In this document: piece after piece, positions 1-64,000 of the stretch
Layout of the letters: the number at the start of each line of letters is the position of its first letter
How positions within the stretch are numbered: position 1 is the first letter of the stretch
Source: Acidimicrobiaceae bacterium
GTDB taxonomy: Bacteria > Actinomycetota > Acidimicrobiia > Acidimicrobiales > RAAP-2
Assembly (NCBI GenBank): GCA_027449885.1
Contig: DAIDKS010000022.1
Location: 1-64,000 of the forward strand
Direction of reading: 5' to 3'
DNA: 64,000 nt
Position numbers and translations under genes: made by a program
Notes under the pieces: generated by a model
What the model was told of the DNA's origin: nothing
Databases searched by the model: none
The model's input: only the letters and a program-made list of their open reading frames with translations

Positions 1-1
1 T

Positions 2-247
2 GAGTATCTCTTGACTCTTCCCGGTGCAGGTGAAGCCCTGCAGCTTCAAGATCAAAGTGGTGAGACTGTGGTCCATCATCTTTGTAATGGAAACTGGACC
101 CTGGGGTACGACGCAAGCCTGCTCGAACAATCGATCCAGGATTTCATTGTCATTTCGCAGATGTTGTTAGCTGCAGGAGCAGTTCTACGTAAGGCCAATC
201 AACACGGCGAATCAGGCAGCAATGTGGTCAGCTCACGATCCCGTTGA
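2..247 (+). CDS. Ankyrin-repeat-like fragment, foreign composition, open at the left edge
   Basis: One frame stays open from base 2 to a TGA at 245-247. Its protein has an ankyrin-like spacing: a G-x-T-x-x-H segment (SGETVVHHL), then a helix ending MLLAAGA, then a beta-turn NQHG. Base composition is near 50% GC, and codons such as AAT, GTT and TTA are common, unlike everything to its right. The last 10 or so codons already read into the high-GC DNA, so the real coding part probably ends near 230-236. Ankyrin identity is inferred from pattern only. Contamination or a chimeric contig end is the likeliest origin. Confidence 0.3.
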   Translation, partial: EYLLTLPGAGEALQLQDQSGETVVHHLCNGNWTLGYDASLLEQSIQDFIVISQMLLAAGAVLRKANQHGESGSNVVSSRSR

Positions 248-464
248 AGAGCACGTTGGTCGCGCGGCCGAGGATCCAGGGGCCGCTCACGTTCGCGGCG
301 ACGGCGGCGGCCCCGAAGAGGACCGCCGCCACCAGCGCCGCCCGCTCGGGGGCGAGTCGACGCAGGAGACGCGAGAGCGCCGCGCGGAGGTTGACCCCCG
401 GCCCACCCGGAGCGACACCCGGCCCGACGCCGGCCCGCAGGGCCCCGCCCGGTCCGCCGCCCAT
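228..464 (-). CDS. ABC exporter half-transporter, N-terminal fragment only
   Basis: ATG lies 2 nt after the stop of the upstream ABC gene, so the two form an operon. The 78 codons give a glycine-rich cytoplasmic N-terminus and the first transmembrane helix (LVAAVLFGAAAVAANVSG), followed by the GRATNVLFNG segment normal for an MdlB/LmrA-like subunit. It then meets a stop at 228-230, exactly where the low-GC left end begins. A complete partner would be about 600 residues, so more than 500 are missing. This would be the second half of a heterodimer whose first half is 467-2194. Truncation by an assembly junction is more likely than a real short gene. Confidence 0.7.
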   Translation of the reverse strand: MGGGPGGALRAGVGPGVAPGGPGVNLRAALSRLLRRLAPERAALVAAVLFGAAAVAANVSGPWILGRATNVLFNGIVS

Positions 465-466
465 GC

Positions 467-2194
467 TCACGCGACGGCCCCCAGCTGGGAGGTGACGATC
501 TCCCGGTACTCCGGGCACGAGTCGAGGAGACGGGCGTGGCCGCCCACCCCGACCACCCGACCCTCGTCGAGGACGACGATCTCGTCGGCGTGCATGATCG
601 TCGAGACGCGCTGGGCGACGATGACGACCGTGGCGTCGGACGTCGCCTCGGCGAGGGCGGCGCGCAGTCGGGCGTCGGTCTCCGCGTCGAGGGCGGAGAA
701 GCAGTCGTCGAACAGGTAGAGGGCGGGCTGCTTCACGAGGGCCCGGGCGATCGCCAGACGCTGGCGCTGACCGCCCGACACGTTCGTCCCGCCCTGGTCG
801 ATCGGGGCGTCGAGTCCGCCCGGCATCGCGGCGACGAAGTCGCGGGCCTGGGCGATGGTGAGCGCTCGCCAGAGCTCCTCGTCCGTCGCCATCGGCCGGC
901 CGACTCGAAGGTTGGTCGCGACGGTGCCTCGAAAGAGGAAGGCGGCCTGGGGCACCAGCCCGATACCCGACCACAGCTCCTCACGAGCCTGCTCGCGCAC
1001 GTCGAGCCCGCTCACGCGAACGACGCCGTCGCTCACGTCGAGGAACCGTGGGATGAGGTTCAGCAGAGTCGACTTCCCGGAGCCCGTCCCCCCGATGATC
1101 GCGCTCGTGCGACCCGGCTCGAAGCGAAAGGTCAGGTCCTCGAGGACCGGTCGCTCGCTGCCGGGATAAGAGAAGGCGACGCCCTCGAACACGACCGCGC
1201 CGTCGGGGTGCTCGGGGCGGCGCGGCGCCGACGGGTCGACGATCGTGGGTCGGGTCACGAGGACCTGACTGATGCGCTCGGCGCTCGCCATCGCCCGCGG
1301 GACGAGGATGGCGAGCATCGTCGCCATCATCACGGAGATCAGGATCTGGAGGATGTAGGAGAGGAAGGCCGTCAGGTTCCCGATCGAGAGCGATCCCCCG
1401 GCGGCGAGCCGTCCACCGAACCACATGACGGCCACGCTGCTCAGGTTGAGGATCACCATCATCACGGGCATCATCAGTGCGAAGAGTCGGTTCACCGAGA
1501 GCGTCGTCGCCGTGAGGTCGGCGTTCGCCCCGTCGAAACGGGTGGCCTCGTCGGCGCCGCGCACGAAGGCTCGAATCACGCGAACGCCGGTGATCTGCTC
1601 GCGCAGGACCTGGGTGATCCGGTCGATCTTCGTCTGCATCGCGCGAAAGCGCGGGACGACGCGCGACATCATCAGCGCGAGGAAGCCGACCATCAGCGGA
1701 ACGGCGACCGCGAGCAGCGGGAGCAGTCGGGCATCCTCGTGGATCGCGAAGATCATGCCGCCGACCATCATGATCGGCGCGATCACCATCATGGTGAGGG
1801 CCACCTGCAGGAAGATCTGGATCTGCTGGACGTCGTTGGTGTTGCGCGTGATGAGCGAGGGAGTGCCGAACTCGTTCATGTCGCCGAGCGAGAACTCCTG
1901 GACGGCGCGGAAGACCGCGCCGCGCAGGTCCGCGCCGACGGCCATCGAGATGCGCGACGCCCAGTAGATGCCCGTGACGGCCACGGCGCTGATGAGCAGG
2001 GTGATGCCCAGCATCCACGCCCCCGTCACCCAGATGTAGTGGAGGTTGCCGGTGACGACGCCCCCGTTGATGAGGTCCGCGTTGAGGTTGGGGAGGTAGA
2101 GGTTGCCGAGGGTCTGGACCACGAGCAGGACGACGACGAGTGCGATCGAGCCCGCGCGGGGCCGTAGATACGGGCGAAGGAGGCGCAGCAACAT
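467..2194 (-). CDS. Heterodimeric ABC exporter subunit (MdlA/Rv1272c-like)
   Basis: A 575-residue half-transporter: six predicted membrane helices in the first ~310 residues, then an ATPase domain with Walker A GGTGSGKST, Q-loop VPQAAFLF, signature VSGGQRQR and Walker B LYLFDD. The catalytic glutamate after Walker B is Asp (FDDCFSALD) and the switch histidine is Gln (IVAQRVST). Such degenerate residues are typical of the weak-ATPase subunit of heterodimeric exporters, which fits the partner gene starting 2 nt downstream. The start at 2194 (MLLRLLRPYL) follows a GGTGG-rich site; an upstream in-frame start would add 15 residues with no helix. Substrate unknown; lipid or drug export is plausible. 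Confidence 0.88.
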   Translation of the reverse strand: MLLRLLRPYLRPRAGSIALVVVLLVVQTLGNLYLPNLNADLINGGVVTGNLHYIWVTGAWMLGITLLISAVAVTGIYWASRISMAVGADLRGAVFRAVQEFSLGDMNEFGTPSLITRNTNDVQQIQIFLQVALTMMVIAPIMMVGGMIFAIHEDARLLPLLAVAVPLMVGFLALMMSRVVPRFRAMQTKIDRITQVLREQITGVRVIRAFVRGADEATRFDGANADLTATTLSVNRLFALMMPVMMVILNLSSVAVMWFGGRLAAGGSLSIGNLTAFLSYILQILISVMMATMLAILVPRAMASAERISQVLVTRPTIVDPSAPRRPEHPDGAVVFEGVAFSYPGSERPVLEDLTFRFEPGRTSAIIGGTGSGKSTLLNLIPRFLDVSDGVVRVSGLDVREQAREELWSGIGLVPQAAFLFRGTVATNLRVGRPMATDEELWRALTIAQARDFVAAMPGGLDAPIDQGGTNVSGGQRQRLAIARALVKQPALYLFDDCFSALDAETDARLRAALAEATSDATVVIVAQRVSTIMHADEIVVLDEGRVVGVGGHARLLDSCPEYREIVTSQLGAVA

Positions 2195-2257
2195 CCACCG
2201 CCACCCTACGTGGCACGTCGAGCGGGGCCCCGGGACCAATGGCCCGGGCCGCCGGCC

Positions 2258-4630
2258 TCACCCGTCGGTGAGCGAGAGGAGGTTCTCGTCCTCCTGGGCC
2301 GTGTGCAGCTCCAGGATCGCGTACAGGCCGTAGAGCGAGCTGCGCAGCTCGAGCACGCCGTCGGCGTCCGGCTCGTCGGTGCCCATCTCGTCGAGGAGGA
2401 GGCCGAGGCGACGGATCTGGTGGGCGATCTCGGCGTGCGCGCGACTCATGGTGCCGAGGGGATCGCTCCCGCCGAGGACTCGTTCGAGGGTGGGGTAGAG
2501 CTCCGCCTGCTCCGCCTCCTCGTGGGGTAGGACCTCGGTCGCCAGCCGTTCGTAGATCATCCGTCCGGTGCGCCACGCACCCGGCGGGTCGGCCGTGTCG
2601 AGGGTGTCGGCAGCACGACGCACCTCGTCGAGGACGTGGCGGACCGCCCGATGCTCGGTCCGGAACCGCTCGCTCACCTGGGCATCGCCATCCGTCCAGG
2701 TCATCGTGCGCCGGCCGGGCTGTCGTGCACGCAGGGCGTTCACGATCACCGCCGCGTCGATCCCCTCCTGCAGGATCGCGCCGGCGACGGCCGGCAGCCA
2801 CCCGACGGTGGCGGCGACCATGGCGACACCGGAGAGAGCCATGCCCGCGACCACGCTCTGGGTGGCGATCCGCCGCGTCCGACGCGCCACCGTCATCGCC
2901 TCGTTCAGTCGGTCCAGCCGGTCGACCGCCAGGACCACGTCGGCCGCCTCGGACGCGGCCGTCGACCCTCGCGCCCCCATGGCGACCCCGACGGTCGCGA
3001 GGGCCAGCGCCGGTGCGTCGTTGACCCCATCCCCGACCATGGCGGTCGACGACCGCAGCGCCTCGCGCTGCACCACGGCCAGCTTGTCGGCCGGCGACTG
3101 CTCGGCCCACACCTCGTCGGCACCGAGGATCGCGCCGAGGGACGTCGCGACCTCGGGTCGATCCCCCGTGATCATCACGACCCGCTCGATGCCGGCCCGA
3201 CGAAGGTTCCGGATCGTCCGCGCCGCGTCGGGTCGGAGGGGATCGGAGAAGACGAGGAGTCCTCGCGCCTCGTCGTCGACGGCCACGTAGACGGTGAGCG
3301 AGCCCTCGCGCCGGGCCCGGCGGCGGGCCCGGCGGGCCCACTCGGGCGACGTCGTGATCCCGACCCACGCTTCGTTGCCCACGGCCACCCGTCGAGAGCC
3401 GACCCGACCCCGAATCCCCCGCCCCGCCACTTCCTCGACGTCGGTAGGCACCGCGAGCGGCTCACCCCCCTGGGCGGCTCGCACGACCGAGTCGGCGACC
3501 ACGTGCGGCGACATCTGGTCGACCGACGCCGCGAGCCAGACGACCTCGTCCACCGGGGCCCCCGGGGCCACCACGATCTCGACGAGCTCGGGACGTCCCT
3601 GGGTCACGGTGCCGGTCTTGTCCAGCAACAGGGTGCGAACGCCCGCGAGCCGCTCCAGAACGGCGCCGCTCTTCACGATGATGCCGCGCCGCGCCGCGCG
3701 CGAGAGACCGGCGACGAAGGCCGCGGGCGCCGCCAGGATCATGGGGCAGGGCGTGGCGACGACCAGCACCGCCACCGCCCGCCCGGCGCCACCGACCCAC
3801 CACGCGACGCCCGCCACCGCCAGGGTGACGCCGAGGAACCCCAGGGCGAAGCGGTCGGCCATCCGGACGAAGGGGGCCGGCGTCGCCTCCGCCTCGGCCA
3901 CGAGACGGATGATGCCGCTGTAGGTGCTCTCCGCCGCCGAGGAGACGACGAGCAGGTCGAAAGGCGCTCCCGCGTTGACCACGCCGCTCGCGACGCGCTC
4001 TCCCGGTACACGCGTGACGGGGAGCGGCTCGCCGGTGAGGGCCGACTCGTCGAGGATCGCGCCCTCGGTTCGCACCACCCCGTCGACGGGGACCACTTCG
4101 CCCGACGCCACCATCACGGTCTCACCGGGACGCACCTCCCCCAGGGCCACGTTCTCGAGCGCCCCGTCGCGGTACCGGTGAGCGACCGAGGGCGTCCGAT
4201 CGATCAGGGCGGAGAGGTCGTGGCGCGCGCGGGCGGTGGCCCAGTCCTCGAGGGCCTGACCTGACGCGAGCATCACGGCGATCACGCTGGCCGCGAGGTA
4301 CTCCCCGACGGCGATCGCCCCCACGAGCGCGAGCAGCGCGATCACGTCGACGCCGACCTGACCGGCCCGCAGGCCGCGCACGATCGTGATCGTCGACTGG
4401 GCGATCCCGACGGCACCGGCACCGATCCACAGGAGATCCCCGACGCGGCCCATCCCGACGAGGTGAGCGACGATCCCGAGGCCGAGAGCGATCGCCACCG
4501 CGATCAGGAACCCGCGACCCACCAGTGCCGCCGCGGACGGAGTGCGTCGATCGCCGACCACGTCCCCACCGTACGACGCGCCCGCGGGGGCGTCCGACGG
4601 CGACGAGACGACCCGTCCGACACGGACCAC
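2258..4630 (-). CDS. P1B-type heavy-metal ATPase with C-terminal hemerythrin domain
   Basis: A 790-residue P-type ATPase. It has an actuator TGEP loop (about 199), the metal-channel motif TPCP (293-296), phosphorylation motif DKTGT (about 336), a TGDRP loop and the hinge GDGVNDAPAL. No N-terminal heavy-metal domain is present. Residues ~650-790 form a hemerythrin-like four-helix domain with spaced His and HxxxE motifs (PHEEAE, LHTAQEDE). TPC plus a hemerythrin tail is the signature of the P1B-5 subgroup, known members of which export Fe2+, Ni2+ or Co2+. Metal specificity here is inferred. The GTG start at 4630 is uncertain; the first ~38 residues look disordered. Confidence 0.88.
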   Translation of the reverse strand: MVRVGRVVSSPSDAPAGASYGGDVVGDRRTPSAAALVGRGFLIAVAIALGLGIVAHLVGMGRVGDLLWIGAGAVGIAQSTITIVRGLRAGQVGVDVIALLALVGAIAVGEYLAASVIAVMLASGQALEDWATARARHDLSALIDRTPSVAHRYRDGALENVALGEVRPGETVMVASGEVVPVDGVVRTEGAILDESALTGEPLPVTRVPGERVASGVVNAGAPFDLLVVSSAAESTYSGIIRLVAEAEATPAPFVRMADRFALGFLGVTLAVAGVAWWVGGAGRAVAVLVVATPCPMILAAPAAFVAGLSRAARRGIIVKSGAVLERLAGVRTLLLDKTGTVTQGRPELVEIVVAPGAPVDEVVWLAASVDQMSPHVVADSVVRAAQGGEPLAVPTDVEEVAGRGIRGRVGSRRVAVGNEAWVGITTSPEWARRARRRARREGSLTVYVAVDDEARGLLVFSDPLRPDAARTIRNLRRAGIERVVMITGDRPEVATSLGAILGADEVWAEQSPADKLAVVQREALRSSTAMVGDGVNDAPALALATVGVAMGARGSTAASEAADVVLAVDRLDRLNEAMTVARRTRRIATQSVVAGMALSGVAMVAATVGWLPAVAGAILQEGIDAAVIVNALRARQPGRRTMTWTDGDAQVSERFRTEHRAVRHVLDEVRRAADTLDTADPPGAWRTGRMIYERLATEVLPHEEAEQAELYPTLERVLGGSDPLGTMSRAHAEIAHQIRRLGLLLDEMGTDEPDADGVLELRSSLYGLYAILELHTAQEDENLLSLTDG

Positions 4631-4729
4631 CGACTGTCTGCTAGCGTGGTCCTACCGTTTCGTCGCACCCGCGACGGAGACCGATTCGTTTGAACCTCGA
4701 GTTGGTTTCGCCCGACTAGAGGAGTCACG

Positions 4730-6280
4730 ATGCCCCCCACCTTTGCCGACCTCGGCGTGCCCGCCCACCTGACCGATCGCCTCGAGGCGCGCGGCATCGT
4801 GGACGCCTTCCCCATTCAGGTGGCGGCGATCCCCGACGCACTCGCCGGACGCGACATCGTCGGCCAGGCCTCGACGGGATCCGGGAAGACCCTGGCCTTC
4901 GGCCTGCCCCTGGTCGCCCGCCTCCGTCGGGGCGCCGCGGCCCGACCGACCGCCCTCGTGTTGACCCCGACGCGAGAGCTCGCCGGTCAGATCGAGAAGG
5001 AGATCATCGCCCTGAGCAGCGACGGTCGACGCGTCCTCAGCATCTACGGCGGGGTCCCCTACAGCCGCGCCCGGCGGGCCCTGGCCGCCGGTGTCGACGT
5101 CGTCGTCGCCTGCCCCGGTCGACTCGAGGACCTGCTCGAGCAGGGAACCCTCTCCCTGGAGAACGTCACGACGGTCGTCGTCGACGAAGCGGACCGCATG
5201 GCGGACATGGGATTCCTCCCGGCCGTCACGCGCATCGTCGAGCAGACCTCGCCGGAGCGCCAGACGATGCTCTTCTCCGCGACCCTGGGCAGCGACGTGG
5301 CTCGCCTGGTCAAGCGCTTCACCGATGACGCCGTGGTTCACGACGTGATCGACCGCTCGACGCCCCTCGACGTCGACCACTACTTCTGGCGCGTCGAGCG
5401 CGACGCCCGCGTCGACGTCATCGCGGACGTCGTCGCCGAGCACGGTCGGGCCATCGTCTTCACGCGCACCAAGCACGGGGCCGATCGACTCGCGAAGCAG
5501 CTCACGGCTCGTTCCGTCAGCGCCGTCGCCCTGCACGGCGACCGCTCGCAGGCCCAGCGCGACCGCGCCCTGGCGATGATGTCGGACGGACGGGTACGCG
5601 CGCTCGTCGCCACCGACGTGGCCGCTCGAGGCATCCACATCGACGACCTGCCCGTGGTCATCCACTTCGACCCGCCGACCCAGTCGGAGGACTACGTCCA
5701 CCGCTCGGGTCGTACCGGCCGCGCCGGCGCCGCCGGTACGGTGATCACCCTCGTCACGCCCGACGTGGCGGGTGCCGTGAAGCGACTCCAGCGAACCCTC
5801 GGGCTGCCGACGACCATCGACGAGCCGGGCAACGCCCCGGCCCGTCCGGGAGCTCGTCCCGCCCCGGCCCCGGTTCCCACCGCCGCCACCGAGTCCCAGC
5901 CCTCCCCGAGGAAGGCCCGCGCCCCCCGGGGACCCGTCGAGTCCGACGACCGTGCGCGCCGCAGTCCGGCCCCGTACGAGCGCCGTCGCCCGGCGCCCGA
6001 GCACCGGGCGCACCGGAGCCGCGAGGCCGTCGTGACCTTCTTCAACGACGATCGCGGATTCGGGTTCGCCTCCGACGGCTCGGGTGAGGACCTATTCATC
6101 CACGAGTCGAAGATCGTCGACGAGGGGCGGACCCCCCTGCGGGACGGTCTGCGCATCACCTTCGACGAGGTCCGCGGACCCCGGGGGCGCGAGGCCCACA
6201 ACGTTCGGGTCGCTCACGCGGCTCGACGCCCGGGCGGCCCGGGTCGTCCCCGCGACCGGCGCGGACCCCGCGACCGCTAG
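4730..6280 (+). CDS. DEAD-box RNA helicase fused to a cold-shock domain
   Basis: 516 residues. The N-terminal ~360 residues carry the Q motif, Walker A ASTGSGKT, DEAD box (VVDEADRMADMGF), SAT (FSATL) and HRSGRTGRAG. A proline/alanine-rich linker (~365-425) leads to a complete cold-shock domain with the RNP1-like motif DRGFGFASD and RNP2-like DLFIHES. The combination suggests an RNA-remodelling enzyme with its own RNA-binding OB fold, likely acting in ribosome assembly or RNA decay; that role is inferred. ATG at 4730 sits behind a clear GAGGAG site. It is monocistronic by spacing and followed by a separate promoter at 6315. Confidence 0.93.
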   Translation: MPPTFADLGVPAHLTDRLEARGIVDAFPIQVAAIPDALAGRDIVGQASTGSGKTLAFGLPLVARLRRGAAARPTALVLTPTRELAGQIEKEIIALSSDGRRVLSIYGGVPYSRARRALAAGVDVVVACPGRLEDLLEQGTLSLENVTTVVVDEADRMADMGFLPAVTRIVEQTSPERQTMLFSATLGSDVARLVKRFTDDAVVHDVIDRSTPLDVDHYFWRVERDARVDVIADVVAEHGRAIVFTRTKHGADRLAKQLTARSVSAVALHGDRSQAQRDRALAMMSDGRVRALVATDVAARGIHIDDLPVVIHFDPPTQSEDYVHRSGRTGRAGAAGTVITLVTPDVAGAVKRLQRTLGLPTTIDEPGNAPARPGARPAPAPVPTAATESQPSPRKARAPRGPVESDDRARRSPAPYERRRPAPEHRAHRSREAVVTFFNDDRGFGFASDGSGEDLFIHESKIVDEGRTPLRDGLRITFDEVRGPRGREAHNVRVAHAARRPGGPGRPRDRRGPRDR

Positions 6281-6314
6281 TCGCGGGACCCCACCCCGGA
6301 CCCTCGAGGGTCCG

Positions 6315-6320
6315 TATAAT
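6315..6320 (+). promoter_or_regulatory. -10 element of a leaderless promoter for the UvrD-like helicase
   Basis: TATAAT ends 7 nt before the GTG start at 6328, with no Shine-Dalgarno sequence between, so transcription should start at or next to the start codon. Confidence 0.6.
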
Positions 6321-6327
6321 CGAACAG

Positions 6328-8313
6328 GTGTTCGCCTCAACCTGGCGGGACGGCCTGACCGACGCGCAGCTCCGAGCCGCGACGCACGGTGACGCCCCTC
6401 TGGTCGTGGTGGCCGGGGCCGGGACGGGCAAGACCCGCACCCTGGTCGCCCGCGTCGCGGACCTCCTCGACCGGGGCGTCCCGGCGGAGCGCATCCTCCT
6501 GCTCACCTTCACCCGTCGCGCGGCCGACGACATGCTGGCGCGGGCCCGCGACCTCGTGGGTCGAGGTTCGGCCCACCCCGTCGGCGGGACCTTCCACGCC
6601 CTCGCCCACCGGTTCCTGTCCACCCACTCCGAGAGCGTCGGGCTCTCCCCGGACTTCGGCGTGCTCGACCCGTCCGAGGCGACCGACCTCATGGACCTCA
6701 TGCGGGCCGAGCACGGCCTCGCGGGCAGCTCCGAGCGATTCCCGCGCGCCGGCACCCTCGTCGACATCTACTCGCGGTGCGTGAACCGCGGCGAGCCGCT
6801 ACGTGACGTCGTCCCGGCGGAGTTCCCGTGGTGCGCCCCCCACCTCGCGTCGATCGGTCCCCTGTTCCGCGCCTACACCGCGCGCAAGCGCGAGTCCAGC
6901 GTGGTGGACTTCGACGACCTGCTCCTCTTCTGGCGCGCCCTGCTCGCCGCCGAGGGGACCACTCGATCCTTCGACCACGTCCTCGTCGACGAGTACCAGG
7001 ACGTCAACGCCCTCCAGGTCGACATCGTCCGCCTCCTCGCCCCCGACGGACGGGGCCTCACGATCGTGGGTGACGAAGCCCAGTCGATCTACGGCTTCCG
7101 CGGTGCCGACTCCCGACTGCTGCGCGAGACGATCGCGTCCCTGCCCGACGCCACGATCATCCGATTGGAGGAGAACTTCCGGTCGCGCCAGCCGATCCTC
7201 GACGTCGCGAACGAGGTGCGGCCCCGTGAGGGCGGCGCGGACCTGTCACTGCGCTCGACGCGCGGTGACGGGCCGGCACCCCGCCTGGTGCACTGCCACG
7301 ACGCCGCCGGTGAGGCGCGGGCGATCGTCACCGCGATCCTCGAGGCCCACGAGGAGGGGCTTCCCCTGCGCGAGCAGGCGGTCCTCGTTCGCGCCGCCCA
7401 CCACAGCGACCTCGTCGAGGTCGAGCTCACCGCCCGGCGCGTCCCCTACCGCAAGTACGGGGGGCTGCGCTTCCTCGAGGCCGCCCACGTGCGGGACTTC
7501 GTCGCCGCCGCCCGCCTGCTCGACGGCCCCCGCGACGAGGTCGCCTGGTATCGCCTCCTGCGACTGCACGAGGCGATCGGCACCGCGCGGGCCCGGCAAC
7601 TCGTCGACGCCGTGCGGGAGCTGAGCGCCGATCCGCTCGAGCGGTGGCCCGACCTCGTCGCCCAGGTGACCCCCGCCGCCCGGGACCGGCTCGCGGCCAC
7701 GCTCGCTGCCCTGCTCGCAGCCCGCGACCACGCCCGCGCCGCGGACCGCGCCGACGCCGTCATCGAGGCGATCCGCCCCCTCATCACGGGCCGCTACCCC
7801 GACGCCCTCACTCGTCTCGGTGACCTGGAGCGTCTGGCCGGCGCGGCCGGCGACGCGCGCAGCCTGCGGGCCTGGCTGGCCGAGGTGACGCTCGACCCTC
7901 CCCACTCGACGAGCGACCTCGCGGGTCCCCCCCACCTGGACGAGGACTTCGTCATCATCTCGACGATCCACTCGGCCAAGGGGCTCGAGTGGTCCGCGGT
8001 CCACGTCCCGCACGTGATCGACGGCGTCATCCCGATCGACATGGCCCTCGGCTCCGACGACGGACTCCTCGAGGAGCGTCGACTCTTCTACGTCGCGGTG
8101 ACACGAGCGCGCGACACGCTTCGCCTCTACGCGCCCCTGCGCCTCCCGCACCACCGTCACGCCGCCGACGACCGACACTCCTTCGCCCCGATCAGTCGCT
8201 TCGTCGACGACGTCGTGCGGGCGCGGCTCGTCGTCGAGGAGCAGCTGCCGGTGCGCGAGCAGGCCGTGACGTCCGTCGGCCGGGCCTCGCTCGATCTGGA
8301 TCACCTCTGGTGA
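6328..8313 (+). CDS. UvrD/PcrA-family (SF1A) DNA helicase
   Basis: 661 residues with all SF1A motifs in order: Walker A AGAGTGKTRTL (about 28-38), Ia LLTFTRRAA, II VDEYQDVN, III GDEAQSIYGFRGA, IV ENFRSR, V TIHSAKGLEW and VI YVAVTRARD. This family unwinds 3'-5' in repair and replication restart. It lacks the long C-terminal region of full PcrA and the nuclease domain of AddA, so it is a compact UvrD-like helicase; the exact subfamily is not resolved. Start is GTG at 6328, supported by the TATAAT placed 7 nt upstream rather than by a ribosome binding site. Confidence 0.9.
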   Translation: MFASTWRDGLTDAQLRAATHGDAPLVVVAGAGTGKTRTLVARVADLLDRGVPAERILLLTFTRRAADDMLARARDLVGRGSAHPVGGTFHALAHRFLSTHSESVGLSPDFGVLDPSEATDLMDLMRAEHGLAGSSERFPRAGTLVDIYSRCVNRGEPLRDVVPAEFPWCAPHLASIGPLFRAYTARKRESSVVDFDDLLLFWRALLAAEGTTRSFDHVLVDEYQDVNALQVDIVRLLAPDGRGLTIVGDEAQSIYGFRGADSRLLRETIASLPDATIIRLEENFRSRQPILDVANEVRPREGGADLSLRSTRGDGPAPRLVHCHDAAGEARAIVTAILEAHEEGLPLREQAVLVRAAHHSDLVEVELTARRVPYRKYGGLRFLEAAHVRDFVAAARLLDGPRDEVAWYRLLRLHEAIGTARARQLVDAVRELSADPLERWPDLVAQVTPAARDRLAATLAALLAARDHARAADRADAVIEAIRPLITGRYPDALTRLGDLERLAGAAGDARSLRAWLAEVTLDPPHSTSDLAGPPHLDEDFVIISTIHSAKGLEWSAVHVPHVIDGVIPIDMALGSDDGLLEERRLFYVAVTRARDTLRLYAPLRLPHHRHAADDRHSFAPISRFVDDVVRARLVVEEQLPVREQAVTSVGRASLDLDHLW

Positions 8314-8389
8314 CGGGTAGCCTCGACCGGGGCGGTCGGGCCCCCGCGCCGTCCGGGTCTCCGACGACGGCTCCACCGAGGGAGGGGCG

Positions 8390-9316
8390 ATGAGCGAGAC
8401 GATCCTCGAGGCTCACGGCCTCGTGAAGCGCTTCGGCGACTTCGAGGCGGTCCGCGGCATCGACGTGAGCATCGCGCGGGGCGAGAGCTTCGGCTTCCTC
8501 GGGCCCAATGGAGCCGGCAAGACCAGCACGATGAGGATGATCTCGGCCGTCTCGGCGCCCACGTCGGGATCGATCCGCATCTTCGGCCTCGACCCCACCA
8601 CCGACGGCCCCGCGGTGCGGTCGCGCCTCGGCGTCGTGCCCCAGGAGGACAACCTCGAACTCGAGCTCTCGGTGCGGCTCAACCTCGAGATGTTCGGTCG
8701 CTACTTCGACCTGCCCCGGCGCGTGATCCGCGAGCGCACCCGCGAGCTCCTCGCCTTCGCCCAACTGAGCGAGCGGGCCGAGGACCGTGTCGACGACCTG
8801 TCGGGTGGCATGAAGCGTCGCCTGACCATCGCCCGCGCCCTCATCAACCAGCCCGAGCTGCTCATCCTCGACGAGCCCACGACCGGACTCGATCCCCAGG
8901 CCCGACACCTGCTGTGGGACCGGCTCTACCGGCTGAAGCGCGACGGCGTGACCCTCATCGTCACGACCCACTACATGGACGAGGCGGAGCAGCTCTGCGA
9001 TCGACTCGTCGTCATGGATCACGGTCGGATCGTCGCCGAGGGCGCCCCGCGGGCGCTCATCGAGCAGCACTCGTCGCGCGAGGTCGTCGAACTCCGCTTC
9101 TCCACCGACTCGCACGAGGAGTTCCTCGACGTCCTGGCCCCGTTCGCCCCGCGCGTGGAGGCCCTACCCGACCGCGCCCTGCTCTACGTCGATGACGGCG
9201 ACGCGACGCTGCACGACATCCACGCCTCCGGTCTCACCCCGGCGAGCGCGCTCGTGCGACGCAGCTCGCTCGAGGACGTCTTCCTGCGCCTCACCGGTCG
9301 CACCCTGGTCGACTGA
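8390..9316 (+). CDS. ABC-2 transporter ATPase (NodI/DrrA-like)
   Basis: 308 residues with Walker A GPNGAGKTST, signature LSGGMKRRL, Walker B LLILDEPTTGLD and switch His TTHYMDEAEQ. The C-terminal ~80 residues are the usual extension of DrrA/NodI export ATPases. Start ATG at 8390 follows GAGGGAGGGG. Its TGA overlaps the ATG of the first permease by one base, and a second permease follows in the same way, so the three form a translationally coupled export unit. Substrate (polysaccharide, drug or lipid) cannot be told from sequence. Confidence 0.9.
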   Translation: MSETILEAHGLVKRFGDFEAVRGIDVSIARGESFGFLGPNGAGKTSTMRMISAVSAPTSGSIRIFGLDPTTDGPAVRSRLGVVPQEDNLELELSVRLNLEMFGRYFDLPRRVIRERTRELLAFAQLSERAEDRVDDLSGGMKRRLTIARALINQPELLILDEPTTGLDPQARHLLWDRLYRLKRDGVTLIVTTHYMDEAEQLCDRLVVMDHGRIVAEGAPRALIEQHSSREVVELRFSTDSHEEFLDVLAPFAPRVEALPDRALLYVDDGDATLHDIHASGLTPASALVRRSSLEDVFLRLTGRTLVD

Positions 9317-10113
9317 TGGAGACGCCCCTCGAGAGCCGAGCCGGCTGGGCCCGCTGGCAGCGCGCCTGGTGGTACCACGCCATGCAGTACGGGCAGACGT
9401 GGCGTGGATCGGTCGCCGGCACCGTGCTCTTCCCGATCTTCTACCTGGCCGCCATGGGGGTGGGCGTGGGCCACCTCGTCGCCGCCCACACCGGGCTCGT
9501 CCAGGGGCAGACGTACCTGCACTTCATCGCCCCGAGCCTGCTCGTCACGACGGCGATGCAGCTCGGCGAGGGCGAGTCGCTGTGGCCCGTGCTCGCCGCG
9601 GTGAAGTGGGTCCGGACCTACCACGCGGCCGTCTCGACCCCCCTCGAGCCCGAGGACGTCCTCGTCGGCAAGCTGACCTGGGTCGCCACGCGCTCCCTCG
9701 CGGGCGGGATCGTCTACACCGTCGTCATCGGAGCCTTCGGGGCCCTGCACTCGTGGTGGGCCCTGACCCTCCCCCTGCTCTCGGTCCTCACCACGCTCGC
9801 CTTCGCCGGCCCCCTCGTCGCCTACGCCACGACGGCCGAGTCCGACGCCTCCTTTTCGACCCTCTACCGCTTCGCGTTCGTCCCGATGTTCCTCTTCTCG
9901 GCGACCTTCTTCCCCGTCGCCTCCTACCCGGGATACCTCCGGCCACTGGTGCAGCTCGTCCCCCTGTACCACGCCGTCGCCCTCGGCCGCGCGGCCGCCG
10001 TGGGCTCCGGGGCCCCGGCCGCTCTCGCCGCGCACCTCCTCGTCCTCGTCGCGCTCACGGTGGCGGGCGTCCTCGTCGGCCGGCGCACCATCCGCCGGCG
10101 GCTGGTGGACTGA
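9316..10113 (+). CDS. ABC-2 type permease (NodJ-like), first subunit
   Basis: 265 residues with about six membrane helices, including PIFYLAAMGVGVGHLV near the start and the conserved ABC-2 segment FLFSATFFPVASYP near residue 195. It starts within the stop of the ATPase gene (TGATG). It shares the FLFSATFFP motif with the next gene, so the two permeases are paralogues that probably form a heterodimeric channel with the ATPase dimer. Confidence 0.88.
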   Translation: METPLESRAGWARWQRAWWYHAMQYGQTWRGSVAGTVLFPIFYLAAMGVGVGHLVAAHTGLVQGQTYLHFIAPSLLVTTAMQLGEGESLWPVLAAVKWVRTYHAAVSTPLEPEDVLVGKLTWVATRSLAGGIVYTVVIGAFGALHSWWALTLPLLSVLTTLAFAGPLVAYATTAESDASFSTLYRFAFVPMFLFSATFFPVASYPGYLRPLVQLVPLYHAVALGRAAAVGSGAPAALAAHLLVLVALTVAGVLVGRRTIRRRLVD

Positions 10114-10901
10114 TGCTGACGCGCGTCCTTCCCTCGTTCGGATCGCGCCGCTCCTGGCGAGTCTTCGAGCGCAACTTCATGGTCTACCGGACCCAGTGGC
10201 TCATGCTGGTGTCCGGCTTCTTCGAGCCGCTCTTCTACCTCCTCTCCATCGGCATCGGGCTCAATCGCCTCGTCGGCACGATCGACGTGGGCGGTCGACC
10301 CATCTCGTACGCGGCCTTCGTCGCCCCGGGGATGCTGGCCACCTCGATGATGAACGGGGCGGTCATCGACTCGATCTTCAACACCTTCTTCCGACTGCGG
10401 ATCTCCCACGCCTACGACGCGGTCCTCTCGACACCCCTCGACGTCACGGACGTGGCCCTCGGCGAGGTGTGGTGGGCCCTGGCCCGCGCGGCCGTCTACT
10501 CGGCGTCGTTCCTCGTCTGCATGACCCTGCTCGGCGACACCGTGAGCGCGTGGGTGATCCTCTGCTGGCCGGCCGCCCTCGTCGTGAGCCTGGCCTTCAG
10601 CTCGCTGGGACTGGCCGCGACCACCTACATCCGGTCCTGGCAGGACTTCGACCTCGTCTCGCTCGTCCAGCTGCCGATCTTCCTCTTCTCGGCGACGTTC
10701 TTCCCCATCAGCGTCTACCCCCGCTGGCTCGGCGCCCTGGTCGCCGCCTCGCCCCTCTACCAGGCGGCGACCCTGATGCGGGGCCTCGGCCTCGGCCAGT
10801 TCTCCTGGGTGATGATCCCCCGACTCGCCTACCTCGTCGCCCTCGGCGCCGTCGGGCTCACGATCGCGGCCCGTCGCTTCCGCCGAATCCTCGTCCCGTA
10901 G
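10113..10901 (+). CDS. ABC-2 type permease (NodJ-like), second subunit
   Basis: 262 residues, about six membrane helices, with FEPLFYLLSIGIGLNRLV near residue 38 and IFLFSATFFPISVYP near 190. The ATG overlaps the preceding TGA by one base. It completes the ATPase-permease-permease operon. Its TAG stop directly abuts the stop of the convergent methyltransferase at 10902, leaving no room for a terminator. Confidence 0.88.
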   Translation: MLTRVLPSFGSRRSWRVFERNFMVYRTQWLMLVSGFFEPLFYLLSIGIGLNRLVGTIDVGGRPISYAAFVAPGMLATSMMNGAVIDSIFNTFFRLRISHAYDAVLSTPLDVTDVALGEVWWALARAAVYSASFLVCMTLLGDTVSAWVILCWPAALVVSLAFSSLGLAATTYIRSWQDFDLVSLVQLPIFLFSATFFPISVYPRWLGALVAASPLYQAATLMRGLGLGQFSWVMIPRLAYLVALGAVGLTIAARRFRRILVP

Positions 10902-11726
10902 TCAGGCCGCCGGTCGGCGAGCGACCAGCGTGACGAGGACCGGCAGCGGCGGGGCGGCGGGACCGCCGAGTCGGAGCCGGAACCGCCCGTCGCCCTCCCT
11001 CGCGCCGCCGACCTCGAGCGGGTTGTAGGGCGCCGAGAGGTGCTCCTCCAGGTGCTCGACGACGAGGCCGGCGCCGGTGGCGCTCGTCACCACCTCGCCG
11101 AGGGAGTGTGCGAACTGGACGGTCTCGCCGACCGCGCCCGTGGTCACTCCGGCGTACGAGCCCGACTCGGAGAACCGGTGCGGACCATCGAAGGCGTAGG
11201 GGAAGTCGAGGACCGGCGGCTCGACGGACGCGAACATCGTGAGGAGCGGATGGATCTCGACCAGTGCGAGTGCGCCCCCGGGACGCAGCACTCGCGCGAC
11301 GCCACCCATCCAGGCGTCGAGGTCGTCGATCCAGGCGAGCACCCCGATCGTCGCGTAGACGAGGTCCGCCGTGGCGTCGAGGGTGGGGGGCAGGTCGCGG
11401 GCGTCGGCGAGGACGGTCGCCAGCGGCACGCCACAGCGCTCCGCCAGCTCCCGCGCCCTCCGCAGCGCCGTCGGTGAGAAGTCGACGGCCGTGACCCGCG
11501 CGCCGTCGCGCGCGAGCGCCACGGCGTCGCCGCCCAAGTGGCACTGGAGGTGCACGACGTCGCGTCCGCGGACCCCCCGACCCCGCGTCGCGACCTCGAT
11601 CGCCCGACGCTCCTCGTCGCCGCGCGGATCAGCGCCCGCGACGATGGCGTCGAGGTCGTAGTAGTGGTCGCCGCCCCGTCCGTGACGGTCGGCGAGTCGC
11701 TCCCAGTGGACCCAGTTCGGGTCCAC
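10902..11726 (-). CDS. Class I SAM-dependent methyltransferase
   Basis: 274 residues. A Rossmann methyltransferase core runs from about 40 to 165: motif I region VVHLQCHLGGDA (the usual GxGxG is replaced by QCHLGGD, as in many actinobacterial members), acidic loop VTAVDFSPTAL, and the post-core VLRPGGALALVE. The N-terminal YYDLDAIVAG element occurs in this subgroup. Substrate unknown. The GTG start lies 2 nt after the stop of the OsmC gene, so the pair is probably cotranscribed. Confidence 0.82.
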   Translation of the reverse strand: MDPNWVHWERLADRHGRGGDHYYDLDAIVAGADPRGDEERRAIEVATRGRGVRGRDVVHLQCHLGGDAVALARDGARVTAVDFSPTALRRARELAERCGVPLATVLADARDLPPTLDATADLVYATIGVLAWIDDLDAWMGGVARVLRPGGALALVEIHPLLTMFASVEPPVLDFPYAFDGPHRFSESGSYAGVTTGAVGETVQFAHSLGEVVTSATGAGLVVEHLEEHLSAPYNPLEVGGAREGDGRFRLRLGGPAAPPLPVLVTLVARRPAA

Positions 11727-11728
11727 TC

Positions 11729-12148
11729 CTAGGCCAGGTGCAGCGTGATGGGCACCGCGCGCAGGGCCTGCGAGACGGGGCAGTTCTCCTTCGCCCCCTC
11801 CGCCGCCGCGGCGAAGCCCGCGGCGTCGAGACCGGGCACGTCGCCCGCGACCGTGATCCGAATCCCGGTGATGCCCTGACCGGGCTGGAAGTCGACCTCC
11901 ACCGAGGTGTCGAGGGCCGCCGCCGGCGTGCCGCCCTTCGCGAGGGCGCTCGACAGGGCCATCGAGAAGCAGGCGGCGTGGGCCGCGGCGATCAGCTCCT
12001 CGGGACTGGTGCGTCCCTCGGGCGCCTCGGCCCGGCTCGCCCAGGTCACGTCGAAGGTGCCCACGCCGCTCGAGGCCAGGCTGACGTGCCCCGCTCCCTC
12101 GAGCAGGGAGCCCTCCCAGTGAGCGACTGCGTTACGGGTCGTGGCCAT
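11729..12148 (-). CDS. OsmC/Ohr-family hydroperoxide-detoxifying protein
   Basis: 139 residues, normal length for OsmC. The two redox cysteines are present: AAHAACFSMALS (about 65) and KENCPVSQAL (about 125). Members reduce organic hydroperoxides in the cytoplasm as dimers. A GAGGAAC site precedes the ATG at 12148. It heads a two-gene minus-strand unit with the methyltransferase. Confidence 0.9.
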   Translation of the reverse strand: MATTRNAVAHWEGSLLEGAGHVSLASSGVGTFDVTWASRAEAPEGRTSPEELIAAAHAACFSMALSSALAKGGTPAAALDTSVEVDFQPGQGITGIRITVAGDVPGLDAAGFAAAAEGAKENCPVSQALRAVPITLHLA

Positions 12149-12214
12149 GGTTCCTCCTCGCGATCGCCCGAGCGGGACGTCATCCAGTGCGAGCGTAGCG
12201 GCGGGTCGCGGAGC

Positions 12215-13153
12215 TCAGCGGGCCGACATCGTGACGAAGTCGCGCGAGTAGGTCGGCTGGAAGAAGCGCGCCGGGGTCTGGACCATGGTGGGCAGGAGGT
12301 CGGTGCCGTTCGACGGGGCGGCGACGCCGGTCGGTTGAGCCGGTCGGTAGGTGGCGAAGACCGGCCAGAGGGGGTTCATGTCGAGCACCATCGCGCGCAC
12401 GGCGCCCGCGCGCACCAGGAGGTCGGCGAGGTCCACGATGTTCATCGGACCCGACACGTAGACCAGCGCCCCGCTGCGGGTGATCCCGAGCCCGGAACGG
12501 GGCGTGTCCACGACCCCGTTGAGGGCGAGTCCCCACGTCAGCACGTCGTTCGGGTGCAGCCCGGGGACGACGTGTCCGCCGTCGACGAGCAGCCGCAGGT
12601 TCTGGCGGACCGCGACGACGTTGGGACCCATCCCCACGTCGCGCCCCCACTGGCCCACGGTGGCCGACCCGTCGCGGTAGATGACGAGCGAGGCGGCGCC
12701 CGCGACGAGTGGGGCGACCAGGCGACCCTCGCTGAGGTAGCCCCCGTGGGAGACGGGCAGGAGGAAGCCGCCGGCGAAGGCCGCGACCAGGGTGCGCGCG
12801 GCCGACGGGGAGATCGGGGCGGTGTAGTGCCACCCGACGCCACCCGGACTGAGGCTGCCCGAGTAGAGACGGGCGTTCAGCAGTCGGGTGTCCATCCAGG
12901 CGACGCCCGCGACGACCGCGGGCTGGTCCGGCAGGTGCAGCGTCGTCGTGTAGACGGCCGGCACGCCCCGGACGAGTCGACCCGCGGGTCGCCACACCCC
13001 CTCGCCCGCGTAGCGGGGGGCGCCCCCGAAGGGCGTGAGGTTCGCGGGGTGGACGAGGGGTGCGACGGGACGGCTCGCCGCCTCGACGGTGGCGGCGGGG
13101 AGCAGGGTGACGACCGCCGCGACGGCGGCCGCGACGGTACGGCGGAGGGGCAC
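12215..13153 (-). CDS. Exported protein, divergent NAGPA-like (phosphodiester glycosidase) fold
   Basis: 312 residues with an N-terminal signal peptide (PLRRTV, hydrophobic AAAVAAVVTLLPAA, cleavage near AEA). The rest follows the plan of the phosphodiester glycosidase family: an AFAGGFL segment where AFNGGFF is usual, NLRLLVDGG, GITRSGALVYVSG and a terminal GAVRAMVLDMN where the family has a GGG-type motif. Because those glycine-rich motifs are altered, catalytic activity is doubtful. Start is GTG at 13153, 6 nt after a -10 element and without a ribosome binding site. Assignment rests on pattern recall, not on a search. Confidence 0.6.
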   Translation of the reverse strand: MPLRRTVAAAVAAVVTLLPAATVEAASRPVAPLVHPANLTPFGGAPRYAGEGVWRPAGRLVRGVPAVYTTTLHLPDQPAVVAGVAWMDTRLLNARLYSGSLSPGGVGWHYTAPISPSAARTLVAAFAGGFLLPVSHGGYLSEGRLVAPLVAGAASLVIYRDGSATVGQWGRDVGMGPNVVAVRQNLRLLVDGGHVVPGLHPNDVLTWGLALNGVVDTPRSGLGITRSGALVYVSGPMNIVDLADLLVRAGAVRAMVLDMNPLWPVFATYRPAQPTGVAAPSNGTDLLPTMVQTPARFFQPTYSRDFVTMSAR

Positions 13154-13159
13154 CGCACC

Positions 13160-13165
13160 ACGCTA
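13160..13165 (-). promoter_or_regulatory. -10 element, leaderless promoter for the exported NAGPA-like gene
   Basis: TAGCGT on the minus strand ends 6 nt before the GTG start at 13153. No Shine-Dalgarno sequence fits between. Confidence 0.5.
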
Positions 13166-13216
13166 CGGCCCGCCCCCGCGGGGGGTGTCGGCGGACCGTC
13201 AGCGCCGAATAATTGT

Positions 13217-13261
13217 CGGCCGTGACGAGCGCGTGGAGTTTCTCCCGGCGGCCGTGACGAG
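13217..13261 (+). promoter_or_regulatory. Pair of 13-bp direct repeats upstream of the kdp operon
   Basis: CGGCCGTGACGAG occurs at 13217-13229 and again at 13249-13261, 32 bp apart start to start, about three helical turns. It lies 38 bp before the likely kdp -10 element (13299). The placement is that of an activator site; KdpE, encoded at the end of the operon, is the obvious candidate. Binding is inferred. Confidence 0.5.
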
Positions 13262-13298
13262 AACGCAAAAGCCGCCCCCCGCCGGGGTCGGTCCTTCC

Positions 13299-13304
13299 TA
13301 ACGT
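13299..13304 (+). promoter_or_regulatory. Candidate -10 element of the kdp operon
   Basis: TAACGT stands 19 nt before the first GTG of the operon, with an AAGGAGGA ribosome binding site (13313-13320) between them. Confidence 0.4.
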
Positions 13305-13323
13305 CGCCCTCGAAGGAGGAATC

Positions 13324-13446
13324 GTGCTCGACATCTGGTACCTGGCGGGGACCCTGGCCTTCGTCGGATTGATGGAGCTCTTCGCCCGCGGCTGCGAGCG
13401 AGTGATCGACTCCGCGGACGCTCCGGACGACGGACGGTCCCGGTGA
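13324..13446 (+). CDS. Small single-pass membrane protein at the head of kdp
   Basis: 40 residues: a single hydrophobic helix (LDIWYLAGTLAFVGLMELF) followed by ARGCERV and a polar acidic tail. GTG start follows AAGGAGGA at 4 nt spacing, one of the strongest ribosome sites in the window. Its TGA overlaps the GTG of kdpF (GGTGA), so translation is coupled. Small membrane proteins of this type, with an RGCERL-like motif, precede kdpF in other actinobacteria from memory; no function is known to me. A role in assembly or stability of the KdpFABC complex is a guess. Confidence 0.7.
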   Translation: MLDIWYLAGTLAFVGLMELFARGCERVIDSADAPDDGRSR

Positions 13447-13532
13447 GCGCCGACAACGTCATCGCGCTGGTCGTCGCGCTGGCCGTCGCCGCCTTCCTCG
13501 TGGTCGCCCTGCTCTTCCCCGAGAGGTTCTGA
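13443..13532 (+). CDS. kdpF: KdpF, small subunit of the potassium-transporting ATPase
   Basis: 29 residues, one membrane helix, ending in the characteristic LFPERF. KdpF stabilises the KdpABC complex in the membrane. It starts with GTG inside the stop of the preceding small gene and its TGA overlaps the ATG of kdpA by one base. Confidence 0.85.
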
Positions 13533-15244
13533 TGACGACCAACGACCTCGTTCACTTCCTCGTGCTCGTCGCGGCTCTCGCGCTCACCGTCCCGCTGCTC
13601 GGCCGGTACATGGCCCGCGTCTACGAGGGGACGCCCCAGTGGATCGACCGCCTCGCGCTCCCCCTCGAACGGGTCGTCTATCGGCTGACCGGAGTCGACG
13701 AGTCCGCCGAGCAGACCTGGCGCGGCTACGCGACCGGGGTCCTCGCCTTCTCCGGGATCTCGATCGTCGTCCTCTACGCGATCGAGCGACTGCAGGGCCA
13801 CCTCCCCCTCAACCCGGGCCACGTGCCGGGCGTGCTCGCCCCCCTCAGCTGGAACACCGCCGTGTCGTTCGTCACCAACACGAACTGGCAGAACTACAGC
13901 GGCGAGACGACCATGTCGCTGCTCACCCAGATGGTCGGACTCACCGTCCAGAACTTCGTGTCCGCCGCCGTGGGGATCTCCGTGGCCGTGGCGCTCATCC
14001 GGGGCCTCGCCCGCGCGCGCACCCGGACCCTCGGCAACTTCTGGGTCGACCTCACCCGCACCGTCACGCGCGTCCTGCTCCCCCTCGCCGCGGTGGCCGC
14101 GGTCATCCTCGCCCTCAACGGCGTCATCCAGGATCTCGGCGCGCCCACCGTGATCCACACCCTGTCCGGTGCCCACCAGACCCTCCCGAGTGGCGCCGTC
14201 GCCACGCAGGAGGCCATCAAGGAGCTGGGGACGAACGGCGGGGGACCCTTCAACGCCAACTCGGCCCACCCCTTCGAGAACCCGACCGCGTTCACCAACC
14301 TCTTCGAGACGTGGCTGCTCCTGGTGATCCCCTTCGCCCTCGCCTGGACCTTCGGCGCGATGGTCCGCAACCGCCGTCAGGGCCTCGCGATCCTCGCGGC
14401 CATGACCATCCTCTGGGCCGGCTCCGCCCTGAGCGCGATGGCTCTCGAGGCGCACGGGAACCCGCTCCTGGGTCCCGGCGTCACCCAGCGAGCGTCGGCC
14501 ACCGTGGTGGGGGGCAACCTCACCGGCAAGGAGCTCCGCTTCGGGGCGGCGCCGTCGGCGCTCTTCAACGCGTCGGCGACCGCGACCTCGACGGGCTCGA
14601 CCGATTCGACCAGCGACAGCTACACGTCCCTCGGGGGTGGCGTCCTGCTCGTCAACATGATGCTCGGCGAGGTCAGCCCGGGCGGCGTCGGCTCGGGCCT
14701 CTACGGGATGCTCATCCTGGCGATGCTCTCCGTGTTCATCGCCGGCCTGATGGTCGGTCGCACGCCGGAGTACCTCGGCAAGAAGGTGCAGGCCGCCGAG
14801 ATGAAGCTGGTGGCCGTCTACATCCTGCTGGTGCCCTTCGTGGCCCTGGTGGCCACGGCGCTCGCGCTCTCCCTGCCGTCGGCTCGGGCCGCGTTGACGA
14901 ACCACGGCGCTCACGGTCTGACCGAGATGCTCTACGCGTTCGTGTCCACCAGCAACAACAACGGCTCCGCCTTCGCGGGGCTGAACGGCAACACCACGTT
15001 CCTCAACACGCTCCTCGGCGTCTGCATGCTCCTGGGCCGCTTCGGCCTCATCGTCCCGACGCTCGCGATCGCGGGCTCCCTCGGCCGCAAGGGACGGGTC
15101 CCCGACAGCGCCGGCACCCTGCCGACCGACACCCCGCTCTTCGCGACGCTCCTCGTCGGCGTCACCGTCATCGTCGTCGGTCTGACGTACTTCCCCGTCC
15201 TCACGCTCGGCCCACTGGTCGAGCACCTCGTCACGCACGCCTAG
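13532..15244 (+). CDS. kdpA: KdpA, potassium-binding channel subunit
   Basis: 570 residues, close to the usual ~560. Ten or so membrane helices and the repeated selectivity-filter loops of the SKT superfamily are visible, e.g. [10 protein letters not shown] (about 112), [15 protein letters not shown] (about 232) and [12 protein letters not shown] (about 473). It passes K+ to KdpB for high-affinity uptake under potassium limitation. Translationally coupled to kdpF; kdpB follows after an AGGAGG site. Confidence 0.96.
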
Positions 15245-15252
15245 GAGGAGTC

Positions 15253-17298
15253 GTGTCCCCACTCGCCACACCCCGGGTCGCCGGGCTCTCGGTCGACGGC
15301 GATCAGGTGCGACGCGCCCTGCGCGACGCCGTGGTCAAGCTCCACCCGCGCACGCTCGTCGCGAACCCGATCATGTTCATCGTCGAGGTGACCAGCGTCC
15401 TCGCCGGCGTCTTCTGGATCAAGGGCGCCGCGACGAGCTCGGTGGCCACCAACGTCTTCGCCGGGGCGACCGTGGCCTGGCTGGTGGTGACCGTCCTCTT
15501 CGCCAACTTCGCCGAGGCCATCGCCGAGGGGCGGGGGAAGGCGCAGGCCGACGCCCTACGGCGCACTCGCGCCGACACCGTCGCCCGGGTCCACCGCGAC
15601 GGCGCGGTACTCTCCCTGCCGTCGTCCGACCTACGCGTCGGCGACCTGTGCGAGGTCGTGGCCGGTGAGGTGATCCCGGGTGACGGGGAGATCGTCGAGG
15701 GCATCGCCACCGTCGACGAGTCGGCGATCACCGGTGAGTCGGCCCCGGTGATCCGCGAGTCGGGAGGCGACCGGTCAGCGGTGACCGGGGGGACCCGGGT
15801 CCTCTCCGACCGCATCGTGATACGGATCACGGCGAACCCGGGCGAGACCTTCCTCGATCGGATGATCTCCCTCGTCGAGGGGGCCAGCCGACAGAAGACC
15901 CCCAACGAGATCGCCCTCGACATCCTCCTCGCGGGGCTCGCGCTCGTCTTCGTCGTCGTGATCGTCACGCTCCAGCCGATCGCCGGCTACGCCCGCGCAC
16001 CCCAGTCCATCGTCGTCCTGGTCGCCCTCTTCGTCTGCCTCATCCCCACGACCATCGGCGCCCTCCTCAGCGCCATCGGGATCGCCGGCATGGACCGACT
16101 CGTGCAGCGCAACGTCCTCGCCATGTCGGGCCGGGCGGTGGAGGCGGCCGGCGACTGCTCGACGCTGCTGCTCGACAAGACGGGGACCATCACCTTCGGG
16201 AACCGACGGGCCGTCGACCTCATCCCCCTCGGCTCCGCCACGGTCGAGGCTCTCGCCGAGGCCGCCCTGTGGTCGAGCCTGGCGGACGAGACGCCGGAGG
16301 GCCGCTCCATCGTCGAGCTCGTGCGGGCCATCTACGTCATCGACGAGGCGGTGCCGCGCGACGCGACGCTCATCCCCTTCAGCGCCCAGACCCGCATGAG
16401 CGGCGTCGACGTCGCCGGTCGCCAGATCAGGAAGGGCGCGGGCTCCGCCATCGCGAGCTGGGCCACGTCGATCGGCGCCGTCATCCCCCCCGACCTGACC
16501 GCGGTGACCAACCGGATCGGCTCCGAAGGAGGGACGCCACTGGTGGTCGCGGACGCCACCGCCGTGCTCGGCGTCGTGCACCTGAAGGACGTCGTGAAGC
16601 CCGGGATGGCCGAGCGCTTCGCCCAGCTCCGGGCGATGGGGATCCGCACGGTGATGATCACGGGGGACAACCCCCTCACCGCGGCTGCGATCGCCCGCGA
16701 GGCCGGGGTCGACGACTTCCTCGCGGAGGCGACCCCCGAGGACAAGATGAACCTGATCAAGTCGGAACAGGCGGGGGGCCACCTGGTGGCCATGACCGGC
16801 GACGGCACGAACGACGCCCCGGCCCTCGCCCAGGCCGACGTCGGCGTCGCGATGAACTCCGGCACGCAGGCGGCCAAGGAGGCGGGGAACATGGTGGACC
16901 TCGACTCGGACCCGACGAAGCTGATCGACATCGTCGAGATCGGCAAGCAGCTCCTGATCACCCGGGGGTCGCTGACCACCTTCTCCATCACCAACGACAT
17001 CGCGAAGTTCTTCGCCATCGTCCCGGCCATGTTCGCGACGACCTACCCGCAGCTGCGAACCCTGAACGTCATGCGACTGGCCAGTCCGCACTCGGCGATC
17101 CTGTCGGCGGTCATCTTCAACGCCCTGGTCATCGTGGCGCTCATCCCGCTCGCCCTGCGCGGCGTCCGCTTCCGGGCGACGGGGGCGTCGTCCATCCTGC
17201 GTCGCAACCTCCTCGTCTACGGCGTGGGGGGTGCGGTGGTGCCGTTCCTCGGCATCAAGCTCATCGACGTCGTCGTCACGGCACTGGGGGTCCACTGA
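15253..17298 (+). CDS. kdpB: KdpB, P-type ATPase subunit
   Basis: 681 residues, matching the family. Phosphorylation motif [11 protein letters not shown] lies near residue 307; TGES (about 160) and [17 protein letters not shown] (about 515) are intact. It hydrolyses ATP and translocates K+ received from KdpA. GTG start at 15253 is chosen because AGGAGG sits 5 nt upstream; the open frame runs further upstream only as a shadow of kdpA. Its TGA overlaps the ATG of kdpC by one base. Confidence 0.96.
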
Positions 17299-17888
17299 TG
17301 CGACGAGTCCTGCGCACCGCCGCGCTCATGCTGCTCGCGATGACGGTCCTCACGGGGCTCGCCTACCCCCTGGTCCTCACCGGCGTCATCGACGCCGCGC
17401 TGCCAGGTCGCGCCCACGGATCCCTCGTGCGCGCCGACGGCCGCGTGGTGGGTTCGGCCCTCATCGCCCAGCCGTTCCTCGGTCCCGGGGGACAACCCCT
17501 CCCCCAGTACTTCCAGCCCCGTCCCTCGGCGGTCCACTACGACGCCATGGCGTCGGGTGGCTCGAACCTCGGGCCCTCCAACCCCGCCCTCCTCGCCGCG
17601 ACCCGCCGACGGGTGGCGGCCTACCGAGCGCTCAACGGGCTCGCCCCCGGGACACCCGTCCCCTCGGACGCGGTGACCACCTCGGGATCGGGTCTCGATC
17701 CCGACATCTCGATCGCGAACGCCGATCTCCAAGCCGCTCGGGTCGCCCGGGCGCGCCACCTCCCACTCGCCACCGTGCGGGGGCTGATCGCCCGGGCGAC
17801 CCAGCCCCGGTGGCTCGGTATCCTGGGCGAGCCGGTGGTCAACGTCCTCGAGCTCAACGTCTCGCTGGACCGCCTGACGCGCCGCTAG
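17298..17888 (+). CDS. kdpC: KdpC, accessory subunit
   Basis: 196 residues with one N-terminal membrane helix (LMLLAMTVLTGLAYPLVLTG) and a periplasmic-side domain containing the family motifs YFQPRPSA, SGGSNLGPSNP and SGLDPDIS. KdpC holds KdpA and KdpB together and influences nucleotide affinity. Coupled to kdpB by a one-base overlap; kdpD follows 8 nt later. Confidence 0.96.
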   Translation: MRRVLRTAALMLLAMTVLTGLAYPLVLTGVIDAALPGRAHGSLVRADGRVVGSALIAQPFLGPGGQPLPQYFQPRPSAVHYDAMASGGSNLGPSNPALLAATRRRVAAYRALNGLAPGTPVPSDAVTTSGSGLDPDISIANADLQAARVARARHLPLATVRGLIARATQPRWLGILGEPVVNVLELNVSLDRLTRR

Positions 17889-17896
17889 GAGGCCGG

Positions 17897-20368
17897 ATGC
17901 GGGGCCACTTGCGCATCTATCTGGGAGCCGCCCCGGGGGTGGGCAAGACCTACGCGATGCTCGACGAGGGGGCCCGGAGGGCGTCACGGGGGACCGACGT
18001 CGTCGTCGGCCTGGTGGAGACGCACGGCCGACCGCAGACCATCGAGCGGCTCGGGTCGCTCGAGGTGGTCCCCCGGCGCGTCGTCGCCTACCGGGGTCAG
18101 GACTTCGAGGAGATGGACCTGCCGGCCGTCCTCGCGCGTCGCCCCGCCGTCGTCCTCGTCGACGAGCTAGCCCACTCCAACGTCCCCGGCACCGAGCACG
18201 AGAAGCGCTGGCAGGACGTCGAGTCGATCCTGGACGCCGGGATCGACGTCATCTCGACGGTGAACCTCCAACACCTCGAGAGCGTCAACGACGTCGTCGA
18301 GGCGATCACCGGCGTCACCCAGCGAGAGACGGTGCCCGACCGCGTGGTGCGCGACGCCGACCAGATCCAGCTGGTGGACCAGACGCCCGAGGCCCTCCGT
18401 CGGCGGCTCGCGCACGGCAACATCTATCCGGCCGAGCAGGTCGACGCCGCCCTCTCGAACTTCTTCCGCCCCGGCAACCTCGCCGCGCTGCGCGAACTCG
18501 CCCTCCTGTGGCTCGCCGATCGCGTGGACGACGAGATTCAGAGCTACCGCGACCGCCACGGGATCGAGCGAACGTGGGAGACGCGCGAGCGCATCGCCGT
18601 CGCGGTGAACGGCGACGCGGTCACGGAGCGACTGATCCGTCGGGGCGCGCGAATGGCCGCGCGCTCGCACGCCGAGCTCGTCGGCATCCACGTGACCCGG
18701 AGCGACGGCCTCGCCCGCGCGGGCGCGGACCTCGAGCGCGCCGTGAGCCTCCTCGACGAGCTCGGCGGCCGCTTCGTCGAGGTGGTGGGCACCGACGTCG
18801 CGGCCTCGCTGGTCTCCGTCGCCCGGGCCGAGGGCGCCACCCAGCTGCTGCTGGGCGCCGCCCCGAAGTCCCGGTGGGCGAGCTTCGTCCGAGGCTCGGT
18901 GGTCGCCCGCAGCGTCGCCCTCGCTCGTGGAGAGCTCGACGTCCACGTCATCAGCGCCGAGGTCGATCGAGGCGACGTCCACCCCTCCCGCCGCCGCCGC
19001 TGGTCCAGTCCCGTCGGGTCACGCCGCGTAGCGGTCGCCACCACCCTCGGGGTCGTCGGCTTCGGCGCCCTGACCGCCGCCCTCGGGCCCCAGGGGCCGC
19101 GCGTCCTACCCCTCGCGATCAGCGCGTACCTGCTCGTCGTGCTGGCCGTCGCCGGGATCGGGGGGGTCGTCACCGGGCTCGGAGCGGCGATCGTCGGCTT
19201 CCTCGTCATCAACTACGAGTACGCCCCGCCGGTTCACACCCTCACCATCGCGAACGCCCGCGACGTCGCCGCGCTGACGGCCTTCCTCGCGGCGGCGCTC
19301 ACGGTGAGCACGCTCGTCGACCTCGCCGCGCGACGCACGGCGGCCGCCCGGCGCGCCGAGCGCGACGCTCGCGCCCTCGCCCGACTGGCCCAACGCGTCG
19401 CGAGCGGGACCCACGACCTCGGCTCGCTCCTGAGCGAAGTGGTGCGTATCTTCGACCTCGACGGTGCGAGCATCCACTCCGTCGACGCGGGTCGGCCCGA
19501 CGTAGCGGTGGGCAGCCTCGGCGGGGTCGGGGCGACGCTGCCCCTCGGCACGGGCTACGAGCTGCGCGTGGCGGGTGACCTCGAGCCGGCGGACCGCGAG
19601 CTGCTGGCCGCCGTCGCCGCCCAGCTGGTCGTCGCCCTGGACCGACGGCGGCTCGAGGCGGAGGCGGCGGAACGACGTGCCCTGCGCGCGGCCGACGACC
19701 TGCGCGCCTCCCTGCTCGCCGCGGTCAGCCACGACCTGCGCTCCCCCCTCGCCTCGATCAAGGCCGCAGCGACCACCCTCCTCGGATCGTGGGCTCGACT
19801 CGACGAGGCCGACGTCGACGAGCTCCTCCAGGGGATCGACCTCGAGGCCGACCGGCTCAACGGGCTCGTCGGCGACCTGCTGGACATGAGTCGCATCCAC
19901 GAGGGAACCGTCGAGATCGTCCCTCGCCGCGTCGACGTGAACGAGATCGTGGCGCGGGCGATCGCCGAGGCCCGACGCGTCGCCCCCTCCCCGAGCTCGG
20001 TCGCGCGACGAGGACCCGAGCCCCTCCTCGTCGACACCGACCCCGTTCTGGTCGAGCGCGTCGTCGCCAACCTCGTTCGCAACGCCCTCGACCACGGGGG
20101 CGGGTCGGACGTGCTGGTCGACGCCGGACGCGCCGGCTCGGCGGTGGTCGTTCGCGTCATCGATCACGGACCCGGCATCGCCCCCGAGCGACGGGCGACG
20201 ATCTTCGAGCCGTTCCAGCACCGCGGCGACACGCGACACGATCGGGGCCTCGGCCTCGGGCTCGCGATCGCCCAGGGCTTCGCCACCACGGTCGGTGGCA
20301 CGCTGGAGTGCGAGGACACACCCGGAGGGGGATGCACGATGATCCTGACGCTGCCGGAGTCACGGTGA
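17897..20368 (+). CDS. kdpD: KdpD, potassium/turgor sensor histidine kinase
   Basis: 823 residues. Order: KdpD N-terminal domain with Walker A GAAPGVGKT (10-18) and Walker B VVLVDELAHSNVPG; a universal-stress-protein-like domain (about 225-355); four membrane helices (about 375-475); a GAF-like region; then HisKA with SHDLRSPLASIK and an ATPase domain with NLVRNALDHG, DHGPGIAP and GLGLGLA. It phosphorylates KdpE when K+ is low. An AGGAGG site overlaps the kdpC stop. Its TGA overlaps the GTG of kdpE. Confidence 0.95.
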   Translation: MRGHLRIYLGAAPGVGKTYAMLDEGARRASRGTDVVVGLVETHGRPQTIERLGSLEVVPRRVVAYRGQDFEEMDLPAVLARRPAVVLVDELAHSNVPGTEHEKRWQDVESILDAGIDVISTVNLQHLESVNDVVEAITGVTQRETVPDRVVRDADQIQLVDQTPEALRRRLAHGNIYPAEQVDAALSNFFRPGNLAALRELALLWLADRVDDEIQSYRDRHGIERTWETRERIAVAVNGDAVTERLIRRGARMAARSHAELVGIHVTRSDGLARAGADLERAVSLLDELGGRFVEVVGTDVAASLVSVARAEGATQLLLGAAPKSRWASFVRGSVVARSVALARGELDVHVISAEVDRGDVHPSRRRRWSSPVGSRRVAVATTLGVVGFGALTAALGPQGPRVLPLAISAYLLVVLAVAGIGGVVTGLGAAIVGFLVINYEYAPPVHTLTIANARDVAALTAFLAAALTVSTLVDLAARRTAAARRAERDARALARLAQRVASGTHDLGSLLSEVVRIFDLDGASIHSVDAGRPDVAVGSLGGVGATLPLGTGYELRVAGDLEPADRELLAAVAAQLVVALDRRRLEAEAAERRALRAADDLRASLLAAVSHDLRSPLASIKAAATTLLGSWARLDEADVDELLQGIDLEADRLNGLVGDLLDMSRIHEGTVEIVPRRVDVNEIVARAIAEARRVAPSPSSVARRGPEPLLVDTDPVLVERVVANLVRNALDHGGGSDVLVDAGRAGSAVVVRVIDHGPGIAPERRATIFEPFQHRGDTRHDRGLGLGLAIAQGFATTVGGTLECEDTPGGGCTMILTLPESR

Positions 20369-21036
20369 GCACGGTCCTCGTCGTCGACGACGACCACTCC
20401 CTGGTGCGGGCGCTGACCATCGGACTGCGGGTCCACGGCTACACGGTCCACGCGGCGGTCGACGGGCCGAGCGCGATCGCCGTGGCGGCGAAGGTCCACC
20501 CCGACGTCGTGCTGGTCGACCTGGGCCTGCCGGGGCTCAGCGGCCTCGAGGTGATCACCGCCCTGCGCGGGTGGAGCGAGGTCGCGATCATCGTCCTCTC
20601 GGCCCGCCCCCAGGAGGCCGTCAAGGTGGCCGCCCTCGACGCCGGGGCCGACGACTACCTGACCAAGCCCTTCGGCATCGACGAGCTGCTCGCCCGCGTC
20701 CGGGCCGTGACGCGTCGCCGACGACCCGAGGGCGAACCGGTCGTTCGCACCGGCGACCTGGTCATCGATCTCACCCAACGACGCGTCGAGCGTCGCGGGA
20801 CCCTCGTCCACCTGACGCCCAAGGAGTGGGCCACCCTCGCCGAGCTGGCGCGACACCCGGGGCAGCTCGTCACGCACCGGGTGATCCTCGAACGCGTCTG
20901 GGGGGAGGGGTACGGGACCGAGACGGAGTACCTGCGCACCCTCTTCGCGCGACTGCGGCGCAAGCTCGAGGACGACCCGTCCGCGCCCCGCCACCTCATC
21001 ACCGAGCCGGGCGTCGGGTACCGCTTCGAGGTCTAG
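20365..21036 (+). CDS. kdpE: KdpE, response regulator of the kdp operon
   Basis: 223 residues: a receiver domain with acidic pocket VVDDDHS, phospho-acceptor VDLGLPG (Asp near 52) and Lys in TKPFG, followed by an OmpR-type winged helix (LTPKEWATLAELARHPGQ, RTLFARLRRKL). The GTG start overlaps the kdpD stop by 4 nt, so the sensor and regulator are made together. Its likely target is the kdp upstream region with the 13-bp repeats at 13217-13261. Confidence 0.95.
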   Translation: MSTVLVVDDDHSLVRALTIGLRVHGYTVHAAVDGPSAIAVAAKVHPDVVLVDLGLPGLSGLEVITALRGWSEVAIIVLSARPQEAVKVAALDAGADDYLTKPFGIDELLARVRAVTRRRRPEGEPVVRTGDLVIDLTQRRVERRGTLVHLTPKEWATLAELARHPGQLVTHRVILERVWGEGYGTETEYLRTLFARLRRKLEDDPSAPRHLITEPGVGYRFEV

Positions 21037-21086
21037 CGTCGCGTCGTCCCGCGCGGCGCGTACTCTTCGAACGAGGGGAGGTCACC

Positions 21087-22082
21087 ATGGGTGTCGCCGT
21101 TCTCGTTGTCCTCGTCGTCGTGGTGCTCCTGATCCTCTTCGCGGGAGTGGTGTCGGCGCAGACCGTCGAGCAGGCCTCGGTCGGGGTCGTGGTGCGCTTC
21201 GGCAAGTACCACCGCACGATCAACCCGGGCCTCAACTTCATCATCCCGTTCATCGAGCACGTCCACAGTCGGGTCCCCGTCCAGAACCAGACCTCGAAGC
21301 TCGAGTTCTCGGCCATCACCAACGACCAGGCGGCCGTCCACTTCACCGCGACGATCATCTTCGCCGTGAGCGACCACCGGCCCGAGACCATCCAGCTGGT
21401 GGCCTTCAAGTTCATCAGCCCCCAGGCCTTCACCACCGCCATGACGTCGGCCGTCGAGGCCTCGGTGCGGGAGTTCGTCGCGATGAAGAAGCAGGCCGAG
21501 GTCCTCGGACTGCGGACCGAGATCGCGAGCCACGCCAAGGAGAGCCTCAACGACCAGCTGGCGAGCTGGGGCTTCAGCCTGGTCGACCTCGCGATCAACG
21601 ACATCACGTTCGACGCCCAGGTGATGGAGTCGATGAGCCGCGTCGTCGCCGCCACCAACGCCCAGAGGGCCGCGGAGTTCGAGGGTCAGGCCCTGCTCAT
21701 CACCCGGACCAAGCAGGCCGAGGCCGAGGGGGCCGTGATCCGCATCACCGCCGAGAACGAGGCCACGGCCGCGAAGCTCCGGGGCCAGGGCCTGGCCGCC
21801 TTTCGCACGGCCCTGAGCGAGGGGCTCAGCGACTCGGCGGAGATCCTCGAGCAGCACGGCATCAGCCCCGCGCTCCTCGCCTTCACGATGTGGACCGAGA
21901 CCCTGCTCGACACGGCGAAGGGGTCGACGGGCAACACGATCTTCCTCGACGGCAACATCGCCACGATGGAGGACACCCTGCGTCGCCTCCAGGGCATCGT
22001 GCGCGCCGACGCGCCGCCGGGCAGCCCGATCCCGGGTGTCGGGTCGCCGTCCGACCTCCTCGGCGGGGGCTCCGGGAGCTAG
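21087..22082 (+). CDS. SPFH/Band-7 (stomatin-like) membrane protein
   Basis: 331 residues. An N-terminal membrane helix (VLVVLVVVVLLILFAGVV) precedes an SPFH domain with the typical GKYHRTINPGLNFIIPF and DQAAVHFTATI segments, then a charged alpha-helical, Ala/Glu-rich stretch (about 195-255) suited to oligomerisation. Such proteins scaffold membrane microdomains and often control proteases; no NfeD partner lies next to it. GAGGGGAGG precedes the ATG at 21087. Its TAG lies in a CTAG shared with the convergent gene's stop. Confidence 0.88.
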   Translation: MGVAVLVVLVVVVLLILFAGVVSAQTVEQASVGVVVRFGKYHRTINPGLNFIIPFIEHVHSRVPVQNQTSKLEFSAITNDQAAVHFTATIIFAVSDHRPETIQLVAFKFISPQAFTTAMTSAVEASVREFVAMKKQAEVLGLRTEIASHAKESLNDQLASWGFSLVDLAINDITFDAQVMESMSRVVAATNAQRAAEFEGQALLITRTKQAEAEGAVIRITAENEATAAKLRGQGLAAFRTALSEGLSDSAEILEQHGISPALLAFTMWTETLLDTAKGSTGNTIFLDGNIATMEDTLRRLQGIVRADAPPGSPIPGVGSPSDLLGGGSGS

Positions 22083-22597
22083 CCCTTCGCGCTCACGTGG
22101 GTCATCATGTACTCGAGGTTCGCTCGGTACTGGGTCCAGAGGCTCTTACGGGCCGCGGCGAGGTAGGCGTACACGCCGTACTGCTTCTTCGCCGTCACCG
22201 TGCCCGCGTCGAGCTGGCCCTCCCAGGCCACCCCCTTCACCGTCGCGGTGAAGATGAGGTTCTGCTGCTTCACCCCGGAGGTCACCGGGATCACCGCCGT
22301 CTCCTGGATCACCTTGATGTTGCTGAACCCGAGGCCCGTCTGCGTGAGGGCCGCCGACTCGAGCGTCGGGAGGGTCACCGGCTTCGGCGTCCCGGTGCGC
22401 GCGTAGCTGACCCCCATCTCGCGGCCGCGCGACCACGCGTTCACTCCGCCGGGCCCGTCACTCGCGGTCCACCCCTTGAGGAGCGGCATCGTGAAGTACT
22501 TGCCCGAGTAGCGGTGGTAGAGGGACGACCCGGCCGCGGGCAGGCCGGCGAGGAGGACGGTGAGGACGAGCAGGGTCGTCCGACGGGCGAGGCGCAT
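22079..22597 (-). CDS. Secreted protein of unknown function
   Basis: 172 residues. RLARR followed by hydrophobic TTLLVLTVLLAGLPAAG is a signal peptide, with no lipobox cysteine, so secretion rather than lipidation is expected. The mature part (YHRYSGKYFTMPLLKGW) resembles the compact beta-sheet domains of exported actinobacterial proteins with a PsbP- or LpqN-like fold (VMPLLKGW-like start), but I do not recognise a family with confidence. It is convergent with the SPFH gene, the two stops sharing CTAG. Confidence 0.7.
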   Translation of the reverse strand: MRLARRTTLLVLTVLLAGLPAAGSSLYHRYSGKYFTMPLLKGWTASDGPGGVNAWSRGREMGVSYARTGTPKPVTLPTLESAALTQTGLGFSNIKVIQETAVIPVTSGVKQQNLIFTATVKGVAWEGQLDAGTVTAKKQYGVYAYLAAARKSLWTQYRANLEYMMTHVSAKG

Positions 22598-22666
22598 GCT
22601 CCAGTCTGGCCGCTCGGAGCTCCCTCGGACCACCCCGGTAGGGTGGCGACGCCGAAAGGGGGCCGC

Positions 22667-23656
22667 GTGAGGGTTCTGGTCGTGGGTGGTACGTCGTTCG
22701 TGGGGCGGGCCATGGCCCACGAAGCCCTGTCGCGGGGCCACCAGGTCAGCGTGATCAATCGGGGCCAGACGGCGACCGACCTCCCGCCGACCGTCGAGCG
22801 GCTCCGCGGGGATCGGTCCGTCGACTTCGCCTCGCTGCGCGGGCGGCGCTTCGACGCGACCATCGACTGCACCGCCTACCGACCCCGGGACGTGGACGTC
22901 CTCGCCCGCGACCTCGGGGACCGCGCCGGGTTCGTCGTGCACGTCTCGACGATCTCGGCCTACCGGGAGCCGGCCGCGCCCCACCTCACCGAAGGGGACC
23001 TCGAGCTCCACCCCGACGACCCGTCCCTCGCCGAGGCACCGGTGACCTCCGCCACCTACGGCCCCTTGAAGGCCATGACCGAGCGGCGCGCCGTCGAGTC
23101 CTTCGCGGGCGTCGCCGTCGTGCGGCCCACCTACATCCTCGGATCGCACGACGCCACGCACCGCTTCCCCTACTGGATCGCGCGGGCGCGGCGCGGCGGC
23201 GCCATCGCCATTCCGGGCTCGACCGACGTCCCCCTCCAGTACATCGACGCGCGCGACCTCGCGACCTTCTCGCTCGACCTCGCCCGCGACGGTCGCCCGG
23301 CGAGCGTCCACGTCGCGGCCCCCGACCCCGCGACCACCTACGCCGCGGTCGTGAGGGAGGCGATCGCGCGCTGCGGAGCGCCCGACGCGACGACGCGCGT
23401 CGTCGACGGTGGACGGGTCGACGCGGCCGGCCTCACCGCCCGTTTCCCCCTGTGGGCCGGTCGACGAGGTGCCCCGATCCTCACGCTCGACACCACGGCC
23501 GCTCAAGAACGCGGGCTGCGCCCCCGACCCCTCGCCGAGACCATCGACGACACCGCGGCGTGGTGGCCGCTCGACGGCTGGTCGGATGCGTGGCTCTCCG
23601 CCGAGGACGAGGCGCGACTGATCGCCACGGACGAGGGCCCGGGCGCGGACGAGTGA
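22667..23656 (+). CDS. NAD-dependent epimerase/reductase (extended SDR)
   Basis: 329 residues. N-terminal dinucleotide site VGGTSFVGRAMA, an active-site YGPLKA (Tyr-x-x-x-Lys), and VVRPTYILG are typical of RNA-binding-like/isoflavone-reductase-type extended SDRs found in actinobacteria. Substrate not predictable; nucleotide sugar or an isoprenoid-like compound are possibilities. GTG start at 22667 follows AAAGGGGG. It converges on the Mur ligase fusion, 10 nt apart. Confidence 0.8.
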   Translation: MRVLVVGGTSFVGRAMAHEALSRGHQVSVINRGQTATDLPPTVERLRGDRSVDFASLRGRRFDATIDCTAYRPRDVDVLARDLGDRAGFVVHVSTISAYREPAAPHLTEGDLELHPDDPSLAEAPVTSATYGPLKAMTERRAVESFAGVAVVRPTYILGSHDATHRFPYWIARARRGGAIAIPGSTDVPLQYIDARDLATFSLDLARDGRPASVHVAAPDPATTYAAVVREAIARCGAPDATTRVVDGGRVDAAGLTARFPLWAGRRGAPILTLDTTAAQERGLRPRPLAETIDDTAAWWPLDGWSDAWLSAEDEARLIATDEGPGADE

Positions 23657-23666
23657 CGCGCGACGG

Positions 23667-25697
23667 CTAGCCGGCCAGGAGGTCGCGAGCGCCGGTGACG
23701 GCGACGCCGGCCCGTTCCGCTCGGTCCCAGAAGTCACGAGCGTCGCGATCGACGTCGAAGCCCCCGATCCGCCCGAAGGCGTCGCGGCGAATCAGCAGTG
23801 ACGACCAGGCGACCCGCTCCGTGCTCGGCTGCACCGAGGCCGTGCCCGGCGTGGGGACGCCGACGCAGACCTGGGCCCCCGAGCGCGTGCACGCGTCGAG
23901 CTGCCACTCAAGACGACGCGGGAACCACATCTCCCCCGCGACCGCGAAGGCGACCCAGCGCGCCCGCGTCGTCGCGGCTCCGAGGTTGGCGGCGGCGAGG
24001 GACCCCAGTCGCGGCTGGTGCACCACCCGCACCCGTGCGCCGAAGCGCTGGGCCACCGCGAGGGTGTCGTCGTCCGATCCGTCGTCCACGACGACGACCT
24101 CGTCGACGGGCGTCGTCTGGGAGAGGACGGCCCGCAACGTGTCGGCCAGGTCGTGGGCGGCGTCGTGGGCCGCGACCACGACGGCGATCTCCGGAGCGGG
24201 CGCCCCGGCCGGACGCCGTGCGTCGAGCGCGAGTCGCGCCTCGACCCGGTCGTCGAGGGTCACGAACCGGTCCGCGAAGCGCTGACGGGTCTCGGGGCCG
24301 CGGCCCGTCATGAGGAGGGTGTCACCGGGCTCGAGGCTCTGCACCGCTCGGCGGATGGCCGTCGCCCGGTCGATCTCGATCGTGACGTCGTCGTCGCGGC
24401 CCGGGGCGACGCCCCGCACGAGGTGATCGACGATGCCGTGGGGGTCCTCGTCGCCCGGGCTGTCCGAGGTCAGCCACACCGAGTCGGCCGACATGGCCTC
24501 GCGGGTCATGAGGGGTCGCTTGTCGACGTAGCGCCCTCCGCGAGCGCCGAAGAGGACGTGGACGCGACCGCGAGTCACCTCGCGGGCCGCCTCGATCAGT
24601 CGGGCGAGGGCGTCGGGGGTGTGCGCGTAGTCGGCCACGACGAGGTAGGGCTCGTCGCGCGAGACGACCTCGAAGCGACCGGGGGGCGCCTCGGCCGCCT
24701 CGATGGCGGCGACGATGTCGTCGGCGTCGACGCCGAGGGCCCGCGCCGCGAGGAACGCGGCGGCCACGTTGGAACCGTTCACCACCCCGACCAGGGGTGA
24801 CCGGATCTCCGCCTCCGCGAGTCCCCGGAGCCGCACGGTGATCCCCGAGAGACCGCGCGAGCGCGTCTCGACGACGACGTCGGCGTCGGTCGTCGTCCCG
24901 AAGGTCGTGACGGGCAACGGGCTGCGCTGGGCGAGGCGTCGGCCCCACTCGTCGTCGACGCACACGATCGCGGCCTCGCAGCGCGTCGTGTCGAAGAGCG
25001 TCGCCTTCGCGTCGAAGTAGCGATCCATCGTGCCGTGGTAGTCGAGGTGCTCCGGGGTCAGGTTGAGGAAGATGCCGACCCGGAAGTGCACGCCGTCGAC
25101 GCGGTGCTGGTGGAGGCCGTGCGAGGTGACCTCCATGGCCACCCGTCGTGTGCCCCGGCGGCGGAACTCGGTGAAGTAGCGCTGCAGGTCGATCGCGGCG
25201 GGGGTGGAGAGACTCGCGTCGGCGAGGGTGTCGGAACCGCAGAACACGCCGGTCGTGCCGACCTGGCCGACGGGACGACCGTCGACGCCCAGACAGGCGC
25301 GCAGCAGCTGGCACGTGGTCGTCTTGCCGTTGGTCCCCGTCACGCCGACCAGGTCCAGCTCGTGGGACGGAAGGCCGTAGAAGGCGGCGGCGAGGGGCCC
25401 CGCGGCGGCGGCCACCGAGGGGACGACGACCTGGGCCACCGCGACGTCGACCCGACGCTCGACGACGACCGCGCTGGCGCCGCGCGCGACGGCGTCGAGG
25501 ATGAAGTCGTGGCCGTCGACGTGCAGGCCGGGCATCGCAAGGAACAAGGAGCCGGGAATCGCGAGCCGGCTGTCGCTCACGACCGACGTGACCGTCGCGT
25601 CACCGATCCGCTCGATGACGACCAGGTCGTGGAGGAGGGAGGAGAGACGGGGGTGCCCCGAGGCGACGTCGGACGTGGTCGCCTCGTGGTTGGCCAT
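23667..25697 (-). CDS. MurE-like Mur ligase fused to a degenerate GT2 glycosyltransferase domain
   Basis: 676 residues. Residues ~1-490 are a full Mur ligase: P-loop GTNGKTTT (121-128), carbamylated-Lys site YFDAKATLF (Lys231), and ADYAHTPDAL. The MurE diaminopimelate motif DNPR is DSPG here (412-415), and GKGHE is GRGPE (465-469), so the arginine that reads m-DAP is missing. Residues ~503-676 are a short family-2 glycosyltransferase: VVVDDGSDD is kept, but the metal-binding Asp triad is replaced (AFAVAGEMW, 583-591). Outside any dcw cluster, this is probably a paralogue rather than the cell's MurE; a new amide-ligase role is inference. No clear ribosome site precedes the ATG. Confidence 0.82.
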   Translation of the reverse strand: MANHEATTSDVASGHPRLSSLLHDLVVIERIGDATVTSVVSDSRLAIPGSLFLAMPGLHVDGHDFILDAVARGASAVVVERRVDVAVAQVVVPSVAAAAGPLAAAFYGLPSHELDLVGVTGTNGKTTTCQLLRACLGVDGRPVGQVGTTGVFCGSDTLADASLSTPAAIDLQRYFTEFRRRGTRRVAMEVTSHGLHQHRVDGVHFRVGIFLNLTPEHLDYHGTMDRYFDAKATLFDTTRCEAAIVCVDDEWGRRLAQRSPLPVTTFGTTTDADVVVETRSRGLSGITVRLRGLAEAEIRSPLVGVVNGSNVAAAFLAARALGVDADDIVAAIEAAEAPPGRFEVVSRDEPYLVVADYAHTPDALARLIEAAREVTRGRVHVLFGARGGRYVDKRPLMTREAMSADSVWLTSDSPGDEDPHGIVDHLVRGVAPGRDDDVTIEIDRATAIRRAVQSLEPGDTLLMTGRGPETRQRFADRFVTLDDRVEARLALDARRPAGAPAPEIAVVVAAHDAAHDLADTLRAVLSQTTPVDEVVVVDDGSDDDTLAVAQRFGARVRVVHQPRLGSLAAANLGAATTRARWVAFAVAGEMWFPRRLEWQLDACTRSGAQVCVGVPTPGTASVQPSTERVAWSSLLIRRDAFGRIGGFDVDRDARDFWDRAERAGVAVTGARDLLAG

Positions 25698-25786
25698 TCC
25701 ACCCGGTCTACTCGCTCGAGATAAGAGAGTGCTAAATCGTGAGGGGGGACGAGTAAATATTGCTCCACTCCGGACAGAGAGGACTC

Positions 25787-26329
25787 ATGGATTCGCGCGG
25801 CGGCGACCGCCTCACCCGGATGGTGGAGCAGCACGCGGGAGCCGTGGGCGACTACCTGCGCCGCCGCCTCTTCCCCCTCGACGCGAGCGACCTCGACGAG
25901 CTGGTCGCCGAGACGTTCGTCATCGTGTGGCGTCGACTCGACGTCGTCCCTGGTGATGAGGGTGAACGTCCCTGGATCATCGGCGTGGCGCGTCACGTCC
26001 TCCAGAACGCCCAGCGTTCGAGACGCCGACGGCGCTCCTACGAGGACCGCGTCCGCGCCCGAACGACCGACGCCTCGGCCGAGGAGGGCGTCGTGGCCCG
26101 CGACCGCGTCCGCTCGGCGCTCGCGAGCCTCTCGGCCACCGATCGGGAGGTCCTCGAGCTGTCGGCGTGGGACGGTCTCGACGCGGAGGCGATCGCGGCC
26201 GTCCTCGACATCACCGCGAACGCCGCCGCCGTCCGTCTCTCCCGGGCGACCAGCCGCTTTCGGGCCGCCCTCGAGGACTCCGACACGATCGACGCGGGCC
26301 GGACAGGAGGAGGTGAGAGCGATGAGTGA
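25787..26329 (+). CDS. ECF-type RNA polymerase sigma factor
   Basis: 180 residues with sigma region 2 (DLDELVAETFVIVWRRLD, about 39-56) and region 4 helix-turn-helix (LSATDREVLELSAWDGLDAE, then ANAAAVRLSRATSRF). ATG at 25787 follows GAGAGGA. The last 8 nt overlap the next gene, which encodes a membrane protein likely to be its anti-sigma partner. It is divergent from the Mur ligase fusion across an 89-bp AT-richer spacer, which may hold an autoregulated promoter. The signal is unknown. Confidence 0.9.
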   Translation: MDSRGGDRLTRMVEQHAGAVGDYLRRRLFPLDASDLDELVAETFVIVWRRLDVVPGDEGERPWIIGVARHVLQNAQRSRRRRRSYEDRVRARTTDASAEEGVVARDRVRSALASLSATDREVLELSAWDGLDAEAIAAVLDITANAAAVRLSRATSRFRAALEDSDTIDAGRTGGGESDE

Positions 26330-27341
26330 GGACCTCCACGAACTCCGTGCCGCCGACCCCGTCGCCGGTCGGCCCTACCGGGTGGACCCGGCCGCCCTGG
26401 TCGCCCGCGTCGTCGCCACCACGGCCGCGCGACCCCGTCCGTCCGGCCTCTTCCGCGTGGGCCTCGCGGGGGCGGCGAGCCTCGCCGCCCTCCTGACGGC
26501 GGCGGGAGCCGCCGTCATCGGGACCGCTCCCTCGCTCCCGACGCTCGCCCTCGGTGGCGGCGCCGTCGTCGGAGCACCCGTCGTCGGAGCACCCGTCGTC
26601 GAGGCGCCGGTCGTCGCCGCCGCGGGAGTGGCGCGATCGGCGACGTCGCCCTCGCCCATCGCGCCCCGGTGGCGCCCGCACGCCGACGGGCTCGCGCCCG
26701 GGCCCTCCCTCGCCACGGCGTACGAGGTCGCCGTGCCCGGTCCCAACCTCGCCACCACCATCGCCCTCGGCACCGCCTTCGGGGTCGTCGGGTCGATCGG
26801 GGGCTACAACGGGACGAGCTTCGTCGAGACGGGGATCGGGGGATCGCGTCTCACCTACGACGCGTCGCTCCCGGTGGCGACCTGGAGCTACTCCGCCGGG
26901 ACGGCGGCCCACCTCTCCGTCGCCGACCTCGCGCGCCTCATCGGAACCCGTCACTGGGGCTACACCGTCACCCTCCCGGCGACGAGCGGGTCGGCCCCGG
27001 TCCTCGTCGAGGGCCAGTCGACGCAGCTGCGCGTCGCGGTGACCGTGCGCGACGGTCGCGTGAGTGCGGCGAGCGGTCCCGCCTTCCTCGTCGTCGCGAC
27101 GCGTGACTACCCACTCGCCGCACCGGCCCGCGCGCTCTCCGGCGCCCACGCCGACCCCTCGCCGACGACCCCGACGAGTGTCGCCGTGCGCGGGGCCGAG
27201 GTCACGCTCGCGCCCTACACGGCGTCGGGCGCGGGATGGCTCCTTCCCGCCTACCGGTACCGGGGCGTCACCGCGAGCGGGGCCCCCTGGCGCGCAACGG
27301 CCGTCGCCGTCGCCCCGCGCTACCTCGCGCGCGCGGGCTGA
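26322..27341 (+). CDS. Membrane-anchored protein, putative anti-sigma partner
   Basis: 339 residues. The first ~45 are cytoplasmic (SEDLHELRAADPV, as in actinobacterial anti-sigma proteins), then one membrane helix (VGLAGAASLAALLTAAGAAV). A Pro/Val-rich repeat (VVGAP x2, VVEAP) links to an extracytoplasmic domain of about 230 residues ending LLPAYRYRG. No zinc-finger HxxxCxxC is visible, so it is not a ZAS-type anti-sigma. Function is inferred from the 8-nt overlap with the sigma gene. Its TGA is followed at once by the stop of the convergent ABC-F gene (TGATCA). Confidence 0.65.
   Translation: MSEDLHELRAADPVAGRPYRVDPAALVARVVATTAARPRPSGLFRVGLAGAASLAALLTAAGAAVIGTAPSLPTLALGGGAVVGAPVVGAPVVEAPVVAAAGVARSATSPSPIAPRWRPHADGLAPGPSLATAYEVAVPGPNLATTIALGTAFGVVGSIGGYNGTSFVETGIGGSRLTYDASLPVATWSYSAGTAAHLSVADLARLIGTRHWGYTVTLPATSGSAPVLVEGQSTQLRVAVTVRDGRVSAASGPAFLVVATRDYPLAAPARALSGAHADPSPTTPTSVAVRGAEVTLAPYTASGAGWLLPAYRYRGVTASGAPWRATAVAVAPRYLARAG
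26565..26609 (+). repeat. Three tandem 15-bp repeats inside the anti-sigma-like gene
   Basis: GTCGTCGGAGCACCC at 26565-26579 is repeated exactly at 26580-26594 and imperfectly at 26595-26609. Each copy adds five residues (VVGAP), so copy-number change would alter the periplasmic linker without shifting the frame. Confidence 0.8.
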
Positions 27342-28940
27342 TCAGCGTCGCTCGACGAGGTCGAGGTAGTCGGGGCGCCAGAGGTCGAAGTACTCCTCGG
27401 GTAGCAGGACCGCGTGGGTCGGCTCGAGCGCCTCGACGAAGGCCCGCTCGTGGCTGACGGCGAGGATCGTCCCCTTCCAGCGGTGGAGAAGGTTCCCGAG
27501 GGCGTCGACGCTCGCGGGGTCGAGGTTGTTCGTCGGCTCGTCGAGGAGGAGGAGGTTCGCCTTCGACGCCGCCAGCATCGCGAGGGCCAGCTTCGCCCGT
27601 TCGCCGCCCGAGAGGGTCCCCGGTCGCTGGTCGGCAGCCCCACCCGAGAGTCCGAAGGCCCCCAGCAGCTTGCGCCGCTCGAGGTCGGTCGGCAGCGTCG
27701 AGCCGTCGAGGTGGGCGAGGACGCTCTTGTCGAAGTCCAGCTGCTCGTGCTCCTGGGCGAAGTACCCGAGGGTCACGTTGGCGCCGAGCCGGACGGTGCC
27801 CGCGTGCGCCGACTGGACGCCCGCGAGGCAGCGCAGCAGCGACGACTTGCCGGCCCCGTTGCGGCCGACCACCAGGATGCGGTCGCCTCGCCGGACGATG
27901 AACGAGCTCGATCGCAGGACCTCGAGCGATCCGTAGCGCACGGAGACGCCCTCGACCGTCAGGGCGACGTCGCCGCTACGCGGCGGATCGGGCAGGTTGA
28001 ACGTGACCGCCCGCTCGCGCCGCGAGACCTCAGTTCGCGACGCCTGGAGACGAGCGACCCGACGGTCGAGCACCTTGGCCTTGCGGGCCCGAGCCTCGGT
28101 CTGGCCGCGCATCGAGTCGGCCAGGGTCTTCAGGCGGTGGATCTCGGCGCCCTCCGCGGCGGCGGACTTCTCCTCGGCGATCTGTCGCGCCTCGTCCTGC
28201 TCGAGGAAGTGGCTGTAGTTGCCGGGGTAGTCGTGCAGGAGCCCGTCGCGCAGGGCGAGGACGCGATCGATCGCCTGGTCGAGCAGGGGCAGGTCGTGAC
28301 TGATCACGATGACCGTCCCCGGGAATCGTGCGAGTTCGGCGAAGAGCCAGCGCTTCGCGGCCATGTCGAGGTGGTTCGTCGGCTCGTCGAGCACCATCAC
28401 GTCGGGCTGCTCGTAGAGGACCCGCATGAGGTCGACCCGGCGGCGCTGCCCCCCCGAGAGGCTGCCCACGTCCTCGAGCAGGAGGCCCTCGTCGAGGCCG
28501 AGCCCGGCGGCGAGTCGCGCCACGTCCGACTCGGCCTCGTAGCCGCCGAGGGCGGCGAACTCGGCCTCCCGGGAGGTGAAGGCCTCGATCGCCTCGGTCG
28601 AGGGATCGTCGGCGAGGGCGTGGCGCGCGCTCTGCATCTCGGCGTCGAGGCGATCGAGGCCCCGCGCACTCAGCACGTGCGCGAGTCCGATGGGCTCAAC
28701 CCCGAGGCCCCCGGGCACCGGCTCCTGGGGGAGGTAGCCCAGTCGGCCCTGGAACTGAACCGACCCCGACACGCGCAGGTGGGCGGCCCGCTCGCCGCGC
28801 AGCACGCCGAGGAGCGTCGACTTGCCGGCCCCGTTGCGACCGACCAGACCGACCTTCTCGCCGTCACCGACGGTGAACGAGGAGGGGCGCAGGAGCTCGC
28901 GACCGCCGATCTCGATCGTCAGGTCGCGAACGATCAGCAC
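27342..28940 (-). CDS. ABC-F family ATPase
   Basis: 532 residues, soluble, with two ATPase domains: Walker A GRNGAGKST and GRNGAGKSS, signatures LSGGQRRR and LSGGERAK, Walker B VMVLDEPTNHLD and LLLLDEPTNNLD. The charged linker (about 245-310, REARKAK-like) is the P-site tRNA interaction motif region. ABC-F proteins act on the ribosome in translation quality control or antibiotic protection, not in transport. The second domain's LDEPTNNLD is slightly unlike the usual NHLD. GTG start; no canonical ribosome site is seen upstream, where ACGGGCCCG is repeated twice. Confidence 0.9.
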   Translation of the reverse strand: MLIVRDLTIEIGGRELLRPSSFTVGDGEKVGLVGRNGAGKSTLLGVLRGERAAHLRVSGSVQFQGRLGYLPQEPVPGGLGVEPIGLAHVLSARGLDRLDAEMQSARHALADDPSTEAIEAFTSREAEFAALGGYEAESDVARLAAGLGLDEGLLLEDVGSLSGGQRRRVDLMRVLYEQPDVMVLDEPTNHLDMAAKRWLFAELARFPGTVIVISHDLPLLDQAIDRVLALRDGLLHDYPGNYSHFLEQDEARQIAEEKSAAAEGAEIHRLKTLADSMRGQTEARARKAKVLDRRVARLQASRTEVSRRERAVTFNLPDPPRSGDVALTVEGVSVRYGSLEVLRSSSFIVRRGDRILVVGRNGAGKSSLLRCLAGVQSAHAGTVRLGANVTLGYFAQEHEQLDFDKSVLAHLDGSTLPTDLERRKLLGAFGLSGGAADQRPGTLSGGERAKLALAMLAASKANLLLLDEPTNNLDPASVDALGNLLHRWKGTILAVSHERAFVEALEPTHAVLLPEEYFDLWRPDYLDLVERR

Positions 28941-29032
28941 GACGGGCCCGACGGGCCCGAGCTCGAGGACGAGGGGATCGGGCGCACGTGCACCGATACA
29001 TTCTGCCCGACGCGCCGGTGTCGCCCACCGGG

Positions 29033-29038
29033 TACTGT
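29033..29038 (+). promoter_or_regulatory. -10 element, leaderless promoter for the DsbA-like gene
   Basis: TACTGT ends 6 nt before GTG 29045. This placement decides the start: the alternative in-frame start at 28988 would lie upstream of the transcript. Confidence 0.5.
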
Positions 29039-29044
29039 CGGCCC

Positions 29045-29710
29045 GTGGACCGACCTTTCACCATCGACGTCTGGAGCGACGTCGTCTGCCCCTTCTGCTA
29101 CATCGGCGAGCGCCAGCTCGAACGGGCGCTCGAGGAGTTCCCCCACCGTGACCAGGTCCTCGTCCGCTTCCACGCCTTCGAGCTGAATCCGCAGGCGACG
29201 ACGACCGAGCTGCCGCTCGACGAGCTGCTCGCCGAGAAGTACGGCATGCCCCTCGAGCACGCCCGCGCCACTCACGCGCGCCTCGGAGCCCAGGCCGCCA
29301 CCTACGGCCTGCCCTGGGACATCGAGCGGGCGCGCTCCACCAACACCTTCGACGCTCACCGCGTCATCGCGCTGGCGCAACGCCAGGGTCGCGACGTCGC
29401 CATGGCGGAGCGTCTGCACGAGGCCTACTTCGCCGAGGGGCGGCTGGTCAGCGATCACGACACCCTGGTGGCCCTGGCCGACGAGGTCGGCGTCGAGGGG
29501 GTCGCCGAGGCGCTCGCGGGTGACCACTACGCGGACCAGGTCCGCGAGGACGAGGCGATGGCCCAGGAACTGGGCCTGAGCGGCGTCCCGAGCGTGGTCG
29601 TCGACGGCGCCTACCTGGTGGTCGGCGCTCAGGGTGAGGCCCACTTCGCCAACGTTCTCGAGCGCGCCTGGACCCGCCGGACGGAGGGGACTAGTCCGAC
29701 TCCCCCGTGA
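29045..29710 (+). CDS. DsbA-family (FrnE-like) thiol oxidoreductase
   Basis: 221 residues with the active site VVCPFCYIGE (CPFC, about 14-17) in a thioredoxin fold and the helical insertion of 2-hydroxychromene isomerase/FrnE relatives. The cis-proline loop SGVPSVVVDGAY is intact. No signal peptide, so it acts in the cytoplasm, perhaps in stress-related dithiol chemistry. GTG 29045 is chosen because a -10 element sits 6 nt upstream. Its 3' end overlaps that of gyrA by 20 bp on the opposite strand. Confidence 0.87.
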   Translation: MDRPFTIDVWSDVVCPFCYIGERQLERALEEFPHRDQVLVRFHAFELNPQATTTELPLDELLAEKYGMPLEHARATHARLGAQAATYGLPWDIERARSTNTFDAHRVIALAQRQGRDVAMAERLHEAYFAEGRLVSDHDTLVALADEVGVEGVAEALAGDHYADQVREDEAMAQELGLSGVPSVVVDGAYLVVGAQGEAHFANVLERAWTRRTEGTSPTPP

Positions 29711-32162
29711 GGGGTGCGGCGGCGGCCACCGAGTGGCCCTCGTCGAGGTTCATGACCCGCACGCCGGTCGCGTCGCGGCCCTGGGAGGAGACCTCGCGCA
29801 CCGGGGTTCGGATGACCACTCCCCCACTCGAGGCCAGCACCACCTCGTCGGCGAGCTCGACCATGAAGGCCGCCACCACGAACCCGCGCGCGGCGGTGAG
29901 TCGGATGGCCCGCACGCCCTGGCCACCCCGGCCCTGGGCGTTGAACCGCTCGGTCTTCACGCGCTTCCCGAACCCGGTGTCGGTGACGAGGAAGAGGTCG
30001 GCCGCCTCGCGCACCACGTCGAGGGAGATCGCGCGGTCGTCGTCCTTCAGTCGAACGCCCCGGACCCCGGTCGCGTCGCGGCCCATCTCGCGCACCTCGC
30101 CCTCCGAGAATCGGATCGCCATGCCGCGGTAGGTGACGATCATGAGGTCGTCGTCCCCCGTGGTGCGCACCACGCGCACCACCTCGTCGCCCTCGCGCAG
30201 GCGGATCGCGATCCACCCCTCGCGGCGGCTCTTGTCGTACTCCTGGAACGAGGTCTTCTTGACGGTCCCCTGAGCGGTGACGAAGACGAGGAACTCGTCG
30301 CTCGGGAAGTCGCGGGTCGCCACGATGGCCTGGATCGACTCGTTCGGCGCCAGGTTGAGCAGGTTGACGATCGCGGTGCCCTTGGCCGTGCGCTCCTTCA
30401 TGGGGATCTCGTGTCCCCGCAGGCGGAAGACGCGACCGAGGTTGGAGAAGAGCAGCAGGTAGGCGTGGGTCGTCGTGTGGACGATCTGCTCGACGAGGTC
30501 CTCGTCGCGGAGCTTCGCCCCCTGGACGCCGCGTCCTCCGCGTCCCTGGGTCCGGAAGGCGTCGGCCGACACCGACTTCACGTAACCCGCACGGGTCATC
30601 GTGATGACGATCTCCTCGTCGTCGATGAGGTCCTCGACACCGAGCTCACCCGGGTCGTTCACGATCTGGGTGCGACGCTCGTCGGCATACTTCGCGCGGG
30701 TCGCGCTCAACTCCGTCGCGATCACGTCGCGCAGCCTGACGTCGTCGGCGAGGATCGCGCGCAGCTCGGCGATCGTCTCGCGGAGTCGGGCCATCTCCTC
30801 CTCGAGCTCGCTGCGGCCGAGCCGCGTCAGCCGGCCCAGGGTCATGTCGAGGATGTGATTCGCCTGCTCCTCGGAGAACTCGAACGGGGCGGCCATGAGG
30901 GCCGCCCGAGCCGCCGGACGGTCGTCGGAGTTGCGGATGGTCGCGATGACGGCGTCGAGCATGTCGATCGCCTTGAGCAGTCCCTCGACGATGTGGGCGC
31001 GCGCCTCGGCCTTGCGCAGGCGGAACTGGGTCCGGCGCGTCACCACCTCGACCTGGTGGTCGATGTAGTGGCCGAGCACCTGGGCCAGGTTGAGCGTGCG
31101 GGGGACGCCGTCCACGAGCGCCAGCATGTTGACGGCGAAGGTCGTCTGCAGCGAGGTGTTCTTGAAGAGCTTGTTGAGCACCACGTTCGCGTTGGCGTCG
31201 CGCTTCAGTCGGACGACGAGTCGGGCCTGGCGCCCGGCGGAGTCGTTCTGGAGTCCGGAGATGCCGTCGAGGTCGCCCGACTTCACGAGGTCGTGGATCT
31301 TCTCCTCGATCGACTCGACCGAGACCTCGTAGGGGAACTCGGTGACCACGATGCGCTGGTCGCCGCGGTGCTCCTCGATCTCGGCGACGGCGCGCATCTT
31401 CACCGACCCGCGTCCCGTGCGGTAGGCGTCGAGGATTCCCTGCCGCCCCAGGATCTGCGCCCCCGTCGGGAAGTCGGGACCCTTCACGAACCGCATCAGG
31501 TCGTCGGGTGTGGCCTCGGGGTTGCGCAGCAGGTGCAGCGTGGCGTCGATGATCTCGCCGAGGTTGTGCGGGGGGATCTTCGTCGCCATACCGACCGCGA
31601 TGCCCTGGGAGCCGTTGACCAGCAGATTGGGGAACCGCGACGGCAGCACCGTCGGCTGCTGGGCGGTGTTGTCGTAGTTGGGCTCGAAGTCGACGGTCTC
31701 CTCGTCGATGGAGTCGAGCATCTCGAGGGCGATCGGGGCCAGGCGGCACTCCGTGTAGCGCATCGCCGCCGCGCCCTCGTCGGGTCCCGTCCCGCCGAAG
31801 TTGCCGTGGCCGCTCACGAGCGGGTGGCGCATCGAGAAGTCCTGCACCATGCGCACGAGGGCGTCGTAGATCGCGCTGTCGCCGTGAGGGTGGTACGTGC
31901 CCATGACCTCGCCGACGACCTTGGCGCACTTCGTGTAGGGACGGTCGGGACGCAGACCCTGGTCGAACATCGAGTAGAGGATGCGACGGTGGACCGGCTT
32001 GAGCCCGTCGCGGACGTCCGGGAGCGCGCGGCTGACGATCACCGACATCGAGTACTCGAGGAAGGATCGCTCCATCTCGAGGTTGATCTCGATCGGCTCG
32101 ATGTAGCCGAGGACGCCGTCGCCCTCGGGGGGTGGGGTGCCGTCGTTCTTCTTGCGTGCCAT
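29691..32162 (-). CDS. gyrA: DNA gyrase subunit A
   Basis: 823 residues. Winged-helix and tower domains contain the catalytic tyrosine AAMRYTE (Tyr136). The quinolone-resistance region reads [10 protein letters not shown] with Ser96 and Asp100, the sensitive-type residues at the positions of E. coli Ser83 and Asp87. The C-terminal beta-pinwheel carries the GyrA box QGRGGRG (about 545), so the protein should wrap DNA and supercoil. It starts 8 nt after gyrB and is cotranscribed with it. Confidence 0.97.
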
Positions 32163-32170
32163 GGGCTTCC

Positions 32171-34174
<2,004 letters not shown>

Positions 34175-34191
34175 CTACCCGACCGGGTGTG

Positions 34192-34539
34192 TCAGTCGGC
34201 CCCCGGAGAGGGGTTCGGAGGCGCCCGCAGAGGGTCGTCGGGGGTCGCGATGACCGTCCGAATCGCCGTGGGGGCGCCCGAACCGAGCTCGTCGTAGAGC
34301 GCCAGGATCGCGACGCGGTCCGCCGCGACGCGGGCGGCGAAGGCGTTGGACGGAACCGTCACGATGAGGACGCGATCCTTCACCACCTCGGGGCGACAGC
34401 GACCGGCCAGGACGGGGTCGACGCCGTCGCGCCAGATGGTGCGCACGCGGTCGATCTCGCGCAGGTCGACCCGTCGGATGCGCCGAGCCACGGCGTCGAG
34501 GCTCTCCGAGAGGGGCAGGGGGCCGTCGAAGCGCGTCAC
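34192..34539 (-). CDS. dciA: DUF721 protein, DciA-like helicase loader/operator
   Basis: 115 residues. VRTIWRDGVDPVLAGRCRPEVVKDRV followed by LIVTVPSNAFAARV matches the compact KH-like DUF721 domain. DciA acts with DnaB to start replication in bacteria lacking DnaC, and in actinobacteria it sits between recF and gyrB, as here. GTG start overlaps the recF stop (GTGA). It has the short N-terminal extension of about 15 residues seen in actinobacterial members. Confidence 0.82.
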   Translation of the reverse strand: MTRFDGPLPLSESLDAVARRIRRVDLREIDRVRTIWRDGVDPVLAGRCRPEVVKDRVLIVTVPSNAFAARVAADRVAILALYDELGSGAPTAIRTVIATPDDPLRAPPNPSPGAD

Positions 34540-35618
34540 GACCCCATTGTGCTCACGTCGACCACGGCCGCCGGCGTCATCCGCTCCGGGAGGGGCGACG
34601 CCGTCGTGACGAGCGTCTGGCCCCCCGGTAGCAGAGCGAGCAGTCGGTCCGCACGACCGGGGTCGAGCTCGCTGAAGACGTCGTCGAGGAGGAGGAGCGG
34701 CTCCACGCCCCGACCCTTCCGCACGAGGTCGTGGCCGGCGAGACGCAGGGCGAGGGCGAGGGAGCGCTGCTCGCCCTGGGAGGCCTGCCGCCGGGCGTCG
34801 CGACCGGCGAGTCGGACCACGAGGTCGTCGCGGTGGGGTCCGCGGGTGGTGTGCCCGCGGGCGAGGTCGTCGCGTCGACTCCGACGAAGGGCCTCGTGGA
34901 GGGAGCCGGTCCAGGAGCGCTCGTAGACGAGGTCGACCACCTGATCGTCCTGCGCGAGAGCCGTGTAGAACCTGGTCACATCGGGTGCCAGTGACGTCAC
35001 CACTCCCTCTCGCGCGAGGGCGAGCTCCTCGCCCGAGGTCGCGAGGTCGTGGTCCCACACGTCGAGTTCTCCGAGGTCCACCTCCCGCATCCCGTCGCCC
35101 TGGGCCCGTCGCAGGAGGGCGTTGCGCTGGGTCAGGAGTCGCGCCACCCGCTCGACGAGGGGGCCGGTGGTCGGGTGGAGGTCGGTCAGGAGGTGGGTGA
35201 GGAACTCGCGTCGGGGCTCCGGTCCGTGACGTACGACGTCCACCCCCTCCGGAGTGAAGATCGTCAGGGGTAGCGCGTCGGCCAACTCGGCTCGCGAGGT
35301 GGGGCGCTGGCCGTTCACGCGCATCCGCTTGAGCGCGCCGCGCGACGTGCGCGACACCGTCAGATCGACGGCGACACGCCGATCGCTCTGGTGGATCACG
35401 CCGTGGACCTCGGCGAGGGACGCCTCGGTGCGGATCATGTCCGCGGCGCTCGTGGTTCGGAACGATCCCCCCGTGGCGAGGCAGTAGACCGCCTCCAGTA
35501 CCGAGCTCTTCCCCGTCCCGTTCGGAGAGATCAGGACGGTGATGGCGTCCGGGTCCGGGATGAAGTCGAGGGCGCGAAAGAGACGGAAGTCGCGCAGGTG
35601 GAGCTCGCGCAGACCCAC
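34536..35618 (-). CDS. recF: RecF, recombination mediator ATPase
   Basis: 360 residues, usual length. Walker A is SPNGTGKSS (family norm GPNGAGKTN), the signature ASQGEQRSLALAL is intact and Walker B reads LLLLDDVFSELD. RecF loads RecA at gaps and helps restart stalled forks. It lies between dnaN and dciA, starting 7 nt after the dnaN stop, so the genes from dnaN to gyrA appear to be one operon. Confidence 0.95.
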   Translation of the reverse strand: MGLRELHLRDFRLFRALDFIPDPDAITVLISPNGTGKSSVLEAVYCLATGGSFRTTSAADMIRTEASLAEVHGVIHQSDRRVAVDLTVSRTSRGALKRMRVNGQRPTSRAELADALPLTIFTPEGVDVVRHGPEPRREFLTHLLTDLHPTTGPLVERVARLLTQRNALLRRAQGDGMREVDLGELDVWDHDLATSGEELALAREGVVTSLAPDVTRFYTALAQDDQVVDLVYERSWTGSLHEALRRSRRDDLARGHTTRGPHRDDLVVRLAGRDARRQASQGEQRSLALALRLAGHDLVRKGRGVEPLLLLDDVFSELDPGRADRLLALLPGGQTLVTTASPLPERMTPAAVVDVSTMGS

Positions 35619-35625
35619 TGATCGA

Positions 35626-36726
35626 CTACTGCACCCGCACGGGCATGAGGAGGTAGCGGAACCGCTCGTCGTCGACCCCGTGAACCATGGCGGGACGCAC
35701 CGCGTCCGACATCTCGAGCACGACCTCGTCGCCCGGGACCGCGTCCACCCCCTCGATGAGGAAGTTGGGGTTGAACGCGATGGTCAACTCGTCGCCCGTG
35801 TAGTCGGCGTCGACGTTGTCCTCGACGTCGCCGGCGTCGTGGCTCTGGGTACGGATGTCGACACCGCGCTCGTGCATCGTGAGACGAACCGACGAGGTCG
35901 AGTCCTTGGCGAGCAGCTTCGCCCGCCGCAACGACGTGAGGAAGGTGTCCTTCGCCACCCGCAGCCGGTTCGGGTAGGAGGCCGGGATGAGCTGCAGGAC
36001 GGACGGGTAGTTCCCGTCGATCAGGCGGGACGAGATGCTGGTGGGACCCACGACGAAGGAGATCTCGGCGTCGGTGAGCGTCACGCCGATCTCGACGTCC
36101 TCGGCTGTCGAGCCGGCGGCGCGCTGCAACTCCTGGAGGGCCCGGGCGGGCACGAGGACGTCGTGCGACCCCCCGATTGCCTGGACGCCCGGCACGTCAC
36201 GAACGGCCAGTCGGTAGGAGTCCGTCGCGATCAGGCGCAGGTCGTTCGCCTCGGTGGTGAAGAGCACCCCGGTCAGGAGCGGACGGGCGTCGTCGGTCGC
36301 CGCCGCCCGCACGACTTGGCTGAGGCCCTGGACGAGGTCGCCGGCCGCCACCGATACGAGCTGGCCGGTGACGGGGGGCAGGTTGGGGTAGTCCGACACC
36401 GCGAAGGTGCGTAGTGAGAAGCGTGCCCGCCCCAGGGAGACCTCGATGCTCTCCTCGGCCGACTGGACGGTGACCGCCCCCGGCTCCAGGGATCGCACGG
36501 CGTCGACGAGGAGACGTGCTGGGACGACGGCCGAGCCGTCCTCCATCCCGATGACGTCGATCGAGGTGCGAACGGTGATGTCGAGGTCGGTGCCCGTCAC
36601 GACGAGGTGGTTGCCGGTCAGGTGCAGCAGGACGCCCGACGTCGCACCGACGAGGCGGGACGCCACCACCCGGCTCGCGCTCCCGAGGGCCTCCACGAGG
36701 AGGTCGCGCTCAGACTTGAATCGCAT
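35626..36726 (-). CDS. dnaN: DNA polymerase III beta sliding clamp
   Basis: 366 residues, usual length, with the three repeated clamp domains and the C-terminal YLLMPVR(V) segment that forms the hydrophobic protein-binding cleft. ATG follows AAAGGTGA at good spacing. It is the first gene after the origin spacer and reads away from it. Confidence 0.97.
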   Translation of the reverse strand: MRFKSERDLLVEALGSASRVVASRLVGATSGVLLHLTGNHLVVTGTDLDITVRTSIDVIGMEDGSAVVPARLLVDAVRSLEPGAVTVQSAEESIEVSLGRARFSLRTFAVSDYPNLPPVTGQLVSVAAGDLVQGLSQVVRAAATDDARPLLTGVLFTTEANDLRLIATDSYRLAVRDVPGVQAIGGSHDVLVPARALQELQRAAGSTAEDVEIGVTLTDAEISFVVGPTSISSRLIDGNYPSVLQLIPASYPNRLRVAKDTFLTSLRRAKLLAKDSTSSVRLTMHERGVDIRTQSHDAGDVEDNVDADYTGDELTIAFNPNFLIEGVDAVPGDEVVLEMSDAVRPAMVHGVDDERFRYLLMPVRVQ

Positions 36727-36974
36727 CGGTCACCTTTCTTCGTCCACTGAGGTTACGTGGATTGAGTGATAGCAGGAGGACTAGCAGTAGTAGGCCTGTG
36801 GGTTTGTGGAGTACCGATCGTTCATCCTGGTCGTCGGGGTTGTTGGGCGATCGCGCCGCTCCACACCCGTGTGGGTAACTGTCTCAAGTCTCAGAGTTCA
36901 ACCCCGACCCTCTGTGGATAGCGCGGTCCCGATCCACGGGCGAGTGACAGGGTGAGACCCATCTTCTGCACAGT
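36727..36974. other. oriC: dnaA-dnaN spacer, probable chromosomal origin (oriC)
   Basis: 248 non-coding bases between dnaA and dnaN, the actinobacterial oriC position. Two 8-of-9 matches to the DnaA box TTATCCACA (minus orientation) are visible: TGTGGGTAA at 36870-36878 and TGTGGATAG at 36913-36921. Weaker candidates include TGTGGAGTA near 36805. An AT-richer stretch (36741-36795) adjoins dnaN. Few strong boxes are seen, fewer than in Streptomyces, so this may be a compact origin. Confidence 0.65.
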
Positions 36975-38375
36975 TCAGTCGTGGATCTCGCCCTGGATCC
37001 GGCGACGGAGCAGGTTCACCTGGGCGAGCAGGTCGCTGTTGACCGGCAGCTGCTCCTTGATCTTCTCGACCCCGCTGATCACCGTGGTGTGGTTGCGTCC
37101 GTCGAAGATGCGCGCGATCATCGGGTAGGAGTAGTTGTCGAGGAGGTCGCGGATGAGGTACATCGCGACGTGTCGGGCGTGGACGAGGGGCCGGAGTCGC
37201 TTGGACCCACAGATGTCGCTCACCGGCAGGCCGTAGAAGTCCGACACCGCCGCCAGGATGTCCTCGGGCTTGAGGGTGGTCTGCTCGTGACCGAGGTTCG
37301 TCAGGTGCGTCTTGGCGAGGTCGAGCGTCACGGGCTCCTGGCGGAGGTTGGCGAACGCCCGCAGCATGGTGACCGACCCCTCGAGCTCTCGGATGTTGTC
37401 GCGTACTCGGTGGGCGATCCACTCGGCCACGTCGCGTGGCAGGTCGACGCCCTCGGTCTCGGCCTTCGAGTGGAGGATGGCGATGCGCGTCTCGAGGTCG
37501 GGCTGGTCGATCTCGGTGACGAGACCTTGGAGGAGCCGGGAGCGGAACCGCTCCTGGAGCCCCGCGAGGTCGCGGGGCGAGCGGTCCGAGGTCAGGACGA
37601 TCTGCTTGCCCTCGCCGTGGAGCGCGTTGTACGTGTGGAAGATCTCCTCGTGGAACGTCTCCCCACGGGTCTCCATGAACTGGATGTCGTCGATCAGGAG
37701 GACGTCGTTCTCCCGATAGCGCTCGTGGAGGGCCAGTTGCGTGCGGGTCTGGATCGCCCGGATGAAGTCGTTGAGGAAGGTCTCCGTCGAGACGTACAGG
37801 ACCTTGCGACCCGGGTAGTTCTCGTGGACGTAGTTCCCGATCGCGTGGAGCAGGTGGGTCTTGCCGAGCCCGGAGTTCCCGTAGATGAGCAGGGGGTTGT
37901 ACGCCCGTCCGGGCGTCTCGGCGACCGACTGTGCCGCGGCGAAGGCCAGGCGATTGGAGGGCCCGGGCACGAAGGAGTCGAAGGTCATACGAGGGTCGAG
38001 GCGCGCGGGTCGATCGACGCTCGGGGCGTAGGTGGGTGCGGATGGCTCGGATATCTCGGGTGTCGCGGGTGGTGGCGACGACGTCAGGGTGACGTCACTC
38101 ACCGTGAGGGACACCGTCACGTCATCGCCGACGAGCTGGCGCGCCTGATCGGTGATGAAGGGGAGGTAGCGCTGCTGAACTCTCTGCAGCTGGATCTGGT
38201 TAGGCGCAGCAATCACCAAGGTGTTGTCGTGATAATCCACAAGGCGCAACGTGCTGAGACCGGCCGCCCAGGCGGCATCAGAGGCGTTACCCCGCAAGGA
38301 CTCTCGCAACTGCACCCAGATCTCGTCCGCGCCGTCCACGCTCTCCCTCCACAGCTCGTGGCCGAGATTATCCAC
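36975..38375 (-). CDS. dnaA: Chromosomal replication initiator protein DnaA
   Basis: 466 residues. Domain I (about 1-85), a variable Pro/Ser linker, AAA+ core with Walker A GNSGLGKTHL and Walker B LLIDDIQF, and domain IV with the DNA-binding signature DGRNHTTVI. GTG 38375 is chosen: GGGGAG stands 8 nt upstream, while the longer option from 38420 would begin inside the likely -10 element. A perfect DnaA box overlaps this start codon, indicating autorepression. Confidence 0.95.
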   Translation of the reverse strand: MDNLGHELWRESVDGADEIWVQLRESLRGNASDAAWAAGLSTLRLVDYHDNTLVIAAPNQIQLQRVQQRYLPFITDQARQLVGDDVTVSLTVSDVTLTSSPPPATPEISEPSAPTYAPSVDRPARLDPRMTFDSFVPGPSNRLAFAAAQSVAETPGRAYNPLLIYGNSGLGKTHLLHAIGNYVHENYPGRKVLYVSTETFLNDFIRAIQTRTQLALHERYRENDVLLIDDIQFMETRGETFHEEIFHTYNALHGEGKQIVLTSDRSPRDLAGLQERFRSRLLQGLVTEIDQPDLETRIAILHSKAETEGVDLPRDVAEWIAHRVRDNIRELEGSVTMLRAFANLRQEPVTLDLAKTHLTNLGHEQTTLKPEDILAAVSDFYGLPVSDICGSKRLRPLVHARHVAMYLIRDLLDNYSYPMIARIFDGRNHTTVISGVEKIKEQLPVNSDLLAQVNLLRRRIQGEIHD

Positions 38376-38376
38376 A
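38368..38376 (+). promoter_or_regulatory. Perfect DnaA box over the dnaA start codon
   Basis: TTATCCACA, the consensus box, covers the GTG start of dnaA (complement of 38373-38375). Binding would block translation-initiation-region transcription and fits autoregulation. A one-mismatch box, TAATCCACA, lies at 38233-38241 within dnaA. Confidence 0.75.
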
Positions 38377-38418
38377 GCCACGTCTCCCCGGCAAACGAGT
38401 CGTCGGCGGAGGGCGATC

Positions 38419-38424
38419 ACTGTA
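38419..38424 (-). promoter_or_regulatory. Candidate -10 element of dnaA
   Basis: TACAGT on the minus strand, about 43 nt before the chosen GTG start, leaving a short leader with the GGGGAG ribosome site and the DnaA box. Confidence 0.4.
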
Positions 38425-38482
38425 CACCCGTCCGTGGTCCTCGGTGCGAGGGACTTAGGTCAGTGGGTCGACGTCCCTGGGG

Positions 38483-38488
38483 TAAGAT
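38483..38488 (+). promoter_or_regulatory. Candidate -10 element of the rpmH operon
   Basis: TAAGAT, 66 nt before rpmH and divergent from dnaA. The leader between them contains a GCCTCCAGGAGGC inverted repeat (38509-38521), which may fold around a Shine-Dalgarno-like AGGAGG. Confidence 0.45.
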
Positions 38489-38554
38489 TGCCCCCACATC
38501 TGCGCGGAGGCCTCCAGGAGGCGCGACGCGTCGACTCCGAAGAATGAGGTTTCT

Positions 38555-38689
38555 GTGAAGCGGACGTACCAGCCGAACAAGCGCAAGAGAGCCAAGGTCC
38601 ACGGTTTCCGTGCGCGTATGCGCACGCGTGCCGGTCGGGCGGTACTCAAGGCTCGCAGGGACAAGGGCCGTCACCAGCTGACGGTGTGA
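38555..38689 (+). CDS. rpmH: 50S ribosomal protein L34
   Basis: 44 residues, the exact family size, with the invariant start [20 protein letters not shown] and a basic C-terminus. GTG start. It begins the plus-strand operon that runs away from dnaA through rnpA, yidD, yidC and khpB. Confidence 0.97.
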
Positions 38690-38690
38690 C

Positions 38691-39026
38691 GTGCCCGATC
38701 GGGTGCGGACCCGACGGGAGTTCGACCGGTTGGCCCAGTCCCGTAGTCGGGGATCGAGTGGGCCACTGCGGGTCGTCTACGCGCCACCGGAGACCGACGA
38801 GGTGTCGGGAGTCCACGGGGCGTACGCGATCAGCAAGAAGGTCGGAAACGCCGTGGCTCGGAACCGCATCCGCCGACGCCTGCGATCCATCCTCGACGCG
38901 AACGACGAGCGGATCAGGCCAGGATATTACCTGATCAAATGTGGTATTGAGACAGGGAGTCTCACGTATGACGAACTCCGACAGCACCTTGAGCGAGCCA
39001 TCGAGCGAGCACGCCGCCTCCCCTAG
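38691..39026 (+). CDS. rnpA: Ribonuclease P protein component
   Basis: 111 residues with the RNR signature AVARNRIRRRLRSI (about 54-67), which binds the RNase P RNA and the 5' leader of precursor tRNAs. GTG start one base after the rpmH stop. Its last 59 nt overlap yidD in another frame. Confidence 0.95.
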   Translation: MPDRVRTRREFDRLAQSRSRGSSGPLRVVYAPPETDEVSGVHGAYAISKKVGNAVARNRIRRRLRSILDANDERIRPGYYLIKCGIETGSLTYDELRQHLERAIERARRLP

Positions 39027-39276
39027 GGTGTCGCCCCTGGCGAGGGGCGCGATGGCCCTCATCAAGGGGTATCAGAAGATGACCTCGGGCCGGCCCTCCC
39101 CGTGCCGGTTCTACCCCTCGTGCTCGAACTACGCCCTGGAGGCGGTCGAGGTGCACGGGGCCCTGCGGGGTACCATCCTCGCCGCGCGGCGCCTGAGCAA
39201 GTGCCACCCCCTCGGTCCCCACGGCATCGATCTCGTGCCCGCGGCCCGTCCCTCTCGTCGGAAAGGTAAGGACTGA
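38968..39276 (+). CDS. yidD: Membrane protein insertion efficiency factor YidD
   Basis: 102 residues. The family core is intact: ALIKGYQKMTSG, SPCRFYPSCSNYALEAV (three Cys), HGALRGT and KCHPLGPHGIDLVP. YidD is a small membrane-associated helper of YidC. ATG 38968 follows AGGGAGT and lies inside rnpA; the family core starts only near residue 25, so a later start (MALIKG at 39052) is possible and would remove the overlap. Its TGA overlaps the yidC ATG. Confidence 0.9.
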   Translation: MTNSDSTLSEPSSEHAASPRVSPLARGAMALIKGYQKMTSGRPSPCRFYPSCSNYALEAVEVHGALRGTILAARRLSKCHPLGPHGIDLVPAARPSRRKGKD

Positions 39277-40202
39277 TGGGCTCCATCACCCACTCGATCG
39301 GCTCGATCTTCCAGCCGATCTTCCACTTGTTCGGCTGGATCCTCGCGTTCTTCTACGGGCTGATCCCGAACTACGCCATCGCGATCACCCTGCTCACGAT
39401 CGTGATCATGGGGGCGTTGACCCCGTTCACGGTCAAGAGCACGAAGTCCATGCTCGCGATGCAGAAGTTGCAGCCCGAGATCAAGAAGCTGCAACAGAAG
39501 TACAAGGGTCCCGAGAACCGCCAGATCCTCAACGAGGAGCTCATGCGCCTCTACCGGGAGGAGGGGGCCAATCCCGTCGGGGGCTGCCTGCCCGTCCTCC
39601 TCCAGGCGCCTTTTCTATTTATTTTGTATAGTGTCATCCGCGGTCTGACGAATGTGACGTCGGCCGGCGTGGTGGAGCCCCGGTACATCCCGACGACGTC
39701 GAAGATGTACCACAACCTCATCTCGTCGCACGGTCAGATCAACGCCTTCGGGGTGAACCTGGCGCTCAAGCCCTTCAGCCACCACCCGTCGACCGCTGCC
39801 GCGATCCCGTTCTTCGTCCTCGTCGCCGCGGCCGTGGGTCTTCAGTACTTCCAGATGGCCCAGATGAACAACCGGAATCGCAAGTCCGGTCAAGCGATGC
39901 CCTCGCAGCAGCAGATGCTGCAGCGTCTGCTCCCAATCTTCTTCGCGTACTTCTACATCGTGATTCCGGCGGCCGTCGTCGTGTACATGGTGGTGTCCAC
40001 GATCATCCGGATCATCACCCAGGACATCATGTTCCGCACGGGAATCTCCAACCCGAACAAGCAGCCGAAGGGCGAGCGCGCCCTACCGGCGAGCTCGGCT
40101 CCGAAGGAATCGGGACCCTCAACCAGCACCTCGGCGGATACGCCGCCGAAGCCTCAGCAGCAGACGCGGTCTCGATCCAAGCGCAAGAGAAAGGCACGGT
40201 GA
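39276..40202 (+). CDS. yidC: YidC/Oxa1 membrane protein insertase
   Basis: 308 residues without the large periplasmic domain of Gram-negative YidC, as in actinobacteria. Core helices include the conserved QKLQPEIKKLQQKYKG loop, GGCLPVLLQAPFLFILY and a final basic tail (QTRSRSKRKRKA). It inserts proteins into the membrane with or without SecYEG. A short run of AT-rich codons (39608-39632) encodes the third-helix start. Coupled to yidD by a one-base overlap and to khpB by a 4-nt overlap. Confidence 0.95.
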   Translation: MGSITHSIGSIFQPIFHLFGWILAFFYGLIPNYAIAITLLTIVIMGALTPFTVKSTKSMLAMQKLQPEIKKLQQKYKGPENRQILNEELMRLYREEGANPVGGCLPVLLQAPFLFILYSVIRGLTNVTSAGVVEPRYIPTTSKMYHNLISSHGQINAFGVNLALKPFSHHPSTAAAIPFFVLVAAAVGLQYFQMAQMNNRNRKSGQAMPSQQQMLQRLLPIFFAYFYIVIPAAVVVYMVVSTIIRIITQDIMFRTGISNPNKQPKGERALPASSAPKESGPSTSTSADTPPKPQQQTRSRSKRKRKAR

Positions 40203-41164
40203 TACCCGTGGACTGGGTAGAGACAACCGGAAAGTCGGTCGAAGAGGCCACCACCCGGGCGCTGGCGCACCTCGGGGTGCACCCCGACGACGCAGAGGTG
40301 GAGGTCCTCGAAGAGCCCCGTACCGGGCTCTTCGGTCGAGTGAAGGGCGAGGCCCGGGTGCGGGCGCGCGTACGCCCATCGGGTCCACGACCCAAGCGCT
40401 CACGTCGCGCCCGGAGTGGGGCTGATCGAGGTGAGAGCCGTCCGAAGAGCGACCGCCCGCGGTCGGAGAGCTCGTCCGACGGAGGAGCCAACGCCCCGAA
40501 GGGTGGCGCGAAGAAGGGTAAAGCTTCAAGTCAGAAGGGTGGGTCCGCTACGGCCGACACGCCCAAGGTCGACAAGTCGGCGTCGGCGGACAAGCCGAAG
40601 CCCAAGAAGTCGTCCGCTGCGGTAACCGCGGGAAGCCGGGCGACGACGGAGTCGAAGAGGAATTCGAAAGAGGAGGACAAGATGGCCGAGGGAGTCTCTT
40701 TGGCAGAGCAGGGCGAGTTCGCCAAGGAGTTTCTCGTGGGACTTCTCGACTCGCTAGAGATCAGTGCGACGGTGACGACGCGTGAGGTGGACGAGGAGAC
40801 GATCGAGGTCGCCGTCAATGCCGATCCGCCGACCGAGCTGGGAATCCTCGTGGGACCGCGCGGTGTGACACTGCAGGCGGTCCAGGAGATCACCCGGACC
40901 GTCGTTCAGGCGAAGAGTGGTGGGCGAGCCGATCGCGTGATCGTCGACGTGGCTCAGTACCGTGAGCGCCGGGTCGCGGCGCTCGGCCGTTTCGCCCAGA
41001 AGGTGGCCGCTGAAGTCATCGAGACGGGCGAGGAGCGGGCTCTCGAGCCGATGTCGCCGGCCGATCGCAAGGCCATTCACGATGCTCTCTCGGGAGCAGC
41101 GGACGTGGTCACTCGGTCGGAGGGCGAGGAGCCTCGTCGATTCGTGGTGATTTCCCCGGCATAA
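40199..41164 (+). CDS. khpB: KhpB (Jag/EloR) RNA-binding protein
   Basis: 321 residues: a Jag_N domain (DWVETTGKSVEEATTRAL, GLFGRVKGEARVRAR), a low-complexity Lys/Ser/Ala linker (about 60-160), a KH domain (LVGPRGVTLQAVQEIT) and an R3H domain (RERRVAALGRFAQKV, ending PMSPADRKAIH). It binds RNA and influences cell elongation and division in Firmicutes. GTG 40199 overlaps the yidC stop; GTG 40208 is an alternative three codons later. Confidence 0.92.
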   Translation: MIPVDWVETTGKSVEEATTRALAHLGVHPDDAEVEVLEEPRTGLFGRVKGEARVRARVRPSGPRPKRSRRARSGADRGESRPKSDRPRSESSSDGGANAPKGGAKKGKASSQKGGSATADTPKVDKSASADKPKPKKSSAAVTAGSRATTESKRNSKEEDKMAEGVSLAEQGEFAKEFLVGLLDSLEISATVTTREVDEETIEVAVNADPPTELGILVGPRGVTLQAVQEITRTVVQAKSGGRADRVIVDVAQYRERRVAALGRFAQKVAAEVIETGEERALEPMSPADRKAIHDALSGAADVVTRSEGEEPRRFVVISPA

Positions 41165-41171
41165 TCGACTC

Positions 41172-41792
41172 GTGCCAACACTGTGGTTGTCTCGCGCCCT
41201 CGAGGAATCGAGGGCGCGAGGCTTTTTAGGGCCTGGTCCGATCGACGATCACATTCGTCACGCGGCGGCGTTCGCCGACGTCTGGGATCGGCGACGGCCC
41301 ACTCCCCCACGCGCGTTCCTGGATCTCGGAAGCGGTGGCGGGCTACCGGGACTCGTCCTCCTGGAGCGGTGGGGGTGCCGAGGCGTGCTTCTCGACGCCA
41401 TGGAGCGACGGACTGCCTTCCTCGAAGAGGTTCTGCAGCTACCGGAAGCCCCATCGACTGGCGAGGTGTGGCGGGGCCGGGCAGAGACGATCGCGCGTGA
41501 AGATCGTGCCGATGGGGTGTTCGATCTGGTCACCTCGCGATCCTTCGCCGCCCCTGCGGTCACGGCGGAGTGCGCAGCCCGTTTCCTGGTGAACGGCGGT
41601 CTCCTGATCGTGTCCGAACCGCCGGACCAGCGGAATCGCTGGCCCGAGGAGGGATTGTCCCTGGTCGGACTCTCCCCCATCGGGCTCGAGTCGGCCGGCG
41701 GGTTCGGCTTCCAGGTCATCGAGAAGACGCGCGATACACCCGACCGGTATCCGCGCGCCGTCGGTCGACCAGGAAAGACCCCCTTGTTCTGA
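41172..41792 (+). CDS. rsmG: 16S rRNA (guanine527-N7)-methyltransferase RsmG
   Basis: 206 residues. SAM-binding FLDLGSGGGLPGLVL (about 49) and VTSRSFA are typical of GidB. The N-terminus LEESRARGFLGPGPIDDHI matches actinobacterial RsmG, so the GTG at 41172 appears right even though codons 7-17 form a terminator-like hairpin. Loss of RsmG gives low-level streptomycin resistance in relatives. A decayed second copy of its 3' end lies at 41831-41925. Confidence 0.93.
   Translation: MPTLWLSRALEESRARGFLGPGPIDDHIRHAAAFADVWDRRRPTPPRAFLDLGSGGGLPGLVLLERWGCRGVLLDAMERRTAFLEEVLQLPEAPSTGEVWRGRAETIAREDRADGVFDLVTSRSFAAPAVTAECAARFLVNGGLLIVSEPPDQRNRWPEEGLSLVGLSPIGLESAGGFGFQVIEKTRDTPDRYPRAVGRPGKTPLF
41191..41228 (+). 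terminator. 13-bp perfect hairpin plus T-run inside the start of rsmG
   Basis: CTCGCGCCCTCGA (41191-41203), loop GGAA, and its exact complement (41208-41220) are followed by GCTTTTTA. It has all parts of an intrinsic terminator for the rpmH-khpB operon, yet lies within codons 7-19 of rsmG. It may act as an attenuator for rsmG or simply end the upstream operon while rsmG uses another promoter. Confidence 0.7.
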
Positions 41793-41807
41793 GCGCTCGG
41801 TGGGGAC

Positions 41808-41823
41808 TGTTTCACGTGAAACA
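41808..41823. promoter_or_regulatory. parS: parS site 1
   Basis: TGTTTCACGTGAAACA, the exact 16-bp palindrome bound by ParB, 15 bp after rsmG. Confidence 0.97.
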
Positions 41824-41830
41824 TCCCGGG

Positions 41831-41925
41831 TGGCCCGAGGGCGGTCGTCCCTGGTCGGGCCCTCCCCCATGGGAGCCGACGACGAGTGGTGGGTTCGGAC
41901 TCCTTGCCATCGAGGAGGTTCACGG
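41831..41925 (+). pseudogene. Decayed duplicate of the rsmG 3' end
   Basis: Compared with rsmG 41640-41728, this stretch keeps TGGCCCGAGG, TCCCTGGTCGG, CTCCCCCAT, GGGTTCGG and CCATCGAG in the same order and nearly the same spacing, with small indels. By eye identity is around 70%. In one frame it still reads GWPEGG and later GGFGLLAIEE, against RWPEEG and GGFGFQVIEK in rsmG, with a frameshift between. It lies between parS sites 1 and 2. Confidence 0.55.
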
Positions 41926-41995
41926 ACGATCTGAGCGGTGCCTCACTCGGAGCGATGGATCTGCGACCGTGCGCTCACTGCGATCGTCCCGATCC

Positions 41996-42011
41996 TGTTT
42001 CACGTGAAACA
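41996..42011. promoter_or_regulatory. parS: parS site 2
   Basis: TGTTTCACGTGAAACA, perfect palindrome, 188 bp from site 1. Confidence 0.97.
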
Positions 42012-42048
42012 TCACTCGTCCACCGATCGTCAGAGTCTGGCCGGTGAG

Positions 42049-42064
42049 TGTTTCACGTGAAACA
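42049..42064. promoter_or_regulatory. parS: parS site 3
   Basis: TGTTTCACGTGAAACA, perfect palindrome, 53 bp from site 2 (about five helical turns). Confidence 0.97.
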
Positions 42065-42182
42065 TATCGGAGCCTCGGTGGAACTCCGTGGGACCTCGGT
42101 GAGGGATAACCCCTGCTGTGATAAGGGAATCCTCGGGACCGCACCACGCCGAACCCGTCGTGGGTGGGGGGGAGTCGTTCGA

Positions 42183-42198
42183 TGTTTCACGTGAAACA
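42183..42198. promoter_or_regulatory. parS: parS site 4
   Basis: TGTTTCACGTGAAACA, perfect palindrome, 134 bp from site 3 and about 90 bp before parA, where bound ParB could also affect the parAB promoter. Confidence 0.97.
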
Positions 42199-42284
42199 TC
42201 GGTACTTGACCCTGGGGCCCGGCCGGTGTTGAATGTCAGGGGCGCATCGCAGTGTCGGGCTCGGCTAGCGCGGGAATGAGGTCC

Positions 42285-43058
42285 ATGACGGATGACGGAG
42301 CTATGAGGATCTTCGCGGTGGCCAATCAGAAGGGTGGGGTGGGGAAGACCACGACCACGACCGCGCTGGGGGCCGCGATAGCCCAGGCGGGAAAGCGAGT
42401 CCTCGTCGTCGATCTGGATCCCCAGGGGAATGCCACCACTGGTTTGGGTGTGGATGGCCGCAAGTTCGAGCGATCGGTCTACGACGTCCTGCTCAACGAC
42501 GTCCCCATGGTCGACGTCGTCGAGCCGACGGGATTCTCGAACCTCTTCGTCGCCCCCGCGACGCTCGATCTCGCGGGAGTCGAGCAGGAGCTGACCTCGG
42601 TCATCAGTCGTGAACTGCGCCTGAAGCGCTCCCTCGAGTCGGTGGACGGCGACTTCGACTACGTGTTCATCGACTGCCCGCCCTCTCTCGGCTTGATCAC
42701 CATCAACGCCTTCGCGGCGGCCACCGAGATCATGGTCCCCGTCCAGACCGAGTTCTACGCGTTGGAGGGTCTGACGCAGCTGCGTCGCATCGTCGAGTTG
42801 GTGCAGAAGAACTTGAACCCGAGCCTGCACATCACGAAGGTCGTCCTGACGATGTACGACTCGCGCAACACCCTCTCGATCGACGTGGCCAACGAGGTTC
42901 GGCGGCACTTCCCCACCGAGCTCTGCGATACGGTCATCCCCCGAACTGTTCGACTGGCGGAGGCCCCCTCCTTCGGTCAGCCCATCACGTACTTTGACCC
43001 GAACTCCCGAGGAGCTCGGGCGTACCGCCTGCTAGCGGAGGAGATCATGAATGGCTAG
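42285..43058 (+). CDS. parA: Chromosome partitioning ATPase ParA
   Basis: 257 residues. Deviant Walker A KGGVGKTTTT, Walker B YVFIDCPPSLG and DLDPQGNATTG are typical of ParA/Soj. It positions ParB-bound origins using ATP-driven binding to the nucleoid. Possible starts are GTG 42252, ATG 42276, ATG 42285 and ATG 42303; 42285 has GAGG just upstream and 42303 gives the usual MRIFAVANQKGG start. The last 8 nt overlap parB. Confidence 0.95.
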   Translation: MTDDGAMRIFAVANQKGGVGKTTTTTALGAAIAQAGKRVLVVDLDPQGNATTGLGVDGRKFERSVYDVLLNDVPMVDVVEPTGFSNLFVAPATLDLAGVEQELTSVISRELRLKRSLESVDGDFDYVFIDCPPSLGLITINAFAAATEIMVPVQTEFYALEGLTQLRRIVELVQKNLNPSLHITKVVLTMYDSRNTLSIDVANEVRRHFPTELCDTVIPRTVRLAEAPSFGQPITYFDPNSRGARAYRLLAEEIMNG

Positions 43059-43992
43059 AAAGCCCGGACTCGGAAAGGGCCTGGGTGCCCTGATCCCCAA
43101 CGGGTCACCCACCTCCCCGGAGGATGACTCGATCGTCGTCGAGGACGTGGTCGAGACCGGTGGACCGCTTCGCCGCATCCCCGTCACCGCGATCCGTCCA
43201 AACCCGTTCCAGCCCCGCAAGTCGTTCAACGACGACAGCCTGCAGGCCCTGGCCTCGTCGGTACGGGAGTTGGGCGTCCTTCAGCCGCTGATCGTGCGCC
43301 CCGCGGAGGGGGAGGATGGCGCGTTCGAGTTGATCGCCGGAGAGCGTCGGTGGCGAGCCGCCACCTTGGCGGGCCTCGACACCGTCCCCGTCCTCGTCCA
43401 GGACGACGTCAACGATCGGCTCTCCCTCGAGCAGGCCGTGGTCGAGAATCTCCACCGCGTCGACCTCCATCCGCTCGAGGAAGCCGCCGCCTACCAGCAG
43501 CTCATCGACGAGTTCGACCTCACGCACGAGCAGGTCGCCCAGCGAGTCGGTAAGAGTCGAGCAAATATTACGAATACGTTACGACTTCTCCAACTGGGGG
43601 AGGCTGCGCAGGCGGCCCTGGTCAGCGGGGATATCACCGCGGGTCACGCTCGCTCGCTGCTCGCCATCTCCGATCCCAACGCCCAGGCGCTCATGGTGGC
43701 CCGGGTCATCAAGAACGAGATGTCGGTGCGCGCGACGGAGGAGGCGGTTCGAACCTTCCTGGAGCCCAAGCCGACACCGGTGCCCGACGGGGGAGCGCCG
43801 CAGGTCGCCGGCGCTCCGCGCCTTCGGCCCGTTCCGGACGCCAGCGTGGCGGAGCTGGAGCACCTGCTCGAGGACTACCTCGACACCCGCGTGCACGTCG
43901 ACCTGCGTGGCCGAAACGGTCGGATCGTGATCGACTTCGCGGACCTCGACGACCTCGAGCGGATCTACCTGGCGATCTCCAAGGCCCACTGA
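43051..43992 (+). CDS. parB: Chromosome partitioning protein ParB
   Basis: 313 residues. The CTP-binding N-terminal domain shows IRPNPFQPRKSF and the GERRWRAA motif; the helix-turn-helix region reads EQVAQRVGKSRANITNTLRLL; a C-terminal dimer domain ends the protein. ParB loads at the four parS sites just upstream and spreads as a CTP-gated clamp. ATG 43051 overlaps parA by 8 nt. An AT-rich codon run (43561-43585) falls in the helix-turn-helix. Confidence 0.96.
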   Translation: MARKPGLGKGLGALIPNGSPTSPEDDSIVVEDVVETGGPLRRIPVTAIRPNPFQPRKSFNDDSLQALASSVRELGVLQPLIVRPAEGEDGAFELIAGERRWRAATLAGLDTVPVLVQDDVNDRLSLEQAVVENLHRVDLHPLEEAAAYQQLIDEFDLTHEQVAQRVGKSRANITNTLRLLQLGEAAQAALVSGDITAGHARSLLAISDPNAQALMVARVIKNEMSVRATEEAVRTFLEPKPTPVPDGGAPQVAGAPRLRPVPDASVAELEHLLEDYLDTRVHVDLRGRNGRIVIDFADLDDLERIYLAISKAH

Positions 43993-44004
43993 CCCTCAAC
44001 CTTC

Positions 44005-44029
44005 AACCTCACCTTCTCGTTGAGGTTTT
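44005..44029 (+). terminator. Probable intrinsic terminator of parAB
   Basis: AACCTCA (44005-44011) pairs with TGAGGTT (44021-44027) around a 9-nt loop and is followed by TT then CCCC. It lies 13 nt past the parB stop. Weak stem, so moderate support. Confidence 0.45.
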
Positions 44030-44121
44030 CCCCAAGTTGTGGATGAAGTTGTGGGTATCGGATGCGAAGACTCGAGAATCCCTTGTGGCGCAAGGGGTAT
44101 CGGAAACCACAGGCACCCGAA

Positions 44122-45042
44122 TCAGCTTCGGATGGCCTCTTCCAGGATGCGGCAGAAGGCCGTGGCGAGGACGTCGATCTGGTCGTGGGGGAGTGGACCG
44201 TGGGCCACGTGCAGTGTGGTCATCTTGGTCTCGCGCAGGATGGGCAGAGCCATGCCGGAGATCTCGACGCGCGACTGGGTCCCGTCGTGGGCGAGCTCGC
44301 CGGCCAGGGCCGCGGCGAGCTCGGCCCCGCGACGGGAGTGGGACCGGTAGCTCGCCCAGTAGTTGAGGTGGATCCCGAGGCCGTCCGCCACCTCCTCGAC
44401 GTCGAGGACGATCGCGGCGTTGGACTCGTTGGCGAGGGCGGCGACCGCCACGGGGTCGCGATCGATCAGGAGCGTCATCGTTCCGTGGTGCTCCCAGGCG
44501 CGCGCGATGGCGGTCGCCAGGTCACTGACCCCGGCCACCACGATCAGGTCCGATGGCGGGCGGTCGAAGCCCGCGAGGTCGCGCGCCTCCGTCACCAGAC
44601 GGCGGTCGCGGGCGACCGAGGTCATCCGCAGGACCTCGAGCAGGGTCGCCCGGTTGAGCACCCCGTCGGACTCGAGGCCCCGATTCTTCTGGAAGTCGCC
44701 CAAGGCGTGCTCAAGGAGGGGGCCGAAGATGCCGTCGATGCGCCCGGGGTTGAATCCGAGCTGCGCCAGGCGGACCTGCAGCTCGGCGACGTCGTCGCCC
44801 CGCAAGTGGGGACGTGCGAGGAAGAGCAGGCGCTGCCCCAGGTGCCACCCGGCCTCGATCAGCCGGGACCAGGTGGTGTCGTCGACGACGCCGGAGATCG
44901 CGAGCCCGCGAGCCCGCTGGAACGCCTCCACGACCGACACCGTTCGGTCCGAGAAGGCGTCGTCTCCCTCGACCGGGGTCGAGTAACCCAGGGCGCGAAG
45001 TCGGGCGTGGAGCTCGCGGACGTCCTCACCGCGGTCGCCCAG
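44122..45042 (-). CDS. cwlM: CwlM-like protein: two peptidoglycan-binding repeats and a pseudo-amidase domain
   Basis: Two peptidoglycan-binding type 1 repeats (LGDRGEDVRELHARLRALGY...; RGDDVAELQVRLAQLGFNPG) precede a region laid out like an Amidase_3 domain (RRGAELAAALAGELA, LPILRETKM). The zinc ligands are missing: the DPGHGG site reads VVAGVSD and the second His segment is also changed. Mycobacterial CwlM, in the same place, regulates MurA rather than cutting wall; the same is inferred here. The first repeat extends upstream of the only standard start (GTG 44940). Between it and the trxA stop no ATG, GTG or TTG is in frame; CTG 45042 is the best candidate. Confidence 0.75.
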   Translation of the reverse strand: MGDRGEDVRELHARLRALGYSTPVEGDDAFSDRTVSVVEAFQRARGLAISGVVDDTTWSRLIEAGWHLGQRLLFLARPHLRGDDVAELQVRLAQLGFNPGRIDGIFGPLLEHALGDFQKNRGLESDGVLNRATLLEVLRMTSVARDRRLVTEARDLAGFDRPPSDLIVVAGVSDLATAIARAWEHHGTMTLLIDRDPVAVAALANESNAAIVLDVEEVADGLGIHLNYWASYRSHSRRGAELAAALAGELAHDGTQSRVEISGMALPILRETKMTTLHVAHGPLPHDQIDVLATAFCRILEEAIRS

Positions 45043-45072
45043 CGAGAGGGGGAGGCGGGCCGTCGCTCGTCC

Positions 45073-45399
45073 CTAGAGCGCTGCGGAGATCTCGCGCAGG
45101 AGTGCGGCCTTGGGCTTGGCACCGACGATCCTCGCCGCCACCTTGCCGTTCTTGAAGAGGAGGAGGGTGGGGATGCTCATCACCGAGAACTTCGTCGCGG
45201 TCGCCACGTTGTGGTCCACGTCGAGCTTGCCGATGGTGAAGTTCTCGGACTGCTCCCGTGAGAAGTCCTCCAGGATCGGGGCGATCATGCGGCACGGCCC
45301 GCACCACTCGGCCCAGAAGTCCACCAGGATGGGCTTGTCCGCCGAGCCGACGACCTCGTCGAACGTGGCGTCGTTCAGGATCTGGATCGGGCTGCTCAT
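45073..45399 (-). CDS. trxA: Thioredoxin
   Basis: 108 residues, the usual size, with active site [14 protein letters not shown] and cis-Pro loop [14 protein letters not shown]. It passes electrons from TrxB, encoded just upstream. ATG 45399 follows GGAGG at good spacing; an in-frame start four codons earlier lies within that site and is rejected. Confidence 0.96.
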
Positions 45400-45444
45400 G
45401 ACGTCCTCCACGGGAGAAAGGTGGCCTCCACCTTAGCGAGCGAC

Positions 45445-46393
<949 letters not shown>

Positions 46394-46401
<8 letters not shown>

Positions 46402-46732
46402 GAGGGGCCTTTCGGATGGGGGGGCGGCGACGGCGCCACACGAGCAGCCCGCCCACGATCGACAGCGCGCCCACGAGCACGTAGCTCAGCCACTGGTGCG
46501 CGCCGAAGGCGTAGACGTCGAGGAATCGGATGGCGCCGATGACGGCGACCGTGACGAGCACCAGCGCCACGAGCAGCAGCACGAAGAGGTACGCGACGGT
46601 CCGTCCGGCGAGCAGGATCGGCCGCAGCACGCGGTCGTGGACCACGTCGAGCCCGTGGTCGAGCAGGCCGAGGAGCCGATCGACCAGGTCCGGTTCGCGC
46701 GACCCGTCGGTGGGGGTCCGGTCGTCAGTCAC
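46394..46732 (-). CDS. Small two-helix membrane protein of unknown function
   Basis: 112 residues: an acidic N-terminus, an amphipathic stretch ([16 protein letters not shown]), two membrane helices ([20 protein letters not shown] and [17 protein letters not shown]) and a basic tail (RRRRPPIRK). Proteins of this size and plan sit beside trxB near actinobacterial origins. No enzymatic motif is visible. It overlaps trxB by 8 nt, so it is part of the operon. Confidence 0.75.
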
Positions 46733-46741
46733 ACCCCGAAC

Positions 46742-47596
46742 TTACCCGCCGGTCCGGGGGGCCTCCACCCAGCACACCGCGACGATCCCCGGACCCCCGT
46801 GGGTCCCCACGACGGGACCGATGTCGGTCACGACCATCGGGTGGGTGACGTCGACCCCCTCGAGGAGCGCCACGAGGTCACCCACGTCGGCCGCGTCCCC
46901 GTGGACGACGGCGATTCGCTCGAGTGGCGCGTGGGATCGGGCGACCTCGGCGACCGCCGCGAGTGCCCGGGCGCGGGTCCGCTGCCGTCCCGCCTCCGCG
47001 ACCACGCCGTCGCGCAGGGCGAGGAGGGGCTTGATGGCGAGGACCTGGCCCAGGAGGGCCTGGGCGCCCCCCACGCGGCCACCCTTCTTCAGGTGTTCGA
47101 GGGTGGCGAGGGTCCCGCAGACGCCCGCGCGGGGGACGATCTCCCTCGCTCGCGCGACCAGGGTGTCGAGGTCGGCGCCGTCGCGGGCCCGCTCGGCGAC
47201 GTCGATCACGACGAGTCCCTCGGCCATCGACACCGCCTGGGTGTCGACCACCGTGACGGGGATCCGCTCGGCGACCGCCTGGGCGGCCACGGTCGCTGAC
47301 TGGTGGGTCGCCGAGAGGGCCGCGGAGATGGTCAGGACGATGACGCCGTCGTAGCCCTCCCGGGCCGCCGTCTCGTAGACCTCCTGGAAGGCGCCGACCG
47401 AGGGGGCGGCCGTCTCCGGGAGCTCCCGCGACGTGCGGCAACGGCTCCAGAACGCGGCGGGGGAGAGGTCGACGCGGTCGACGAACTCGTCGGCGCCGAA
47501 GCGAATGGTCAGCGAGACGACGTCGAGCGGGAGGGTGTCCGCGATCGACGCGGGTATGTCACAGGCGCTGTCGGTGACGACGCGGATACGGGCCAT
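46742..47596 (-). CDS. DegV-family fatty-acid-binding protein
   Basis: 284 residues. The DegV signature TDSACDIP near the start, TSRELPETAAPSVGAF (ligand-contacting Thr/Ser) and SGALSATHQSA-like ISAALSATHQSA are present. In Firmicutes such proteins (FakB) present fatty acids to the FakA kinase; no FakA-like gene is in this window. ATG 47596 follows AAGGGGGG. Confidence 0.9.
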   Translation of the reverse strand: MARIRVVTDSACDIPASIADTLPLDVVSLTIRFGADEFVDRVDLSPAAFWSRCRTSRELPETAAPSVGAFQEVYETAAREGYDGVIVLTISAALSATHQSATVAAQAVAERIPVTVVDTQAVSMAEGLVVIDVAERARDGADLDTLVARAREIVPRAGVCGTLATLEHLKKGGRVGGAQALLGQVLAIKPLLALRDGVVAEAGRQRTRARALAAVAEVARSHAPLERIAVVHGDAADVGDLVALLEGVDVTHPMVVTDIGPVVGTHGGPGIVAVCWVEAPRTGG

Positions 47597-47621
47597 GGTC
47601 CCCCCTTGGGTCGCCTCAGCC

Positions 47622-49199
47622 TTACACGGTCGGCGGTCGCTGGGCAACGCGTCGCGCGCCGATCACCACCACCAGGAGATAGCCGACGCCGCCCCCGGCG
47701 AGGGCCGCCGCGAAGCGGGCGATGAGGCCGAACCCGGTCATCGAGCTGCCGAGGGCGTAGAGGCTGGCCATGGTGACGCCGGCGACGACCGACGCCCCGA
47801 CGCTGCGCCGGACGTGGACGGACCACAGCGCCGCCGCGATCGGCGTACGGACCCGGCCCAGGTGCGCGAGGGAGAGCAGCGCGGCCGCCGCGTAGGCGAG
47901 CGACACGCTGGCCGTCAGGCCGGCGAGCGAGTGCCGGCCGAGCACGAAGGCGAGGACCACCGTGGCGACGTTCTGGAAGAGGTAGAGCACGAAGACGTCG
48001 CGGGCGCGCTGCATCGCCTGCAGCCCGCGGACGCAGAGTTGGAAGACGGTGAAGCCCGGCAGGCCGGCGCTGAGGACGGCGAGGACCGTGCCGGCCGCGA
48101 GGGTGCGACGCGCGTCGACGTGGTTGAGGAGGATCGCGACCGTCGGCTGGGAGAGGATGACGAGGGTCACCGTCGCGGGGACGATGATCACGAGCGACTG
48201 GCGGAGCCCGAAGCGCAGGCGCTCCGCGAGGGCCTCGTGATCCTCGTCGGTCGCGAGACGGGCCAGCTGGGGCGTGAGAGCCGCGAGCACCGAGACGACG
48301 ACGACCGCGTAGGGCATCTGCATGAACGACCAGCCGTAGGTGTAGGCGCTGACCGGTCCGCTCCCTCCGGCGGCGAACGCCAGGGCGAGGACGACGTACA
48401 GCGAGGCCTGGTTGGCCGCGACGACGCCGAGGGTCCAGCTCCCGAGTCGCCCCACGGCGCGCAGCGCCGGGTCGCGCAGGTCGAGTCGCACGCGCAGCCG
48501 CCACAGGTCGGCCCGCGCGAGGGAGGGCAGCAGGAGCGCGAACTGCACCGCCACCCCGGCCGTCGTCCCGAGCCCGAGCAGGGCGAGGTGGGAGCTGCCG
48601 GCGACCGACGCCACGGTCGGCGCGGGATCGACGAGGTGGAACCAGACGAGCACGACGATGGCGACGACGTTGTTGGCGACCGGGACCCAGGCCGGGGCGC
48701 CGAAGCGGTGGCGCACGTTGAGCAGGGCCGTCGCCAGTCCGATGAGCCCGTAGAAGACGACCTGGGGCACGAACCAGCGCAGGAGGGAGGTGGCCACCTC
48801 GCGCTGGCGAGCGACGGCCGCCGCCGCGTGACCGCCGGCGTGATTGAGGACGGTGAAGGCGTCGATGATCCAGGGGGCGGCGAGCCAGGCCAGCACGGAC
48901 GCCCCCACGAGGACGAGCGTGGCCGCGGTCACGACGGTGGAGATCGACCGCCAGGCCCGGCGCTCGCCGTCGCGCGCGAGCCGTTCGACGAAGACCGGGA
49001 TGAAGGTCGCCGTCGCCACGCCCCCCAGCACGAGGTCGAAGAGCATGTTGGGCACCGTGTTGGCCAGGTTGAAGGCGTCGGCGAGCGGGGAGAAGCCCAG
49101 CACCCAGGCGAGCACCAGGACGCGGAGGAGGCCCGTGAGGCGCGAGACGAGCGTGCCCCCCGCCATCGAGAGGACGCGGCGACCGTGGGTCTGGCTCAT
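47622..49199 (-). CDS. murJ: Lipid II flippase MurJ
   Basis: 525 residues, about 14 membrane helices, MOP superfamily. The first helix region GGTLVSRLTGLLRVLVLAWVLG with Arg in SRLTG, and NLANTVPNMLFDLVLGG, are typical of MurJ/MviN. It moves lipid II across the membrane for wall synthesis. The large cytoplasmic C-terminal kinase-like region of mycobacterial MviN is absent. ATG 49199 overlaps the stop of the DUF6049 gene by 4 nt. Confidence 0.93.
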   Translation of the reverse strand: MSQTHGRRVLSMAGGTLVSRLTGLLRVLVLAWVLGFSPLADAFNLANTVPNMLFDLVLGGVATATFIPVFVERLARDGERRAWRSISTVVTAATLVLVGASVLAWLAAPWIIDAFTVLNHAGGHAAAAVARQREVATSLLRWFVPQVVFYGLIGLATALLNVRHRFGAPAWVPVANNVVAIVVLVWFHLVDPAPTVASVAGSSHLALLGLGTTAGVAVQFALLLPSLARADLWRLRVRLDLRDPALRAVGRLGSWTLGVVAANQASLYVVLALAFAAGGSGPVSAYTYGWSFMQMPYAVVVVSVLAALTPQLARLATDEDHEALAERLRFGLRQSLVIIVPATVTLVILSQPTVAILLNHVDARRTLAAGTVLAVLSAGLPGFTVFQLCVRGLQAMQRARDVFVLYLFQNVATVVLAFVLGRHSLAGLTASVSLAYAAAALLSLAHLGRVRTPIAAALWSVHVRRSVGASVVAGVTMASLYALGSSMTGFGLIARFAAALAGGGVGYLLVVVIGARRVAQRPPTV

Positions 49200-51139
49200 C
49201 GCGCGTGCTTCCCGACGCGCCGACGGCGGGTCGTGCGCCACCACCAGGCGGCGAGCACGACCAGCGAGGCGATCGTGAGCAGGTAGCCCACGACCGAGGT
49301 CCCGGCCACGCGCACCTGGATGGCGGCTCGCGCGAGCACGAGTTGCTGGTCCGCGGTCGTGACGACCACCTGGAGGGTGAGGCTCGATCCACGGGCGTTC
49401 GCGATGGGGAAGCGCAGCGACGTCGTCGGGGAGGTGAGGGTGATGGCGCTCGTCGCGCCCTTCGGGAACGAGAGCTGGTTCGAGGCGAGGTGGACGACCG
49501 CCGTCACCGGGTACGTCGCCCGACTATGCAGAGTGATGGGCAGCTGCGTGCCCGGACCGGTCAGGGTGATGGCGCTCGGGTCGACCGAGAACTGGGACAG
49601 CTGGCCGTCGAGGTCCGCGGCGAGGGCCGACAGGGCCTGGGCTCGCGACGAGGACGTGCCCACCTGCTCCGTGAGCGCCGCCTCGACGCGCAGCGCGGTC
49701 GCGACGCGGCCGGACGTGATGCTGCCCGCGAAGGAGTTGACCTGGCCGATGAGCGCTCCCAGCGTGGCGACGTTGTTCGAGCTCCAGGGGCGCACGGTCG
49801 TGGGGGCGAGGGCCCTGGTGGACGGGGCCCCGTTGGTGGCCACGAGATCGGCCGCGAAGGAGGGGACGAGACCCCCGGGAGTGACGAAGGGGTTGTGCGC
49901 GAGACCCGAGGCGAGGTCGTTGAGGAAGGCGATCGCTGTCTCCTGGACGGGCACGACCACGACGACGCCGCGGGCCGCCGGGGCGTTCGGCGCCTCGAAG
50001 TGCAAGAAGGCGAGGGTGCCGAGGACGAGGGCGGCCCGGCGGCCCGGATCGATCGAACCGTTCGTCGCCAGGCTGGCGAGAGGGTCGTCCGTCGCCAGGG
50101 CGACCACGCCCGGGGCTCCCGTGACCCCGAAGGGGGCCCCCCACGCGAGGGTGCGCGAGGGGGGGCTCGCGAGGTCGGACTCGGGGAGGACGACGTTGGT
50201 GCCTCCGGCGTGGGCGACGGCCGTCAGCGCGGTCGGGGTGACCGGTCCCGAGAGCAGCACGGGCCCGTCGCTGTAGCGGCCGGTGATCTGGCGTAGGAGG
50301 TTCGGGCCCAGGGTCAGTTGGCGCGCCACCTCCGTCGCGAGCCCCGCGCGGGCGAGGCCGGTGAAGTCGATGGTCGCGGGCGGGCTGTTGATCGCTCGGT
50401 GCAGGGGGCTCGCGAGGGCCCGTGACAGCGCGGCGCGCCAGGCGGTCCCCACGGGACCGGTGCTGGCGGACGCCGACTCGAGGCTGCGGTAGTCCGCCCC
50501 GAGTGAGAGGGCGAGGCCGCCCAGCCGTCCGATGGCGTCGAGCACCGCGATGGACCTCGTCGCCTCGCGCCAGGTCCCGCCGTTCAGTCCCTCGATCCAC
50601 GAGAGCCGGAGGGGGCGGCTGACCGGCGTCGCCTGGATCGCGAGGAGCGACCACTCGGTGGTCGAGGTCCCTCCTCGGACGAGGGTCAGCCCGAGCGGGT
50701 AGACGCCGTCGCACGTGAGCCGGGCGCACGTGAGTCGCAGGCGCGGCTGGAGCCCTCCGCAGGGGCCGCCCGTCGGCCCGACCGGGCCGGTGGCGACGCT
50801 GAGGCGCACCGTGGTCGTCGCGCGACAGCCCACGGTGGCGACGCCGGTGCTGATCGGACTGCCGGTCGGACGCGTCCCGGCGACCAGCGCATCGATCGCG
50901 CCACGGGTGATCAGCCGGGGAAACAGGGAGAGTCGCAGCGATCCCGATCCTCCGGGGGCCGCCACGGTCACCGAGACGGTGGCCCGTCCCCGGGGGCTCA
51001 GCGCGGCGACGGGCCCCTGGTGCAGCAGCGTGAACGAGGGCGCGGCGGCGGCGACGGGCCCGCGGGGCGCCAGCGCGACGAGCGCGAGGAGGGAGGCCAC
51101 GGCGAGCCGACGCCGACCGGTCGTCAGACGGTGGACCAT
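49196..51139 (-). CDS. DUF6049-like exported, membrane-anchored protein
   Basis: 647 residues. N-terminal signal peptide (RRRLAVASLLALVALAPRGPVAAAA), a large extracytoplasmic part with beta-rich segments, and one C-terminal helix (VVGYLLTIASLVVLAAWWW) followed by a basic tail. Actinobacterial genomes place such a protein between pcnA and murJ near the origin (Rv3909 in M. tuberculosis), exactly as here. Function unknown; linkage to MurJ suggests wall-related work. A -10 element lies 8 nt upstream of the ATG. Confidence 0.82.
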   Translation of the reverse strand: MVHRLTTGRRRLAVASLLALVALAPRGPVAAAAPSFTLLHQGPVAALSPRGRATVSVTVAAPGGSGSLRLSLFPRLITRGAIDALVAGTRPTGSPISTGVATVGCRATTTVRLSVATGPVGPTGGPCGGLQPRLRLTCARLTCDGVYPLGLTLVRGGTSTTEWSLLAIQATPVSRPLRLSWIEGLNGGTWREATRSIAVLDAIGRLGGLALSLGADYRSLESASASTGPVGTAWRAALSRALASPLHRAINSPPATIDFTGLARAGLATEVARQLTLGPNLLRQITGRYSDGPVLLSGPVTPTALTAVAHAGGTNVVLPESDLASPPSRTLAWGAPFGVTGAPGVVALATDDPLASLATNGSIDPGRRAALVLGTLAFLHFEAPNAPAARGVVVVVPVQETAIAFLNDLASGLAHNPFVTPGGLVPSFAADLVATNGAPSTRALAPTTVRPWSSNNVATLGALIGQVNSFAGSITSGRVATALRVEAALTEQVGTSSSRAQALSALAADLDGQLSQFSVDPSAITLTGPGTQLPITLHSRATYPVTAVVHLASNQLSFPKGATSAITLTSPTTSLRFPIANARGSSLTLQVVVTTADQQLVLARAAIQVRVAGTSVVGYLLTIASLVVLAAWWWRTTRRRRVGKHAR

Positions 51140-51147
51140 GTTGAGTC

Positions 51148-51153
51148 AGGCTA
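51148..51153 (-). promoter_or_regulatory. -10 element for the DUF6049-murJ-degV-trxBA-cwlM operon
   Basis: TAGCCT on the minus strand, 8 nt before ATG 51139, without a Shine-Dalgarno sequence. It is divergent from the pcnA promoter 30 bp away. Confidence 0.5.
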
Positions 51154-51183
51154 CCGCCGACCACGTGTCGTGACCGGTGCCGC

Positions 51184-51189
51184 TACCCT
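51184..51189 (+). promoter_or_regulatory. -10 element, leaderless promoter of pcnA
   Basis: TACCCT ends 8 nt before GTG 51198, favouring that start over GTG 51177, which lies upstream of the element. Confidence 0.5.
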
Positions 51190-51197
51190 TGGTCCGC

Positions 51198-52646
51198 GTG
51201 TCGGCCGTCGACTCTCCCCAGGACCGGCTCCTCGAGCTCGCCCACCTCGCCCGCCCCCTGGCCCGCGCCTTCGCCGAGGCCGGGTACTCCCTCTACGCCG
51301 TCGGCGGTGCGGTCCGGGACGCCCTCCTCGGGGAGCCGCCACCCGAGGAGCGCGAGATCGACTTCACCACCAACGCGCGGCCCGACGTCATCGAGGGGCT
51401 GATGACCCCACTGTGTCGCGCGACGTGGGAGCAGGGCCGGGCCTTCGGGACGATCGGGGGGACGCTCCGCGAGAACGGGCTGAAGGCCGAGATCACCACG
51501 TTCCGCTCCGAGGCCTACGTCGACCACTCCCGCAAGCCGGCCGTCGAGTGGGGCGACTCGCTCGAGATCGATCTGAGCCGTCGCGACTTCACGATCAACG
51601 CGCTGGCCCTCGACGTCATCGCGCTCGAGCGAGCGACGCCCGGCGTCCAGACGCTCTTCGACTTCTTCCAGGGATTCCGCGACCTCCACGAGAGGGTCCT
51701 GCGCACCCCGACCGAGCCGGAGGGCCTCTTCCGCGACGACCCGCTGCGCATGATGCGGGCCGCTCGCTTCGCCGCACGGTTCGGGCTGACGATCGATCCC
51801 GCGGTGGAGGCCGCGGCGACGGCGGTCGCCCCGGCCCTCGAGAAGGTCTCGGCCGAGAGGATCCGGGGCGAGCTCGACCTCCTGCTCGTGACCGAGCGCC
51901 CCTCGGTCGGGCTCGACTTCCTCGTGCGCACGGGCGTGGCCGACCACTTCATGCCCGAGCTCGGGGCGCTGCGACTGGAGCAGGATCCCATCCACCAGCA
52001 CAAGGACGTGCTGCGCCACACCTACGCGGTGGTGGACAAGACCTCGCCCGCCCTGCTGGTGCGGTTGGCGGCGCTCTTCCACGACATCGGCAAGCCCCGC
52101 ACGCGGGCGATCACGGACGAGGGCGTGACCTTCCGCTTCCACGAGGTGGTGGGGGCCAAGATGACGCGCAAGCGGATGGCGGCACTCAAGTACCCGCAGA
52201 GCGTGATCGACGACGTCAGCACTCTCGTCGAGCTGCACCTGAGGTTCCACACCTACAAGATGGGCTGGAGCGATCGGGCGGTCCGCCGCTACGTGCGCGA
52301 CGCCGGACCCCTCCTCGACGAGCTCAACGAGCTGACCCGCTGCGACGCGACGACGCGGAACCAGCGCAAGGTCGCCACGTTCCAGCAGCGGATGGACGAG
52401 CTGGAGCGGCGGGTCGAGGAGCTGCGGGCCGAGGAGGACCTCAGCCGCCTGCGACCCGCGCTGGACGGCGTGGCCGTGATGGAGCTGCTCGGCGTGCGAC
52501 CGGGGCCGATCGTGGGGCGGGCCCTCGACGTCTTGATGGAGATCCGACTCGACGAGGGGGAGATCGACCCCGCCGAGGCCGCCACCCGGCTACGTGCCTG
52601 GTGGGACGGCCTCAGCGAGGACGAGCGACGGGCCGCGCGGCCCTAG
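51198..52646 (+). CDS. pcnA: CCA tRNA nucleotidyltransferase
   Basis: 482 residues. The polymerase-beta-type head shows [12 protein letters not shown] and EIDFTTNA (catalytic Asp pair), then [10 protein letters not shown] and [18 protein letters not shown], followed by an HD domain ([21 protein letters not shown]). It adds or repairs the 3' CCA of tRNAs. The position next to DUF6049 and murJ matches other actinobacterial origins. Its TAG sits in a CTAG shared with the stop of the convergent ino1. Confidence 0.94.
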
Positions 52647-53749
52647 GCGCGCGGTGACGGCCAGACGGGGTTGTCGGCCCCGTCGTTGGCGAACGACTCG
52701 ACCATGTCCCGGGCGACGTCGTCGTGGAACTGGACCGGCGGGGACTTCATGAAGTAGGCGGAGGGCCCGATGATGGGGCCGCCGATGCCGCGGTCGAGCG
52801 CGACCTTGGCGCAGCGCACCGCGTCGATGATGACGCCGGCCGAGTTGGGGGAGTCCCACACCTCGAGCTTGAGTTCGACGTTGAGGGGGACGTCTCCGAA
52901 GTTGCGGCCCTCGAGGCGGATGTAGGCCCACTTGCGGTCGAGGAGCCACGGCACGTGGTCGCTCGGACCGATGTGGACGTCCTCGGGGGTGAGGTGGCTC
53001 AGCTCGAGCTGCGAGGTCACGGCCTGGGTCTTCGAGACCTTCTTCGACTCGAGCCGTTCGCGGTCGAGCATGTTCTTGAAGTCCATGTTGCCGCCGACGT
53101 TCAGCTGGTACGTGCGGTCGAGCGACAGGCCCCGGTCCTCGAAGAGGCGCGAGAGGACGCGGTGCACGATGGTGGCGCCGACCTGGCTCTTGATGTCGTC
53201 ACCGATGATCGGCACGCCGGCCGCGGTGAACTTGGCGGCCCACTCGGGGTCCGAGGCGATGAAGACGGGGATCGCGTTCACGAAGGCCACACCGGCGTCG
53301 AGGGCGGCCTGGGCGTAGAAGCGCTGGGCCTGCTCCGACCCCACCGGGAGGTACGAGACCAGCACGTCGGCGCGTGTGTCGCGCAGCACCTGGGCGACGT
53401 CGACGGGCTCGGCGGGCGACTCCTCGATGGACTCGCGGTAGTACTTGTTCAGTCCGTCGAGGGTCGGTCCCCGGTGGACGGTCACCCCGAGCTCGGGGAC
53501 GGTGGCGAACTTGATCGTGTTGTTCTGCCCGCCGTCGATGGCCTTGCTCAGGTCGTTGCCGACCTTGCTGGCGTCGACGTCGAAGGCGGCCACGAACTCG
53601 AGGTCACTGACGTGGTAGCCACCCAGGACGACGTGCATGAGACCGGGGACGTGGTCGCCCGGCTTGGCGTCGCGGTAGTAGGTGACGCCCTGGATCAGCG
53701 AACTCGAGCAGTTGCCCACGCCCGCGATCGCGACTCGGATCTTGCCCAT
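52643..53749 (-). CDS. ino1: myo-Inositol-1-phosphate synthase
   Basis: 368 residues, actinobacterial-type length. NAD site [16 protein letters not shown], then [25 protein letters not shown] and NVGGNMDF. It converts glucose-6-phosphate to inositol-1-phosphate, feeding phosphatidylinositol and mycothiol-type pathways. ATG 53749 follows AGGAGGAAAG; a longer frame to 53911 lacks family sequence. The padR gene starts the same transcript 16 nt upstream. Confidence 0.95.
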
Positions 53750-53765
53750 GTGTCTGTCTTTCCTC

Positions 53766-54389
53766 CTAGGTCGCGTCTCGCGCGACGGTCGTCTGGTCAC
53801 TGCGTTCTCGACTGAGAAGTTCCTCGACCCAGGCGAGGTCGAGTTCGACGGCGCGGGCGGCGTGCTCCATGACGCCGCGCGCGTAGTCGTCGAGTTGGGC
53901 GTTGGCGGCACTGCGGCGCACCTCCGCCAGCCGCGCCACCAGGTCGGCGCGACGCCGCTCGAGCAGGGCGACTCGGCGCGTCGGCGTCAGGTAGCGAGCG
54001 AGGGCCATGCGCAGGGAGAAGTTGCGCTCGTCGTCCATGGTGGCGGGGTCGGCCAACAGCGACTCGAACTGGGTCCGCCCCCGCTCGGTGATCCGGTAGA
54101 CCTTCCGACCGCGGCGACCGAGCCCGCTGCCGGTCCGCAGGGCCCGCAACGACGCCCGCTCACCCGAGAGCGAACCGGTCGACAGGGTCGCCGAGCGGGG
54201 CTCGCTGAGCGCGACGGCCTCGACGCTCCCCTGGCGCTCCAGGCGGGCCAGGGCGGGGTAGATGGAGCCGAAGGACACGTTCGCCGTCAGTCCGAGCCGG
54301 TCGCGCAGCTGGCTGCGCAACTCGTAGCCGTGGTAGTCGCGCTCCATCAGGAGCCCGAGGATGGCGATGTCCAACACGATGCGCATCAT
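53766..54389 (-). CDS. PadR-family transcriptional regulator
   Basis: About 207 residues. The N-terminal winged helix ([27 protein letters not shown]) and the wing region [10 protein letters not shown] are typical; the C-terminal half is the long-helix dimer domain (PadR C-terminal type). Two ATG codons start it in tandem. A 12-bp palindrome lies 7 bp upstream, so autoregulation is likely, and cotranscribed ino1 would share it. The same padR-ino1 pair occurs in mycobacteria (Rv0047c-Rv0046c). Confidence 0.9.
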
Positions 54390-54395
54390 ATCAGT

Positions 54396-54407
54396 TCGAT
54401 ATATCGA
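54396..54407. promoter_or_regulatory. Palindromic operator candidate for the PadR regulator
   Basis: TCGATATATCGA is a perfect 12-bp palindrome and one of few AT-rich sites here. It lies between the padR start and the divergent DUF5318 gene. Confidence 0.5.
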
Positions 54408-54459
54408 TCGTGACGTTCCGCCCCGGTGACCCGCGCACGGCGCACGCGCCGGCCACGGG

Positions 54460-54465
54460 TAAGGT
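54460..54465 (+). promoter_or_regulatory. -10 element, leaderless promoter of the DUF5318 gene
   Basis: TAAGGT ends 7 nt before ATG 54473, with no ribosome site between. Confidence 0.5.
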
Positions 54466-54472
54466 CGCCCCA

Positions 54473-54898
54473 ATGGATCGGGGACTCCCGGGTGCGACGA
54501 GTGGGGCGGTGGTCGAGTTCGGGCTCGTCCGCCGGGCCCTCCTGTCGCGTCTGGCCGCCGGTCAGATCGGTCGCGACGAGGTGTGCGACGCGCACCCCGA
54601 GCTGCTGCGCGCCGCGCGACACCTGGGTCGCGACCGGGGCGAGCGCTGCCCGGTCTGCGCCGAGGCGGACCTCGTCGAGGTGACCTACGTCTTCGGCCCG
54701 CGGCTCCCACCCGGAGGGGCGTGTCCCACCTCACGCGCCGAGCTCGATCGCCTGCAACGTCGCGCCGAGCCCGTCCAGTGCTACGCCGTCGAGGTCTGCG
54801 TCGCCTGTCACTTCCACCACCTGGCCCGTCGCTGGTCGGCCGGCGGGCGGGCCCGCCGGACGACGTCGCGCGGGGAGCGGCGTAAGGTGGGCGAGTGA
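54473..54898 (+). CDS. DUF5318-like zinc-ribbon protein
   Basis: 141 residues. A helical N-terminus (VEFGLVRRALLSRLAAGQIGRDEVCDAHPEL) leads to a four-cysteine zinc ribbon, CPVC (about 61-64) and CVAC (about 112-115). The plan matches DUF5318 of mycobacteria (Rv0049), also close to ino1 and padR. Function unknown. Its TGA overlaps the GTG of panB by 4 nt. Confidence 0.78.
   Translation: MDRGLPGATSGAVVEFGLVRRALLSRLAAGQIGRDEVCDAHPELLRAARHLGRDRGERCPVCAEADLVEVTYVFGPRLPPGGACPTSRAELDRLQRRAEPVQCYAVEVCVACHFHHLARRWSAGGRARRTTSRGERRKVGE
54883..54888 (+). promoter_or_regulatory. -10 element inside the DUF5318 gene, for panB
   Basis: TAAGGT ends 6 nt before the GTG of panB, which could therefore also be made from its own leaderless transcript. 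Confidence 0.4.
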
Positions 54899-55716
54899 GC
54901 CCCAGCGCGCCGGCTCTGCGGTCGCACAAGCGACGTCACGGAGGGGCGCCCCTCGTCATGGTGACGGCCTACGACGAGCCCTCGGCCCGGCTGGCCGACG
55001 CCGCGGGCGTCGACCTCCTGCTCGTGGGCGACTCCCTGGCGAACGTCGTCCTGGGCCAGCCCGACACCCTCCAGGTCAGCGTCGAGGACATGGCCCACCA
55101 CGTGCGTGCCGTGGCCGCGGCCCGGCCGAGCGCCCACGTCGTGGCCGACCTGCCCTGGCTCAGCTACCACCTGGGCGAGCACGACGCGGTGCGCAACGCC
55201 GCGACCCTGGTGCGGGCGGGTGCCCAGTCCGTGAAGCTCGAGGGCGGTCGACGACGCGTCGACGCCGTCCGGGCGATCATCGACGCGGAGATCCCGGTGA
55301 TGGGTCACTTGGGACTCACCCCGCAGAGCGTCCTCGCCTTCGGCGGCTTCAAGGTCCAGGCGAAGACCCGCGAGGCGATGTCCGCGCTCGTGGAGGACGC
55401 GCGGGCACTCCAGGAGGCGGGCGTCTACGCCGTCGTCATCGAGGGGGTCCCCCCCGTCGTGGGCACCGCGGTGACCGAGGCGCTCGAGATCCCGACCATC
55501 GGGATCGGTGCGGGACCGGACACCGACGGCCAGGTCCTCGTCTTCCACGACCTGCTCGGTCTCTCGGGCCGTACCCCGGCCAAGTTCGTGCGTCGGTACG
55601 CGGATTTGGGGGCGGCGATCACCGAAGCGGTCGGCCGCTACGCGGCCGACGTGCGCTCGGGCGCCTTCCCGGGCGAGGCGGAGGTCTACGCCACCCCGCC
55701 CGAGCTGCTCGACTAG
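54895..55716 (+). CDS. panB: 3-methyl-2-oxobutanoate hydroxymethyltransferase (PanB)
   Basis: 273 residues. MVTAYDEPSARLADAAGVD, VGDSLANVVLG (metal-binding Asp), VVADLPWLSY, KLEGG and GIGAGPDTDGQVLVFHDLLG are all PanB motifs. It makes ketopantoate, the first step towards pantothenate and coenzyme A. GTG start overlaps the DUF5318 stop. In mycobacteria a penicillin-binding protein gene follows Rv0049; here panB takes that place. Confidence 0.95.
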   Translation: MSPSAPALRSHKRRHGGAPLVMVTAYDEPSARLADAAGVDLLLVGDSLANVVLGQPDTLQVSVEDMAHHVRAVAAARPSAHVVADLPWLSYHLGEHDAVRNAATLVRAGAQSVKLEGGRRRVDAVRAIIDAEIPVMGHLGLTPQSVLAFGGFKVQAKTREAMSALVEDARALQEAGVYAVVIEGVPPVVGTAVTEALEIPTIGIGAGPDTDGQVLVFHDLLGLSGRTPAKFVRRYADLGAAITEAVGRYAADVRSGAFPGEAEVYATPPELLD

Positions 55717-55737
55717 ACCCGCCCGGGAGGGGCCGAG

Positions 55738-55743
55738 TAGACT
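55738..55743 (+). promoter_or_regulatory. Candidate -10 element of the rpsF operon
   Basis: TAGACT; transcription would begin near 55750, at the foot of the first leader hairpin. Confidence 0.45.
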
Positions 55744-55748
55744 GAATC

Positions 55749-55812
55749 GCCCATCACCCGATGGGCAACGACACCCTGCTCGGCTCACGCCGAGCCCGGT
55801 CCCTCGGACCGG
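55749..55812 (+). promoter_or_regulatory. Structured leader of the rpsF operon, three hairpins
   Basis: Hairpin A: GCCCAT/ATGGGC (55749-55766). Hairpin B: GCTCGGC/GCCGAGC with loop TCAC (55778-55795). Hairpin C: CCGGTCC/GGACCGG with loop CTC (55796-55812), stacked directly on B. The ribosome site GGAGGGAAAGGA follows. S6:S18 complexes repress this operon in many bacteria through such a leader; that use is inferred. Confidence 0.55.
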
Positions 55813-55837
55813 TCCGGAGGGAAAGGACACCACGGCC

Positions 55838-56149
55838 ATGAGGCCATACGAGACCATGATCGTGTTCGACACGACCGTCGACGCGCAGGCCATCCAGGCG
55901 GCGCTCGACCGGGCCCTCGAGACGATCCGCAATCACGGCGGCACGCCCGGCGCGATCGACCGTTGGGGGAAGCGCCCCCTGGCATACGAGATCAAGAAGC
56001 GCAAGGAGGGCTACTACGTGCTGGCCGAGTTCGCGGGCACGTCGGCGACCGTCGACGAGCTGCACCGCATCCTCACGCTGGCCGACGAGGTCCTGCGCTT
56101 CAAGATCCTTCGTCGAGTTGAGCGGGCCGCCCGCGTGGCGCAGGCGTGA
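55838..56149 (+). CDS. rpsF: 30S ribosomal protein S6
   Basis: 103 residues, usual size, with MRPYETMIVFD and KRPLAYEIKKRKEGYYVL. It binds 16S rRNA with S18, encoded two genes later. A structured leader precedes it. ssb follows after 26 nt with its own GGAGGA site. Confidence 0.97.
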   Translation: MRPYETMIVFDTTVDAQAIQAALDRALETIRNHGGTPGAIDRWGKRPLAYEIKKRKEGYYVLAEFAGTSATVDELHRILTLADEVLRFKILRRVERAARVAQA

Positions 56150-56175
56150 CCCGGTCGCGGATCTGAGGAGGACCC

Positions 56176-56625
56176 ATGCCAGACAACGCCATCACCGTGG
56201 TGGGGAACATCACGCGTGACCCGGAACTGAAGTTCCTCAATAGCGGTCAGGCCGCCGTGCGGCTCTCGGTCGCCGTCAACCGACGCTGGCAGAACCGCCA
56301 GACCCAGGAGTGGGAGGAGCGCGTCTCGTACTTCGAGGTCGTCGGCTACGGCGCCCTCGCGGAGAACGCCGCCAACTCGCTCTCCAAGGGCACCCGCGTC
56401 GTCGTGAGCGGTCGCCTCGAGCAGCGCAGCTGGGAGACCGATCAAGGAGAGAAGCGCTCCGTCGTCGAGATCAACGCCGACGAGATCGCCCCCTCCCTGC
56501 GCTTCGCGACGGCCGTCGTCACCAAGACGCCCCGCCCCGACGCCCCCTTCCGCGGCGAGGACCGCGGTTCGACCCCCCGGGCCAATGAGCCCGCCACCTA
56601 CGCCTTCGACGAGGAGCCCTTCTAA
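56176..56625 (+). CDS. ssb: Single-stranded DNA-binding protein
   Basis: 149 residues: an OB fold ([47 protein letters not shown]) and a short disordered tail ending in the conserved acidic tip DEEPF. The tail is shorter than in most actinobacteria. Its TAA overlaps the ATG of rpsR (CTAATG). Confidence 0.96.
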
Positions 56626-57056
56626 TGCCACGCATCAACAACCCCAAGCCGCCGAAGCGCGCTCCGAAGATCGACCCGCGCCGGGTCAAGAAGAAGCCCT
56701 GCGCCTTCTGCCAGCACGGCGTCGCGACGGTCGACTACAAGGACCTGACCCAGCTGCGCAAGTACATCTCGGACCGCGGCAAGATCCGGGGCCGCCGAGT
56801 GACGGGCAACTGCCAGCAGCACCAGCGCGACGTGACCGAGGCGATCAAGACGGCCCGCGAGCTCGCCCTGCTGCCCTACACCCAGCGCACCGTGACCGAG
56901 CGCCGGGGCCGGGGCCGGGACGACCGGGGTGGGCGCGGTCCGCGTCCCGGGGCCGCCGAGGCACCCGAGTCGGTGAGTGAGGACGAGGCGATGCTGGACG
57001 ACGCCAGCGTCGCGGCCGCCGTCATCGAGGGCACGAGCGAGGAGGCCGGAGAATGA
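56625..57056 (+). CDS. rpsR: 30S ribosomal protein S18 with long acidic C-terminal extension
   Basis: 143 residues; S18 is normally about 80. The core ([44 protein letters not shown]) is complete and is the zinc-binding cysteine form. From about residue 90 an Arg/Gly-rich stretch ([16 protein letters not shown]) and an acidic Ala/Glu tail ([13 protein letters not shown]) are added. No frameshift is needed, and the stop overlaps rplI by 4 nt. The extension would project from the ribosome platform; its role is unknown. Confidence 0.94.
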
Positions 57057-57499
57057 AGGTCCTGCTGCGTTCCGACGTGGCCGGCGTGGGGCGACGCGGC
57101 GACATCGTCGAGGTCCGCGACGGCTACGCCCGCAACTACCTGCTGCCCCAGGGCGTGGCCCTGGCGGCCACGAGCACCATGGAGAGCCAGGCGGCCCGGA
57201 TGCGCACCTCCCGCGACCTGCGCGACTCGCGCAGCCGCGAGGCGGCGCAGACGCAGCGCCAGGTGATCGAGGCGACGACCGTCACGATCGCCGCGCGAGC
57301 GGGTGCCAACGGGCGCCTCTTCGGCTCCATCACCGAGGCCGACGTCGTCACCGCCCTGCGGGCGGCGACGGGCGTCGAGGTGGACCGGCACGCGATCCGC
57401 ATGGCCGAGCACCTGAAGGCCGTCGGCCCCGCCACCGTCGAGGCCCACCTCTTCGACGACGTGGTCGCGAACATCCGGGTGGAGGTCGTGGCGAAGTAG
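57053..57499 (+). CDS. rplI: 50S ribosomal protein L9
   Basis: 148 residues with the signature [24 protein letters not shown] near residue 12-35, the long connecting helix (about 45-75) and the C-terminal rRNA-binding domain. ATG overlaps rpsR by 4 nt. A 15-bp hairpin follows 17 nt downstream. Confidence 0.97.
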
Positions 57500-57516
57500 C
57501 CCCGCACCCTCCGAGT

Positions 57517-57551
57517 CGACGCGACGCCGGGCGAGTCCCGGCGTCGCGTCG
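57517..57551 (+). terminator. 15-bp perfect hairpin after rplI, no T-run
   Basis: 57517-57531 pairs exactly with 57537-57551 around a CGAGT loop; the core is GCGACGCCGGG. No U-tract follows, so it may be a hairpin-only terminator or an RNA 3'-end stabiliser between rplI and dnaB. Confidence 0.5.
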
Positions 57552-57667
57552 CGTCCGGGGCGATGTCACACCCCCGGGGCACAGTTCGGGGCGTGGTTAG
57601 CCACAGCCTTTTCCCCACGTTGTTCTTCTTGTTCTGCCCAGCCCCGACGCGCGACCGTTGAAGACCT

Positions 57668-59038
57668 ATGACTCAGATCGAGACCGACCGCGCACGTAGT
57701 CCCCAGGGTGGCGCCGGACGGGTGCCGCCCAGCGCACTGGAGGCCGAGGAGTCGCTCATCGGGGCCATGCTGCTCTCCTCCGAGGCCGTCAGCCTGGCGT
57801 ACGAGATCGTGAGCGCGGAGGACTTCTACCGGCCGCTGCACGCCCAGATCTTCACGGCCATCATCGCCCTCGTGGGCGCGGGCGAGCCCGTCGACTACGT
57901 GACCGTCCAGGCGAAGCTGCAGGAGCACGGAGGGGCCTCGGTCGAGCTGGCCGTCCTCTCGTCGCTCCAGCTCAACACCCCGTCGGCCGCCAACGCGCGT
58001 CACTACGCCGAGATCGTGCGGGACAAGGCCCAGCAGCGTCGACTGATCTCGATCGCCAGCCAGGTGGTCGACGAGGCCTACCAGCCCACCGACGACGTGG
58101 CGGGTCTGATCGACGACGCCGAGCGGCGGATCAACGCGATCGCCGACAACCGCAAGATCGACTCCGTCTCGCCACTGCCCAGCCTGCTGCTCGCGGAGGC
58201 CGACATCCTCGAGCAGCGTGGTGAGAGCCGGGGCCGGATCAACGGCCTGGAGACCGGGTACCGGGCCCTCGACCAGGTCCTCCAGGGCCTCCAGCCGACC
58301 AGCCTCTCGATCGTGGGCGCGCGCCCGGGCACCGGGAAGACGGCCTTCGCACTGGGGATCCTCGTGCACGTGGGGGCGGTCCTCGCGCGCCCGGCGCTCT
58401 ACTTCTCCCTGGAGATGAGCCGTCAGGAGCTGGCCGAGCGCATCCTCGCCTCGACCGCGCAGATCGACTCGTCGAAGCTGCGCACCGGGAGCCTCAACGA
58501 GAGCGACTGGGACCGGGCCCACGAGGCCTTCTCCTACCTCCAGTCGGCCCAGATCTTCATCGACGACAACCCGGCCCTCACCGTGCTCGACGTGCGCTCG
58601 CGCGCCCGGCGGATTAGGCAGCAGCAGGGGGACCTCGGCGTCGTGATCGTCGACTACCTCCAGCTGATGAGCTCCCGGGGGCGGGCCGAGAATCGCCAGG
58701 TCGAGGTGGCGGAGATGAGCCGATCGCTCAAGATCCTCGCCCGCGAGCTGCAGTGTCCGGTGATCGCGCTGTCCCAGCTCTCGCGCAAGCTCGAGGAGCG
58801 AGCCGACAAGCGGCCGATCATGTCCGACCTGCGCGAGTCGGGATCGCTCGAGCAGGATGCCGACGTCGTCCTCTTCCTCTTCCGGCCCGAGCAGTACGGG
58901 GAGGTCACGAACGACAAGCGCGCCGACGCCGAGATCATCGTGGGCAAGAACCGCAACGGCCCGACCCGCACCGTGCACCTGACGTGGCGGGGCGAGTACG
59001 CGCGCTTCGACAACGTGGCCGACACCACGAACTTCTGA
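57668..59038 (+). CDS. dnaB: Replicative DNA helicase DnaB
   Basis: 456 residues, intein-free. N-terminal collar domain (PPSALEAEESLIGAMLLS), linker, then RecA-like ATPase with Walker A GARPGTGKTAFAL, VVIVDYLQLM and RELQCPVIALSQLSRKLE. It unwinds the fork and is presumably loaded with help from the DciA encoded near gyrB. A 168-bp gap before it suggests its own promoter. Confidence 0.96.
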   Translation: MTQIETDRARSPQGGAGRVPPSALEAEESLIGAMLLSSEAVSLAYEIVSAEDFYRPLHAQIFTAIIALVGAGEPVDYVTVQAKLQEHGGASVELAVLSSLQLNTPSAANARHYAEIVRDKAQQRRLISIASQVVDEAYQPTDDVAGLIDDAERRINAIADNRKIDSVSPLPSLLLAEADILEQRGESRGRINGLETGYRALDQVLQGLQPTSLSIVGARPGTGKTAFALGILVHVGAVLARPALYFSLEMSRQELAERILASTAQIDSSKLRTGSLNESDWDRAHEAFSYLQSAQIFIDDNPALTVLDVRSRARRIRQQQGDLGVVIVDYLQLMSSRGRAENRQVEVAEMSRSLKILARELQCPVIALSQLSRKLEERADKRPIMSDLRESGSLEQDADVVLFLFRPEQYGEVTNDKRADAEIIVGKNRNGPTRTVHLTWRGEYARFDNVADTTNF

Positions 59039-59054
59039 CGCGCCGCGCCGGGGC

Positions 59055-59060
59055 TACGGT
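59055..59060 (+). promoter_or_regulatory. -10 element, leaderless promoter of the small membrane gene
   Basis: TACGGT ends 6 nt before GTG 59067. Confidence 0.5.
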
Positions 59061-59066
59061 TCGGGC

Positions 59067-59369
59067 GTGGTCTTCGCGATCGTCACCCCACTCCTCGTCG
59101 CGGCGCTCCTCGTCGCGATCACGCTCGGCATGCGCCGCGCCGGCTACAACGCGGGCGGGCGGACCATCGTGCGGTGCCGTCGGGGACACCTCTTCACGAC
59201 GCTGTGGATCCCCGGCGTCTCGCTCACGTCGGTGCGCCTGGGGTGGGCCCGGTACCAGCGCTGCCCGGTCGGGCGGCACTGGTCCCTCGTCGTGCCGGTG
59301 CGCGAGGCCGACCTCAGCGACGAGGAGCGGCGCGAGGCCGAGTCCCACCGCGACGGACCCCTCCCCTAG
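59067..59369 (+). CDS. Small membrane-anchored protein with a Cys/His motif
   Basis: 100 residues: an N-terminal helix (IVTPLLVAALLVAITLGM), then VRCRRGHLFTTLWIPG, LGWARYQRCPVGRHWSLV and a charged tail. The CxxGH...CPVGxHW pattern could bind a metal and recurs in small actinobacterial proteins, from memory. Function unknown. The start is set by the -10 element 6 nt upstream. Confidence 0.72.
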   Translation: MVFAIVTPLLVAALLVAITLGMRRAGYNAGGRTIVRCRRGHLFTTLWIPGVSLTSVRLGWARYQRCPVGRHWSLVVPVREADLSDEERREAESHRDGPLP

Positions 59370-59381
59370 GAGTGGCGCGCC

Positions 59382-60158
59382 CTATTTGGGCTGCATCCGG
59401 ATCCCGGCGTCGATGCGGATCGAGGCGGCGTTCATGTAGCTGTTGGTGAGCAGCTCGACGGCGAGCGACGCGTACTCCGCCGCCTGCCCGAGGCGCTTGG
59501 GGAAGAGGACGCCGGCCCCGAGGCGGGCCTTGAACTCCTCCGAGGCGGGACCCTCCCCGTAGATCGGGGTGTCGATGAGGCCGGGCAGGATGCAGTTCGC
59601 CCGCACGCCGATGGGGGCGAGGTCGCGGGCGAGGGGCAGGGTGAGCCCGACGATGCCGCCCTTCGAGGACGAGTAGGCGACCTGGCCGATCTGGCCGTCC
59701 TCGGCGGCGACCGACGCCGTGTTGACGATCGCGCCCCGCTGGCCGTCCCCGTCGGGGGCGTTGTGGCTCATCTTGGTCGCGGCGAGTCGGCAGACGTTGA
59801 ACGTGCCGATCAGGTTGATCTCGATGACCTTGCGGTAGAGCTCGAGGTCGTGCGCCGAGGCGTACTCGCCGTCCTTGCCGATCGTGCGGGTGGCCCAGCC
59901 GATGCCGGCGCAGTTCACGACCGACCAGAGCGGCGCCGCCACGGCGGCGGCCTCGATCGCCGCGATCACCTGATCGGTGTCGGTCACGTCGCAGCGGGAG
60001 TAGGTCCCGCCGATGCGCGCCGCGACCTCTGCGCCGCGGCCGTCGTTGAGGTCGGCGACCACCACGTGGACGCCGCGGGCGGCCAGGGCCTCGGCCGTGG
60101 CCTCCCCGAGGCCGGAGGCCCCACCGGTGACGATCGCGGACGTGTGTGCCAGTTCCAT
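59382..60158 (-). CDS. Short-chain dehydrogenase, 3-hydroxyacyl-CoA dehydrogenase type 2-like
   Basis: 258 residues. Cofactor site [18 protein letters not shown], catalytic Ser in NTASVA and Tyr-x-x-x-Lys in AYSSSKGG. The Asp in VVADLND favours NAD over NADP. Overall sequence fits type 2 (HSD17B10-like) enzymes of fatty acid or branched-chain oxidation; the substrate is inferred. A GAAGGAGAAG site precedes the ATG. Confidence 0.87.
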
Positions 60159-60216
60159 GACTTCTCCTTCGCAGGACGCGCGGCCCCCTTCGAGTCAAGC
60201 AGATTCCCGTGCTGGG

Positions 60217-60222
60217 TAGCGT
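60217..60222 (+). promoter_or_regulatory. -10 element, leaderless promoter of rlmN
   Basis: TAGCGT ends 6 nt before GTG 60229; the tandem GTG at 60226 is only 3 nt away and is less likely. Confidence 0.5.
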
Positions 60223-60228
60223 GGAGTG

Positions 60229-61278
60229 GTGCCCTCGCTCTACGACCTCGACCGGGCCGGACTGGCCGAGGCCCTCGCCGGCCAGCCGACCTTCCGGGTC
60301 GAGCAGCTCTGGCGGGGGCTCTGGGTCGAGGGCCAGCCGGTCGACGAGGTCACCACGCTGCCGGTGGCACTGCGGCGGCGCCTGGCCGAGGAGTTCCCGC
60401 CGGCCCTGAGCTCGCGCGCCGACGTCGTCACCGATCGGGGGGCGACCCGCAAGTGGGTCTTCGCCCTGCCCGACGGGGCGACGATCGAGACCGTCCTCAT
60501 GACCTACCCCGACCGCGTGACCGTCTGCGTGTCCTCCCAGGCCGGTTGCGCGATGGGTTGCAGCTTCTGCGCCACCGGCCAGGCCGGCTTCACCCGCCAC
60601 CTCACCCCGGGCGAGGTCGTCGAGCAGGTCATCACGGCGGCGCGCCACGCCGCTCCGCGACGGCTCTCCCACGTCGTCTTCATGGGGATGGGCGAGCCCC
60701 TCGCCAACTACGCGACGACGGTGACGGCCCTGCGACGACTCCACGAGGACCGCGGACTCAGCGCCCGGCACCTCACCGTCTCGAGCGTCGGCATCGCCCC
60801 CGCGATCGAGCGCCTCGCCGACGAGGGACTCCCCATCACCCTCGCGGTGAGCCTGCACGCGGCCAACGACGCCGATCGCGACGCCCTCGTCCCGATCAAC
60901 CGCCGCTACCCGCTCGATCGCCTGCACCGGGCCTGCGAGGTGTGGTTCGAGCGCACCGGCCGTCGCATCAGCTTCGAGTGGGCACTGATCGACGGGGTGA
61001 ACGACACCGACGCGGCCCTCGCGGAGCTCGCCGAGTTCGCCCGCTCCCTCGCGGCCCACGTGAACCTGATCCCTCTCAACCCGACGCCGGGGTACCTGGC
61101 GAAGGGCTCGCCGCGCGAGCGGGTGCGGGCCTTCCGCGACGGCCTGATCGCTCGCGGGGTCAACGCCACGGTGCGCGACACGCGGGGCCGCTCGATCGAC
61201 GCGGCCTGCGGGCAGCTCGCGGCCGTCACCAACGGCCGCACCCGCCGCGTCCCCGTGGCGTCCCCGGGCCGCCGCTAG
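60229..61278 (+). CDS. rlmN: RlmN: 23S rRNA/tRNA adenine-C2 methyltransferase
   Basis: 349 residues. Radical SAM cluster CAMGCSFC (CxxxCxxC, about 104-111), GMGEPLANY, SVGIAP, SLHAAND and the C-terminal cysteine in DAACGQLA that carries the methyl group. It methylates A2503 of 23S rRNA and A37 of some tRNAs. Its stop shares CTAG with that of the convergent MFS gene. Confidence 0.94.
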   Translation: MPSLYDLDRAGLAEALAGQPTFRVEQLWRGLWVEGQPVDEVTTLPVALRRRLAEEFPPALSSRADVVTDRGATRKWVFALPDGATIETVLMTYPDRVTVCVSSQAGCAMGCSFCATGQAGFTRHLTPGEVVEQVITAARHAAPRRLSHVVFMGMGEPLANYATTVTALRRLHEDRGLSARHLTVSSVGIAPAIERLADEGLPITLAVSLHAANDADRDALVPINRRYPLDRLHRACEVWFERTGRRISFEWALIDGVNDTDAALAELAEFARSLAAHVNLIPLNPTPGYLAKGSPRERVRAFRDGLIARGVNATVRDTRGRSIDAACGQLAAVTNGRTRRVPVASPGRR

Positions 61279-62498
61279 CCGGCCGCGTCGCGCCAGAACG
61301 CCGGGCGCCAGCGCACGAGCGCGAGTGCACCCAGCACGCAGGCGATCCCCCCGGACACGATCGAGAACTCGGTCCCCGCGAGGCTCGCCACCGCGCCGGA
61401 CTCGAGGTCGCCGAGGCGCGGTCCACCGGTCACGACGGCGAGCTGGATGGCCGAGATACGACTGCGGAACTCGTCGGTAATCGCGTTCTGCAGGATCGTG
61501 TTGCGCAGGACGGTCGAGATGACGTCGGTCGCCCCGGCGACGGCCAGGCAGGCGAGGCCGACGGCGACGACCCGCGTCAGCCCGAAGAGGGCCATCGCCG
61601 CTCCCCACGCCATGACGACGATGACGACGAGGCGCCCCTGGCGACGGACGTGGGCGATCCAGCCCGTGAGGAGGGCCATGACGAGGGCGCCGACGCCGGG
61701 GGCGGCGTAGAGGAGGCCCAGGGTGCGGGGTCCGCCGTGGTAGAGGTCGAGGGCGACGGCGGGGAAGAGCGCGCGGGGTAGCCCGAAGACCATGGCGTTG
61801 AGGTCGATCAGGTAGACGGCCTGGGCGGTGGCGTGGCCGCGGACGTAGCGGAAGCCGTCGGTGATCGCCCCGAGGAGCCGCCGCCCGGCCGCCCCGCCTC
61901 CCGGGGGGATGGGGCGCATAAGTCCCGTCGCGGCGGCGAGCACCAGGAAGCTCGCGGCGTCGAGGGCGTAGCAGGCCGCCAGGGAGACGCTCGCGAGGAC
62001 GACGCCGGCGAGTGCCGGTCCGAGGATGGTGGCGGTGTTCACGATCACCTGGTTGATCGAGTACGCGGCGACCAGCTCCTCGCCCGGCACGAGGGTCGGG
62101 ATCGTCGCGGTCCGCACCGGTCCGGCGAAGCCGCCCGCACCGGCGCTGAGGGCCGCGAGGACGAGGAGAGGCGCGAGGTGGGCGCGCGACGTGCCGCCGT
62201 CGAGGGCGAGCGCGCCCGAGAGGACGGCGAGGACCAGCGAGCTCGCGACGAAGAGCCGGCGTCGGTCGACGCGGTCGCCCATGGCGCCACCCCAGAGCGA
62301 GCCGGCGATGAGGAACGGCAGCTGCGCGACGCTCGCGACGCCGACCCAGAGGCTCGAGTGGGTAATCCGGTACACCTGGTAGGGAATCGCCACCATGGTC
62401 ACGTTGGAGCCCATCAGCGACACCATCTGGCCGCCGAGGAGCAGGCGCAGGTCGCGGTGGCGGCGCAGGGGCCCGACGTCGACGAGCAGACGAGGCAC
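61275..62498 (-). CDS. MFS exporter (EntS/MFS_3-like)
   Basis: 407 residues with about 12 membrane helices. LLLGGQMVSLMGSNVTMVAIPYQVY at the start and the loop GAMGDRVDRRRLFV between helices 2 and 3 are typical of the MFS_3 drug/siderophore exporters. GTG 62498 is taken as the start because a TACCAT element ends 6 nt upstream; longer frames run over the divergent gene. Confidence 0.87.
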   Translation of the reverse strand: MPRLLVDVGPLRRHRDLRLLLGGQMVSLMGSNVTMVAIPYQVYRITHSSLWVGVASVAQLPFLIAGSLWGGAMGDRVDRRRLFVASSLVLAVLSGALALDGGTSRAHLAPLLVLAALSAGAGGFAGPVRTATIPTLVPGEELVAAYSINQVIVNTATILGPALAGVVLASVSLAACYALDAASFLVLAAATGLMRPIPPGGGAAGRRLLGAITDGFRYVRGHATAQAVYLIDLNAMVFGLPRALFPAVALDLYHGGPRTLGLLYAAPGVGALVMALLTGWIAHVRRQGRLVVIVVMAWGAAMALFGLTRVVAVGLACLAVAGATDVISTVLRNTILQNAITDEFRSRISAIQLAVVTGGPRLGDLESGAVASLAGTEFSIVSGGIACVLGALALVRWRPAFWRDAAG

Positions 62499-62504
62499 CC
62501 TGTC

Positions 62505-62510
62505 ATGGTA
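62505..62510 (-). promoter_or_regulatory. -10 element for the MFS exporter, half of a symmetric pair
   Basis: TACCAT on the minus strand, 6 nt before GTG 62498. Its mirror copy for the opposite direction lies 4 bp away, making ATGGTA-GGAG-TACCAT. Confidence 0.5.
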
Positions 62511-62514
62511 GGAG

Positions 62515-62520
62515 TACCAT
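62515..62520 (+). promoter_or_regulatory. -10 element for the 2-oxoacid dehydrogenase genes, other half of the pair
   Basis: TACCAT, about 5 nt before ATG 62526 and 26 nt before the better-supported ATG 62547. Confidence 0.45.
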
Positions 62521-62546
62521 CGCCAATGGCCGAGGGAGGAGGCGTC

Positions 62547-63605
62547 ATGGCTGACGAACTGGTCCAACTGCTGAGTCCCGAGGGGCAGCGAGTCGAACAC
62601 CCCGACTACGAGTGCTCCCTCGACGACACGGCGATCCTGGGCCTCTATCGCGACATGGTCATCGTGCGACGCATCTGCAACGAGGCGACGGCCCTGCAGC
62701 GTCAGGGCCAGCTGGCCCTGTGGGCCCCCGTCCAAGGGCAGGAGGCCGCGCAGATCGGGTCGGGCCGGGCGCTCGGTCCCACCGACTTCGTCTTCCCCTC
62801 CTACCGGGAGCACGGGGTGGCCTGGGCGCGGGGCATCCCGCCCGCGGACATGCTGAGGATCTTCCGGGCCACCGAGACGGGCGGCTGGGACCCCCAGCGG
62901 TACCACTACAACCTCCCCACGATCGTCCTGGGCGACCAGGTGCCCCACGCGGTGGGCTACGCCATGGGCATCCAGCGCGACGGCGCCGAGGAGGCCACCA
63001 TGGTCTTCTTCGGCGACGGCGCCTCGAGTCAGGGCGACGTCATGGAGTCGTTCGTCTGGGCCGCCTCGTTCACGGCCCCGGTCGTCTTCGTCCTGCAGAA
63101 CAACCAGTGGGCCATCTCGGAGCCGACGTCCCTGCAGACGAAGATCCCCCTCTACCGGCGCGCCGACGGATTCGGCTTCCCCGGCGTGCGCGTCGACGGC
63201 AACGACGTGCTCGCGATGTACGAGGTCTCCCGGCGGGCCCTCGAGCGCGCCCGCGAGGGGGGTGGCCCGACCCTCATCGAGGCCTTCACCTACCGCATGG
63301 GCGCCCACACCACCTCCGACGACCCGACCCGCTACCGCGTCGACGCCGAGGTGGAGGTCTGGCGCCACCGCGACCCCATCGAGCGCGTGAAGGCGCTGCT
63401 CGCGCGCGAGCACGCCGTGCGCTCGAACACCTTCGAGGAGGTCGCCGCCGAGGCCGAGGCGATCGCCCAGGCCCTGCGCGCCGACGTGCTCGCGATGGAC
63501 GCCCCGCCGGCGACCGACATGTTCGACGACGTCTACGCCGAGCCCCACCCCTGGACCGAGGCCGGCCGGGCCGAGGTGCTCGCGTTCGCCGAGGAGGCCC
63601 GCTGA
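62547..63605 (+). CDS. 2-Oxoacid dehydrogenase E1 component, alpha subunit
   Basis: 352 residues. Thiamine diphosphate motif GDGASSQGDVMESFVWAA ... QNNQWAIS (GDG to NN) and the RMGAHTTSDDPTRY phosphorylation-loop region are intact. It decarboxylates pyruvate or branched-chain 2-oxoacids as a tetramer with the beta subunit. ATG 62547 follows GGGAGGAGG; ATG 62526, seven codons earlier, would suit a leaderless transcript. Pyruvate versus branched-chain specificity is not decided by sequence alone. Confidence 0.9.
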   Translation: MADELVQLLSPEGQRVEHPDYECSLDDTAILGLYRDMVIVRRICNEATALQRQGQLALWAPVQGQEAAQIGSGRALGPTDFVFPSYREHGVAWARGIPPADMLRIFRATETGGWDPQRYHYNLPTIVLGDQVPHAVGYAMGIQRDGAEEATMVFFGDGASSQGDVMESFVWAASFTAPVVFVLQNNQWAISEPTSLQTKIPLYRRADGFGFPGVRVDGNDVLAMYEVSRRALERAREGGGPTLIEAFTYRMGAHTTSDDPTRYRVDAEVEVWRHRDPIERVKALLAREHAVRSNTFEEVAAEAEAIAQALRADVLAMDAPPATDMFDDVYAEPHPWTEAGRAEVLAFAEEAR

Positions 63606-64000
63606 TGGCGACCACGACGATGACGATGGCGCGAGCCCTCAACGAGGGGATGCGCCGAGCCATGGAGCGCGACGCCAAGGTGCTCCTCATGGGCGAGGAC
63701 ATCGGCAAGCTCGGCGGCGTCTTCCGGGTGACCGACGGACTCCAGAAGGACTTCGGTGACGACCGGGTGATCGACGCGCCGCTCGCCGAGTCGGCGATCG
63801 TCGGGACGGCCGTGGGGCTCGCCATGCGCGGGTACCGCACGGTCGTCGAGATCCAGTTCGACGGCTTCGTCTACCCGGCCTTCGACCAGATCGTCTCCCA
63901 GGTCGCGAAGCTCCACAAGCGCTCGAAGGGCGCCTACACGATGGGCCTGGTGATCCGGCTGCCCTACCAGGGCGGCATCGGCGCGGTGGAGCACCACTCC
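63605..64000 (+). CDS. 2-Oxoacid dehydrogenase E1 component, beta subunit, cut by window end
   Basis: The first 132 residues of about 325. MARALNEGMRRAMERDAKVLLMGEDIGKLGGVFRVT and PLAESAIVGTAVGLAMRGYRTVVEIQF are characteristic of the transketolase-like beta subunit. ATG overlaps the stop of the alpha-subunit gene by one base, so the two are coupled; an E2 gene is expected beyond the window. Confidence 0.92.
   Translation, partial: MATTTMTMARALNEGMRRAMERDAKVLLMGEDIGKLGGVFRVTDGLQKDFGDDRVIDAPLAESAIVGTAVGLAMRGYRTVVEIQFDGFVYPAFDQIVSQVAKLHKRSKGAYTMGLVIRLPYQGGIGAVEHHS

Follow-up and report, generated by a model that had tools for sequence, protein, structure and literature searches.

In the 64,000-nucleotide stretch of DNA analysed here (the window), the first codons of rsmG also spell out a strong RNA hairpin with a U-tract directly behind it. 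We consider it probable, from comparison with related genomes, that hairpin and U-tract together are an intrinsic (Rho-independent) terminator of the rpmH-rnpA-yidD-yidC-khpB transcript which overlaps the start of rsmG, and that rsmG is attenuated. We infer that transcription terminates there, and likewise how efficiently it does so and that a low output of rsmG results. Both messages appear to be kept together in a genus of uncultured Actinobacteria, and similar double messages appear to have been made in other lineages. That this stretch serves both to encode protein and, probably, to end the rpmH-khpB transcript had been proposed in a preliminary description of the DNA, and at the level of sequence this dual use is now well supported by covariation, by a U-tract made of rare codons and by intergenic hairpins that lie at a similar distance from khpB in relatives whose khpB-rsmG gap is longer.

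The hairpin at the khpB-rsmG junction

The + strand of the window carries, in this order, rpmH, rnpA, yidD, yidC, khpB, rsmG, parA and parB (identified with Pfam), in a host genome of 1.98 Mb and 49 contigs; on the opposite strand are what we take to be dnaA and the sliding clamp gene, from reading the frames and recognizing the names. The positions of the features discussed are collected in Table 1. rsmG opens with GTG, 7 nt past the khpB stop codon, and no Shine-Dalgarno sequence was seen before it on inspection by eye. The gap between the two genes is 7 nt in 19 of 29 rows of the genus alignment and ranges from 3 to 11, the value of 3 being a wrong-frame match and that of 5 coming from a row with Ns (L020). 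A start of rsmG downstream of the hairpin was considered and ruled out: the conserved GFLGP motif follows directly after the stem, and codon 1 is a start codon in all 28 intact genus sequences (GTG in 21, ATG in 7). The preliminary description had also raised a transcript start between khpB and rsmG, and none appeared there in a sigma-70 consensus scan of positions 36000-46000, a scan that does not cover other promoter types and that gave a single site, elsewhere.

Table 1. Features at the khpB-rsmG junction (window coordinates)
Feature	Position	Strand	Remarks
khpB (jag)	40199..41164	+	Closes the series rpmH-rnpA-yidD-yidC-khpB; stop codon TAA, 41162-41164; Pfam R3H, Jag_N
rsmG (gidB), 16S rRNA methyltransferase G	41172..41792	+	GidB, Pfam PF02527, E 1.7e-13
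Stem, 5' arm	41189..41203	+	rsmG codons 6-11
GGAA loop	41204..41207	+	GNRA-type in 23 of 28 genus sequences
Stem, 3' arm	41208..41222	+	rsmG codons 13-17
U-tract TTTTTA	41223..41228	+	Phe18-Leu19 codons TTT TTA; TTTTT at 41223-41227, then A

Other repeats were seen nearby. The segment 41831-41917, 3' of rsmG, is 75% identical (BLAST) to the 3' part of rsmG (~41640-41726), a partial duplication; no such copy was seen by eye in the 282 nt behind rsmG of a close relative (L033). Four perfect parS sites (TGTTTCACGTGAAACA) lie between rsmG and parA, at 41808, 41996, 42049 and 42183.

The core of the stem joins 41191-41203 to 41208-41220 by 13 Watson-Crick pairs, so that the perfect 13-bp stem with a GGAA loop first noticed in the rsmG frame is confirmed both by pairing and by folding. 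Its extent had been given as codons 7-19, which places the core correctly and leaves out the first two pairs, as pairing can begin at 41189, in codon 6. The extended stem (41189-41222) has 15 pairs, of which 11 are G-C and one is G-U. It starts 24 nt past the khpB stop and 17 nt from the rsmG start codon, and with the U-tract it takes up codons 6-19. The predicted fold of 41165-41235 has an energy of -36.2 kcal/mol (z -4.5); none of 200 shuffled sequences folded as well, nor did any of 150 synonymous recodings of the window's peptide. No Rfam family reached its gathering score anywhere in the window. Three of the features expected of an intrinsic terminator are found here, namely a stable GC-rich stem, a U-tract directly behind it and a structure under selection.

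How unusual the hairpin is can be judged from 386 kb of the genome, comprising the window and one stretch from each of 20 of the 49 contigs. In this sample 44 stems with a tight loop are 11 bp long or longer. Of these, 27 were called coding, and two of the coding ones reach 15 bp; the calls follow a crude GC3 rule, and one 'intergenic' stem, at 40308 of the window, lies inside khpB. Among the 44, the rsmG hairpin alone is followed directly by five T, and it is one of only three stems of at least 10 bp in the sample with at least five T in 8 nt. Stems of 18-22 bp called intergenic, mostly without a U-tract, occur in the same genome at L058:633-673, L058:2753-2792, L073:13242-13293 and L064:4783-4828.

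Two codes in one stretch of the genus

A search of 36 genomes of the genus gave 27 loci with the rsmG 5' end (one of them, L020, with Ns in the stem), two partial loci without it and seven genomes with no match. The 28 intact sequences compared are the intact genus loci, the window and contig JAJZUS010000001.1, with L020 left out and four further same-genus genomes outside the set. The identity of their RsmG proteins to that of the window is 52-62% for the 27 genus loci and 85% for JAJZUS010000001.1. The 28 sequences align without gaps from the start codon, and the hairpin core is kept in every one. In the 28 by 15 alignment of sequences and pairs, 96.0% of the 420 cells are paired; sliding the partners by 1-3 columns, as a control, leaves 27-61% paired. 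Changes on both sides are found at 8 of the 15 pairs, in 18 cells against a shuffled mean of 3.5, and none of 500 shuffles equalled the alignment on these measures, although the sequences are related and the counts are not independent events. The pairing is conserved in the relatives, and the compensatory changes that the preliminary description had proposed to look for are present. The weak pairs are the outer three, which are unpaired in 4, 7 and 4 of the 28 sequences, leaving a conserved core of 12-13 pairs. RNAalifold, given the same alignment, draws the inner 12 pairs only and takes the U-tract into a small second helix that has no double changes.

The third bases of codons 7 and 16 covary (CG in 19 sequences, UA in six, AU in one and unpaired in two, n=28). 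In L030 two core pairs and the loop, which becomes GAAA, have changed, and in L021 the substitution A9V occurs together with A15T and the pair is kept. The loops of the 28 sequences are GGAA in 21, AGAA in three, GGAG in two and GCAA and GAAA in one each; a GNRA-type loop is found also where codon 12 changes from E to Q or K. When each sequence was recoded with its peptide preserved, the fold was matched in 0 of 150 trials for 22 sequences and in 1 of 150 for the other six. Synonymous diversity is 0.21 at rsmG codons 8-19 (12 codons) against 0.65 at 71 other conserved codons, a contrast for which the Mann-Whitney p of 5e-8 should be read as a size and not as a probability, because the rows are related.

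The U-tract is written in codons that this genome otherwise avoids: in an ORF sample called by the same crude rule, TTA makes up 0.14% of Leu codons and TTT 4.2% of Phe codons. Within the genus it reads TTTTTA or TTTTTG in 24 of 28 sequences, the others having TATTTA (two), CATTTA (one) and TTCTTG (one). Where the protein has Phe-Leu or Phe-Phe at this place and GC is at least 50%, a run of at least five T is present in 31 of 32 sequences with the hairpin (25 of 26 in the window's genus, one of these 26 rows being L020 with Ns in its stem, and 6 of 6 members of a second family, f7, that have the hairpin within rsmG) and in 0 of 36 without it; the GC cut was set after the data had been seen and leaves out one genome (G210, 41% GC) that has five T but no hairpin. 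We read this link between hairpin and U-tract as pointing to an intrinsic terminator and not just to a stem of some kind. The rare TTA and TTT codons, and the joint occurrence of A9V and A15T, suggest that protein and RNA constrain each other here.

Embedded and intergenic hairpins in other families

rsmG was placed in 143 genomes of the order, of which 30 belong to the window's family (f1), 50 to f7 (those examined out of 58 members with a match) and 63 to other families. In f7, 15 of the 50 carry a hairpin of different sequence, 12-16 bp long, in the same register; these 15 are spread over six genera. Six of them show five or six consecutive T, and in genus g7 the sequence behind the hairpin is TTTTTC. 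The other nine (L087, L095, L103, L109, L112, L115, L117, L119 and L123) have lost the T-run, with another residue in place of Phe, while the same-register stem is there, which would make them U-less terminators or stems with another role. Genus g42 of f7 includes a member (G077) with neither stem nor T-run. The only other genus seen in the window's family (G121, locus L155) has a different, longer hairpin, which begins in the first codons, ends at the same 3' place and has TCTTTTGG behind it. At ~900-980 of that locus the first ~25 rsmG codons form one long, nearly unbranched hairpin of -46.7 kcal/mol for 80 nt.

Four members of other families and one more member of f7 have strong hairpins within rsmG that were assigned to other registers. 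L105, L136, L111 and L172, from four families, have hairpins of 12-17 bp in other registers of the rsmG 5' coding region. The 11-bp stem of L132 (G173), also counted as another register, proved by hand to lie about in the common one, and it has no T-run. Long flanks were available for 62 loci outside the genus, and these contain 18 stems of 12 bp or more: 10 fall within the 6.2 kb around the rsmG start (eight of them in the same register) and the other eight in the remaining 193.8 kb. When the same-register state is mapped onto an rsmG tree of 65 rows, five changes are required, and well-supported branches force at least three of them, so that this state has been gained or lost several times; the tree is of one short gene with the hairpin codons included, it leaves out G220, G223, G192, G144, rows shorter than 140 residues and three quarters of the f1 rows, and G121 is labelled 'not' in it. 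A sample across the phylum gave an anchor at 14 of 30 loci, one of them doubtful (L190). In the counts of register, spacing and the strict rule given below, rows placed by a fallback (at least L030, L087, L103, L105 and L119) are anchored one codon late, which was corrected in the T-run count.

A strict rule (at least 11 bp, a loop of 3-8 and at most one G-U) divides the 143 genomes into 45 with an embedded hairpin, seven with an intergenic one, 91 with neither and none with both. The embedded ones make up 26 of 30 in f1, 15 of 50 in f7 (a count that includes G070, in another register, and misses G098, with two G-U) and 4 of 63 elsewhere; in f1 the rule excludes L009 and L026 for having two G-U, L020 for its Ns and L155 for its long loop. 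Since 91 of the 143 have neither hairpin, a terminator at the khpB-rsmG junction is not obligatory. If the rule is relaxed to 10 bp, a loop of up to 10 and two G-U, an upstream stem joins the embedded one in L112 and L132, the upstream stem lying in khpB or at its stop, and L105 has a stem with a loop of 9 across the khpB stop besides its embedded stem.

The Gly codon of the GFLG motif lies behind the khpB stop by 43-103 nt in 42 embedded cases, 113-186 nt in five intergenic ones and 40-204 nt in 59 with neither, khpB not having been located by pattern in 37 of the 143 genomes. Measured from the khpB stop, intergenic stems of 11-17 pairs (G-U counted) start at 25-38 nt, against 24 nt in the window; further stems are a second one in L113 at 70 nt and 9-bp ones at 6 and 88 nt. 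In f8 and f15, which stand nearest to f1 on the rsmG tree, an intergenic hairpin lies 25-26 nt past the khpB stop (that of f15 has two G-U and so fails the strict rule), and 5 of 7 loci of f84, a family with large chromosomes, have an intergenic stem of 12-15 bp with a T-rich tail 16-19 nt past khpB. From these positions the terminator behind khpB looks old in these Actinobacteria, the gap having closed in the lineage of the window so that the signal came to lie inside rsmG. This suggests a way in which the close packing of genes can move a terminator into the gene that follows.

Possible functions and comparison with known systems

If the hairpin is a terminator, a ribosome finishing khpB would be about far enough back not to block its folding, and a ribosome starting on rsmG would usually come too late to melt the stem. 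RNA polymerase would then mostly stop at 41223-41228, and rsmG would be made from the fraction that reads through, a constitutive attenuation. Because there is no fitting start codon behind the hairpin, every rsmG message crosses it, even one from a promoter within khpB; as every rsmG mRNA must contain the hairpin, rsmG is probably attenuated and fed by read-through. A transcript ending at codon 18-19 leaves the ribosomes on rsmG without a stop codon, which is costly and counts against a terminator. So do the four of 28 genus sequences in which the stem stays though the U-tract is broken, and the strong intergenic stems of the 386-kb sample, which mostly lack a U-tract; the ordinary terminators of this genome may be U-less.

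Experiments with the tR2 terminator in E. coli bear on the timing. They are reported to show that termination is maximal when the terminator starts more than ~27 nt past a stop codon and that tR2 works when it lies within 100 bp of the beginning of a coding region, where ~10% is lost to translation, the reason given being that the first ribosome has not yet caught up with the polymerase (PMC4824070). By analogy, both conditions nearly hold for a hairpin 24 nt from a stop and 17 nt from a start, and the same reporters suggest that ribosomes would hardly suppress a terminator so close to a start codon. Melting of the hairpin by ribosomes as a means of regulation is possible, because ribosomes can keep terminators from forming (in the part of PMC12548453 concerned). 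A more elaborate proposal, which we think unlikely, is a regulatory gate: hairpin and U-tract lie 17-57 nt inside a gene that starts 7 nt past the khpB stop, so only a ribosome re-initiating at once from khpB would arrive in time to let the polymerase through, the output of an rRNA methyltransferase would report ribosome-transcription coupling, and the circuit would have arisen more than once. No conserved upstream helix with the 5' arm, as an antiterminator would form, was found in the 125 nt before the stem at 28 loci; the places of candidate helices vary, and L004 alone stood out (10 bp, 4 of 100 shuffles).

Stems stay without a U-tract in 4 of 28 genus sequences and 9 of 15 f7 members, and for this reason the stem may have a function for which a U-tract is not required; these stems, together with the messages that would lack a stop codon, keep a role in stability or translation alive. 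One such role is that of an mRNA 3'-end or stability element, the hairpin stopping exonucleases or guiding the processing of a khpB-rsmG co-transcript and so protecting the upstream genes, with no end of transcription. The stems just mentioned fit it, but a protective hairpin needs no U-tract, whereas U-tract and hairpin go together where the protein permits it (31 of 32 against 0 of 36) and the U-tract uses very rare codons; we judge it quite improbable. Somewhat harder still to accept is control of translation, in which initiation of rsmG, or re-initiation after khpB, is tuned by a strong stem that lies 17 nt past a weak GTG start. This would account for the nearly fixed start codon, gap of about 7 nt and stem position in the genus, and for a stem more strictly kept than its U-tract. 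It leaves unexplained the link to the U-tract and the intergenic hairpins 25-38 nt past the khpB stop, where the rsmG start is further away, and the embedded stem of f7 starts anywhere from 22 to 75 nt past that stop.

An inverted repeat close to dnaA and to four parS sites also brings to mind a palindromic site in the DNA, bound by a protein near the replication origin. Its arms change together instead of keeping a motif, and in 37 genomes, 23 of them of the genus, the matches to the core with at most one mismatch all lie in rsmG; within the window the core occurs only once even when three mismatches are allowed. A dispersed site is rejected on these grounds, and a DNA site of any kind seems to us scarcely credible. 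The same holds, more strongly, for a mere by-product of the peptide RALEESRARGFLGP and codon bias with no RNA function. Peptides like L-R-x-A-Q or R-A-L-E-E-S-R-A-R can indeed be encoded self-complementarily, but a recoded peptide folded as well in at most one of 150 trials per sequence, codon diversity collapses at the hairpin codons only, covariation falls at third codon positions, and L021 changed two residues with its pair kept.

It is already known that terminators occur in coding regions and that 3' ends lie inside ORFs (PMC4824070, PMC7815308, in the passages concerned); what is new is the conserved, repeatedly evolved overlap of a predicted terminator with rsmG, which was not found in titles, abstract openings and passages of the literature on rsmG with terminators or attenuation and on related topics. 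It offers a clean natural case of one DNA stretch under two codes, with covariation that can be read from relatives. Gene callers, and terminator predictors restricted to intergenic regions, would miss such signals, and the many natural variants, with or without a U-tract, embedded or intergenic, lend themselves to testing the interplay of ribosome and terminator.

The hairpin resembles the intrinsic terminators found behind operons in its GC-rich stem, 4-nt loop, U run and place 24 nt past the stop of the last gene, and differs from them in lying wholly inside the coding sequence of the next gene and being conserved together with it. The mycobacterial jag-gidB junction has the same gene order. 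According to the passages of PMC2346475 on this junction, the two genes are co-transcribed in M. bovis BCG and not in M. smegmatis, gidB has upstream promoters of its own, and the authors were unable to rule out that the downstream gene contains termination signals; unlike at rsmG here, no embedded hairpin is described in those passages. With the pyrBI-type leader-peptide attenuators cited in PMC4824070 it shares a terminator whose action could depend on the position of a ribosome, and it differs from them in that no conserved antiterminator was found at rsmG. Some E. coli 3' ends likewise fall inside a reading frame; intrinsic termination was predicted by the authors for 20% of the 5'-UTR and ORF-internal ends under one growth condition, as stated in a passage of PMC7815308. 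Those ends were mapped by experiment in one species, whereas the end in rsmG is predicted, with comparative support. A similar geometry is found in the E. coli tR2 reporters of Li et al. (in the part of PMC4824070 already drawn on), where the terminator lies 30 bp from the start codon, as against 17 nt for the stem in the window, and the ribosome is in both cases expected to come too late; those reporters were engineered, whereas the rsmG hairpin is natural and selectively kept over a genus.
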